Positions 1-46,639 of a DNA stretch of 46,639 nt are shown piece after piece. This stretch comes from Deltaproteobacteria bacterium (GTDB taxonomy: Bacteria > Desulfobacterota > Desulfarculia > Adiutricales > Adiutricaceae). The first letter of the stretch is position 1, and each line of letters begins with the position of its first letter. The notes under the pieces were generated by a model. The model worked only from the letters and a program-made list of their open reading frames with translations. It was not told the origin of the DNA and made no database searches. The position numbers and the translations under genes were made by a program. Location of the stretch: NCBI GenBank assembly GCA_031276635.1, contig JAISMU010000104.1:1-46639 (forward strand), read 5' to 3'.

Positions 1-427
1 ATTCAAAGGAGAGCTCTAGAACTCGTTAAACAAATCTAAATGTTGTCTCTAAAAATCATGCTTTTGTAGCTAACCTATTGGAATCATTGCTTTTTTTTCT
101 TACAGCTCCGGAAGTTAAGACTAAACTACCGAAAGTCCAGATTATCGGGAGTAAGGTTTTTTTTCAGAGGTTACGCTGGCTAACATATTGAAACTACTGA
201 ATTTATTTGGGACATAATTTGACAAAACAGGGCTTTTGCGAAGGCGTCTTTGGTCTGAGGGGAAAGCGGCCCGGGTTATCCGGCTTAAGGGGAAAAATTT
301 GGATCAGGCCAAGCTCCCGGCCCAGTTCCAACCAACCTGGGCCAGAGTTGGGTTGCCCTATCAGGGAGCGCGCCGGGGGTCTGACCTTCGAGGATCGCCC
401 CAGAGCCAGCTGACCTCAAAGCTCGGG
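1..427. other. Intergenic, no gene seen
   Basis: This is the stretch downstream of argB, whose stop codon is at 428-430 on the minus strand. The first 200 bases are AT-rich and the rest is GC-rich. Only short overlapping frames without a convincing start, ribosome binding site or recognisable motif are open. No clear terminator hairpin with a T-run follows argB on the minus strand. Confidence 0.5.
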
Positions 428-1357
428 TTAGCCCAGAACCACCTCGGTCCCGTAACCATGGTCCGTTAAAAGCTCCAGCAGAACGGCGTGGGGCACTCGA
501 CCGTCAATGATGGCCGCCCCCTGACAGCCGCCCTTGACCGCTTTGAGGCAGGAAGCCAGTTTCGGGAGCATGCCCCCCGAGATGGCCCCCTCTTTTTTCA
601 AGGCCTCAATCTCTGAGGCGGTCAGGCGCGAGATCAGGCGACCGTCTGGGCCCAGGACCCCCGGCACGTCGGTCATGAGAATGAGACGGGCGGCTTTCAG
701 GGACTCGGCCACGGCGGCCGCGGCCGAGTCGGCGTTAATGTTGTAGCTCTGGCCGCTCTCATCTACGCCCACCGGGGAGATGACCGGAATGATCCCGCCC
801 TGGAACAGGTGCTCCAGGAGCTCGCGGTTAATCTGGGTGGGCTCCCCGACGAGGCCGATGTCCAACTCCTCCCCTGAGGCCTGGGGCAAGGTCTTGCGCT
901 GGGCTTGGATCAGGCGGCCATCCTGGCCCGTCAGGGCCAAAGCCTTGGCCCCGGCCTGACAGAGCTGGCTGGCGATGTCTTTGCCCAGATGGCCGCCCAG
1001 GACCATGCGGACCACGTCCAGGGTGGGCTCGTCAGTGTAGCGGTAACCCTCCACAAATTGGCGGCCCAGGCCCAGCTTTTTCAAGAGATCGTCAATTTGA
1101 GGCCCCCCGCCGTGGACCACCACTGGATTGACGCCCACAAAGCGCAATAAAGCCACGTCCAGGGCCAGGTTTCGCTGGAGCTCGGGATCAGTCATGGCGT
1201 GCCCGCCCTGCTTGATGACCACCCGGGCTCCCTGATAGGCCCGGATATAGGGCAAGGCCTCAATGAGGATGGAGGCCCAGAGCTGGTCCGGGACCCGGGC
1301 CAGGGCGTCAGAGGGCGGGTCGCCGCCGGGCCGTTGGGGGCTCTGGTCAGAAGCCAT
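428..1357 (-). CDS. argB: Acetylglutamate kinase
   Basis: N-acetyl-L-glutamate kinase phosphorylates N-acetylglutamate with ATP, the second step of cytosolic arginine synthesis. The 309-residue product shows the amino-acid-kinase landmarks in order: KQGGHAM (about residue 49), VVHGGGPQID, GLVGEP, INADSAAAAVAE, TDVPGVL and SGGMLPKL, followed by a C-terminal HGYGTEVVLG. It has a Pro/Ser-rich N-terminal lead of about 20 residues. The ATG at 1357 was chosen because GGAAAGGA lies about 6 nt upstream; a TTG two codons earlier is also in frame but would crowd that site. It begins 24 nt after hslU stops and is the last gene of the csrA-fliW-xerC-hslVU operon. A small oddity is Gln in the first glycine loop, where Tyr is usual. 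Confidence 0.95.
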   Translation of the reverse strand: MASDQSPQRPGGDPPSDALARVPDQLWASILIEALPYIRAYQGARVVIKQGGHAMTDPELQRNLALDVALLRFVGVNPVVVHGGGPQIDDLLKKLGLGRQFVEGYRYTDEPTLDVVRMVLGGHLGKDIASQLCQAGAKALALTGQDGRLIQAQRKTLPQASGEELDIGLVGEPTQINRELLEHLFQGGIIPVISPVGVDESGQSYNINADSAAAAVAESLKAARLILMTDVPGVLGPDGRLISRLTASEIEALKKEGAISGGMLPKLASCLKAVKGGCQGAAIIDGRVPHAVLLELLTDHGYGTEVVLG

Positions 1358-1381
1358 GGTCAATCCTTTCCGGCAAAAGCC

Positions 1382-2773
1382 CTAGAGAATGTAGCGGGTC
1401 AGATCCGTGTTCTCCACCATGTCCGCCAGGCGCTCGCGGACGTACTCGGCGGTGACCTTGAACTGGGCCGGGGCGATGTCGGGGGCGTCAAAGGAGATGT
1501 TGTCCAGCAAGGTCTCCATGATGGTGGCCAGCCGCCGGGCCCCGATGTTCTCCTGCTTCTCGTTGACCCGATAGGCCATGGCCGCCAGCTCCTCAACCGC
1601 CTCTGGGGTCAGCTCCAGCTGGATGTTCTCGGTGGCCAGAAGCTTTTGGTATTGGATGGTCAAGGCGTTGCGCGGCTCCGTGAGGATGCGGACAAAGTCC
1701 TCCTTGGAAAGGGAGGTCAGCTCCACCCGGATGGGAAAGCGACCTTGCAACTCCGGGATCAGATCGCTGGGTTTGGCGATGTGAAAGGCCCCGGCGGCGA
1801 TGAAGAGGATGTGGTCAGTCTTGACCGGCCCGTGCTTGGTGGGAACCGTGGAGCCCTCGACTAAAGGCAGCAGGTCTCTTTGCACGCCCTCTCGGCTGAT
1901 GTCCGGGCCGCTTTTGTTGGAGGGGCCGGCGACTTTGTCGATCTCGTCAATGAACACCAGCCCGTACTGCTCGACCCGCAGGCGGGCCTCGGCGACGACC
2001 TTGTCCATGTCTACCAGGCGGTTGGCCTCCTCTTGGGTCAGAATAGTCAGGGCCTCCTTGACTTTGACCCGGCGGCGGTGGCTTTTGCGGGGAAACATCT
2101 GGCTCATGGCCTCGCTGAGGTTCTTTTCCATCTCGTCGAGACCCATGTTGGTGAAGATGCGGGTGATGGGCGGGGAAACGGGTTGCTCGACCTGCATGTC
2201 CACGGTCCGGTTGTCCAGTTTCCCCTCCCGGAGCATCTTGCGCAATTTCTGGCGGGTCTGGGCCATGGTCCTTTTGGGGCTGTCCTCATCGCTGTCGTCA
2301 AACAGCTCGCCAGATTTGACGGACGGCAGCAACAGGTCCATCACCCGATCCTCGGCCATCTCGGCGGCCTTGATAGTCAGGCGCTCCTTTTCCTCGCTCT
2401 GGACCATGGTCACCGCCTGGTCCATCAGCTCCCGGATCATGGACTCCACGTCCCGGCCCACGTAACCGACCTCGGTATACTTGGAGGCCTCCACCTTGAT
2501 GAAGGGCGAACGCGTCAGTTTGGCCAGCCGCCTGGCGATTTCCGTCTTGCCCACCCCGGTCGGGCCTATCATAATGATGTTCTTGGGAGCGATCTCGTCA
2601 CGGAATTCCTCGGGAACCATCAGGCGCCGCCAGCGGTTGCGCAAGGCGATAGCCACAGCTCTTTTGGCCTTGCCCTGGCCGATGATGTAACGGTCCAGCT
2701 CGGCGACGATCTCGCGGGGGGTCAGGTTGAGGGTCTCGACGGACTTGTTCTTGTCTTGGGTGGCTTTGCTCAT
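1382..2773 (-). CDS. hslU: ATP-dependent protease ATPase subunit HslU (ClpY)
   Basis: This AAA+ unfoldase of the HslUV (ClpYQ) protease unfolds substrates and feeds them into HslV in the cytosol. It is 463 residues, the normal length. The sequence shows the N-terminal [17 protein letters not shown], Walker A GPTGVGKT (residues 70-77), the GYVG pore loop (103-106), an inserted I domain (roughly 110-240), Walker B LVFIDEID, and the C-terminal tail ending in TRYIL, which docks into HslV. It lies 72 nt downstream of hslV and 24 nt upstream of argB, all on the minus strand, so cotranscription is likely. Confidence 0.97.
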
Positions 2774-2845
2774 TATGTTTATCTTCCGGGTTTAAAAGGG
2801 TTAGGGCCGTTGGGTCTGGTCAAGAAACCTGGCGGGCGGTGGCTT

Positions 2846-3400
2846 TCAGGGCAGAACTTCCACCAGGATGTGGTCATTGGTGTAGACGCAGATGTTACCG
2901 GCGATCTTCAGGGCCTCCTCGGCGATGTGGGCGGCCGTCAGGTGCGGGGCCTCCTGGATCATGGCTCGGGCCGCGGCCAGGGCGTAAGGGCCGCCCGAGC
3001 CGATGGCCATGACCTCGCCATCGGGCTCCAGAACGTCCCCGGAGCCGGTGATCATGAGGCTGACCTCCTGGTCAGCGGTCAGAAGAACGGCCTCCAGGCG
3101 CCGCAAGCTGCGGTCCATGCGCCAGTTCTTGGCCAGCTCCACGGCGGCTCTGGTTAATTGCCCACTGTATTTGGATAGCTGATCCTCAAACCTCTCCAGA
3201 ATGGTCAGGGCGTCCGCCGTGGCCCCGGCGAAGCCGCAGATGATTTTGTCCTGGTAAAGGCGCCGAACTTTGCGGGCCGAGCCCTTGAGGATGGTTGAGC
3301 CCAGGGTGACTTGGCCATCGCCGGCCACCGCCACCTGATTGTTATGTCGCGCCATGACTATGGTGGTGCCACGGGTTTTCTCCAATGGTCTCTCCTTCAT
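2846..3400 (-). CDS. hslV: ATP-dependent protease peptidase subunit HslV (ClpQ)
   Basis: This is the threonine peptidase of the HslUV protease. The mature protein starts at the catalytic Thr of [10 protein letters not shown], here residue 12, after an 11-residue propeptide ending Arg-Gly. Family landmarks follow: [39 protein letters not shown] and [14 protein letters not shown]. The ATG at 3400 overlaps the xerC stop codon as ATGA, which suggests translational coupling. A TTG at 3385 has AAGGAG 6 nt upstream and would give a six-residue propeptide, so the true start is uncertain. A frame without stops continues upstream to 3718, but it only shadows xerC. Confidence 0.95.
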
Positions 3401-4392
3401 TTGGCCCGAGGGTGGGCTTGGTAGGCCTTTCTGAGGGCCGTCAGATCCAGATGGGCGTAGCGTTGGGTGGCCTCCAGGCTCTGGTGGCCCAACATCTCTT
3501 GAATCGCCCTCAAGTCCGCCCCCTCGGATAGAAGATGGGTGGCGAAAGTGTGGCGGAGGCTGTGGGGGTGATAGCGGTTGTCCAGACCAGCTTTTTGGAG
3601 GCGCTTGTCTAAAAGGCGTCGCACCTCCCGATCCCCCAGCCGTTCCCCTCGGCTGCCCAGAAAAAGGGCTGGTTGGGGCTGGCCCGGCTTCAGTGAGCTG
3701 GCCCGGAGGGTCAGCCACTTTTTCAGGGCCGCGATGGCTGGCGCCCCCACCGGCACCAGACGGTCCTTGGCTCCCTTGGCTTGGCGGGCCAGAACCGAGC
3801 GCTGGGTGAGGCTCAGGTCCGAAACATCCAGGTTAACCAGTTCCCCGACCCGCAGGCCGGAGGAGTAGAGGAGCTCCAGAATGGCCTGGTCCCGGATCTG
3901 GCGCGGGTCCTCGTCCGGCGCGGGGGCCGGGTTGTCGCCTGGGCTGGCGAGGCTGTCAGCCGCCGGGTTTGGGCCGTCCAGCAGCTCCCCAATCTCCCGG
4001 GTGGTCAGGAAACTGGGCTTCTTCTGGGCCTTTTTGGGGCTTTTTACGCCCGCGACCGGGTTGCCCTCGATCTGGCCCTCACCCTGAAGCCAGGCGTAAA
4101 AGGAACTGACCGCCGATAAGGCCCGGGCGATGGAGACATTGTCGCGGTGGGCCCGCAGGCCAAAGACAAAGGCCCGAACCTCGGCGGTTTGGGCCAGGAG
4201 AAAGGATTTGGCTCCCAGGCTGACCCCGAACTGGGCCACATCCCCGCCATAGGCCCGGATGGTGTGCCGGGAGCGCTGGCGACTGACCAGGCTCTCCAGA
4301 AACTTAGTCAGCAGGGCCTGATTCTCCCCAGAGAGGCCAGCCAGGTCCTTTTCAGCCCAGGATGGGGTGGCGATGGGTGTAGAGCCGGTCAT
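3397..4392 (-). CDS. xerC: Tyrosine recombinase XerC/XerD type
   Basis: This tyrosine site-specific recombinase is probably the chromosome dimer resolvase acting at dif. From the ATG at 4392 it has 331 residues. It has an N-terminal SAM-like core-binding domain (about 25-112) and a C-terminal catalytic domain with Arg181 (SSGLRVGEL), Lys206 (QAKGAKDR), His277-x-x-Arg280 ([10 protein letters not shown]), His303 (MLGHQS) and nucleophile Tyr312 (QRYAHL). A Pro/Asp-rich insert lies near 140-165. The start lies 41 nt inside fliW and the stop overlaps hslV. The order xerC-hslV-hslU is also known from Bacillus (codV-clpQ-clpY). XerC and XerD cannot be told apart with certainty here. Confidence 0.9.
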
Positions 4393-4777
4393 CAAGAACC
4401 AGTTGTCTGGCCAGGTGGCTGCGTGGGCAGACCGCCAGGGGGCCCAGAAGGTTGGCCGTCATATCCTGGGGGCGGCCCTGGGGAATAGTCACAATGGCGA
4501 AGAGAGAGATCTCGCTTTCCTGGGCGTCAAGCTCGACCAACAAACCCTCCGGCAGGGGGGGGTGGTAGTCAGGCTTGAAAATCAAGGGATCCAGCAAGAC
4601 CAGGGCCATGCTCGGATCATCCACGGATTGCAGCCAGTAAAATGGGACGTCATTAGGCCTTTGGATCAGGACATAGCCGAGCAACTCAGGAAAACCGATC
4701 ACGCCACCCAGCACGCGCAAGACCGACTCCTCGGAAAACTCCATTTCCCCAAATCTGTCAGTGGTGATTTTTATCAT
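4352..4777 (-). CDS. fliW: Flagellar assembly factor FliW
   Basis: FliW binds flagellin and the regulator CsrA. Release of FliW by flagellin export lets it antagonise CsrA, which links filament assembly to translation. The 141-residue product has the typical start ITTDRFGEMEFSEESVLRV, then GVIGFPEL, the FYWLQSVDDPSMAL segment and the FAIVTIP strand. It starts 6 nt after csrA stops, the usual csrA-fliW pairing. Its 3' end overlaps the xerC start. No flagellin gene lies in this window. Confidence 0.93.
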   Translation of the reverse strand: MIKITTDRFGEMEFSEESVLRVLGGVIGFPELLGYVLIQRPNDVPFYWLQSVDDPSMALVLLDPLIFKPDYHPPLPEGLLVELDAQESEISLFAIVTIPQGRPQDMTANLLGPLAVCPRSHLARQLVLDDRLYTHRHPILG

Positions 4778-4783
4778 GAGGCC

Positions 4784-5038
4784 CTAATCCTGGGGCTTGG
4801 CCGGGCCGGGGTTGGCTCCCCACAGACGGGCCGCCTTTTCCAGATCCGAGGTGGCCGTGGCCTTGGATTGGATGTTCTGCTCCTGGATTCTCAGAAAAAC
4901 CTCCTCGCGGTGAACCGCCCACTCCATGGGCGCGGTAATGCCCAAGCGCACCTGGTGGCCTTTGACATCGACCACCCTCACTTTAATGTTATCGCCGATG
5001 GCGACAGTCTCGCCTATTTTACGAGTTAAGATCAGCAC
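4784..5038 (-). CDS. csrA: Carbon storage regulator CsrA (translational regulator)
   Basis: CsrA is an RNA-binding dimer that represses or activates translation by binding GGA motifs near ribosome binding sites. The 84-residue product matches the family through [28 protein letters not shown] and VHREEV (the RNA-contact Arg of the REEV segment). A C-terminal tail of about 25 residues is longer than in E. coli CsrA. The predicted start is GTG at 5038, with only a weak purine-rich site upstream. It is the first gene of a six-gene minus-strand operon running to argB. Confidence 0.95.
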
Positions 5039-5499
5039 CTGGGAGTTCAGCCTCTTCCGCCGCGCGGGCCCCGAAAAAAAGGGCTGGGAGCGAGTTTTAA
5101 GAATATTACACGTTCTTGACTCTCAAAACAAGCCGACCCTGGCCCAAATTAGGCTAAATGGGCCAAGATTGGCTGGCCGGGCCAGGGGTCGGGTGGCCTT
5201 GGCCGGCTCTCGGGCTTGGTCGCCAGGGCTCGGCCATAATTGGGCGAAAAGATGAGAAAAATGTTCCAATGACCTACTAAAAGAGATAACCTATAAAAGA
5301 TAACCTGTATTTTTTTTAGCCTTGGTTGGGCGAGAGGTCGAGGTTGGCGTCGGTGAGCGGGGCGGCTCTTAGGGGCCGTTATGGCCGGGAAACTCCCAAA
5401 AATCGCCACGCCGGGGAAGATATTGGAAAAGTTAACCCGACTTGGAGCCAGCGGCGGAACAGACGGCTCAGAGACCAAGGGCTCTGGGAGGGCCAACCC

Positions 5500-5875
5500 T
5501 CTATTAGTAGGAGCCAGGCTCGCTCTGGCTGAGGCTTTCGGTCTCTGGCGTCGCCTGGCCGAAGAGAGTCTTGACGGGGGAGCCGTGGTTAGAGATGACT
5601 ATGGCGAGATCAAAAAATTTATTAGCCTCCAGCCGAAAATAGCCAGGGGAGTCCTTTTGGGTCAGGTCCCCGATGGCCTCTTGGGCGACTTTGGTTAAAA
5701 ACCAGTCAATTCCCTTGTCGGCTAAGTCCCTAAGATCTGGCTAAAGATCTATCGCCACGCCCAACTTGAGTAATTCTTTTTTTTAGCTCAGCCTGGGGCA
5801 ATTTTTCTAAAACCAGCGAGGCCAGAATTTTGTCCATGTCCTTCGCGGGTAAATTGTCCCGGGCGGTTTGACCTA
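5500..5875 (-). pseudogene. Decayed coding remnant, family unknown
   Basis: The minus strand shows two protein-like segments in different frames. The first, including MDKILASLVLEKLPQAELKK, closes at a stop near 5741. The second, including DKGIDWFLTKVAQEAIGDL and EANKFFDLAIVI, continues to paired stops near 5500. The residue composition is charged and helical, unlike the Arg/Pro/Gly-rich shadow frames elsewhere. A frameshift or stop between the segments would explain the break. I do not recognise the family. The plus strand of the same stretch also has a 105-codon frame (5381-5698), so the assignment is tentative. Confidence 0.3.
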
Positions 5876-5934
5876 ATGTTTGAATTTTTTAGCGCTAGTT
5901 GCCTTTTTTTATCTGATTTAGATGATAGTTATTT

Positions 5935-6390
5935 TTATTTTATAACAGCGATTTTTTTAGAAGCCAGCTTGGACCGGCTCTCAAACACCTTCTCTATTGG
6001 CCGTGGCTCATAGGCTAAGGCCGCTGGATTCGGGTTTTCTTTCGCGGCCCTGGTTTTCTTGGGTTTTGACCGGTATTTGAGCCCAAGAAGCAAAAAATCT
6101 AGCCAAGTGGCTCAACGCTGAGCTCCAACCGCCCAATGGCCCCAGACACCTCGCTGGAGACCTTGAGGCCCAGACCCCAATGGCCCGTCTGGGTTAAAAA
6201 GGTGGAAAGTCTTTTCCTTGTCCGGTCTTTGAAGATATCTGAAGACGGAAATAAAATCTTTGAGCCCGCCGTTGACGGGCGTGGCGTCTCTGCCAAAAAT
6301 GCCTCTTGGCGAAGAGCTGCCCTGGTTATGGCCTTGTTTATCAGATCATCGCCAGTCTTTAGATTTAAAATGGCGCAAAACAGTCACTAT
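5935..6390 (-). pseudogene. Decayed coding remnant, family unknown
   Basis: A minus-strand frame beginning without an ATG near 6390 reads through segments such as TGDDLINKAITRAALRQEAF and TQTGHWGLGLKVSSEVSGAI to a stop near 6099. A second frame then continues with TWLDFLLLGLKYRSKPKK and a charged tail to a TAA at 5935-5937. The two halves join naturally if a single frameshift near 6105 is assumed. There is no ribosome binding site or start codon at the 5' end. No family was recognised. Confidence 0.35.
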
Positions 6391-6408
6391 AATTAAGAGA
6401 AGGACATC

Positions 6409-6650
6409 TCAAAATTGGGCTGGCGGAAAGGCGGAATGACGGAAATAGTAGCGATCATTCCGCGGGGTTTTTGGGGGACTCAAAGGATTCTTGGGCTCAT
6501 TTCTGATGGTGTCCATCGTTAAGAAGCCGCGGTGAAAGAGGATTAGGCCGGCCCAAGCTAGGTCAAACCAGATTTTCGGAAATCCCTGGTCATGGAGGAT
6601 CTCAGTTTGTTCTCCAGAAAATTTCAGGGGGAAGATTCTTAATCAAGACG
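6409..6650 (-). pseudogene. Decayed coding remnant, family unknown
   Basis: About 77 codons on the minus strand are open and protein-like, including FPLKFSGEQTEILHDQGF and a Trp/Phe-rich stretch WFDLAWAGLILFHRGFL, and close with TGA at 6409-6411. No start codon with a ribosome binding site is present. The segment lies between two other remnants on the same strand and may belong to either of them. Confidence 0.3.
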
Positions 6651-6767
6651 GGCAGGTGGGCGGGCCGACCGCTTAGGACTCAAGAGCTGTCAAATGTATG
6701 GTCAGCGAAAAAATTGAAAATGGTAAACGGAGGGCGGTCCCTGATCTTCCCTCGCCAATTGGGCCCC

Positions 6768-7375
6768 TCAGACCAGCTCAAAATTTTTTTCGCCAATCTT
6801 CCAAGGTCGCGGAAGGCTCAATTTTTCCTGTGTTTTTGAGGGTCGGTAGGCTCGCCACCCGTCAGAGAAAAGAGAATAGCGCTTTTCCACCGTAAAGCCG
6901 CGCGGGCCAGGGCAGTCTGGGTCTAATGAGATGTCATTGAGGAGATTGGGCCTTGAGTCCAGGGCGATCCGAGCGTATCTGGCCAGGCCGGAGACAAATG
7001 TCAAGCCTATATGGGGAGCCACCAAATAGTCTTTCAGAGTGGCGAAAAAATCGCGCGGAATATCAGCGATGGCGCCGTGACCTCAGAGTTGTTCGGATTT
7101 CTGGTCACCTGGGCGCCATATTCATTAATGAGCCCCGCCCTAGCTCCCTCAACTTTTTCGTTGAGACAAGCGCGAAGGTTAGCCTGGAGGATTTTGGAGT
7201 TTTCGACCTCTTCGAGAGGCTCAGTTTTAAAAACGGGTTCCTGGGAAAGTCGTCATCGGACCGGTCAATCCTAAATCTTTTAAAACGCTCGCGGTTATCG
7301 GACAAAACTCCTCCAAGGCGAAGAACAAAATAGGGAGAAAAACAGCAATTTTAAGTTTGAGAATTTTGCGAAAAC
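6768..7375 (-). pseudogene. Frameshifted remnant of a gene for a probably exported protein
   Basis: Three overlapping minus-strand frames can be stitched together. The first begins with a basic and hydrophobic lead resembling a signal peptide (KLKIAVFLPILFFAL) but has no ATG. The second reads LEEVENSKILQANLRACLNE and NEYGAQVTRNPNN. The third reads ADIPRDFFATLKDYLVAPHI, GLTFVSGLARYARIALDSRP and on to a stop at 6768-6770. Each switch would need a frameshift (about 7230 and 7060). The content is coherent and unlike shadow frames, so an eroded exported protein is likely. The family is not recognised. Confidence 0.4.
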
Positions 7376-7656
7376 TTGATTTTTAAAAGCATATCTATGA
7401 TAAATGTAGTAATTTAAACATGTTATCGTAAGTAAATTTTAAATTAATAAATTTTATATTGAGTTTTAATTTTTTTGACTATAAAAAGTATAAAAATAAT
7501 GTTTTAATTTTTAAAAAAATATAATTTATTTTTGAATTAAAAATATAAAAGTAAAAAAGGTAAATAAGGACATATCTGTAGGATATTGTCCGAGAAAGTC
7601 AAAATTAAATTCGCGGATCCAGGGTTGATTTTTTCTCTCTTTCTCAGTTTTTTGTG

Positions 7657-7665
7657 TGCTATAAT
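7657..7665 (+). promoter_or_regulatory. Extended -10 promoter element
   Basis: TGCTATAAT is a perfect TATAAT at 7660-7665 with the extended TG one base upstream, 43 nt before the rod-protein start codon. No good -35 lies 16-18 nt upstream, as expected for an extended -10 promoter. Transcription would start near 7672. Confidence 0.5.
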
Positions 7666-7707
7666 CGGAAGCGTCAGCCCTTAAGTTGGGCCGCGAAAGG
7701 AGACACC

Positions 7708-8103
7708 ATGTCCCTAATCGGCGCCCTTTATCCCTCAGTAACCGCCCTTGGCGCTTTTGGCGTTGGCACTCAGGTTATTGCCCATAACCTAGCCAACGTG
7801 GCCACGGACCGCTTCAAGGCCTCCCGGACCCTTTATCAGGATCTGCCGCCCTACAGCGGGGTCGGGGCCGTGACTCAGAAGCTGGATAAACCCCCTGGGG
7901 CTCTAAGGCCGGCTCAGGGCCTGCCGGAAAGTCGGGGGACCGACGGTCGAGGGGTCATCCATGGTTTTTTGGAAACTTCCAACACGGACGTGGCCTTGGA
8001 GATGATCGGCCTCATCCTCACTAGCCGGGCTTACCAGGCTAACACCAAGCCCATTCAGGCTACGGATGAGATGTTGGGAACCATTATTAATATTAAGGTC
8101 TGA
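7708..8103 (+). CDS. Flagellar basal-body rod family protein (FlgC/FlgG-like)
   Basis: This is a small axial protein of the flagellar rod/hook family. The 131 residues include the N-terminal heptad region with AHNLANVATDRFKASR (residues 25-40), equivalent to the family's NNLANVNTxGFK signature. A short variable middle follows, and then the C-terminal rod motif with SNTDVALEM and RAYQANTKPIQATDEML (residues 91-123). The size resembles FlgC, but the C-terminus reads more like FlgF/FlgG. The ATG at 7708 has AAAGGAG 7 nt upstream, which rejects the longer frame from 7654. It stands alone, with no other rod or hook gene in the window, and follows the eroded region. It may be a relic or an orphan of a dispersed flagellar regulon. 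Confidence 0.75.
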   Translation: MSLIGALYPSVTALGAFGVGTQVIAHNLANVATDRFKASRTLYQDLPPYSGVGAVTQKLDKPPGALRPAQGLPESRGTDGRGVIHGFLETSNTDVALEMIGLILTSRAYQANTKPIQATDEMLGTIINIKV

Positions 8104-8620
8104 GTCTCAGGCTTAGGCCCAGAGCCTATTTGGCCAAAATTTTTCCAGCCTCAAGGGGCCAGGCGCCCAGTTTCGCTCGCTTTTAAACCTCAAGCAAATC
8201 TTGGAAAAACTTCCACAATTTATGGATCAAACCTCAACCAGGCTCTTAAATCCAGGCGTTTGACTCTCTGGCGAGGGTCAGGTTGACGTTTTGCCGCCCG
8301 GGCGCGCCTGGGCCGCCGGCCAGCCTTGGGCGGAGCTCGCGGTTGAGTCAGTTTAAAACCGGCCCCATTTCGCGCCTGTTCCGGCTTGTCCGCGCCTGAG
8401 TCTCAAGAGGTCAGAACTGGAGAAGCGTTCTGCCGTTGGTCGTTAGCCAGGTTATTCAACGTCGTCTCTGAACCGCGAGATCCAGAGCCTGACCCTGGTA
8501 ACCATGGGGCTATTTCCAACCCCACCCCTTTAGCGAGGGCGAACGGTTACAGCGGGATGAACAGTTTCTGGGGAGTTAACTTTATCAAGGCTGATTTTGG
8601 TCAAGGCGAAACCGCCTGGC
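8104..8620. other. Intergenic between convergent genes
   Basis: This is the spacer between the rod-protein gene and the convergent nadK. A plus-strand frame of 84 codons (8386-8640) lacks a ribosome binding site and motifs and overlaps the end of nadK, so it was not called. GC-rich palindromic sequence occurs near 8297-8320. Nothing else was identified. Confidence 0.4.
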
Positions 8621-9523
8621 TCAACCCCGGTCGTTGTTGAAAAAGCCCAGTTTGACCCTTAAGGCGTCAAAGTACTGACGATGGGGATTGGCGATCAGGC
8701 GCAGGGTGGCCTGGGAGCGGCTGACCTTGACCAGGTCTCCAGCTCGCAAGGGCAGATAAACCTGGCCATCGCCAGTCAGGTGGGTGTCTGTGGCGTTCTG
8801 GTCAATGGAGACGACCAACTCCAGATCCAGGGGTAGAATCAGGGAGCGGCTGGAGAGGGTGAAAGGGCAGATGGGCGTGACAATGACCACGGGGAGGCTG
8901 GGGTGCACCACCGGGCCGCCAGCCGAGAGATTGTAAGCGGTCGAGCCAGTGGGGGTGGCCAGAATGAGGCCATCAGCCCGGAAATCCCAAAAAGCCGCTC
9001 CGGCCATGCTCAGGCGCAGATTCATTATCCGGGAGAGGGCTCCTTTGTTAATGACCGCGTCATTGATGATCGTGAAAAAGGCCTGGCGAGCGTTATCTCG
9101 GATAACCGAGATGTCCAGGGCCTGCCGAACCTCCATCTCGGCCTGGCCGGCCAGGGCTGTCTCCAGTAGCTCGTTGAGCCAAATGGGCTCCACCACCGCC
9201 AGAAAGCCCAGGTTACCCAGGTTGACCCCAAGGATAGGCGTGCCATCCAGGCCCCAGGCCCGCGAGGAATATAACAGGGTGCCATCCCCACCTAGGGAGA
9301 TGACCATCTGGGGCTGGAAATCTTCGGGCGGTTTGGGCCGAACTCCGTTAAAGTCGGAAATTTCCTGAAAAAAACGGTAGGAGCCTTGGTATTTGGCTTC
9401 AATCTTGTTAGCCAAGTCCGCGGCCATGGAATCATTTTTATGAACAATGACCAAATCAGGCAATTTTAACTCCAGACGGAGACTCGGGGACAGGGAAGCC
9501 TCATCCGTCAGAAAAGAAGACAA
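8621..9523 (-). CDS. nadK: NAD kinase
   Basis: This enzyme phosphorylates NAD+ to NADP+ in the cytosol. The 300-residue product has the GGDGT catalytic loop (residues 78-82, Asp80), GVNLGNLGFL, the INDAVINKG segment, and the strong family signature ADGLILATPTGSTAYNLSAG followed by GGPVVHP. The length is normal. The start is uncertain: the only upstream option keeping the N-terminal Rossmann strand (LPDLVIVHKN) is TTG at 9523, with no strong ribosome binding site; the first internal ATG (residue 33) would remove that strand. It is monocistronic and convergent with the rod-protein gene. Confidence 0.92.
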   Translation of the reverse strand: MSSFLTDEASLSPSLRLELKLPDLVIVHKNDSMAADLANKIEAKYQGSYRFFQEISDFNGVRPKPPEDFQPQMVISLGGDGTLLYSSRAWGLDGTPILGVNLGNLGFLAVVEPIWLNELLETALAGQAEMEVRQALDISVIRDNARQAFFTIINDAVINKGALSRIMNLRLSMAGAAFWDFRADGLILATPTGSTAYNLSAGGPVVHPSLPVVIVTPICPFTLSSRSLILPLDLELVVSIDQNATDTHLTGDGQVYLPLRAGDLVKVSRSQATLRLIANPHRQYFDALRVKLGFFNNDRG

Positions 9524-10439
9524 ACATCAAGGCCTGAGATGGAAGCATAGTAGCATAACCGGCCTTTTCAGACAAATGTCATCGCGGTGGCAAATGCCAC
9601 CTTGAAAACCAGCTCCTTATTTTAACCAAGGGGCCCTGGTTTGTCCCTGAAAAAAATAGTCCCTGGAAAAAAGTTTGTCCCTGGAAAAAAGCCAATCTCT
9701 GGAAAAAAAATTTGTTCCTGGAAAAAAGCTAGTCCCTGGTCAAAGTTGGTCGCCCGGCCCTGGCATTTCCTCAGGCTCCAGGGAAGAGGGTTGGGGCGGG
9801 CTCGGCGGCCTCTGGGGGAAGCTCTAGGAGCTCCGGTCGCCCCTCCCAGGGGGCCCCGGGGGAGGGTAGCCGGCTAGAGGAGCTAAAACTTCGCTTAGGA
9901 GGCCAAGCTCAGGATACAAATGTTTTTAAAATATAACAATATATATATTTATATTGTTGCCACGGGGTCAACAAGAATTGTATAATAAGACAGCTCTCGC
10001 CGAAAATTCTTTTTATTTTCGGGTTCTCGCGACCCTGGTCGCGGCCAGAGGGAGGTTGACTGGTTTCCGAGTCCAGGCTTAACCTCATCGGGCTTTTCCC
10101 CTGGTCAGCGTGGGTCTCCCCGGGTGGGGCTGGCGGACGCCCTGAGTCAAGGCTCCCGCGGCCGCCTAGCGCGGCGACTGGCGAGTTAAGCCGGACTAGC
10201 GGACCCCAGAGAGCCGCGTCGAGCTTTTCCGGGCCGTCAGGCCCAAGTCAGGGGCGACAGCCTTGAGTCGGGGCTCACCCGGCGGGCCGGGGTTCATTAT
10301 TTTAGATCGTTATTTATCTTTTATCGGCGGCTCAAGGCTGGCGCAACGGTCGCTGGCGGCGAGCCCAGGCTCAAAGACCTGACTCTGAGACAAAATGAAC
10401 CTAATAGATATCGCCCATTGGCGATAAGGATAAATTTTT
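9524..10439. other. Spacer with tandem repeats and an AT palindrome
   Basis: The 0.9-kb spacer between nadK and the metallo-hydrolase contains an 18-bp tandem array (9643-9750), a GC-rich stretch, and a small perfect AT hairpin near 9934-9958 (arms AACAATATA / TATATTGTT). No gene was supported. Confidence 0.5.
9643..9750 (+). repeat. Short tandem repeat, about 18 bp x 6
   Basis: Six imperfect units of consensus TCCCTGGAAAAAAGNNNG start at 9643, 9660, 9678, 9696, 9715 and 9733, a period of 17-19 bp. One frame would read as Pro-Gly-Lys-Lys-rich hexapeptides, but there is no usable start or ribosome binding site, and the units vary in length by non-multiples of three. A non-coding array is therefore more likely. 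Confidence 0.8.
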
Positions 10440-11135
10440 ATGCAACTAACGGCGGGTGTTTATTTTTACGCCAGTCCCGGAGGTTTGGACTTTTCCGGGG
10501 AGATCTGCTCAAACACCATTATCCTGCGGGGCCAAAAGTTGGTTGTCATTGATCCTGGTCGTCTGGATCGTTTGCCCGGGCTGTTAGAGAAAATGGTCGA
10601 TGACGGGCTCAACCCAGATGATATTGACAGCGTTATCCTGACCCACTCTCATCCCGATCACCTGGAGGCGGCCCCAGAGCTGGCGGCCCGCTTCGGGGCC
10701 CGCCTTTGCCTATCGAGCCTGGAGCGGAAGTTTCTCCAGGAGTCCTCGGAGATTTTTTACGCCAAGTACCAATATCCTGGACCGGAGGTCAAGTTTGAGG
10801 TTTGCGAGCCCGGGGTCGCCAGTTTCCCGGGCCTGAGTTTTAACATTATTTCCACGCCTGGGCACACCCCCGGGGGGTTGTCCATCTTCTGGCCGGAAAA
10901 AAAGCTCCTTGTGACTGGGGATCTTTTTTTTCCGGGAACCATCGGGGCCATCAACCTTTTTGGCGGCAATCCCGGGGAATTGTATAAAAGCGTGGCCCGT
11001 TTGCGGGACGTGGGGGGGGTGGAAATGGTTTTGTGCGGTCATGGCCCGGCCCTCGTTGACCGGGATATGGTCATTCAGAACTACCGGGCTCTGCTCGCGG
11101 AGATCGCCACCAAAAAGGCGGCGGGCGTTCTTTAA
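10440..11135 (+). CDS. Metallo-beta-lactamase-fold hydrolase
   Basis: This is a probable cytosolic di-metal hydrolase of the glyoxalase II/MBL superfamily; the substrate is unknown. The 231 residues contain the metal-binding motif THSHPDH (His69, His71, Asp73, His74), then STPGHTPGG (third His ligand), VTGDLFF (bridging Asp) and CGHGPA (last His). All expected ligands are present. The ATG at 10440 has TAAGGA about 9 nt upstream. There is no signal peptide. It stands alone with a hairpin 64 nt past its stop codon. Glyoxalase II is possible, but the family is too broad for a firm name. Confidence 0.85.
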   Translation: MQLTAGVYFYASPGGLDFSGEICSNTIILRGQKLVVIDPGRLDRLPGLLEKMVDDGLNPDDIDSVILTHSHPDHLEAAPELAARFGARLCLSSLERKFLQESSEIFYAKYQYPGPEVKFEVCEPGVASFPGLSFNIISTPGHTPGGLSIFWPEKKLLVTGDLFFPGTIGAINLFGGNPGELYKSVARLRDVGGVEMVLCGHGPALVDRDMVIQNYRALLAEIATKKAAGVL

Positions 11136-11198
11136 GGGCCTGTTTCAGGTTCAAGCTCGCCAGCTCTTCCGACCGCCCGGGCCGGACGAAAAATCATG

Positions 11199-11239
11199 GA
11201 GCCGAATACCTCCTCATTTGGGTGAGTGGCATTCGGCTC
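11199..11239. terminator. Hairpin between convergent genes, possible bidirectional terminator
   Basis: Perfect 9-bp arms GAGCCGAAT (11199-11207) and ATTCGGCTC (11231-11239) lie midway between the stop codons of the MBL hydrolase and HU. T-runs on either side are short (TTTTT on the minus strand after a few bases), so termination strength is uncertain. Confidence 0.5.
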
Positions 11240-11307
11240 TAAAAGTTTGCGCGGTAAGCTCTGGGTAAGGGCCGACCTCAAAGCTGGTTAGGCGACGCGA
11301 GAGGAGA

Positions 11308-11580
11308 TTAGGCGAAGTTCTCCTTGACGGACTTGGAGGGCTTGAATGTCAAGGCGTTGTGGGCCTTGACCTTGACCTGTTCGCCGGTCTGGGGGTTGCG
11401 GCAGGTTCTTTTGGCCCGCTTAACCAGGTGAAAAACGCCAAGGCCGGCCAAAGCGAAACGCTTTTCCTTCTTGACAGTCTTAAGGACCGTGGCAACGAGC
11501 CCGTCAATGACGGACTTGGTGGCGGCCTGGCTAATGCCGGCTTCCTCGGCCAGCTTGGCGATGAGTTCGGTCTTCTTCAT
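11308..11580 (-). CDS. HU/IHF-family DNA-binding protein
   Basis: This is a nucleoid-associated, DNA-bending dimer. The 90-residue product has the HU layout: the helical MKKTELIAKLAEEAGISQAA, then the beta-arm region GLGVFHLVKRAKRTCRNPQT (the GFGxFxxxxRxxRxGRNPxTGE signature), and a C-terminal FKPSKSVKENF helix. An unusual Cys stands in the arm where Gly is common (RTCRNP). The ATG at 11580 has AAGGAGG 8 nt upstream. The frame is open for a further 105 codons upstream (to a TTG at 11895), but that part is not HU-like and lies in the transcript leader. A strong promoter about 360 nt upstream drives it. Confidence 0.93.
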   Translation of the reverse strand: MKKTELIAKLAEEAGISQAATKSVIDGLVATVLKTVKKEKRFALAGLGVFHLVKRAKRTCRNPQTGEQVKVKAHNALTFKPSKSVKENFA

Positions 11581-11941
11581 GCAGACATCCTCCTTAAGGA
11601 AGAAAATGACGTCCCCTCTCCAGGGCGTCAAGGTCAATAGCCCGCCAGGGGCTGGGATTAGGGAAAGCCTGGGCTCCTTGACAGGTTGCCCCAAAACCAG
11701 TTGGGACTGGGTAGTTTTAAACTGGCCTTGTGGCTTTTTGGGGGCTCCCTTAAGAGCCTCCGCCTCGCTAAAAGCGAGGCTCCGCGCTAGTTGACGAAAA
11801 ATGGGGCTGGCTAAGATATTAAAAGCGCTTATGGCTTGAGAGCCAGGCGATGAGCCTGAAATTTCATCCAGAAGACTTGGAATGTAGAGAGCCAATAACC
11901 CCGGAAACTTAAGAACCTTTTATCTTTCTTTTATCTTATCT

Positions 11942-11970
11942 ATAGTAGTCAACATTTTTATGTCTGTCAA
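11942..11970 (-). promoter_or_regulatory. Sigma-70-type promoter of the HU gene
   Basis: On the minus strand a perfect -35 TTGACA (11965-11970) is followed after exactly 17 nt by TACTAT (11942-11947). The start point would be near 11935, about 355 nt before the HU start codon, leaving a long leader. Confidence 0.7.
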
Positions 11971-12833
11971 TACTTTTTGAAGGCAAAAGGCAAATTATTT
12001 TTGGTTTTATGGGCCTGGAAAGAAAAAATTTTGCCTTTGTCCGCGAGAGACTCTCTTTTTCGCTCAGGGAACGCCCGAAATGAGGATCGGCTGGCGGGGA
12101 GAGGCCTGGCTCCCACTCAAAATAACAATCTGGTCTGGGAGGAAGGCGGCTGATTTACTCCGCTATGAAGAAGAGAAAAAGTTTTTCAGGCCAATCAGGG
12201 GGCCTCAATTGCATGTCCAAAGAGGGTCTGGCTGGCTGACCTTCGGGTCGGAGGGTCGGCTAACCAGACCTCTGAAAAGGCCCGTCTGGCCAGGTTTTTA
12301 AGAGCAATGGCCAGAATGGCCAGAAAGGTTGGCCTCAGCGGGGGCCTGGTCCGGGCCTGATTTTTTTTTCATTTGGCCAGCCCGCGCTGGCGGCGGTCAG
12401 GCTGAAGACCGCCGCTTAATCACGCTGTCTCTGGCTCCGGGATCCAATCCTCTGGTTGATCCGAGGGGATTGAGGTTGGCTCGCCTTTTCCCTGGTCAGC
12501 CTGTTTCTCAGTTTTTCGGTTGCCTGGATGAGGGCTGGTTGGTTGGTTGAGGGTTGGCGGGCAAGGGGTCCGCCTATCGCGGGCGCCGAAAGGCCGCCGC
12601 CTGAAACCAAGGGTAGTCCAGGCGCCCATTCGGGGTGAGGTTGGGTCGGCGCCCGGGTTTTTTTCCGAGAAAAGGTCCAGAAAAAGGGGGCTGGTAGGGC
12701 TCTTTAGCCGCTCTTTTGGCTTTTATTGGCGGGCTATTTTCCACCCAAAGCGGCTCTGGGGCGGCTGTTTTCGATTCCGTCAGAGGGGGAGAGGTCAAGT
12801 TTAACCAGATTCTGCGGCCAAAGGAACAAAAAC

Positions 12834-12862
12834 TTGACTGAATAGGTTTATATGGCTAAAAT
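12834..12862 (+). promoter_or_regulatory. Sigma-70-type promoter of metK
   Basis: TTGACT (12834-12839), a 17-nt spacer and TAAAAT (12857-12862): each box is one mismatch from consensus. Transcription would begin near 12869, giving a leader of about 37 nt. That leaves no room for a SAM riboswitch. Confidence 0.7.
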
Positions 12863-12905
12863 AACCTGATGTATCTAATGGGCAACTGAAAGGAGCCTAA
12901 AAATA

Positions 12906-14105
12906 ATGAGTCAGGAAACATTCTTCTTTACCTCTGAGTCAGTCACCGAGGGGCACCCCGACAAGGTGGCGGACCAGATTTCTGACGCTATCCTGGACGC
13001 CATTCTCTACAACGATCCCCAGGGTCGGGTCGCTTGCGAGACTTTGGTCACCACTGGCCTGGCCCTGATAGCCGGGGAAATTACCACGAACTGCTGGGTG
13101 GATCTGACGGAAGTGGTCAGGGCCACCATTAAAAAGATAGGCTACAATGACTCAGCGATGGGTTTTGACTGGAAGACCTGCGCGGTTATTAACACTTTAG
13201 GCAAACAGTCCCCGGATATCGCCATGGGGGTTGACGCGGGGCAGGATAAGGAGCAGGGAGCCGGCGATCAAGGCATGATGTTTGGCTACGCCACCCTGGA
13301 GACGTCCGCCTTCATGCCTCTGCCTATCTACCTGGCTCATCGCTTGACCGCGAGATTAGCCCTGGTGCGGCACAATGGGGTGTTGAACTTTTTAAGGCCA
13401 GATGGCAAATCCCAGGTGACCGTCGAGTACGTCAATGGCCGGCCTAAGCGGGTGGACGCGGTGGTGGTCGCCGCTCAACACTCCCCTGAGGTTTCCACGG
13501 ACACTTTGAGACAATCCATAATCGAGGAAGTCGTCAAGAAAGTTATTCCGGCCAGCCTTCTGGACGCGGACACGAAACTCTTTATCAATTCCACTGGTCG
13601 GTTTGTCATAGGCGGGCCAGTGGGCGACTGCGGCCTGACTGGCCGGAAAATTGTTGTTGACTCTTACGGCGGCTGGGGTCGCCATGGGGGCGGTTGCTTC
13701 TCCGGCAAGGACCCCTCCAAAGTTGATCGCAGCGCCTGCTATATGGCTCGCTACGCGGCTAAAAACGTGGTGGCGGCGGGACTGGCCGATCGTTGCGAGG
13801 TGCAGTTGGCTTACTCCATCGGTCTGGCTGAGCCGGTGTCTCTGATGGTTTCCACCTTGGGCTCCGGGCGCGTCCCTGAGGACAAGATCTCCCAGGCCTT
13901 GCGGCAGACAATGTCCTTTAAGCCGGCTAACATGATCGAGACTCTCAAGCTCAAAAGGCCTATCTATGAGAAGACCGCCAGCTATGGCCATTTTGGGCGC
14001 TCGGAGAAAGAGTTCACCTGGGAGGCCACGGACCTGGCTGATCGTTTAAGGGAAGCGGCTGGCATGAAAGGCTTGCCCCCAGTCGTTGATTTTACAATCA
14101 AATGA
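12906..14105 (+). CDS. metK: S-adenosylmethionine synthase
   Basis: Methionine adenosyltransferase makes SAM from methionine and ATP in the cytosol. The 399 residues, normal length, include [20 protein letters not shown] (residues 11-30), [12 protein letters not shown], and the glycine-rich [20 protein letters not shown] followed by [13 protein letters not shown]. The family usually has AFSGKDxTKVDRSAAY in the latter, so the Cys and Ser are small variations. The ATG at 12906 is preceded by AAAGGAG about 11 nt upstream. It is flanked by its own promoter and a strong intrinsic terminator, so it is monocistronic. Confidence 0.98.
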
Positions 14106-14505
14106 AGGTTGAGGCTTGATTGAGGAAAAGGCCGGCTTACGCCGGCCTTATTATTTTCCAAAGCTTGGCCGGGGTCAGGGCCAGAGCCGGCCCGCTCGGG
14201 TCAGAGCTCTGGCCCGAGGCCAGCCCAAGCGACGGAATCATAAGGAAGAAGGCGGAGGGCCTGGGCCAGGCTCTTTGGGGAGCCTGGGGCCCGGTTTGCG
14301 AGTTCATGTCCCCGAGTCCAGGTCCCGCGGGAGGACGAGGCTGGCCTTAATTGAAAGGACATTTCCGGGGCCCCGGGGCCTGATGGTAACATTATTATAT
14401 ATAGGAGTTTGGCGCGAGCGACTACAGGTCCGGCTCGCGTCAACCCCTTTTGAGTTTACGGCCCCAAAGCCCCAGGCCCAGGGCGGCCTGGGGCGGATTG
14501 GCGGA
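14106..14505. other. Spacer between metK and AAA+ ATPase A
   Basis: It holds the metK terminator and then GC-rich sequence with no supported gene. A GC hairpin near 14467-14493 (arms GCCCCAGGC / GCCTGGGGC) lies just past the stop codon of the convergent AAA+ gene and could end its transcript, although no T-run follows on the minus strand. Confidence 0.4.
14128..14157 (+). terminator. Intrinsic terminator of metK
   Basis: Perfect 9-bp stem AAGGCCGGC (14128-14136) / GCCGGCCTT (14141-14149) with loop TTAC, followed by ATTATTTT, beginning 23 nt after the metK stop codon. Confidence 0.85.
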
Positions 14506-16743
14506 TTAGTTGATCAGACGTTGGGTTTGGGCCGGTTTATCAGCGGGCGGATTTTCCTCGTTGGGAGGCGAGGCCAGCCGGGAGCTGGCCTCATTCTCCA
14601 GTAAGGCCAAAAGGCTGAGATTGTCAATCTCATTAGAATTGGCGTAACTCATGGAGTCAAACACGGCGGAGAAATCAGAGTGGACCAGAGTGGTTAAACT
14701 CTCCAGGCGTTTCATTTCCCCGTCAGTCAAAGGCTGGCCAGACAGAGGCTCCAAAAAGGCCGCGAATAGTTCCAACCGGCCCGAGTGGCTGAGGGGCCCA
14801 AACTCAACCCGGCGCCCCAGACGTCTTTTGGCGGCGGGGTCAAGATCGGCTATCCTGTTGGTGGTTCCGATAAAAAGCCCGGTGAAATGATCCAGGCAAG
14901 TTAAAAACTCATTGACCAGAGACAACTCGAATGACCGAACGGCCCGATCGCGGTTGTAAATAAACGACTCCACCTCGTCAATGATGACCAGGCCCAGGGC
15001 TAGCTCATACTTTTTAAAAAGTCTGGCCAGATTAATTTCGCTTTCGCCCACGTACGGGGAAATGATGTCCGAGACCCGGGCTCGGGTGATGTCCAGCTCC
15101 AGCTCTTGAGCCAGATAGTTGGCCAACTCCGACTTGCCTGTGCCAGGGGCGCCGTGAAACAACAGTCGCAGGCCACGGCGCTCCTCAACCGGCAGTTGCT
15201 GATTGCGGTCGCGCCAGTTTTTCAGAGAGGGCAGAATTTCGGCCAGGGGCGGATTGGTGACCAGGGTCTCCAACCGGTATTGGGGCGGAACCTTGAGGGG
15301 CCGGGTCTGGCGGCCAGAGAGATCCAGGTGGGCCCTTAATTGTTTTTTGAGCCACAGGTCCGCTTCGCTCGCCGACTCGGGCCGGGCTTCCTTGGTCTTC
15401 TCCAGGGCCTGGGAAATAACGCCGGGGCTGACCTCAAAGTCTTTGGCCAGAAGGCGGGTGGCGTCCTCCGTAATCAGGCTCTCGCCCAATTCGCCCATTT
15501 TTCTCCGCCAGATCCGTAAGCGCGAGTTCGACCCCAGCTTGGAAAATTTCAAGCTGAAGGCGAAGCGCCGGATGACTGAGCTGTTGATGAGCGAGGCGTC
15601 ATTGACGATCCAAAGGCAGGTCGGGCCAGTCTTCTCAAGGAAGTAGTCCAGCCAGCTTTTGTCTGGCGGCGAATCCAGGTTGAGCATTTTGAAGAAAAAA
15701 TTGTTTGATTTTGACTCCAAAAGCTTATCGGCCTCATCAATGATGAGAAGCCGACCGTTCCCCTCCTTTAAATAACTGTGAGCCACGTATAGATTGTTGC
15801 GGTGGCTTTTAGGGTTGTTCCCGGCTTTGACCTCCATGGCTTTGGCCCCGATATCTTGGGCCAGAAATCTGGCCAATTGGGTCTTGCCCACGCCTGGAGG
15901 GCCATAAAATAGGACATGGGTCGGGGTTTTGGAAGGCCCCTGGAGAAGCCTTTTCAGCAATTCCATGGTTTGGCGATCCAGGAAGAAATCACCTTCCCCC
16001 AGAATCGAGGCCGGAGCCGGAGCGAAAGAGTAGAGGCTCTCCGGGGAGTCGGGCAACTCCAAAAGGCGGTAGACGCAGTCATCCAGCTCCGGGCAGCGGT
16101 TGAGACTTTCCGTGATGATATCCAACTTGACGAGCCGACCAGACAGGGACGAGTTGACCTCTGACCGAGACGCGCCCAACAAGGCGGAGAGAATAGGCCT
16201 GTTGACCAGGGTGAAAGACTTCAGCTCACTGTCAATGTAGGAATCCAGGCAACGGTAGGAATCCAGAATATACAAAAGCCTGACCAGACTCAGATCCACC
16301 TCGCCTAAATCCAGCAGATCGGCCAGTTTCGCGAATTTTGTCTCCATGGGCGAGATCAGGGCCTTTTCCTGGATCGACTCAATCCTCTTGACCAGGGCCG
16401 CCAGGAACTTGTCGATTACTCCGTCAGAGAGGCCCTTTTTTTTTCTGAGCTCTCTGACGAAGGCGTGGTCCAGGTCATCACGGTGCGAGTTTGACTCAAT
16501 GATTTCCTCAATGTCCAAGAACTCGACCGACCTGAAAACATCCAGATAGTCATCAAGGCCAAGGCAGATTCTGAGCGCCTCCAGGCAGCTGGAGTCCAGG
16601 ATTCTGGATAACTCCAGGGCTCGGTAGGTGTAAAGGTTAAAGTGGTAGTTGATCCACAAGTTGTCGTCGCTCAAAATGGAGTTGCTCCCGTGGCAACTGT
16701 TTCTGAAGCTGTTTTGGTGCCGAAGAAAGAATGGATTAGTCAT
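14506..16743 (-). CDS. Tandem AAA+ ATPase A (COG0464/SpoVK-like)
   Basis: This 745-residue protein has two AAA+ modules and no known substrate. Residues 1-250 form a helical N-terminal region. D1 has Walker A GPPGVGKT (281-288), Walker B LLIIDEAD (332-339) and Arg392-Arg393 in the finger position. D2 has GAPGTGKS (531-538), SPYVGESE (562-569), LVIIDEVESF (585-594), sensor GTTNR (626-630) and a C-terminal LDPAAKRRLGRR. Both sites look active. The layout matches a broad bacterial group of double-AAA+ proteins, generally uncharacterised. The ATG at 16743 has GAGAGG about 8 nt upstream. There is no adjacent partner gene. A diverged paralog (ATPase B) lies at 36620-38884. There is no signal peptide, so it is cytosolic. 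Confidence 0.85.
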   Translation of the reverse strand: MTNPFFLRHQNSFRNSCHGSNSILSDDNLWINYHFNLYTYRALELSRILDSSCLEALRICLGLDDYLDVFRSVEFLDIEEIIESNSHRDDLDHAFVRELRKKKGLSDGVIDKFLAALVKRIESIQEKALISPMETKFAKLADLLDLGEVDLSLVRLLYILDSYRCLDSYIDSELKSFTLVNRPILSALLGASRSEVNSSLSGRLVKLDIITESLNRCPELDDCVYRLLELPDSPESLYSFAPAPASILGEGDFFLDRQTMELLKRLLQGPSKTPTHVLFYGPPGVGKTQLARFLAQDIGAKAMEVKAGNNPKSHRNNLYVAHSYLKEGNGRLLIIDEADKLLESKSNNFFFKMLNLDSPPDKSWLDYFLEKTGPTCLWIVNDASLINSSVIRRFAFSLKFSKLGSNSRLRIWRRKMGELGESLITEDATRLLAKDFEVSPGVISQALEKTKEARPESASEADLWLKKQLRAHLDLSGRQTRPLKVPPQYRLETLVTNPPLAEILPSLKNWRDRNQQLPVEERRGLRLLFHGAPGTGKSELANYLAQELELDITRARVSDIISPYVGESEINLARLFKKYELALGLVIIDEVESFIYNRDRAVRSFELSLVNEFLTCLDHFTGLFIGTTNRIADLDPAAKRRLGRRVEFGPLSHSGRLELFAAFLEPLSGQPLTDGEMKRLESLTTLVHSDFSAVFDSMSYANSNEIDNLSLLALLENEASSRLASPPNEENPPADKPAQTQRLIN

Positions 16744-17637
16744 TTTTCAACCTCTCGTTTAGAAAAAATCGCCCTGGTTTTCAAAATAAGAAAAGCTTGG
16801 CCTATCATGAGGGCGGGTCAAAGAAAGCCATTGATTTAATTCAAAGAGTCCTGGCCCAACTGAGGCTGACCAGGCTTTTGGGGTTTAAAAATCTAAAAAG
16901 TTGACCAAAGAGAGACTCTTCCAGGTTAATCGATTTGGGCCAGAAAAGGACTTTGGTCAGGGTCAATCGTCTAAAGGCGGTGAGCTCATAAAACGCCTCC
17001 ACGCCAGGTTGGGTCAACTTTTGGCCAACCGCGAGAGCCCAGGGTCAGGCGGTGGTTACTTCAGAGAAACAACCTGTTTCTTTAAATTAGCGGCGGTCGT
17101 ACCCGGCCGCCGAGGCGCTCCGAAACAATCGCGTAATCAGATTAACTCTCCAATTGGGAGATTACGCGAGGCTCTTGAGGCCAGACCGTGAGACGATTAG
17201 GTCTGGTCAAAGGTCTTGGCTCAGTCGGTTAAAAAATTAACTTCCAACATAGATATAATACCGCGAAAACCCTCTAAAATCTGGAGGGTTTGAGAAAACT
17301 GAAAAATTATTTTAGGTGTGATTTCAATTGGTTAGAAAAAAAGTTTAAAAATTTAAGCGATTATTCAGAAGGAAATTTTGAGGCGAGACGAATTAGCTGA
17401 ATGACAAAGTTTGAACTGGATCTTATTATACGCTATAATACTATTAAATTGAGGGATAAATATGTAAATTAAAATAAATAATAATTTGGCGGCAAATTTG
17501 AAACTGAATAGAAAATGCGGGGAAAAATTTAAAGACCTTTTCTGACGCGGCATTTTACAGGTTGAGGCGGTTAAACCGTTGAAATTATTAATGTTTCAGC
17601 GTATTTTTGGATATTTTCCCGCGGGCCCCAACCTGGT
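16744..17637. other. Spacer upstream of AAA+ ATPase A
   Basis: No supported gene. It contains a 9-bp inverted repeat at 17130-17168 and a hairpin near 17264-17291 (arms AAACCCTC / GAGGGTTT). An AT-rich part runs from about 17310 to 17560, where a 62-codon minus frame rich in Phe/Ile/Lys simply reflects base composition. Confidence 0.4.
17130..17168. repeat. Perfect 9-bp inverted repeat
   Basis: CGCGTAATC (17130-17138) and GATTACGCG (17160-17168) are exact reverse complements separated by 21 nt that contain a smaller CTC/GAG stem. It could be an operator or an RNA stem; it is not followed by a T-run. Confidence 0.6.
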
Positions 17638-17730
17638 TGGCGGAAAGGGAGGGATTCGAACCCTCGGTAGGGGGTTAAGCCCTACACTCGCTTAGCAGGC
17701 GAGCACCTTCGGCCTCTCGGTCACCTTTCC
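17638..17730 (-). tRNA. tRNA-Ser (anticodon GCT)
   Basis: Read on the minus strand, a 93-nt tRNA starts GGAAAGG and ends CCTTTCC-G-CCA, with the CCA encoded. The D arm, an anticodon arm CTCGC-CTGCTAA-GCGAG giving anticodon GCT, the long variable arm typical of tRNA-Ser, and the T arm with GGTTCGAATCC are all visible. It decodes AGC/AGU. Confidence 0.96.
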
Positions 17731-18687
17731 TTGGCCGGTCCAAATGATTTTTCTGAAATATTGGCAATGAAAAAAACGCGCGACCTCAGTCGCCTGAAAA
17801 CGCGCTTTATCGCGCCCAATCCTCGAAAAAACTGGCTTTTTATACCACATGGCCAGAGTTAAATCAATGCCCCGGAATTAGAAACCGCGATTCTAAGTTT
17901 GGCCAGGGAGAAAAAAATATCGAAAAATAGACGCCACAGTTAGCCATTAACTCTTTATATTCTTTATGATTTTTTATCATTCTAGTAATAAACAGAATAT
18001 TTATAGAAATTAATTAAGAGATATTATTTTAAGAATAATACCCGTCATCTATAATAATCAATTCGGTATTAATATGATAAGAAGTTAAAATATTTAAAGT
18101 ATTATCAATAATATTATAAGATATATATCTGAAAAAAATAGGTAGTTTTGTGTTTTTATGGATAACATAGTAAATTAATGATTTACTTATATATTATGTT
18201 AATAAAAACATATTAAACGAAAAAATACATCAAATTGATTGTTAAATGATAAATATTGCTGTTTTCTAATTTATTGATGTATAGACTACTGGCATTAGAC
18301 ATTGGCAGTTAATGTAGCTCTTTAAGCGGCTTTAGCCGCTTGCCTTGGAATAACGGTCAATCATGGAAAAATTGGGTTAAATTGGCAGCGCGTCCGGTTA
18401 CTCCAAAGTAATGATGGCTATGATTACGGCATTTCAAAACCTGTCAGCGCTCATTATTAAAGTTGATAATATTTTACTCCTCAATTTCGGGGTAAGTTCA
18501 GACATAGGGAGTCTAGGGTTTAAGCCTCGGATCCAATTTTACTATCTCTTGTGAGCGCTTACCCTGAGAAGGGATATTAGGGCCAGCGCTCCCGCGGGCT
18601 GTTCGCCGCTGATAAAACGACGACTGAGGCCGATCAGTCGCGACTCAGAGCTTTTCCTCAAGGGGCTTGGCCCGCCTGAGCGGCCAG
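17731..18687. other. Spacer with AT island
   Basis: It contains a possible minus-strand terminator (17769-17793), a strongly AT-rich island (about 17930-18300) and a GC-moderate segment (18300-18660) with a 7-bp hairpin AAGCGGC / GCCGCTT near 18323-18341. I could not match the segment to tmRNA, 6S, SRP or RNase P RNA signatures. No gene was supported. Confidence 0.4.
17769..17793 (-). terminator. Possible weak terminator upstream of tRNA-Ser(GCT)
   Basis: On the minus strand GCGAC-TGAG-GTCGC (17780-17793) is followed by GCG and seven T (17769-17776). The stem is only 5 bp. It would insulate the tRNA gene from transcription entering from the AT island. Confidence 0.35.
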
Positions 18688-19122
18688 CTAGGAACATTTC
18701 CTCCCATTTTTGATGTCATTGGCCCGCCAGACTCGATGGACGCTGGTGTGACTGATACCCAGGGCTTGGGCCATCAGACGGGCGCTCCAGGCTTTGCGGT
18801 GGTTGGGAGGCGGCTCGGTCAGGGTCTTCTCCACGATCAGCTGGCTCATACAATTAAATATTGTGGACGGCCGACCGCTACGGGGAGCGTCAAACTCTAT
18901 GCCCGCGAGCCGATTTTCGGCAAAGCGCGAGCGCCATTTTCCGACCCTGGCGTCAGAAAAACTCAGCGTTTTCGCTATGGACTCATTATTGTGGCCCATG
19001 GCGGCCAAGACTATTATTTTGGCCCGGTCAAGATACTTTCGCGGGGTATTGGGATTTTTCAGAATCAGGTCCAGTTTGGCTTTTTCCTCTGGGGTCAAGA
19101 CAATCTTGGGAGCTTGTCTCAT
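18688..19122 (-). pseudogene. Truncated IS630-type transposase, N-terminal part
   Basis: The 144 residues match the N-terminal helix-turn-helix half of IS630/Tc1-type transposases: LTPEEKAKLDLILKNPNTPR, a first HTH with ESIAKTLSFSDARVGKWRSR, the linker FDAPRSGRPS, and a second HTH with SARLMAQALGISHTSVHRVW. The frame stops after RANDIKNGRKCS, just where the DDE catalytic domain should begin, and none of that domain is found downstream. It therefore cannot transpose. It could be a dead remnant or, less likely, a retained DNA-binding protein. The start is ATG at 19122, 62 nt downstream of a tRNA-Ser gene on the same strand. Confidence 0.75.
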
Positions 19123-19183
19123 GGCTTGACCTCGGATATTTTCGCCCCGCCCCGTTGGGGCTCATGGGCAAGAACTGGTTACC

Positions 19184-19271
19184 TGGCGGAAGCGGTGAGA
19201 TTCGAACTCACGGATGGTTTCCCATCACTGGTTTTCAAGACCAGCGCCTTAAACCACTCGGCCACGCTTCC
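19184..19271 (-). tRNA. tRNA-Ser (anticodon TGA)
   Basis: An 88-nt tRNA on the minus strand with acceptor GGAAGCG / CGCTTCC-G-CCA (CCA encoded). The anticodon arm is CTGGT-CTTGAAA-ACCAG, anticodon TGA. It has a long variable arm (GATGGGAAACCATC) and a T arm with GAGTTCGAATCTC. It decodes UCN codons. Confidence 0.97.
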
Positions 19272-19385
19272 AAAATGGATAAAAAAATACCTCCCTGCCG
19301 TCCTGGCGGCTAGTCGCCAATCAGATTCTTAGCTTATCGGCGAAAAAAATTAAAAATACAAATGTTTTTTTCAGTCTTGAGCCCT

Positions 19386-19490
19386 TGGGTTGCCGAGGCC
19401 CCAAAGCCTCGCCAACCAGCGCCACCCAGAGTCATCTGGGGAGGAAATAGCCAAACAAACGGGTTTTCGTCCGTTTAGGCTATTTTAGTC
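19386..19490 (+). ncRNA. Candidate structured RNA with terminator-like end
   Basis: Three hairpins follow one another: GGTTGCCGAGGC / GCCTCGCCAACC (near 19388-19419), CCCAGA-GTCA-TCTGGG (near 19427-19442), and a long stem with arms AAATAGCC / GGCTATTT enclosing AAACGG / CCGTTT (19445-19487), ending in a short T-run TATTTTAG. The arrangement resembles a small RNA or an attenuator ending in an intrinsic terminator. No clear promoter was found and no known RNA family was recognised. Confidence 0.35.
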
Positions 19491-20497
19491 AAGAGTTCTG
19501 AAAATGTAAACAGAATCTCAGGCTAGTTCAAATGACTCGATTAAACGTAACATCATCGATTGTTATATTTTCGTGCCTTATAATTATTATTCATCAAGGC
19601 TTTAAAAATTAATAACCTGAAGAAAAACTTCCGAAAGCTCGATCCGCCGGTTGTTCATAACAAAACTGAACGAATCGCAGCGAAATAATTTTCTTTATTA
19701 TATTTAATTTACGCTTTCTGTCAAGAACCCGTGGCCTAGGGGCCTGGGGCAGCGATTTTTGGCCAACAAAACTCGGACGCAAACGGCTTAGCCCTGAGCC
19801 CGGGCCAGGCTCTGGGCGGTCGAGCTGGAGTTTGGTCAAGTTCTCCTGAGGCTCTGGGCTGAGGAAGCTCAGTCCTCAGCCGCCGCGCCCTCAGGCTCTC
19901 CAGGCCCGGCCAGACTTCTGGGGAGTCAGGAGCGGGCGAGCGCCGTGACAGCCAAGAACAGACCTTTGGTCAGCTGGCGGTGATAAATCTGGCTTAACCC
20001 CAGCCCAGAGGTTTCTTCAAATTATGTTGAAAAGGGGTTCTGGACTGGAACTCCCTCAGGCCAGAGCCCCGGCGTGTTTGACCAGGCGCCAGCCCGGCGG
20101 CCAGAGGCTGGTGACCGACTGACGGCGGACCTGTTGAGGGTGGAGCTCAATTCGTCAACAATGACGCCAGCGTCAAGACTCATTCATTCAGTAATTATAC
20201 GCAATAACATATACAAACTATATATTTATAAAATGTATAGTAATAGTTTTCTAAAACATATTAAATTATTTTAAAAATAACCTATGGTTAATTAATTCAA
20301 TGGGTAGCCGACTGGTAGGCGAGAGCCAAATTGGAAACGTTGGGCGCGGGCTAGGGTTGGCTGGCCTCAACGCGGGAGCGGGAAGAATTGGAGTGTTTTA
20401 AGTTTGACATATTATAGGGCTTTGGCTAATATGTTCCAGCGAAATATACGCTTATCCGCCGGGACCCTTAAATTTCAAGCCATTAAAAATAATAACC

Positions 20498-20535
20498 CCC
20501 AAGGGCCTGGGTTAGTCAAATTCCCAAGGGCCTGG
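20498..20535. repeat. 13-bp direct repeat
   Basis: CCCAAGGGCCTGG occurs exactly at 20498-20510 and 20523-20535, a 25-bp spacing, about 130 bases upstream of the precorrin-2 dehydrogenase start. Each copy is itself partly palindromic. Regulator binding is possible. Confidence 0.6.
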
Positions 20536-20667
20536 TCGCGAGCCTTGACCTTTTAAACCGGCTTAAACGCCATGGGCGCTCCAGTGAAGGGTATTTTCTC
20601 CACGATAATCAAAAGGACCGCTCGCCAGGCTGGGTCAGGCCCAGGGCTTGGCGGATAGGGGACAGCC

Positions 20668-21321
20668 GTGCGCCTGTTGTCGGTCAACCTGGATTTCGGG
20701 GGGCGCCCGGCTCTTTTAATTGGGGCGGGGGCGGTGGGTCGTCGTAAGTTGACCGTCTTACTGGAGGCCGGAGCCCGGGTCAGGGTGGTTGAGCCCAATC
20801 CAGCTCCTTGGCTTTTGGACCTGGCCACCGAGGGGCTGATCCTTTTGGAGAGGGCTTTTTCCGAGAGGTTTCTGGACGAGCGGCCCTGGGTTTTTCTGGC
20901 GGTCAAGATGAGCCCTGAGCTGGAGAGCGTTGTTCAGCTGGTTCGGCGGCTTGGCCTGTGGTTAAGCGTCGCCAGCGATCCCGAGGTCTCCAATGTCTTC
21001 TGGCCAGCCTTGGCCGGGGAGGAGCCTTTTCGCGTGGCTGTCTCCACCGGTGGCTCTTCCCCGGCTCTGGCGGCGCGGGTGGCCAAGGAGCTTAGGCAGG
21101 CCTACCACGGGTATGGGGTCTTTTGTCGCTTATTGCGGCGCTTGCGGCCCCTGGCCTTGGGGGCTGGCTTACCTGAAACCGAACGGCGGCGGATTTTTCA
21201 GGCCCTGGCCCAGGACCTGGAGTTGCCGGCCTTGGCCGGTTCCGGGCGGGCGGATCTTTTACGGAAGCGTCTCCAGGAACTACTGGCCCCGGTCGAGTTG
21301 CCTGAAGATTTTTTGTTGTGA
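20668..21321 (+). CDS. Precorrin-2 dehydrogenase / sirohydrochlorin ferrochelatase-type (CysG N-terminal-like)
   Basis: This NAD+-dependent enzyme oxidises precorrin-2 to sirohydrochlorin for siroheme, cobalamin or the alternative heme route. The 217 residues begin with a Rossmann fold (LLIGAGAVGRRKLTVLLEAG, the GxGxxGxRK signature). FLAVKMSPELES, VASDPEVSNVFWPALA (the NDP/FxxPA region) and VAVSTGGSSPALAARVAKEL follow, then a helical C-terminus. It is the right length for the stand-alone Met8/CysG-B form with no SAM methyltransferase domain. The start is GTG at 20668 with GGGGA upstream. It lies 426 nt before hemA on the same strand, so both serve tetrapyrrole synthesis, as in sulfate-reducing Desulfobacterota. 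Confidence 0.9.
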   Translation: MRLLSVNLDFGGRPALLIGAGAVGRRKLTVLLEAGARVRVVEPNPAPWLLDLATEGLILLERAFSERFLDERPWVFLAVKMSPELESVVQLVRRLGLWLSVASDPEVSNVFWPALAGEEPFRVAVSTGGSSPALAARVAKELRQAYHGYGVFCRLLRRLRPLALGAGLPETERRRIFQALAQDLELPALAGSGRADLLRKRLQELLAPVELPEDFLL

Positions 21322-21747
21322 GGGGCCACGGCTTTTATTTCAGGATTGTTGGCCCACCAGGGAAAAAGAGGCGGGTTTAGCTGAAACCATCTTATTATAG
21401 GGCTAGTTCTGGAGTTCTTTGGGCGCTAATGGGCCCAGAGCTGACGACGGGGAGAGCTTGATTTAGACTCTGGGAAGAGCCAAATTTAAAATATAAAGTT
21501 TTTTTATAAGAAATTTATATTTATATAAAATAAACTTCTTGAATAGTTAAAAAATATTAATTATTAACTAAATAAAATTTAACAATAATAGTTATTGACT
21601 GACTGATTGGTGAGGAGGTCTATTAGCCATTGAATTAAATATTAAATATATAAATATTAAGTTAAATTATAATTATAATTTGGGAGAGCGCTGAGACCCC
21701 CTTAGATTTCAGGACTTTAAATCTGAGTGGTTACGACATTTTTATTT
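21322..21747. other. AT-rich spacer before hemA
   Basis: An AT island (about 21480-21690) lies between the two tetrapyrrole genes and contains an 18-bp perfect palindrome. No gene, and no strong ribosome binding site, is seen directly in front of hemA. Confidence 0.5.
21664..21681. repeat. Perfect 18-bp AT palindrome
   Basis: AAATTATAATTATAATTT is its own reverse complement and lies 66 nt upstream of the hemA start codon, inside an AT island. It may be a protein-binding site or a chance product of composition. Confidence 0.5.
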
Positions 21748-22998
21748 ATGGATATTTTTATTTACGGGGCTGGTCATTGGGAAACTCCGGTCGCGGTCAG
21801 GGAAAAGCTGGCCCTGGTCGATTTGGCTGGCCCTCGGCTTTATGGGCTTTTCGCCGCCAATGTTCTGAGCGAGGCTCTGATTCTTTCGACCTGCAATCGC
21901 CTGGAAATAGTTGGGGTGGCCCCGGATTTGGCCAAAGCCAGAGAGGCTTTGGGCTCTCTCCTGGCTCAGGGGGCCGGGCTCGCGGTCGCGGAGCTGGACC
22001 AGTATTTCCATTTTTTTCAGGGGCAGGACGCGGTCCGCTATCTCTTCAGGGTAACCTCGGGCCTGGACTCCCAGGTGCTGGGGGAACCCCAGATTCTGGG
22101 CCAGGTCAAAGAGAGTTTCCGGGAGGCCTTAAAAAATCGCACGGTTGGCCCGGTGGTGGGCAAACTGTTTCACAAGAGTTTTCGGGCGGCCAAAAGAGCC
22201 CGGGCTGAGACCGAGCTGGCCCAGGGAGCGGTGTCGGTGGCCTCGGCGGCGGTGGAGACCGCTGAAACGCTCTTGGGGCCTCTGGCCGGGCGGCGGGCCC
22301 TGGTCCTGGGCGCCGGGGACATGGCCGCCCTGACGGTGGCTCACCTCGGGGGCCGGGATCTCCTGAGCCTGACCATCATTAACCGGACCCTGGCCAAGGC
22401 CAAGGCTCTGGCCGAGAAGTTCGGGGCCCAGGCCCGACCTTGGCCGGAGTTGGCCGCGGCCCTGGGGGAAAGCGACCTGGTTTTCAGCGCCGTGGGTGGG
22501 GCGGAGCCGGTTTTGACCAGGAGTTTAGTGGCTCCGGCGGCCCAGGGGCGCTCTTTATGGCTCTTTGATCTGGGCGTGCCCAGAAACATTGAGGTTCAGG
22601 CCGGGGAGCTGGCCGGCGTGTCTTTGCGGAACATTGACGAGATCGCGGACCTTGTTAAGGCCAATCAGCTCTCCCGCCAGCGGGAGGTGGCCCGGGTGGA
22701 GGCCATCATTGAGGAGGAGCTGACCAAGTTTAATCAGTGGGTCGCGGGTTTGGCGGCCCGCCCGATCATCAAGGCTTTGACCCAGTTGGCTGAGGAGGCC
22801 CGGAGCCTGGAGTTGGGCAAAACCCTGGCCCGGCGCGATTTTACCGAGGAGCAGAGCCAGGCCCTGGAGGCTATGACTCGCTCGTTGGTGCGGCGGATTC
22901 TCCATAACCCCTTGTCCTTCGCCAAGTCCTGTCATCGCCACGGTCGGGCTGATTATAACCTGGACATGGTCCGAAGGATATTTGGGCTTGATCCATAA
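21748..22998 (+). CDS. hemA: Glutamyl-tRNA reductase
   Basis: It reduces glutamyl-tRNA(Glu) to glutamate-1-semialdehyde with NADPH, the first committed step of C5 tetrapyrrole synthesis. From ATG 21748 it has 416 residues. The catalytic Cys49 sits in STCNRLEIVG, and SGLDSQVLGEPQILGQVK follows. The NADPH domain has ALVLGAGDMAALTVAHL, INRTLAKAKALAEKFGA and LWLFDLGVPRNIEV, and the C-terminal dimerisation domain ends LHNPLSFAK. The N-terminal GHWETPVAVREKL replaces the usual SHRTAPVEVRE. The ATG was preferred to the upstream GTG (21727) because the family begins at this beta strand, although no clear Shine-Dalgarno is visible for either. Confidence 0.95.
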   Translation: MDIFIYGAGHWETPVAVREKLALVDLAGPRLYGLFAANVLSEALILSTCNRLEIVGVAPDLAKAREALGSLLAQGAGLAVAELDQYFHFFQGQDAVRYLFRVTSGLDSQVLGEPQILGQVKESFREALKNRTVGPVVGKLFHKSFRAAKRARAETELAQGAVSVASAAVETAETLLGPLAGRRALVLGAGDMAALTVAHLGGRDLLSLTIINRTLAKAKALAEKFGAQARPWPELAAALGESDLVFSAVGGAEPVLTRSLVAPAAQGRSLWLFDLGVPRNIEVQAGELAGVSLRNIDEIADLVKANQLSRQREVARVEAIIEEELTKFNQWVAGLAARPIIKALTQLAEEARSLELGKTLARRDFTEEQSQALEAMTRSLVRRILHNPLSFAKSCHRHGRADYNLDMVRRIFGLDP

Positions 22999-23087
22999 TG
23001 ACTTTAAGTTTTTAGACGCTCATTTGAGGGAGTTTTTCATTTGGATTGGGTTTTAGGCGCCAATATTTTGGGCTTAAACTTTTTTAT

Positions 23088-23116
23088 TTCACAAAATGTG
23101 CTTTATAAGCTATAAT
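23088..23116 (+). promoter_or_regulatory. Sigma-70-type promoter of the Hpt gene
   Basis: TTCACA (23088-23093), a 17-nt spacer, and a perfect TATAAT (23111-23116). The start point would be near 23123, about 158 nt before the Hpt start codon. Confidence 0.65.
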
Positions 23117-23280
23117 ATTTTCCCGAGTGAACTCAATTGCTCCAGGGGGTTCTGGGTTCTCAGGTTCGCTCGTTTTTTCAGCGTTGGCCAATTTAGGCCT
23201 GGGGCCTTTTTGAGGCTTGGTTTTGTCGCCAAATCGGCTTGGTTAGAGGGTCGGTGTGGGTCAGACGGAGGGGTGAGCAA

Positions 23281-23622
23281 GTGAGCTCTTTGACTTTTAC
23301 TAAGGAGAAAGTCCTGGAGACTTTCATGGACGACGAGGAGCTGTTTGTCGAAAGCGTCAACATGTTCCTGGAAAATGTCCAGACGCGCATGATAACTCTG
23401 CGAAAGGCCGTCGCCGACCGCAACGTGGAGGTGGTCATGTCTGAGGCCCACACCATTAAGGGCATGATGGGCTATTTCTCCCAGGGGCCGCCTTATGAGG
23501 CGGCCAAAAAGCTTGAGTTCATGGGGCGGGAGAAGAATCTCGACGGCGTGGACGAGGCCCTGGCCTACCTGGATGATAACCTGAGCCAGTTGCTGGTGGT
23601 CTTGAACGGCTGGTTGGCTTAA
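23281..23622 (+). CDS. Single-domain Hpt phosphotransfer protein
   Basis: A histidine-containing phosphotransfer protein that would relay phosphoryl groups between a hybrid histidine kinase and a response regulator. The 113 residues are all alpha-helical in appearance, with phosphoacceptor His57 in EAHTIKGMMGYF and a later helix AAKKLEFMGREKNLDG, the usual Hpt layout. The start is GTG at 23281, preceded by GAGGGG; the longer frame from 23239 has no such site. It has its own promoter and no kinase or regulator next to it, so its partners are encoded elsewhere. Confidence 0.85.
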   Translation: MSSLTFTKEKVLETFMDDEELFVESVNMFLENVQTRMITLRKAVADRNVEVVMSEAHTIKGMMGYFSQGPPYEAAKKLEFMGREKNLDGVDEALAYLDDNLSQLLVVLNGWLA

Positions 23623-23629
23623 GGCTCTT

Positions 23630-23661
23630 GGCCGGCCCGAGGTTATTCCCCGGGCCGGTCG
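23630..23661 (+). terminator. GC-rich hairpin after the Hpt gene
   Basis: Arms CCGGCCCG and CGGGCCGG flank a roughly 10-nt loop a few bases past the Hpt stop codon. No T-run follows, so it may be a weak or factor-dependent terminator. Confidence 0.35.
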
Positions 23662-23901
23662 CTCTCGGGGGGCGGGCTCTTGGGTCTTCTTTCGGGAGTC
23701 CTCCGGCTCAGAATAAATCAGCTGTTGAGATCGGTAATGTTTAGATCTGAATATGGATATCCGGCCCAGGGATCAGGGGATTGTTTAAGAAGCGAACGCC
23801 AGATTTAGCTCGGTTTAGATCGCCAATAATTCTTTCTGGGGGCTAGAGTCAGGATTTTGGTCAAAAGGTTTTGGCCAAAGGTTTTTTGAGGAGTGATTTA
23901 A

Positions 23902-25428
23902 TTGACTAGCGAGCAAGGTGAGGCTCCACTCACTGGGGTTGAGACTGAGGTAGCCGAGGAGACCAGCCCGGTTTTGGAGGCCCGCTTTCAGAAGTCCGCC
24001 CGTCTGGCCGAGACCAGGCCCATTTATCCCAACACTTTCCGTCCTCAGGACCAGGCCGGGGCCATCCGCGAGGAGCTCGGGGAAAAAACCGCCGAGGAGC
24101 TGGAGAGCCTCTCCGCCGTTAAGGTGGTGGCCGGGCGCTTGATGGCCAAGCGGGATTATGGCAAGTCGACTTTTTATGACCTTTTGGATCCCTCGGGGCG
24201 GATTCAGTTGTATTTGCGGCGGGAGAAGGTGAGCCCGGAGTGTTTTGAGCTGGCCAAACAACTTGACATAGGCGATCTGGTCGGAGGCTCGGGGCGGGTT
24301 TTCAAGACCAAGACCGGGGAGTTGACGATTCTTCTGGACGAGTTGGAGCTGGTTACCAAGGGGCTTTGGCCGTTGCCGGAGAAGTACCATGAGTTGAGCG
24401 TGGAGCTCAAGTATCGGCGCCGCTATCTAGATCTGATCATGAGCGAGAGCTCGCGGCGGGTTTTCCAGATTCGCTCGCGGGTCGTCTCTTTTCTGCGGAG
24501 TTTTCTGGAGAGTCGGGGCTTCATGGAGGTGGAGACCCCTATGATGCAACCAATTCCCGGGGGAGCGACGGCCAGGCCGTTTGAGACTTATCACAACGCT
24601 CTGGAGCGCAAGCTTTTTTTGCGCGTAGCCCCAGAGCTGTATTTAAAAAGGCTCCTGGTCGGGGGTTTTGGCCGGGTTTACGAACTCAATCGCAGTTTTC
24701 GCAATGAGGGGTTGTCGATCCAGCACAACCCCGAGTTCACCATGCTGGAGTTTTATCAGAGCTACGCGAGCTTTGTTGATTTGATGGATCTGACGGAAGT
24801 CATGTTCTCCGAGGCGGCCCAGGCCACCCTGGGAACCACGGAGATCTCCTATCAGGGCCAGCCGGTGTCCCTTAAAAGTCCCTGGGCCAGGCTTACTTTC
24901 GCGGAGGCTATTGAGACCATCGGCGGCTTTCCCCAGGCGGAGCAGAGAGATCGGGAGAAAGCCCTGGCTTTCCTGGTCGCGCTGGGCGGAGAAAAGTCGC
25001 CCCAGGATCCACTGGGCAAAATTCTGGCCAAGATATTTGATCTGGTCGTGGAGCCCAAGCTGACCAACCCCACCTTTATAACCATGTATCCTGTTGACAT
25101 CAGTCCTCTGGCTCGGCGCAATCAGGAAAACCCGGATTTGACCGACCGCTTTGAGCTGTTCATTCTCGGTCGGGAAATGGCCAATGGCTTTTCGGAGCTC
25201 AACGATCCCCTGGATCAGCGTAAGCGATTCCAGGCCCAGGTCGAGGAGCGGGAGGCCGGCGATGAGGAGGGCATGTATTTTGACGAAGACTACATCCGGG
25301 CTCTCATGTATGGCATGCCCCCGGCGGCCGGCGAAGGAGTGGGGGTCGATCGCTTGGTCATGCTGTTGACCGATTCCCCCAGCATTCGGGACGTGATCCT
25401 CTTTCCTCACTTAAGGGCGGAAAAATAA
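23902..25428 (+). CDS. lysS: Lysyl-tRNA synthetase, class II
   Basis: It charges tRNA-Lys. The 508 residues show an N-terminal OB-fold anticodon-binding domain (about 70-170, with KVVAGRLMAKRDYGKSTFYD) and the class II core. Motif 1 is near ETPMMQPIPGGATARPF, motif 2 is ELNRSFRNEGLSIQHNPEFT, and motif 3 is GVGVDRLVMLLTDSPSIRDV. The family-specific EFYQSYASF is also present. The TTG at 23902 has GAGGAG 8 nt upstream and no ATG fits as well; an acidic, unconserved lead of about 35 residues results. The next gene, lolC/E, starts 30 nt after the stop codon, so lysS probably heads the lysS-lolC-lolD operon. Confidence 0.97.
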   Translation: MTSEQGEAPLTGVETEVAEETSPVLEARFQKSARLAETRPIYPNTFRPQDQAGAIREELGEKTAEELESLSAVKVVAGRLMAKRDYGKSTFYDLLDPSGRIQLYLRREKVSPECFELAKQLDIGDLVGGSGRVFKTKTGELTILLDELELVTKGLWPLPEKYHELSVELKYRRRYLDLIMSESSRRVFQIRSRVVSFLRSFLESRGFMEVETPMMQPIPGGATARPFETYHNALERKLFLRVAPELYLKRLLVGGFGRVYELNRSFRNEGLSIQHNPEFTMLEFYQSYASFVDLMDLTEVMFSEAAQATLGTTEISYQGQPVSLKSPWARLTFAEAIETIGGFPQAEQRDREKALAFLVALGGEKSPQDPLGKILAKIFDLVVEPKLTNPTFITMYPVDISPLARRNQENPDLTDRFELFILGREMANGFSELNDPLDQRKRFQAQVEEREAGDEEGMYFDEDYIRALMYGMPPAAGEGVGVDRLVMLLTDSPSIRDVILFPHLRAEK

Positions 25429-25458
25429 GCTCATGGATCTTTCGCCTGAGATTCGCGC

Positions 25459-26871
25459 ATGGCCATAGAGCGCTCCATCGCCATTCGATATCTGCGGTCC
25501 AAGCGGCGGCATAGCCTGGTGTCTCTCATCTCCGCCCTGGCTGTGGGGGGGGTGGGGCTGGGGGTGGCCGCCCTGATCGTGGTTCTGGCCGTCTTGGCCG
25601 GCTTTGAGACTAATTTAAAAAACAAGCTCTTGGGCTTGTCCCCGCACGTGTCCATTTTCCGGTCCGGCGGCCCTCTGGCGGACTGGCCCGCCGTGGTGGC
25701 CAAGATCAAGACCGTGCCTGGGGTGCGATCAGCCTTGCCGTTCATTCAGGGGCAGGTCATGGCGGCCAGCGGCGTGGGGGCCAGCGGGGTCCTCCTGATG
25801 GGCCTGGATCCCCAGTCGGTGGCCGAGGCCGGATTTTTCTCGGCCATGGATCTTTCGCCAGGAGCTCTGGCCAACCTGTCCAATCAGCCTATGACCTCCC
25901 CTTACCCGGACTTGTGGGGCCAGGTTGACCTGAGTCAGGCCGCCGTGGCCGAGGAGTCCGAGGTTGACCCTGATCTGGTCGGCTCAGAGGAAAAAGCGGT
26001 GGTGGACGCCTCAGAAACGAGCGAGCCGGCGGCGGGTGAGCCAGCGGAGGTTGAGCCCGTGGAGGTTGAGCCGGACCGGCCCTTGTTACTGGGCCGGGAG
26101 CTGGCCTTGAGTCTGGGGGTCGGCTCGCTTGCCCCGGTGCGCGTCATCTCCCCCTTTGGCCGGCTGACCCCTCTGGGCCAGCGAGCCCCCTTGACCCGGT
26201 ATTTCAAGGTGGCCGGAACCTTTCAGGCCCATTATTACGACTTTGACTCGAAGCTGGCCTTCACCACCCTGGAGGAGGCCGGCTCTTTGCTGGGGCTGGC
26301 TCCAGGGGAAGTCTCCTATGTGGAGGTTAAGGTCGAGGACATCTACCAGGCTGACCGGATTCATTGGAAGATTTTAGAGCTTTTGGGCCCCGACTACTGG
26401 GGCCGGGACTGGATGCAGATGAACCTGAGCCTGTTTTCGGCCTTGAAGCTGGAGCAGACGGCCATGTTCGTCATTCTGACCCTGATCATCCTGGTGGCCG
26501 CGTTCAACATCGCCTCCACCCTCATCATGATGGTCACTGAAAAGACCCGAGACATAGCCATTTTAAAGGCCATGGGAGCCACTTCGGCCCAAGTCAGGCG
26601 GATCTTCACCATTCAGGGGCTCCTGGTGGGCTTGACTGGAACCGGGGGGGGGCTGGTGGTTGGGGTGAGCCTGTGCTGGATCCTCAGGCGTTATGAGTTT
26701 ATCTCCCTGCCGCCAGAAATTTATTTGATGAGTTCGCTGCCGGTGGAGCTGCGGTGGCCCCAGGTGGTGGTCATAGCTCTGGTGTCCATGGTCATCAGTT
26801 ACCTGGCCACGGTTTACCCGGCCACCCGAGCGGCCCGGTTGGATCCGGTGGAGGCCCTGCGGTATGAGTAG
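25459..26871 (+). CDS. lolC: Lipoprotein-releasing system permease, LolC/LolE family
   Basis: Inner-membrane permease of the LolCDE-type ABC transporter that extracts outer-membrane lipoproteins. It has four membrane segments in the MacB/FtsX pattern (about residues 21-47, 333-357, 385-410 and 430-455) and a large periplasmic domain between the first two. The hallmarks RYLRSKRRHSLVSLIS at the start and MMVTEKTRDIAILKAMGAT near 360 are present, and the end [18 protein letters not shown] is typical. At 470 residues it is longer than usual because of an acidic, Val/Glu/Pro-rich insert (about 153-206) in the periplasmic domain. There is one permease gene only, so it may function as a homodimer. 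It overlaps lolD by 8 nt. Confidence 0.93.
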   Translation: MAIERSIAIRYLRSKRRHSLVSLISALAVGGVGLGVAALIVVLAVLAGFETNLKNKLLGLSPHVSIFRSGGPLADWPAVVAKIKTVPGVRSALPFIQGQVMAASGVGASGVLLMGLDPQSVAEAGFFSAMDLSPGALANLSNQPMTSPYPDLWGQVDLSQAAVAEESEVDPDLVGSEEKAVVDASETSEPAAGEPAEVEPVEVEPDRPLLLGRELALSLGVGSLAPVRVISPFGRLTPLGQRAPLTRYFKVAGTFQAHYYDFDSKLAFTTLEEAGSLLGLAPGEVSYVEVKVEDIYQADRIHWKILELLGPDYWGRDWMQMNLSLFSALKLEQTAMFVILTLIILVAAFNIASTLIMMVTEKTRDIAILKAMGATSAQVRRIFTIQGLLVGLTGTGGGLVVGVSLCWILRRYEFISLPPEIYLMSSLPVELRWPQVVVIALVSMVISYLATVYPATRAARLDPVEALRYE

Positions 26872-27616
26872 GGTTCCGCGGCTAAAGGCCCGAGTCGAGG
26901 CGAGCTCTTCCCGGGAGCTCTCGGCCCGGGAGAAAGCTCCCTGGCTGGAGGCGCGGGAGCTACGCAAGACTTTTCAGGCCGGGGAAGAGACTCTGACCAT
27001 CTTGAATGGATTGAGCCTCAAGGTTGACCAGGGACAGTCGCTGGCCATCCTGGGGGCCTCGGGGTCAGGCAAATCCACGCTCCTGTATCTTTTGGGCGGC
27101 CTGGATAAACCCACGGGTGGTCAGGTTCTTTCCCGGGGTCGGGATATCTTCACGCTCAGCGAGCCGGCTCTGGCCCATTGGCGAGCTCGCGAGGTGGGAT
27201 TCGTTTTTCAGTTCCACCATCTTCTGCCCGAGTTTGAGGCGTTGGAGAACGTGGCCATGCCCGCCAGGCTCGCCGGTCTTTCAGACGCCAAGGCCGAGGA
27301 GCTGGCCAAACCCCTGCTGGACCGGGTGGGCCTTTCCAAAAGATATCACCATCGCCCGGGGGCCCTTTCCGGGGGGGAGCAGCAGCGGGTGGCCCTGGCC
27401 CGGGCTCTGGCTCTGTCCCCGAAAGTCCTCCTGGCTGACGAGCCCACCGGCAATCTGGACGCTCAGAGCGCGGCGATGGTCAACGATCTCATCGGTCAAC
27501 TGGTGGTGGAGCGCCAGATGAGCGCGGTGGTGGTCACCCACAACGCGGACCTGGCCCGCCAGATGGCCACGCGCCTGGAGCTGGTGGACGGGCGACTGCG
27601 GCCTTGGCGAGGCTGA
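26864..27616 (+). CDS. lolD: Lipoprotein-releasing system ATP-binding protein LolD
   Basis: ATPase of the LolCDE-type transporter on the cytosolic face of the inner membrane. The 250 residues contain Walker [11 protein letters not shown]-loop [12 protein letters not shown], signature [15 protein letters not shown], Walker [13 protein letters not shown] and the H-loop VVVTHN. The [16 protein letters not shown] sequence is characteristic of LolD. An N-terminal lead of about 30 basic and acidic residues is longer than usual; the ATG at 26864 overlaps the 3' end of lolC, indicating coupling. Confidence 0.95.
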
Positions 27617-27925
27617 GACTTGGCGAGAGGCCCCTGGCGGCTATGGGATCTAGGGGCGGGGATAACCCTGGTAAAATAACAATATTTTTAATACTTGGGA
27701 TAACAATTTGATAACAAGAAAGATAAATAGGACTATCGAGGTTTGATGGCCGGTGGGTGGGGTTGGCCCCGATTTTGGTTGGCCTCAATTTTGGGCAGGT
27801 TGACATATAAATACTCTTGTATTAATAATAAGTATTTACCCGATAAGCTCTTTGGAAAAAGCTAAAAAAAATATAATAATAAAAACATATTTTCGTCTCC
27901 ATTTTCAGGATCCGGAGAAATCACA
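27617..27925. other. Spacer upstream of bamA with possible promoter
   Basis: No gene. A consensus TTGACA at 27800-27805 is followed by AT-rich sequence. TATTAA (27820-27825) or TAATAA (27823-27828) could act as the -10, neither at an ideal match and spacing. It probably drives bamA, with a leader of about 90 nt. Confidence 0.4.
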
Positions 27926-30592
27926 ATGCTCAAAAAACCGCTTGTCCCTTTGATTTTCTGCTGTTTAACGCTTTGGGCGGCCCAGGCCTGGGGACAGACC
28001 GGACAGAAGATCGCTGTGGCTCCTTATCAGGTTGTGGGGGTTACAGGGACGCAGTTGGAACAGCTCAGCAACATCAGCCGCAGTCTTTTGGAGTTGACTG
28101 TTTCCGCTCTCCAATCCCAAGGTTTTCAGCCCTTGGCCATGGGCGCCCAGACCTTGAGTCAAGGGGAAAGCGCCGTGGTGGCCCAGGCCAAACAGTTGGG
28201 GGCGGAGTTTCTATTTTGGCCTAGCCTGACGAGGTCAGGGACCTCCTTTACCTTGTCTGGCCAATTGCAGCCTCTGGCTCAGGGCCTCCAAGGCAGCTCC
28301 CGCATGAGCGTGTCCTCGGCGGCCGCGGAGAATCTGCCGCAGACGGCCGAGCGGTTGGTGTTGATGGTAACAGACCATCTCTTTGGCGGCGGGGCCAAGG
28401 TGGTCTCGGTCACCATCTCTGGCAGCGGCCTGGTGGAAAACGACGCTATTTTAAACTCTCTGCGCATCCGCAAGGGCGGAACCTATAACGAGGCCAAGGC
28501 GGCCTCAGATATCCGCCGGCTGCACTCCATGGGTTATTTTGAAAATGTCAGCGTTGAGGTCGATGACGTCCCGGGCGGCAAGGCGGTCCATTTCCGGGTC
28601 ACGGAGCGGCCTCAGATTGGGGCCATTGTCTATCAGGGCAACGCCAAGTTTGACGCGGAGGATCTTTCGGAGATCGTGGGCCTTAAAGTTCTGGACCTGG
28701 CCACCGATGAGCGTCTGGCCACGGCGGTTTCTAATATTACCAAGTTCTACTCGGACAAGGGCTATCCCATGGCCCAGGTCACATACGAGTTGCAGCCCGG
28801 CGATGAGGGCAAGGCCAAGCTGGTCTTCAACATTGTTGAGGGCGGCAAACTTTTCATCAAGGAAATTCGCTTTGAGGGCAATGACTTTTTCTCTAACTGG
28901 ACCCTCAAACGCCAGATTGAGAGTAAAACCCGCTTTTTTCTGACCTCGTGGCTGACCGGGTCGGGTAAGCTCGACCGGGAAAAGCTGGCCAACGACGCCC
29001 AGGTTTTGACGCAGTATTATCACAATAACGGCTTTCTTCTGGCCCGGGTCGGGGAGCCGAGCGTGGAGAGCCAGGAAGGGACGGACGGGTTTGTGGTCAC
29101 CTTTCCCATCAACGAGGGTCAGCGTTTTCAGGTCGGCGAGATTACCCTGACCGGAGACCTTCTGGAGAATGATGATCCCAAGGAGATTTTAAAGCTCGTT
29201 AAGGTCCGCGACGAGAAGTGGTTCAATCGGGAAATGCTCCAGGAGGACGTCAATCGAGTCAAGAACTACTACGCCGACAAGGGTTACGCCCGCAACGAGG
29301 TTGAGGCTGTTTTCGGGGAGCCGGACGAAAAAAACGTCCTGCCGGTGGCCTTGCAGGTTATGCCGAGGAATCTGGTTTACTATGACCGCATCACCATAGT
29401 CGGCAACGACAAGACCCGCGACAAGGTCATCCGGCGCCACCTGGAGTTTTCCGAGGGGGATCTGACCTCTAACACCAAACTTAAAGACAGCCAGGCCAAT
29501 CTCATGCGCAGCTCCTTTTTCGAGGACATCAACCTGGTCCCCAGCCCCTCGGACAAGGAAGACATGATGAACCTGCGGGTCGAGGTCAAGGAAAGGCCCA
29601 CCGGCTCCTTCCAGATAGGGGCGGGTTATAGTAACTACAATTCCATCTTTGGCACGGTGCGTCTCACCCAGGACAACCTTTTCGGCTATGGTCGCCGGAT
29701 CGGCATTGAGGCCAACATCGGCAGCGAAAGCAACTACTTTAACTTTTCCTTCACCGATCCCTGGGTGGGGGACATCCCCTTGATGATGGGCCTGGATCTT
29801 TTTAAGTACTACAACAACTACGACTACTATCGCAAAGACTCCCGAGGCGTGGCTGTCCGGGCCGGTTACCCGGTCTTTGAGCGTTTTTACCTTACCGGCA
29901 CCTACTCCTGGGAGCAGGTGGAAATCAGCGACGTCGGCCAGGGCTCCTCAGCTTACCTGACATCCATGATGGGCCACTCGGTCAACAGCACCTTCACCTT
30001 GGCCCTCCGGCGGGACACGCGCAACCACTTCTTCCAGCCCACCGCCGGCTCCACAGCCCGAGTCGGCTATACCATCGGCCTGGGGCTCCTGGGCGGAGAC
30101 ACCGGCTTTAACCGTTATGAGGCCGAGTACGCCCACTGGGTCCCGGTGCCCCTGATCAATGGCATGGCCCTGATGGGCCATATTGAGGCCGGCTACGCCA
30201 AGGAGTCCAAGAAAGACGGCCTGCCTGTCTATGAGAAGTACATGCTCGGCGGCATTAACTCCATCCGCGGTTACGACTGGTACGACATCTCCCCCAAGGA
30301 CCCGGAAACTGGCGAGAATATCGGGGGTGAGAAGATGATGGTCATGAATTTTGAGTTGACCCTACCGCTGATCAAGGACTCGGGCCTTTTCGGGGTCGTC
30401 TTCTATGACATGGGCAATGTCTGGACCAAGGATCAGAACTACAGTTTTTCCAACCTTAAACGCAGCTACGGCGGCGGCTTAAGATACCTCTCGCCCATGG
30501 GGCCGCTCCGTATTGAGTATGGCAAGGCTCTGGACCCTGACCCCGGCGATCCGGCTGGTCGTTGGGAGTTTACGATGGGAGCCATGTTTTAA
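27926..30592 (+). CDS. bamA: Outer-membrane protein assembly factor BamA (Omp85)
   Basis: It inserts beta-barrel proteins into the outer membrane. The 888 residues comprise a signal peptide (about 1-23, ending AQAWGQ) and an extra N-terminal domain (about 24-156). Five POTRA domains follow, with strands opening VVSVTISGSGL (159), IGAIVYQGNAKF, IKEIRFEGNDFF, VGEITLTGDLLE and YDRITIVGNDKT. A barrel of about 330 residues carries the Omp85 loop-6 motif SIRGYDWY and the terminal Phe of the beta-signal (GAMF). The N-terminal domain has alternating beta/alpha segments such as KIAVAPYQVV and LGAEFLFWPSL, loosely resembling TolB/CsgG-type domains. GGAGAAA precedes the ATG. A terminator separates it from tolB. 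Confidence 0.95.
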   Translation: MLKKPLVPLIFCCLTLWAAQAWGQTGQKIAVAPYQVVGVTGTQLEQLSNISRSLLELTVSALQSQGFQPLAMGAQTLSQGESAVVAQAKQLGAEFLFWPSLTRSGTSFTLSGQLQPLAQGLQGSSRMSVSSAAAENLPQTAERLVLMVTDHLFGGGAKVVSVTISGSGLVENDAILNSLRIRKGGTYNEAKAASDIRRLHSMGYFENVSVEVDDVPGGKAVHFRVTERPQIGAIVYQGNAKFDAEDLSEIVGLKVLDLATDERLATAVSNITKFYSDKGYPMAQVTYELQPGDEGKAKLVFNIVEGGKLFIKEIRFEGNDFFSNWTLKRQIESKTRFFLTSWLTGSGKLDREKLANDAQVLTQYYHNNGFLLARVGEPSVESQEGTDGFVVTFPINEGQRFQVGEITLTGDLLENDDPKEILKLVKVRDEKWFNREMLQEDVNRVKNYYADKGYARNEVEAVFGEPDEKNVLPVALQVMPRNLVYYDRITIVGNDKTRDKVIRRHLEFSEGDLTSNTKLKDSQANLMRSSFFEDINLVPSPSDKEDMMNLRVEVKERPTGSFQIGAGYSNYNSIFGTVRLTQDNLFGYGRRIGIEANIGSESNYFNFSFTDPWVGDIPLMMGLDLFKYYNNYDYYRKDSRGVAVRAGYPVFERFYLTGTYSWEQVEISDVGQGSSAYLTSMMGHSVNSTFTLALRRDTRNHFFQPTAGSTARVGYTIGLGLLGGDTGFNRYEAEYAHWVPVPLINGMALMGHIEAGYAKESKKDGLPVYEKYMLGGINSIRGYDWYDISPKDPETGENIGGEKMMVMNFELTLPLIKDSGLFGVVFYDMGNVWTKDQNYSFSNLKRSYGGGLRYLSPMGPLRIEYGKALDPDPGDPAGRWEFTMGAMF

Positions 30593-30615
30593 AGCTTAAA
30601 TTTGGGTTCGCTTTC

Positions 30616-30652
30616 AGGCCCTGGTCCCCGCGGGCCAGGGCCTGTTTTTTTT
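30616..30652 (+). terminator. Intrinsic terminator between bamA and tolB
   Basis: Perfect stem AGGCCCTGG (30616-30624) / CCAGGGCCT (30635-30643), followed by G and eight T. The tolB ribosome binding site GAGGTG begins directly after the T-run, so tolB needs either readthrough or a promoter overlapping the 3' end of bamA. Confidence 0.85.
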
Positions 30653-30666
30653 GAGGTGTTTTTTCC

Positions 30667-32010
30667 ATGAGACCAAAATACGCTTTCCAGGGCTGGTTTG
30701 GCTTACTCACGCTCATATTGGCCTTGACCCTGGCTCCCCGGCCCGGGGAGATTCTGGCCCAGAGTGGTCAGGGGCTGGAGTACCAGAACCCCAGCGTCAT
30801 TATTCCAGTGGATCTGTCAGGAACCATGAATCTTTTCAATATCGTGGTAACTGACTTTCTGGCTCCCAAGGGGCCGGAGCGGGCTGGGGGCGAGGCGCCC
30901 AACCTGAATCGGCGTCTCACCGCCAATCTGGATCTAACCGGTCTATTCCGTCTGGTGGATCCCCGGGCCTCCCTGGAGAGCGATCCTCAGGCGGGTCTGA
31001 CCAATGGCCCAGACCTGGATTACGCGCCCTGGGTCAAGTTGGGGGCCAACTTTATCATCAAGGGAACCGCCGAGACCAGCGGCTCGCGCTTGACTTTGGA
31101 GTTGCGGCTTTTTAACGTGTCCAGCGGTCGGCAGATGCTGGCCAAGCGGCTCTCGGGGTCCATCAAAGACGGGCGGGCCATGATTAACCGCTTCACCAAT
31201 GAGGTTCTTCTGGCCATCACTGGGGTGCCCGGGGTCTTTGGGACCAAGATCATTTACGTCTCCGGCTCGCGGGCCGACCGGTCTGTCATGATGACCGAGC
31301 TGGGCTCGGACGAGGCCACCACCGTGGCCGGCTCTCGCGGTGGCCCCTCCACCATGCCAGCCTTGGGCCCGGGCGACAAGACGGCTTGGGTCCATCGGAA
31401 CGGCAAGAAATGGGAACTCCTGGTCAATGGCCGGGTCGTGTACCACGGGGAGCCGGTCATCGCTCCGGCCTTCACCCCGGGCGGGGCGGTGGCGGCCGGT
31501 CTCTCAGGCCGGACCAGCACCAACATCGCCATGTTTGAGGGCAAGACGCCCCGAGTGATCACCAGTGGGGGAGGTATTGAGATTTCGCCGACCTTCTCCC
31601 CGGATGGCCGGATGGCTTATGTCTCGGACCAGGCCGGGACCCCCAGTATTTACGTGGCCGCCGCCCCAGGGAGCCCTGGAGCCCGGCTCTCGCCTGGCGG
31701 GAAGAGCACGGATCCGGCCTGGTCCCCCAAGGGCGACAAAATCGCCTTTGTCATTGGCGAGCGGGACATCGCGGTCATCAATCCCGATGGCTCTGGTTAT
31801 CACCAGCTGACTGGGGGTCAGGGTCGTAACCTGCATCCCAGTTTTTCCCCAGATGGCCGCTTGATTGTCTTCTCCAGCTCCCGGGGTGGCCAGGAGCGGC
31901 TGTACGTTATGACCGCCAATGGCGATAACCAGCGGGCTCTGAGCCCGACTCTGCCGGGCAACCAGTCCTTGCCCGCCTGGAGTCCGGTTCTGCCGGATTT
32001 GAGCAAATGA
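30667..32010 (+). CDS. tolB: Tol-Pal system protein TolB
   Basis: Periplasmic component of the Tol-Pal system for outer-membrane constriction and integrity. The 447 residues have a signal peptide (about 1-34, hydrophobic core LLTLILALTLA), then the TolB N-terminal domain (about 40-170, with IPVDLSG, PNLNRRLTANLDLTGLFRLV and ANFIIKGTAE). A beta-propeller with PD40 repeats follows, for example EISPTFSPDGRMAYVSDQAG and LHPSFSPDGRLIVFSSSRGG. The ATG at 30667 follows GAGGTG by about 9 nt. The usual partner genes (tolQ, tolR, tolA, pal) are not in the window. Confidence 0.93.
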   Translation: MRPKYAFQGWFGLLTLILALTLAPRPGEILAQSGQGLEYQNPSVIIPVDLSGTMNLFNIVVTDFLAPKGPERAGGEAPNLNRRLTANLDLTGLFRLVDPRASLESDPQAGLTNGPDLDYAPWVKLGANFIIKGTAETSGSRLTLELRLFNVSSGRQMLAKRLSGSIKDGRAMINRFTNEVLLAITGVPGVFGTKIIYVSGSRADRSVMMTELGSDEATTVAGSRGGPSTMPALGPGDKTAWVHRNGKKWELLVNGRVVYHGEPVIAPAFTPGGAVAAGLSGRTSTNIAMFEGKTPRVITSGGGIEISPTFSPDGRMAYVSDQAGTPSIYVAAAPGSPGARLSPGGKSTDPAWSPKGDKIAFVIGERDIAVINPDGSGYHQLTGGQGRNLHPSFSPDGRLIVFSSSRGGQERLYVMTANGDNQRALSPTLPGNQSLPAWSPVLPDLSK

Positions 32011-32040
32011 GCTGACCAGAAATTTTGGTTGGCTTTCTTC

Positions 32041-32068
32041 AGCCGCCTCCCAGAGAGGCGGCTTTTTT
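32041..32068 (+). terminator. Intrinsic terminator of tolB
   Basis: Perfect 9-bp stem AGCCGCCTC (32041-32049) / GAGGCGGCT (32055-32063) with loop CCAGA and six T, starting 30 nt past the tolB stop codon. Confidence 0.9.
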
Positions 32069-32349
32069 GTCAGCGGCGTTTGTTGCCAACTTGGTGGTTA
32101 TTTTAGAGGGACGGCCTGAAACTCCTGGTAAAGAGGCTGACTGTTTTTCAGTCGCCAGATTGTTGAGCCGCTTGGCCGGTGAGCGTAGAAGGGCGGGGCC
32201 AAGGGCCAACCTGACCCTATCTGGGACCTTGACCTGGGCGGGCTTGGTTGACCTCTGGCCTGGTTGGGCCTGAGCCCCTGAGGGTCAAGAGATTATTTTG
32301 GTTAATAAAGCGGATTCCCGCGAAAAGAAAATAAGCTAAGGAAAAAAGT

Positions 32350-32379
32350 TTAACTTCGGATAAATATCCTGATTACAAT
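32350..32379 (+). promoter_or_regulatory. Orphan sigma-70-type promoter
   Basis: TTAACT (32350-32355), an 18-nt spacer and TACAAT (32374-32379, one mismatch from consensus). It would start transcription near 32386, with no open reading frame downstream but a terminator about 105 nt further on. Confidence 0.45.
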
Positions 32380-32385
32380 CTTAAT

Positions 32386-32497
32386 GACCGAGGAAAAAGT
32401 TGTCGTTTTCCCCTCCGGCTGGGCTTAATCCCTCCTTTCAGATTTCAAGTTGAAATCAGGCCGCCATAGGAAGGCTATTCCCTTTGGCGGCGTTTTA
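32386..32497 (+). ncRNA. Candidate small regulatory RNA
   Basis: A roughly 110-nt transcript is predicted from the promoter at 32350-32379. It contains a 17-nt perfect palindromic stem GATTTCAA-G-TTGAAATC near 32441 and ends in a terminator hairpin, with outer arms GCCGCCA (32460-32466) / TGGCGGC (32485-32491), an inner AGGAA/TTCC(T) pairing, and then GTTTTAT. It is not similar to an RNA family I recognise. The case rests on the promoter-structure-terminator arrangement without an ORF. Confidence 0.45.
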
Positions 32498-32702
32498 TCG
32501 CTTCCCAGTTAAAAATCTGACCAGGAGCCCGGTTAGCGCGCTGGACAAAATTTCTAACAGTTAATTTTGGCTATTATTTTACTCTAAATTGATAATTTTG
32601 TATAAAATAATATCAAATAGAATTTTTAATTTAAATATCAGCCAACTCTCAGACCTACTCCTGGGTGGGTATGAGAGTTACTGGTGACATAATAACCTGC
32701 CG

Positions 32703-32958
32703 CTACCCTCCATCGACAGAATATGAAGAAATACCGGAGCCTGCTGGGTGAGCCTTTTTATCGTCCTGGTAAATTTTTTCCAGCTCAGCCAGAATCATGA
32801 AAATTTCTTTGGTCCGGGACCTGGCCTCTGTCTCCCAGCTGAGAGAAGTTAGGCGGTCGGCCGGCCCTCCAGAGAGAGCCAGGCCTGAAGGTCCGGTATT
32901 TTTCAAGCTTGAGTCGGATTTTGTTCGGCAATTAATCAGGAACCAACATTTTATGGTT
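32703..32958 (-). pseudogene. Possible regulator fragment
   Basis: An open minus-strand frame of about 85 codons lacks an ATG with a ribosome binding site (a TTG at 32906 is the only listed start). It ends with a helical, charged segment TKEIFMILAELEKIYQDDKK, similar in style to the C-terminal coiled region of small XRE regulators such as the neighbour at 33169. It may be a leftover of a duplicated regulator; the evidence is weak. Confidence 0.2.
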
Positions 32959-33168
32959 CAATTGGGTTTGAAACTTTTCGGGGTAAGTCAAAAAATACGG
33001 AAAAATACGTTAAATAGTTTAATAATTTGTTATATTTGGCCAGACCATTGAGGCGGATTTTTTTATTGGCGGGGATTTTTGGTTCCGAAAAATAAGGCGA
33101 CTGACCGGGCAGAGAGAAAAGAGCGTTAGTTCTGGAAAATCTATTCGCCGGGCCGAAGGGGTCCAACT

Positions 33169-33603
33169 TCAGGGGTCATTGGGCGGGGGAGATGGAAGGC
33201 AATTGTCGATCTGGCCGTAATTGCGCCGGAATTTCTGAAGTTCTTGACGGGCCCGCTCCAGTTCCTGTCTTAAGGCCCGATTCTCCAAGAGAACCTCCAA
33301 AAGGGTGTCCTTGTCGTTCGACCGGTGATCAACCTCGCTGGAGCTAAGGGGAGTCAACTGACTTTCTTCGGGTGGTTGGGGAACCAACTCCAAAAAAATC
33401 TTGAAATCCTCGTAACCTAAGGCTTTGACCAGAGCCTGTTGGGTTTCTAAGCTCCCAAATGTCCGGCCATTCAAGATGTCATTGATCATGCTTTTGCTGA
33501 CCCCGGATTTTTTGGCAACCTTAGTTTGGCCCCCAAAGCCAAGTTTTTGGATTTCCGATTTGAACGCCAGCGCGAAAGCCCGATCTTTATATCGATTTTT
33601 CAT
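33169..33603 (-). CDS. XRE-family helix-turn-helix regulator with coiled-coil tail
   Basis: A probable DNA-binding repressor of 144 residues. Residues about 10-70 form a Cro/CI-type HTH (QTKVAKKSGVSKSMINDILN with GRTFGSLETQQALVKALGYE). Residues about 100-130 form a coiled coil (LLEVLLENRALRQELERARQ). No peptidase domain is present, so it is not LexA/CI-like in self-cleavage. The start is ATG at 33603. A near-palindromic site 45 nt upstream (33648-33668) could be its own operator. Its spacing and strand suggest association with the WYL regulator and AAA+ block to its right. Target genes are unknown. Confidence 0.75.
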   Translation of the reverse strand: MKNRYKDRAFALAFKSEIQKLGFGGQTKVAKKSGVSKSMINDILNGRTFGSLETQQALVKALGYEDFKIFLELVPQPPEESQLTPLSSSEVDHRSNDKDTLLEVLLENRALRQELERARQELQKFRRNYGQIDNCLPSPPPNDP

Positions 33604-33647
33604 GAATATTTTTTTAGCTCGAAAAAACTAATAGATCAAGAACTTTA

Positions 33648-33668
33648 TTTTCGTAATATACGATAAAA
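33648..33668. promoter_or_regulatory. Putative operator for the XRE regulator
   Basis: The sequence TTTTCGTAATATACGATAAAA is nearly dyad-symmetric around ATA, with core arms CGTA / TACG. It sits 45-65 nt upstream of the regulator's start codon, where autoregulation by XRE proteins is common. Confidence 0.3.
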
Positions 33669-34093
33669 ATCAGAATTTATTTATAATAATACGGCTTTTT
33701 CAGACAAAATATGATATTATCTGGAAATTCAGAAAATTAAGACCAGAAGCTATTCCAAAGATTAATAGAAATATGGGAACTGCGCTTTTTGAAACAGTCT
33801 AATGATACTTATTTTTTCAATAAATTCAATAGGCTAGCCCAAAAAAGTGGTATTTTTTTTTGGCTTAAATCAGTAGAGGCTTTTGAAAAAAAACCCGGGG
33901 GATGGCATTTGAGGGGCTAATCCGCAAGTGGGCTTTTTTTAACGGTTTTTTGTCAACAGTCTGGGGCGAGTTTAAAAATGAGGCTCTCAGATCTGGCTTC
34001 TGGCGTCTGGGCGGGGCATTTAAGAACCGGTGTCAGACTTCCGGTCACCTATTTGGCGCCGACCTTTAGTTATAAATATTAAAAAAACGTATC

Positions 34094-34130
34094 AAAAATT
34101 ATTATAATATTGATAATTATAATAATTTTT
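34094..34130. repeat. 15-bp perfect AT inverted repeat
   Basis: AAAAATTATTATAAT (34094-34108) and ATTATAATAATTTTT (34116-34130) are exact reverse complements with a 7-nt loop. It lies about 240 nt past the stop codon of the WYL gene on that gene's downstream side. Confidence 0.75.
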
Positions 34131-34366
34131 TATATTTTCATTAAACATTAAAATATATATAGTTTACATAATAATTAGATAAAAAAATAAAAAAATTTAC
34201 TCTTAGGCGGGCGGCTGGTAATAGGGCCAAAGCGGGGGGAAATAACGAAAATAATTAGAAAAACATTATTGTTAATAATTTATTAAAGTAAAAATATAAT
34301 ATTTGAATAAAAAGTAATTATAATGTAATAAAATAACGTTCCGTAAAATATAAATTTTGCTGAACG

Positions 34367-35521
34367 TCAAGACTTTTTGAGTCTTCTTTGGCGGGGTTTT
34401 ACCCGGCTCGTTTTAGGCTCCAGTGGTTTGCTCCTGACCGAGAGACCGCACAAATCCCCGATGGCTCTCAGTTCCGCCTCGTAGGCCTCTTTGAGGTGGT
34501 TCGGATGGATGATGGCCACGTCAGAGCCGAAACTTAAAAGCCAGGACAGAGTTTCCCGAAGGTCGCCACAAGGCATTTTTAATTTATACCAGCCTTGAAA
34601 TTTGGTGTTGCGCGACGATCTGATTAGGGTCGGTTTGTTGTTCTCAGGCGAAGGTTTCTCATTTTTGATTTTGGGCCAGGTCCTTTCTTCCAGATAGCCC
34701 CGAAGATGAGGCGCGAAGTTCGCCTCAAGGATAAACTCATCAGTCACTATCATGCCAAAACAATCCCGGCCTTGATGGGGCGAACTCAGATTTTGTTGGG
34801 GAAAATCATCATTTAAGACCGTAACAGTCTTGACCCGGTGGAGAGCCAGGGTGCGTTCCTCGACAGGCTGAAGTTTGTTCCTTTGGATTTTCCTGAGCCT
34901 CCAGCCGTCAATGTAAATCCGGCCCTGGAAATGAGTGAAATGTAAGGGCGCGAAGAATTTGGTCTCGCTTTTTAGGTCATCCCCGCGGGAATAGTCTACT
35001 TCGCAGACCTTCTTATCTTTAATGGCCTTGGAAAAGGATTCGAACCTCTCCTTAAACTCGCTATAGTCGACCTGCCCTTTAAAAATGGTCTCAATCCTGG
35101 GTGAATTAGAGTAGTCTCCACCATTAATCGCGGCTAAAAGCCACTCAAGAATGATTTGGGTGTCTGAGCCCAGGTTCAATTTGGCCAGGGAGGCGATTAA
35201 ATGTTCCTTGGCAGGCTCGTTTTTGGCAAGGATATTGTCCAGGTTGCGCAAGGCCTGGTCCCTGGGTAGATCTTTTTGGAAAACAAGGCGATAGTTTTTG
35301 GCGTTGCCGAAATCGTCATGTTCAACCTTAAGTGGAGCGATGAGCCCTGGTAGCCCATTCTGAATGGTTTGGAAGCAGTCGATAATAGTTTTTTTGTCCC
35401 CAAATTCTCCATCATCTTTGAGGCTAAGATAGTTAACCCCCTGACTGGGAGGGTTGTTAAAGAGCCGGCTCAGGATCCTGAGAATCCTTTCCGCTTTTGT
35501 TCCTTCCGCCGCTTCAGCCAT
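34367..35521 (-). CDS. WYL-domain transcriptional regulator
   Basis: A probable ligand-sensing DNA-binding regulator of 384 residues. The N-terminus (about 1-80) looks like a winged HTH (AERILRILSRLFNN and a second helix pair). The WYL domain (about 165-250) carries FAPLHFTHFQGRIYIDGWRL, where YIDGWRL replaces the canonical WYL strand, and TLALHRVKTV in place of FRLDRI. A C-terminal WCX-like extension includes WLLSFGSDVAIIHPNHLKEA. Proteins of this family often control phage-defence and DNA-damage genes. The ATG at 35521 is preceded by AGAGGA and by a good promoter. It is divergent from AAA+ ATPase B across 1.1 kb of AT-rich DNA. Confidence 0.8.
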   Translation of the reverse strand: MAEAAEGTKAERILRILSRLFNNPPSQGVNYLSLKDDGEFGDKKTIIDCFQTIQNGLPGLIAPLKVEHDDFGNAKNYRLVFQKDLPRDQALRNLDNILAKNEPAKEHLIASLAKLNLGSDTQIILEWLLAAINGGDYSNSPRIETIFKGQVDYSEFKERFESFSKAIKDKKVCEVDYSRGDDLKSETKFFAPLHFTHFQGRIYIDGWRLRKIQRNKLQPVEERTLALHRVKTVTVLNDDFPQQNLSSPHQGRDCFGMIVTDEFILEANFAPHLRGYLEERTWPKIKNEKPSPENNKPTLIRSSRNTKFQGWYKLKMPCGDLRETLSWLLSFGSDVAIIHPNHLKEAYEAELRAIGDLCGLSVRSKPLEPKTSRVKPRQRRLKKS

Positions 35522-36619
35522 AATTATTTTCCTCTAAGGCCCAGACATCTTAACCAGAATTTTTTCCTCAAAGCCAGGAAGCTGAATTAAATATTGAGCC
35601 ATATGATCTGGTCAAGGCTCGAAACTCGCGCGCAGGCGAGAAAAAGTAGAGTTAATCAGATGTTTCCAAAAAATGGAAAATAAAAAAGAATTTAATATCA
35701 CTATAACCCATTGTCCAAGTGTCTTCAACCCCAGAGGACGCTTTATGGCGGGTTTGACTGAAAAATTTCTGGCAATTCTTTTAGGCGGGAGTTTTTGAAA
35801 AAAAAGGAACTTAATTTCAAAATTGAGCCCGAGGTTGGATCTTTATCCAAGAAGATGGTCGCTAGGCTGACCTCTTTTTTTTTGGTTAAGGGATAATTTA
35901 ATATGTATAACATGACTATAAGATACTTAACAATTTTATTAAAATAAATATTCTTATAATATCTATCATGTTATGATTTAATATTTAATTCATAATATAT
36001 ATAATAATATACTTATAAAATAAAATACCATTTAAAATATTTATTTGTTACTAAAGGAATCCATGGCCGAATTATTTTTTATTTAATGTTATATAAATTA
36101 TATAAAATAAAATTTTATTATTGATAATAATATATTATATTAAAATTAATAAGTTAATGAAAATAAATAATAACCATTTAGCAATAATAATTATTATAAA
36201 TCAATTGGAAAGCTAAGATTAAAGAAAAGCGGTTTTTTTGATTGAGTGAATTGACCTCCAGCGGGCTAGTTAAAAAAAGACCATTTACCTCAGAAAGCCT
36301 TGAAACTTATGACTAAAATCAAAATTTTAGATCCTAAAAAAAAAGTCTATTTTTGTAAACTCCTTATCTGGTAAGGCTTTTTAAGAATTAATAATCGCTG
36401 ATAAAAAAATTCAGATCAATGTTGAGCCAGTCAAGAAAATAGGAAAATATCTAATTATTTCATGATGTTACTATAAAAGTAAAAAATTTTTTAGCCTTGA
36501 CCATTTGGCCTGGTTTCCTCCCAAGCGCGCGATAAAATTTAGTCGTTTTGAAGGAACGAAGTCGTTAAGGGCCTTAATTATCAACGTGAGACGTCAGACC
36601 AAAATGATGTCGAACTATA
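35522..36619. other. AT-rich divergent spacer
   Basis: It separates the WYL gene (minus) from AAA+ ATPase B (plus). The WYL promoter lies at its left end. The part from about 35890 to 36200 is almost pure A/T with many short palindromes. No gene was found. Such a long divergent spacer could contain regulator-binding sites. Confidence 0.5.
35586..35615 (-). promoter_or_regulatory. Sigma-70-type promoter of the WYL gene
   Basis: On the minus strand TTGACC (35610-35615), an 18-nt spacer and TTTAAT (35586-35591), each one mismatch from consensus. The start point would be near 35578, giving a leader of about 57 nt. Confidence 0.6.
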
Positions 36620-38884
36620 ATGGTAAAAGGAGAGATCGTGCCTCCGTTAGTAGATCATTTTAATTCTCCCGACAGACCCAAAAAGTCTTTTTTCGGCAAC
36701 ATTTACCGGGACAAAGAGGAAATTCCTTTGGGCATGACCACTCCTCCCATCTTGTTTGAGGACATTTCTTGGCTGAGGCGTTGTACAGCCATCTATCTCA
36801 AAAGGTCTTTTGAGGCTCTTGGCTTCATAGGGTTTCATGGCCTCAGGGCGGCTTTCTATTGCCTTGACAAAGAGATTATTGATGAAATCGTCCTCGGGTT
36901 GGAGAGTGACTCCAAAAAGCGTCGCCGTGTAGGCCCAATAAATTGGTCCGAGGATGACGCCACTGTTAATTTTTACTTAGGCTTATCGAAGCGACCCATG
37001 AGCGTCAGGCTGAGGTTTGGCCAAGAGTTTCTGTCGGTTATTGACGTTTTCGTCAAGGAGATGGCCAATTCATCTTCCTGCGCCTCAGTTGAGTCGCGCC
37101 TTAAGGTCATGGAAGAGACTATGGGATTTTCGCGGAGTGAGAGTGAGTTGTTACGATTATTGATCTGTCTGGACAACGCGGAAACGTTGAAAGATTACTT
37201 TATCCAAGTTCTTTCAGTCTTCAGTTTTAATCAGAGGCCAATTTTAGAAAAAATTCTTGAAAAAACCAAGGAAGAGATTTCTTCGGCCATGAACGGAATA
37301 CTCAACGAGTTGGCTCTCATTGACTCCAGACCAATGCATGAGACCAGTCTCCATCCTTCATTCTATAATATTTTGAATTTTCCCAACGGTGATTATCTTC
37401 GAGACAGTTTCAAGTCTATGGAATCCCCTCGCCTAGGGATCAGGGATTTTTTTGTGAATGATTTGACGGTTGAGATGATCTCTGGTCTCCTCTCGACCGA
37501 ATCAAATTCTCCAACCCATATTCTACTTTACGGGCCAGCTGGAGTCGGAAAAACTCAGTTCGCTAGGACCCTCGCCATGAAATCGGGCCTTTCGGCTTAC
37601 GAAGTCATCCCGGATGATTCGCCATCTGGTTATCGGAGACATTTAGTCATGGCCGATAGTTTCGCCCGCAAGCGGCAAAACTGTTTACTTATCGTTGATG
37701 AGGCCGATGGTCTTTTGGGCGGGGATGGCTTTTGGGCCGACTACGAGGAAAAGGAAGGCTCCAAGAGTTTTTTAGACTATTTTATGGAAAAACCAGGCTC
37801 CCGTTGTCTCTGGATCGCCAATGAGGTGGACGGTCTGCCTGAGTCGGTTATGCGTCGTTTTGCCTTTTCTCTGGCCTTTCCTCGGATGGGGCATAAAGCG
37901 AGAAGGAAGGTCTGGTTGACCGTTCGGAAAGATCTGGCGGGCCTGGGCTCTGATCTTCTGTCGGACCAGACTTTGGAGAAATTGGCTCGGGAAGAAGATC
38001 TCTCTCCAGCCATTATCGCCCAGGCTTTCCAGAAAAGCTTGGAGGCAGGGGCGGACTCTGAAGAAAAGTTGATCGCTTATATGAGGCGGCAGTTACGGGC
38101 TCACCAGGAGCTGTCCGGGATTCCGTCGAGCTCGTTTCGGGTAGCCGCCGGATATTGCCCGGCGGCGGTGACCTCCACACCCTCGCTCGCGGAGCTTAAG
38201 CGGATTCTGGAAGCCTGGAAAAAAGGTTCCCACGATAGCCTTGATGGCCAGACGGGCCTTGGGTTTCTTTTCCACGGACCCCAAGGCGTGGGCAAGAAAG
38301 CTCTCGCGCTTAATCTGGCCGAGGAGCTGGATCTTGAGATCATTCGCGTTCGGCCATTTGACCTTATGTCCAACAAACGCGAATTTTCGGAATACGTCTT
38401 TTCCTATTTTTTGGAGAGGGCCGTGGCTCTCCGAGGCATTTTGCTTTTTGAGAAAATTGACTACTTTTGGGAGGATGAGCGCGGTCAGGGGGAAAATAAT
38501 GAAAAGCTGTTTTTTGAGGTGATTTTGAACCGTCTCGATAGGTTCGCGGGAGTTTTTATCGCCACCAGTGGGCGGTCCCAAGTTACAAATATTTCATTTC
38601 CCTCTCCCTTTACTCTTGAAGTGGAGTTCGGCGGCCTCAAGGCTACCGGTCGAGAGGAGCTCTTTTCAACCATTCTGCGGCCCCTCTCCAAAAGGTCCTT
38701 GACCGCGGCGGAAAGAGAGCGGCTTTTGGCTATCCCGAGCTTGGTCCCCGCTGATTTTGTCGCCACGGCGACAAAGGCCAGATGGCGAGGACCGGAGAGC
38801 TCTGACAATTTTTCGCTTCTGGAGGCCATGTCTCTTGAGGCCTCTCATCGGCCAGGGTCAACTGGATCCAAGCCTTCGCTTTGA
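36620..38884 (+). CDS. Tandem AAA+ ATPase B with degenerate second domain
   Basis: A 754-residue paralog of ATPase A (14506-16743). The N-terminal helical region spans about 1-275. D1 is intact: GPAGVGKT (305-312), LLIVDEAD (356-363) and Arg412-Arg413. D2 appears dead: GPQGVGKK (553-560) has Lys instead of Ser/Thr, Walker B is LLFEK (608-612) without the Asp-Glu pair, the SPYVGESE segment is lost, sensor TTN has become TSG (649-651), and the finger arginines are gone. The substrate is unknown. The start could be ATG 36620 or GTG 36638; the latter has AAAAGGAG 5 nt upstream, while TATAAT overlaps the ATG. Two tandem unknown genes follow at 39049 and 39791, probably cotranscribed. Confidence 0.82.
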   Translation: MVKGEIVPPLVDHFNSPDRPKKSFFGNIYRDKEEIPLGMTTPPILFEDISWLRRCTAIYLKRSFEALGFIGFHGLRAAFYCLDKEIIDEIVLGLESDSKKRRRVGPINWSEDDATVNFYLGLSKRPMSVRLRFGQEFLSVIDVFVKEMANSSSCASVESRLKVMEETMGFSRSESELLRLLICLDNAETLKDYFIQVLSVFSFNQRPILEKILEKTKEEISSAMNGILNELALIDSRPMHETSLHPSFYNILNFPNGDYLRDSFKSMESPRLGIRDFFVNDLTVEMISGLLSTESNSPTHILLYGPAGVGKTQFARTLAMKSGLSAYEVIPDDSPSGYRRHLVMADSFARKRQNCLLIVDEADGLLGGDGFWADYEEKEGSKSFLDYFMEKPGSRCLWIANEVDGLPESVMRRFAFSLAFPRMGHKARRKVWLTVRKDLAGLGSDLLSDQTLEKLAREEDLSPAIIAQAFQKSLEAGADSEEKLIAYMRRQLRAHQELSGIPSSSFRVAAGYCPAAVTSTPSLAELKRILEAWKKGSHDSLDGQTGLGFLFHGPQGVGKKALALNLAEELDLEIIRVRPFDLMSNKREFSEYVFSYFLERAVALRGILLFEKIDYFWEDERGQGENNEKLFFEVILNRLDRFAGVFIATSGRSQVTNISFPSPFTLEVEFGGLKATGREELFSTILRPLSKRSLTAAERERLLAIPSLVPADFVATATKARWRGPESSDNFSLLEAMSLEASHRPGSTGSKPSL

Positions 38885-39048
38885 GCCGCTTGAGGCCAGG
38901 CTGGTTAGCCTAAAGAGACCAGAGAGACGCCGATACTTCTGGAAAAAGTCGACGCTAGACCTATTTTACCAGGCCGCGCCTTTTCTTGGCGCGACCGGCC
39001 ATAACCCAAGACGCCATCCGCGTCTAAACTAACTGAGGAGAAAATACG

Positions 39049-39687
39049 ATGAGTTGGAAAAACAACCCCAGGGAAATCCTGGAGCAGGCGCAGCGGGCCC
39101 AGAACACTTTGGCCGAATTCAACCATTGTCTGGGAGTCAGCCTTTACAGCCTCGCGGATTCGCTCAAACTGCGACCCTGGTTTTGGGAGCCAGCGTTGGA
39201 TGAGGTGTCTATCACCGCGACCATACCCGTGACTTTACGGCCGGTTTGGTCTTTGTCTGGAACCGGGCTTCTGCCCCTGTCAAATTTCCGGCAAATTTTC
39301 GCGACGCGCGACCCCCTTTCTGAGCCACCTACCCTGGGAAAAGTGATCCTGGTGGCTCACGTCGCCCTGAATCGGGCTTTGGTAGGTGTTGAGGTTAAGC
39401 CTGATAACCCGGAAGCGGTCTTTCAGTTGGACCCTGGCCCAGCCCTTTTGCGGATCCATCTGTACAAGGTGGTTAAGAACGCCTCTAGAAGATGCGACAC
39501 TCTTGAGTATCTTTGGTATGAGACCGCCGAGTACGGGGAAACGCCTGGTTGGGCTGACTCTGGGGTCAAAGAGATGGCGGTTTGGCGAGGCGATTTCGAT
39601 CTGGCCAGATTTCTGGTTGAGCCAGAAGAGGTAGCCCAGGCGATTCAGGAACGCCTCAGTGAGAATATTCCGAACCCGGTCAATTGA
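39049..39687 (+). CDS. Uncharacterised protein, first of a tandem paralog pair
   Basis: A 212-residue soluble protein that I do not recognise. It starts MSWKNNPREILEQAQRAQN (amphipathic helix), then has LRPWFWEPALDEV, SGTGLLPLS, IFATRDPLS, a hydrophobic VILVAHVALNRAL, DPGPALLRIHLYKV and a conserved VWRGDFDLARFL near the end. About half the positions match the next gene by eye, and the Trp/Phe/Pro-rich WFWEPA and WRGDFDLA segments are preserved. There is no signal peptide or membrane segment. The ATG at 39049 has GAGGAG 8 nt upstream. It lies 164 nt after AAA+ ATPase B; a hairpin (GGCCGCGCC / GGCGCG) in that gap could modulate readthrough. Confidence 0.75.
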   Translation: MSWKNNPREILEQAQRAQNTLAEFNHCLGVSLYSLADSLKLRPWFWEPALDEVSITATIPVTLRPVWSLSGTGLLPLSNFRQIFATRDPLSEPPTLGKVILVAHVALNRALVGVEVKPDNPEAVFQLDPGPALLRIHLYKVVKNASRRCDTLEYLWYETAEYGETPGWADSGVKEMAVWRGDFDLARFLVEPEEVAQAIQERLSENIPNPVN

Positions 39688-39790
39688 CTTTTGTCTTTGA
39701 GGGATTTTCCGACGCGTCCTTTGGCGGTCGCGTCGCCTCAATAATCAGAGGGCTCCTGGAGACGCCCAAAATCAATTAAGGAGAAATCCA

Positions 39791-40429
39791 ATGAGTTTTT
39801 TAAACAATCCCGACCAGGCTCTGGCCGAGGCTCAGAAAGCCCAGAACGTCATAGCTGAGTGTAATTATCTTCTGGCTCAAGGGCTGAAGACCATGGCGGC
39901 CACGCTGGACCTGCAACCATGGTTTTGGGAACCCGCGGTCAATGAGGTGCCCCAAGATGACCTTTTTCCTTTGACTATAAGGCCCGTGGGATTTCTTACC
40001 GGAACTGGCTATCTGCCTCTGTCAGACTCCCGACATATTTTCGCGACTCGCAACCCGCTCGCCGTCTCGCCCAGAGTGGGGGACGCGATTTTGGTCGCGC
40101 ACGCTGTTTTTAACCTGGCCCTGGAGGATCTTGATATGGAGGAGCTCGAGGACTTGGAGGCTGTTTTCCGACTCAAGCCTGGCCCGGCTCTTCTTCGCGT
40201 CCATCTCTATAAGGTAAGCCAGGCCGCCCCAGATTACGCGACGCTTGAGGACCTCTGGAACGATACCGCTGATTACGGGGAAGAGCCTGGTTGGGACCAG
40301 TCCGGGACCGAGGCGATGCGGGTCTGGCGAGGCGATTTCGATTTGGCCGAGTTCCTCTGCGATCCGAAAGTTTTGGCCGAGGCGGTCAAAGGACGCTTGG
40401 CCGAGGAGATCCCGGCGTCTGTTTTGTAA
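39791..40429 (+). CDS. Uncharacterised protein, second of a tandem paralog pair
   Basis: 212 residues, the same length as the preceding gene and clearly its paralog: MSFLNNPDQALAEAQKAQNV, LQPWFWEPAVNEV, TGTGYLPLSDSRHIFATRNP, ILVAHAVFNLALEDL, KPGPALLRVHLYKV and VWRGDFDLAEFL align throughout with one two-residue gap. It is more acidic than its partner. The ATG at 39791 has AAGGAG 7 nt upstream, 103 nt after the first copy. A bidirectional terminator closes the unit. It is probably cytosolic. The function is unknown; association with AAA+ ATPase B (substrate, adaptor or effector) is inferred from position only. Confidence 0.75.
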   Translation: MSFLNNPDQALAEAQKAQNVIAECNYLLAQGLKTMAATLDLQPWFWEPAVNEVPQDDLFPLTIRPVGFLTGTGYLPLSDSRHIFATRNPLAVSPRVGDAILVAHAVFNLALEDLDMEELEDLEAVFRLKPGPALLRVHLYKVSQAAPDYATLEDLWNDTADYGEEPGWDQSGTEAMRVWRGDFDLAEFLCDPKVLAEAVKGRLAEEIPASVL

Positions 40430-40566
40430 TTTTCGCGGAAAAGGCTGTTTGGCGGACCCTCCCCAAGGAGGCGTCCGCTCAAGAACTTGAAAGCTCAGAT
40501 CAGCGGCCTTGGGCGCCAGTCAGAGCTCCGTTAGCGGAATTACGCGCGGGTTTTTCTTAAGAGCGA

Positions 40567-40608
40567 AAAGGCCAGAAACCGCCCCTGGTAACTGGCCTTT
40601 ATTTTATC
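40567..40608. terminator. Bidirectional intrinsic terminator
   Basis: Perfect 9-bp arms AAAGGCCAG (40567-40575) / CTGGCCTTT (40592-40600), followed on the plus strand by ATTTTAT and on the minus strand by TTTTCGC. It lies between the convergent ends of the tandem-paralog unit and the glutamate-synthase-domain gene. Confidence 0.8.
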
Positions 40609-40622
40609 GCTTAACCGGGGAT

Positions 40623-42263
40623 TTAGAATTTTTCCCGCAGAATGTTTTTGGCTGTCTCATCGCCCAGCTCGGTGACAAACGGCAGCCCGGTCTCTTTGGC
40701 CGTCTCCCGGTTGGCGGCGGCGATGTCGTAGCGGTCAATGGCCGAGAGCTTAAATTTTCTAGCCCCGGCCATCAGCTGCTGGAGACCGGCGGAGAGCTTA
40801 TCCAGCATACCCCACATGGCGATGGCCCCGTAGGGGATTTCCTTCATGGCTTTGGCCCCGACCTTTTTCTGGACATCGTAGTAGGCGGCGAAGATCTCCT
40901 CCGCCGTGGAACCGTGGGCGCTGACCGAAGCCGGCAGGCTGTCCCAGTTGCCGTTGACTTTTGCCTTGTTGGCCGGCTTCAAGACTCCCTCAATGTTGGA
41001 GCCCAGGAAGCCCGGGATCATCAAACCCCGGCCCATGCAGATGAGCTTAACGAACGGGGAGCCAAGAGCCAGGCCCTTAAAGATGGAGCTGGACTTGGCG
41101 AAGCCGCCGGCGAAGGAAATGTCCACCACCTTGTGTCCGGCGGCGGCCAGGATGTTGGCGTACTCGTAAGCCTTGGCGTGGAGAAGGATCGAGGGGACTC
41201 CCCAGTGTTCCATCATGTCCCAGGGGCTCATGCCCGTGCCCCCGCCGGCTCCGTCAATGGTGAGCAGATCCAAGCCAGCCTCGGTGGCCAGCCGGAGAGC
41301 CAGAGCCAGGGGCTCCATGCCATAAGCCCCGGTTTTCAGGGAGATGCGCTCGTATCCCAGCCCCCGGAGATACTTGACCTGCTTGAGGAAATTTTCCCGC
41401 ACCTCCCCCCATGAGGAGAGGTTGGTGTAGCCCAGGCGACTGTGGCGGGCGAAACCGTCAATGGAGTGGTTTTTGTAGGCCTCGCGCACCTCGGCCTTGG
41501 AGCAGTCCGGGTCCACCAGGTAGCCGCGGTTTTTGAGGAAGTCGGCGTACTCAATATCCTTGACTTGGATCTCGCCCCCGATGTTTTTGGCTCCCTGGCC
41601 CCATTTCAGCTCAATGATAACCTTATCGCCATATTTTTCAGCGATGTATTCGGCCACCCCGTTTCTGGTGTCCTCAACGTTAAGCTGAACAATGGCCGCC
41701 CCATAACCATCGTGGTAGCGGAGATAGGAGTCCAGTCGGCGATCCATTTCCGGGCTTTTGACAATGCGGGATTTTTTAATCTCCGAAGCCCGGTCAACGC
41801 CAACCACGTTTTCGCCGATGACGATGGGGATACCGCAGATGGCGCAACCGGCGGCCATGGCGTCCCAATACTTGGCGGCGATGAAGGTGGAGCCCAGAGC
41901 CCCGGCCATGTAGGGAGCCCGACACTTGGTTATTTTCTTGGCCCCGAAGCTGGTCTCCAGGGACACTTCCGTGAATAGGGCGTCTCCCTTGGCCGCGGAA
42001 GGAGGAGCCTCATGAGCGCCGTAGCAGGGCCCCATGATTCTGAGGGCGTTGTAGGAAAGCCCGGCCGGGGCGGTGTTCTGGGCCCCGGCCACGGTGGAGC
42101 CGAAGTCCCGGGGGTAAAGAAGCTCCCGGCCTTTGAGGCAGGAGGCCCAAACCTCGCAGCGACCCTGGCAGTCGGAGCGACACAGGGTACAAAGCCCTGA
42201 TTCCGCTGGGTTACCGCGATTGGCGATACCCAAGGCGTCATTGGATTTCTGATAGGTGGTCAT
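40623..42263 (-). CDS. Glutamate synthase FMN-domain protein (GltB central-domain family)
   Basis: A 546-residue flavoprotein with only the FMN-binding (beta/alpha)8 domain of glutamate synthase. Landmarks are SYNALRIMGPCYGAHEAPPS, the ELKWGQGAKNIGGEI substrate region, LLTIDGAGGGTGMSPWDMME and FAGGFAKSSSIFKGLALGSP. An N-terminal cluster of cysteines (Cys25, 28, 32, 36, 42) suggests an iron-sulfur site. The glutaminase domain is absent, and the 3Fe-4S CHxNxCPxG motif after the FMN site is replaced by MGRGLMIPGF. It may use ferredoxin-type electrons or catalyse a different amination or oxidation. The ATG at 42263 has AAGGAG about 11 nt upstream. No small subunit gene is nearby. Confidence 0.85.
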   Translation of the reverse strand: MTTYQKSNDALGIANRGNPAESGLCTLCRSDCQGRCEVWASCLKGRELLYPRDFGSTVAGAQNTAPAGLSYNALRIMGPCYGAHEAPPSAAKGDALFTEVSLETSFGAKKITKCRAPYMAGALGSTFIAAKYWDAMAAGCAICGIPIVIGENVVGVDRASEIKKSRIVKSPEMDRRLDSYLRYHDGYGAAIVQLNVEDTRNGVAEYIAEKYGDKVIIELKWGQGAKNIGGEIQVKDIEYADFLKNRGYLVDPDCSKAEVREAYKNHSIDGFARHSRLGYTNLSSWGEVRENFLKQVKYLRGLGYERISLKTGAYGMEPLALALRLATEAGLDLLTIDGAGGGTGMSPWDMMEHWGVPSILLHAKAYEYANILAAAGHKVVDISFAGGFAKSSSIFKGLALGSPFVKLICMGRGLMIPGFLGSNIEGVLKPANKAKVNGNWDSLPASVSAHGSTAEEIFAAYYDVQKKVGAKAMKEIPYGAIAMWGMLDKLSAGLQQLMAGARKFKLSAIDRYDIAAANRETAKETGLPFVTELGDETAKNILREKF

Positions 42264-43553
42264 GTTGGAAAAATCTCCTTACGCGAAAAAAACCGACCGG
42301 GTAGGCGGCGATATGATGACGGCCTTGGGAGTTCAGGCTGAGGGTGAAAAAACTCTCAGGAAAGCTTTTGGGCCGCGATTTAAGAAATTTTGGGCAAAGC
42401 CGGCGCGCCGTTCCAGGAAGTCAGAGATGGCCAGGAGTTATGGCTGTGTGGTCAAGCCCGAGTGTTAAGAAAAAAAGCATGGGAAAAATTTTACTTCATA
42501 ATGAAACGGGAGGCAATTTATTTCTTTGACAAATTTGACGCTATAGGGTCAAAAATTTGCGGTAAACGCGGGGTTTCGACGTTTTAGAGGGATTTTGTTT
42601 CAGTAAAAATCGACAATTACGTTGGAAAATTGTCTTTCGGTTAAGCTAATATTTTGACAGTGGGGGGAGATTCTGGGGGCGCCGGTTGGTCAGGGGAAAT
42701 TAGATGAGCCAACTAAGGAGAAGACTTTGGACGAGCTCCAAGCCGCCTTGGCCTGGGTTAAGTCTTCTCACCTTGAATGTTTAATTTAGCGCTAAAAATT
42801 AATTTATATATGACTTTGTAATGATTATTTATATTTATATTTATATATAAATAATCATAGATAAAAATTTATAAAAGTTTAATTTATTAGATTTATAATA
42901 CAAAAAGTTATTTTTTGCTTCAGTTATTTTATAGCCACAAAGCATTGATATCCTTCATTACCAAATTATAAATATGTTTTTACTTTTTTAAGTTATGCCT
43001 ATTAACAAATTTACCAATTTTTTGATTGTATTTAGGTTGTTTATATGAACTATCAGGCTTTATTAGCAACTTAAAATCTAAAAAATTTATAATACATTAT
43101 AGTTAATTTATATAAACAAAATATAACCATAAAAAGAAAGACAAATTTTTTATTTTTATGGCCAAAATAGCTTTATTTTGAGTTATTGGGTCGCCAAGTT
43201 TACAAGACAGCTGACCTTAAGGTGGCTTGAAGGAGTTTGGAAGATGGTATAATTACAGACGAGTTGAGTTATGATGAGGCTCACGTTTAAATACGCGAGA
43301 CAGGGAAAATTCTAATGCGGCCAAAAAAAAGGGCTGAGAGAGAAAACGCCTGGTTCTCCAGGCGGCGCGCTCAACTATTTTGGGCGGGCGTCCCCCAAGA
43401 GGCGATTTTCCCTTAACGGCCAGGGTCAGGTTTGTCGCTTAAATAAGTCGTTAATCTAAAAAGATTTAGGTTAGTTATTGGGGATTTTAGTCAGTTGTTC
43501 CAGATTTTTCCGAGTGGTCCCGAAATGACCTGGGCCATGGGAAAGGACGGGTT
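42264..43553. other. Spacer with AT island
   Basis: 1.3 kb without a supported gene. GC-moderate sequence (42264-42770) includes a 7-bp hairpin GACAATT / AATTGTC near 42610-42634. A strong AT island follows (about 42780-43170) with a 14-bp inverted repeat. The region before 43553 is GC-moderate with no identified promoter. Confidence 0.45.
42821..42858. repeat. 14-bp perfect AT inverted repeat
   Basis: ATGATTATTTATAT (42821-42834) and ATATAAATAATCAT (42845-42858) are exact reverse complements with a 10-nt loop, inside an AT island between the glutamate-synthase-domain gene and the repeat-protein gene. Confidence 0.75.
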
Positions 43554-45062
43554 ATGGGCGATTTGAGGTTTGATGACGTGGTCCGTCTTATTGTCAAGAC
43601 CGGGCGGCTGCCAGAGTGTTTCGAGGATTGGGGCCTTTTGGATGATAGCGGCCTGACGATAGCTCACATCGCGGCGCGGGAAGGGTGTTTGCCCTCAGAC
43701 TTTGACCGTTGGAAGCTGGCTGACCAAAGAGGCTGGACCGTAGCTCATGAGGCCGCGCAAAATTGGCGTCTGCCGGTCGATTTTGCCCGCTGGGAAATGG
43801 CGGATAAAAACGGCTGTACCGTGGCCCACGTAGCGGCCTGTAGAGGTCTTTTGCCCGCTGATTTTTCCCAATGGGAATTGACTGATGAAAAAGGCTATAC
43901 CGTGGCCCATTACGTCGCCTTGGGAGGTCGTTTGCCAACGGATTTTTCCCAATGGGAACTGGCTGACAAAGGAGGCTGTACCGTAGCCCATGTCGCCGCT
44001 AAAAATGGTTTTCTCCCCGAGGATTTTGATAATTGGTCTCTGGCTGATGAAAATGGCTGTACCGTGGCCCATGCCGCGGCTAAAAATGGACGCCTCCCCA
44101 AAAACTTCACCCGGTGGGATTTAACCGACAGCTATGGTCGAACGGTGGCTCATGTCGCGGCGATAAACGGACGCCTCCCCAAAACCTTCACCCGGTTGGA
44201 TTTGGCTGACCTTGATGGTCTAACGGTGGCTCATTACTTGGCGGGGGAAGATCGTTTGCCCTCTGATTTTTCCCAATGGGAATTGGCGGGCAACCAAGGC
44301 CAGACTGTGGCCCATTTCGCTGCTGAAAGTGGGTTTCTCCCGGATGGTTTTGACAAGTGGTCTCTGGCTGATAAAAATGGCAGAACCGTGGCCCATGTCG
44401 CGGCGATCCATGGTTATTTGCCAGAGGGTTTTGACAAATGGTCTCTGGTTGATGGAAGAGGCGAGACCGTGGCTCAGGTCGCCGCGAACAGTGGGAGGCT
44501 CCCCAAAAATTTCGCCAAATGGCATTTGGCCGATCACAGCGGTCAGACCATGGCCCACTACGCCGCCAGGCAAGGGCGGTTGCCGGAGAATTTTAGCCAA
44601 TGGGGACTAAAAGGCGGCAATGAGGGCCAGACCGTCGCTCATGCCGCGGCGGAAAATGGGTTTCTGCCTGAGGAATTTGACAGCTGGGAGCTGGTTGATG
44701 AGGAGGGCCGAACGGTGGCCCATGTCGCGGCGGAAAATGGGTTTTTGCCTGAGGGCTTCGACCGCTGGGAATTAGCCGACAAAAAAGGCCGGACCGTGGC
44801 TAGTTACGCCGTCAAGGCGGGCCGTCTGCCGTCCGGCTTTGACCGATGGGATCTGCCAGACGAAAATGGCCGGACCTTGGCTCACGTCGCCGCGGCCCAC
44901 CGGCGCTTGCCGAAAGATTTTGACAGCTGGGACCTGGCTGATGACGAGGGCTGGACCGTCGCGCATGAGGCGGCGAAACATGGTTTTTTGCCAAGAGGTT
45001 TCAGCAAGTGGGATCTGGAGGACAACCGAGGGGTAACTGTCGCGGACGTGGCCAGATACTAA
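43554..45062 (+). CDS. Ankyrin-like 27-residue repeat protein
   Basis: A 502-residue protein made almost entirely of 17 tandem repeats of 27 residues, with partial units at both ends. The consensus is GxTVAHVAAxxGxLPxxFxxWxLADxx. The TVAHVAAxxG half matches the first helix of an ankyrin repeat (TPLHxAAxxG). The second half, LPxxFxxWxLAD, is shorter than the usual 33-residue unit and carries an invariant-looking Trp. One unit carries a single inserted residue (near LKGGNEGQ). There is no signal peptide or membrane segment. The ATG at 43554 follows AAAGGA by about 9 nt. Ankyrin-type proteins in host-associated bacteria often bind host or partner proteins; that role is only a suggestion here. 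Confidence 0.88.
   Translation: MGDLRFDDVVRLIVKTGRLPECFEDWGLLDDSGLTIAHIAAREGCLPSDFDRWKLADQRGWTVAHEAAQNWRLPVDFARWEMADKNGCTVAHVAACRGLLPADFSQWELTDEKGYTVAHYVALGGRLPTDFSQWELADKGGCTVAHVAAKNGFLPEDFDNWSLADENGCTVAHAAAKNGRLPKNFTRWDLTDSYGRTVAHVAAINGRLPKTFTRLDLADLDGLTVAHYLAGEDRLPSDFSQWELAGNQGQTVAHFAAESGFLPDGFDKWSLADKNGRTVAHVAAIHGYLPEGFDKWSLVDGRGETVAQVAANSGRLPKNFAKWHLADHSGQTMAHYAARQGRLPENFSQWGLKGGNEGQTVAHAAAENGFLPEEFDSWELVDEEGRTVAHVAAENGFLPEGFDRWELADKKGRTVASYAVKAGRLPSGFDRWDLPDENGRTLAHVAAAHRRLPKDFDSWDLADDEGWTVAHEAAKHGFLPRGFSKWDLEDNRGVTVADVARY
43650..45029 (+). repeat. 81-bp coding tandem repeat array (17 units)
   Basis: The DNA of the repeat protein is periodic at 81 bp with one 84-bp unit (460 codons for 17 units). 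Units are diverged at the DNA level, so the array is old rather than freshly expanded. Adjacent units near 44090-44200 are more similar to one another, suggesting a more recent local duplication. Confidence 0.8.
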
Positions 45063-45563
45063 AGCTCCCCGCCAAGGCGCCTGAGCCTGGCGCTCTCGTT
45101 TCCGCGCTTGTAACCGCTCACCCACGATAAAGGGGTGGGGTTTGAAATAGCCCTCATGGTTACCATGGTCAGGCTCTTGAATAAAGAGGCTAAAGGTCAA
45201 CGTCAGAACGCTTCCCCAGTTCTGACCTCTTGAAGACTCGTTAGTAGACAAGACGGAACAGGCGCGAAACGGAGAGGGTCACGGCTGATACTCAACAATA
45301 TTCCCGAGGCGACGTTCTTTTAATGAATAACCTGCCCGTTATAGGCTTTTATCGGCGCTTCATTCGCAAGTATTCGTTGTGGACAAAAATAAAAAACCCT
45401 TAACTCCGAGCGATCCGCGACGGGCCAGAAAACGGAGGGAAAAGAAACGGGCCAAGATCTATAAAATGGTCTCGTTCACTATTATTCTGTTGGCCTGCCA
45501 GGCTGAGGACAGCGTTGTTCAACCATTGAGTTTACAGGTTGACCCAGGAAGCGAACTGAGGCC
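45063..45563. other. Spacer with a doubtful small reading frame
   Basis: No firmly supported gene. A GTG-started frame at 45379-45567 is listed separately with low confidence. The rest shows GC-moderate sequence without a T-run terminator after the repeat-protein gene. Confidence 0.4.
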
Positions 45564-45567
45564 TTAA
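45379..45567 (+). CDS. Possible small protein with hydrophobic segment, doubtful
   Basis: 62 codons from GTG, very basic at the start (PRRARKRREKKRAKIYK), then a short hydrophobic stretch MVSFTIILLAC that resembles a lipobox, and an acidic tail. No Shine-Dalgarno lies before either the GTG or the internal ATG (45466). The end overlaps the convergent 71-residue gene by 4 nt. It could be a small lipoprotein or a chance frame. Confidence 0.2.
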   Translation: MDKNKKPLTPSDPRRARKRREKKRAKIYKMVSFTIILLACQAEDSVVQPLSLQVDPGSELRP

Positions 45568-45779
45568 ACATAGATGTTAACGTAATTGCCCTTCTGCGTT
45601 TTTGGCATATTCAGAGGGACCTGGCTGAGTAAAGAGCTTTCTGTAGGTTGGTCTGGGAGTTTGCGCTCCCGCATCTGGCTCAAAAGCTGGCCTAACATCT
45701 CCTCCCGCCAGGCCGCCCGGCTCTGGTTGGCGGGGTTATAGGTGGTTTGTCCGTTGATCCGACCGTCTATGGTGTTCAT
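45564..45779 (-). CDS. Small uncharacterised protein
   Basis: 71 residues, MNTIDGRINGQTTYNPANQS through an amphipathic helix (REEMLGQLLSQMRERKL) to the end GNYVNIYV. The ATG at 45779 has CAGGAG 6 nt upstream, which strongly supports translation. There is no signal peptide or membrane segment. The polar N-terminus and short C-terminal strand recall small proteins associated with flagellar or secretion gene sets, but I do not recognise a family. It is isolated and on the minus strand. Confidence 0.55.
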   Translation of the reverse strand: MNTIDGRINGQTTYNPANQSRAAWREEMLGQLLSQMRERKLPDQPTESSLLSQVPLNMPKTQKGNYVNIYV

Positions 45780-46561
45780 GAGGTCTCCTGGGAGCGAAAG
45801 GATTGGCGACCTTAAGGCCGTTGGAGAGAGCTATATTCAAAAAGCGGGCCAACTTTTTCGGTTTTTTTTTTTTGAGCCTGGCTCTCTCCAGCCTGAAGGC
45901 TCTTTCGGCGCTCTCGCGCCTGGCTATTTTCTGGCCAGGCCTTTTGGGGCGATTGACTGTCTCAGCTTAATGTGTTAACTATTTTAAAATATTTATTTTA
46001 TTTTAGGTAAAATATTATAAATATTTAAAATTATTTGTTGCTTAACTGGTTTCGGACCGTCTTGACTTGGCCCTTCGCTCAGTCCCCCGTTTACCTTCCT
46101 CAGATTATTTTTCTGGCCTATTTTTCTCTTTTTCTTTTACAGTTTCCTGCGGCTTCCTCTTTAATTATCCTTGACAATTAAAGAATATTAAGTTGTATCA
46201 ATTTTTATAACGCTATTTTTTTGTGTTTTTGATGGCCATATCATTAAACCGCTTACACCAAAAGGATTAAAATTTTTGTCATGATTAAATATTTGATTTT
46301 ACTGGATAAAAAAATGATGGCTCTCATAAATCTGAAAATAATTGGATTTTGGGGTTGAAATCTATGATTTAATGATTATTTTAGTCTTAAGGAAGTTGTA
46401 ACGATGAAATCGCTTATCCCATCTAACTTTCCTAGTTCCAGTTTTCCGTAGACACTTGAAATTCTAATCAAAGGCCTGGAGGTTTACGCCCAAAGGCCAA
46501 AACGCTTTTTAAGCGTTACCAATCAAACCGGGCCAGACCATTTGGCTCAAAAGGAGCTCAG
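45780..46561. other. Spacer with inverted repeats
   Basis: A 10-bp inverted repeat TGGAGAGAGC / GCTCTCTCCA flanks a roughly 55-nt segment with a long T-run (about 45822-45898), and a hairpin GCCTGGC / GCCAGGC lies near 45919-45941. The rest (about 45980-46430) is AT-rich. No gene until the partial one at the end. Confidence 0.4.
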
Positions 46562-46639
46562 ATGAAGACCAGTGGTAATTACAGCCCCCAGAATAACTCA
46601 ACGCGCCCGGGAATCTCTTATGAGGCCAGAGTCAACCAA
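46562..46639 (+). CDS. Start of an unknown gene, cut by the window end
   Basis: The ATG at 46562 is preceded by AAAAGGAG with 5 nt spacing, a near-ideal ribosome binding site, and the frame stays open for all 26 codons to the window end (MKTSGNYSPQNNSTRPGISY and on). The polar, Asn/Ser-rich start has no signal peptide. Too little is present to name a family. Confidence 0.45.
   Translation, partial: MKTSGNYSPQNNSTRPGISYEARVNQ

Follow-up and report, generated by a model that had tools for sequence, protein, structure and literature searches.

A block of four genes lies in the window (the whole stretch of 46,639 nucleotides of DNA analysed here). A transcription regulator with WYL and WCX domains is divergent from genes for a tandem AAA+ ATPase, AAA_B, and two small paralogs, P1 and P2. 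An XRE regulator flanks the block on the left and a glutamate-synthase-like gene on the right. The five open reading frames (ORFs) called from XRE to P2 in the initial annotation are all real genes, with exactly the coordinates and strands given there, and the Pfam matches of three of them (HTH_3, WYL with WCX, and AAA) all exceed the curated cut-offs. The features are as follows.

33169..33603, minus strand: XRE regulator, HTH_3; left flank, outside the block; orthologs adjoin the glutamate-synthase-like gene in relatives.
33848..40560, no strand: accessory insert of approximately 6.7 kb with WYL, AAA_B, P1 and P2; borders approximate, from the gap in DNA similarity.
34367..35521, minus strand: WYL-WCX transcription regulator, 384 residues, divergent from the ATPase operon (Pfam, PADLOC, orthologs).
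35522..36619, no strand: AT-rich spacer between the divergent WYL and AAA_B genes, presumably their common promoter/operator region (composition, motif search).
36620..38884, plus strand: AAA_B, Cdc48/Rix7-like tandem AAA+ ATPase, 754 residues; D1 intact, D2 degenerate (Pfam AAA 1e-19, profile, fold, motifs, tree).
39049..39687, plus strand: P1, PDC-M15B-like, 212 residues (PADLOC PDC-M15B, E = 1.2e-11; AF2 model).
39791..40429, plus strand: P2, PDC-M15B-like paralog of P1, 212 residues (PADLOC PDC-M15B, E = 1.4e-10).
40570..40597, no strand: terminator hairpin of bidirectional type, probably that of the flanking gene.
40623..42263, minus strand: glutamate-synthase-like gene, named from its sequence rather than by family search; right flank, outside the block.

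Comparison of related sequences demonstrates an insertion at a conserved site. XRE orthologs of 47–54% identity lie next to the glutamate-synthase-like gene in four genomes of the same genus (G001, G002, G005 and G006), and the latter gene is 89–92% identical in all six other genus members. DNA similarity between the window and four same-genus genomes spans XRE and its upstream region, ends at or before 33847, and restarts at 40621–40642. In a fifth genome of the genus (G004), tolB and the glutamate-synthase-like gene are adjacent with a 0.4 kb gap and no XRE. The block is missing at the orthologous site in G001, G002, G005 and G006, as expected of an accessory island. Given the adjacency of XRE and the glutamate-synthase-like gene in relatives and the gap in similarity, approximately 6.7 kb containing WYL, AAA_B, P1 and P2 has been inserted, and XRE, initially counted as part of the block, is ruled out as a member: it is a resident of the flank in four relatives. 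GC content at third codon positions is 0.55–0.64 in the block versus 0.70–0.77 in tolB, bamA, glt and AAA_A, although that of the flanking XRE gene is also low (0.58). The bidirectional terminator described as closing the unit exists as a hairpin (arms GGCCAG, 40570–40575, and CTGGCC, 40592–40597, between A and T runs), but it probably belongs to the glutamate-synthase-like gene, because an equivalent hairpin adjoins that gene in relatives without the block. The AT islands placed at the flanks are likewise real (33.5–34.5 and 35.5–36.5 kb, minimum 21% GC), but most of their length falls within the block, in the spaces separating its genes. A search for a hidden RNA gene gave no Rfam match.

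The region beyond the glutamate-synthase-like gene is possibly a variable site. The window encodes a 502-residue protein there (43554–45062, plus strand), which consists almost wholly of ankyrin-like repeats, whereas three relatives have a large AAA+ protein (L180:5076–7544, L181:4687–7287 and L182:10019–11998). The large AAA+ protein of G001 at this site matches the BrxL C-terminus and DolB.

The WYL gene product matches Pfam WYL (2e-5) and WCX (1e-9) and the PADLOC WYL model (3e-19). The helix–turn–helix region was sought by Pfam, which gave no hit in residues 1–159. Orthologs of this regulator adjoin homologous AAA+ genes at three loci (L046, L049 and L050). Ribosome-binding sites precede WYL, P1 and P2. 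An 11-mer, AGCCTTGACCA, is found in the same orientation upstream of both WYL and AAA_B, a weak signal equalled in 83 of 2000 shuffles.

AAA_B is placed with Cdc48, p97 and Rix7, its best Protein Data Bank (PDB) matches by profile and by fold. Its translation may truly start at GTG 36638, an alternative start that follows AGGAG. The N-terminal region is helical in the predicted model and unmatched to the p97 N domain; the alignment for this second structure model held proteins of the window and of related loci only. The initial description of a diverged tandem ATPase is accurate. The first ring, D1, has a complete set of motifs (GPAGVGKT, IVDEAD, a sensor 1 N and RRF), and in D2 the corresponding motifs have decayed to GPQGVGKK, FEKID and SGRS, the RR finger is gone, and SNKREFSE replaces the YVGESE pore loop. 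With Walker, sensor, arginine-finger and pore-loop residues lost, the second ring looks dead. Three tandem AAA+ proteins of G017, located beside a WYL ortholog, are also D2-decayed, and in the tree they form one clade with AAA_B that comprises two genera (support 100/99). D2 is still intact in the P-associated ATPases of G003, G005 and G012, which makes the decay a later event in this group. The genome has three tandem AAA+ copies; the two besides AAA_B belong to a separate clade without P or WYL.

The C-terminal tail of the family has also been lost from AAA_B. A tail of the form [ILVM]GF ends 51 of 96 AAA+ proteins versus 9 of 1782 other ORFs, in a survey that covers the tandem AAA+ proteins in L056, L058, L060, L062, L067, L075–L111 and L133–L151; in much of the window's family a hydrophobic-Asn end replaces it. 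The likeness of an IGF tail to the ClpX loop, as a ClpP-docking motif, we take to be a mere resemblance. A second tandem AAA+ gene of the window (14506–16743, minus strand) has intact D1 and D2 and neither WYL nor P beside it; it occupies the same place in G002, at about 56% identity. Other arrangements of the family include an array in G001 (L054:7671–15948) in which three tandem AAA+ genes are intact and a fourth is broken. Small basic proteins with the motif MSRSxRKxP are encoded next to tandem AAA+ genes (L056:1549–2100 and 2375–2998, L059:1982–2305); the two that were scanned have no Pfam family.

P1 and P2 are tandem 212-residue paralogs, as first described, with 54% identity and no more copies in the genome. 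Neither has a significant family in Pfam, NCBIfam or PHROGs. Their family was initially given as unknown; profile search assigns both to a catalogued candidate, PDC-M15B (PDLC04461, PADLOC; E of order 1e-11 and 1e-10), which all ten aligned members of the P family match, and they are thus homologs of a proposed defence protein. According to papers that use them, the PDCs are candidates recognised by their embedding in defence loci, most of them without validation (PMC12988326, PMC11811056). The AF2 model of P1 (pLDDT 74.7, pTM 0.74), built on an alignment of rows from the relatives' genome loci and the window's own proteins, consists of a long N-terminal helix and then a mostly beta portion. 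It has no match at E < 0.001 in the PDB or BFVD, so that a known fold was rejected, and structure searches gave P1 no recognised fold or active site. A sequence search for homologs of P with solved structures also gave none. Few residues are conserved across the P family and no catalytic pattern is evident; a binding or sensor protein therefore fits better than an enzyme. A phage origin was considered and rejected for P, which is absent from viral contigs, with no Pseudomonadota M15B in phage records, and for AAA_B, which has a single weak phage AAA+ hit.

Tandem small paralogs with a divergent regulator, inserted at a variable site, also recall a toxin–immunity or addiction unit, in which a P1–P2 pair under AAA_B and WYL control would be kept for its own persistence; the four similar M15B copies of G005 would suit such a unit. 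P1 and P2 nevertheless resemble each other, unlike a toxin and its antitoxin, and no toxin family or fold was detected, which makes this explanation very unlikely.

Conservation of the gene linkage is clear from sequence comparison across the phylum. M15B homologs were sought by sequence in 60 related genomes and their loci retrieved; a wider search of 395 genomes of the phylum added one strong match (G216) and one weak (G133). A tandem AAA+ gene lies within 4 kb of M15B in all seven informative loci (the window, G003, G005, two in G012, G019 and G216), which upholds the initial proposal that the ATPase and the paralogs belong together. A WYL gene is also present in three of the seven, the window, G005 and G012:C291. 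Gene order varies. G003 has AAA+ followed by two M15B genes; G012:C291 has AAA+, M15B and WYL; G012:C171 has two M15B within one ORF and then an AAA+ start; G019 has AAA+ fragments, M15B and AAA+; G005 has AAA+, two WYL and four M15B; and G216 has AAA+, a 217-residue gene, M15A and M15B in one run. In the P–P ORF of L047 the second copy has a ribosome-binding site before it, so this ORF may have arisen by loss of a stop codon and not be a true fusion. In G017, AAA+ genes occur with WYL, and M15B ends are found only at contig edges, one of them facing BREX brxL and pglZ. Two contig starts that bear these ends share 119 bases, and neither can be joined to the triple-AAA+ contig.

The second PDC-M15 component, M15A, has the pattern EPD...VEAK (EPDVILEFENIDVIVEAK and relatives), as in PD-(D/E)XK nucleases. 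It has no Pfam match, and the motif suggests a PD-(D/E)XK-nuclease-like protein. M15B is uncommon in Pseudomonadota (1 of 399 genomes), where its partner is M15A and no AAA+ gene accompanies the pair. Such pairs occur on an Ochrobactrum plasmid, within a type I restriction operon of a Vibrio rumoiensis plasmid, and in G622 behind putative hsdM, hsdS and hsdR genes, named from their sequences. Paralog homologs thus do exist without an AAA+ neighbour, the finding that the initial annotation had named as evidence against its proposal, and in Pseudomonadota M15A is the partner instead. In G029 and G036, M15A is present with neither AAA+ nor M15B nearby. M15A is the only likely catalytic effector of the system and is absent from the genome of the window: the PADLOC model gave no match in the genome, and a local M15A profile gave none in the window.

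The absence of M15A, the decay of D2 and the lost C-terminal family tail of AAA_B might together mark a decaying remnant that stopped working once M15A and D2 catalysis were gone. However, each of the four ORFs is intact, the D1 motifs are complete, and the D2-decayed form has been kept in four proteins of one clade in two genera; decay of the whole unit is highly improbable.

The link between the ATPase and the WYL regulator extends well beyond these loci. An AAA+ alignment was used to search named genomes, and tandem AAA+ genes were found in Thermodesulfobacteriota, Synergistota, Treponema, Fibrobacter, Pseudomonadota and others. A WYL gene lies within 2.5 kb in 14 of 35 loci across phyla, often overlapping or directly behind the ATPase gene. 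Near AAA+ there are 14 WYL genes in 154 kb, versus one in 324 kb farther away (P = 1.4e-6 under a uniform model), so that the initially noted WYL–ATPase association is both confirmed and widespread. The defence-island layout that had been suggested is also seen elsewhere: several homologous loci adjoin known or candidate defence genes, namely type I restriction–modification (twice), BREX pglZ/brxL and PDC-S26. At L078, two ORFs beside an AAA+/WYL pair jointly match PDC-S26 (1579–2913). Overall, the links of the ATPase to the paralogs and to WYL stand, and XRE membership and the orphan status of the paralogs do not.

P and WYL are both missing from the neighbourhood of many AAA+ genes of this family, and the ATPase may therefore serve more widely in house-keeping or stress. 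WYL proteins regulate non-defence genes too. The block could accordingly be read as a stress or proteostasis module, a Cdc48-like protein remodeller that is controlled by WYL and reacts to stress such as DNA damage. P1 and P2 would then be its adaptors for substrates, and the defence-gene link would reflect shared accessory sites only. The Cdc48/Rix7-like profile and fold of AAA_B and the three tandem AAA+ copies in the genome are in keeping with such a role. Against it, M15B, a defence candidate, accompanies M15A beside type I restriction–modification genes and also lies beside BREX; the block is an accessory insert; and the pore loop and catalysis required of a threading motor are gone from AAA_B D2. 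We regard this explanation as unlikely.

A defence function is reasonably likely: WYL–AAA_B–P1–P2 appears to be an accessory, candidate anti-phage module. Since related bacteria carry the same parts together, the block probably represents a novel form of a candidate defence system, one without its usual nuclease-like partner. The best reading is an M15A-less variant of PADLOC PDC-M15 coupled to a Cdc48-like ATPase. The surveyed papers report no phage-stopping member of PDC-M15 or of the AAA+ family of AAA_B. A possible mechanism is as follows. (i) The WYL protein would repress the divergent AAA_B–P1–P2 operon, in the manner of known WYL regulators. (ii) A nucleic-acid-type ligand would relieve repression during infection, as proposed for BrxR. 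(iii) P1 and P2 would function as a pair, as their recurrent tandem copies, once in one ORF, suggest. (iv) They would bind AAA_B as sensor or adaptor subunits, a partnership suggested by gene position. (v) ATP hydrolysis by D1 would switch or remodel the AAA_B–P1–P2 assembly. (vi) The role of D2 would be that of a structural platform, not of a threading motor. Any exact order of these events is doubtful.

More broadly, and tentatively, tandem Cdc48-like AAA+ genes adjacent to WYL regulators may constitute a widespread class of bacterial defence systems, as yet without a name, that are regulated and have interchangeable partner genes. In the clade of the window, D2 would be a dead platform, and M15B, without the nuclease-like partner, would provide the specificity subunits. 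The analysis ties PDC-M15B, an untested candidate, to one particular ATPase family and to a WYL regulator; what was an orphan gene pair thereby becomes a machine that experiments can probe. If the proposal is true, bacterial immunity gains a Cdc48-like double-ring AAA+ protein, and one ring and the nuclease-like partner, both lost naturally, are seen to be dispensable.

Four known systems serve for comparison. Repression of defence operons is established for BrxR-type WYL regulators, and 48% of the homologues of BrxR are co-localized with known defence systems (PMC9122601; see PMC9122588 for CapW/BrxR). Like BrxR and CapW, the WYL protein of the block has WYL and WCX domains and is divergent from a candidate defence operon; it differs in that Pfam detects no N-terminal helix–turn–helix, the neighbouring operon is neither BREX nor CBASS, and the operator is putative. 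IetA of IetAS is the best PADLOC match of the AAA+ family (AAA_B 6e-13, relatives to about 1e-34). The 374-residue IetA model has one AAA domain, whereas AAA_B has two, and AAA_B scores 41 bits with NF042959, far below the NCBIfam cut-off of 510. For the serine protease IetS, no further gene of that size lies between XRE and the glutamate-synthase-like gene. AAA_B shares two classical-clade AAA domains with Cdc48, p97 and Rix7, but its D2 lacks the active site and the aromatic-Gly pore loop, and its C-terminal tail differs. The fourth system is PDC-M15. P1, P2 and their relatives match component B, and G216, a relative from outside the family, combines AAA+, the 217-residue gene, M15A and M15B. 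None of the scanned AAA+ proteins matched any PDC-M15 model, and the genome of the window differs from PDC-M15 in that component A is absent and component B occurs in duplicate, in association with a tandem AAA+ ATPase and a WYL regulator.
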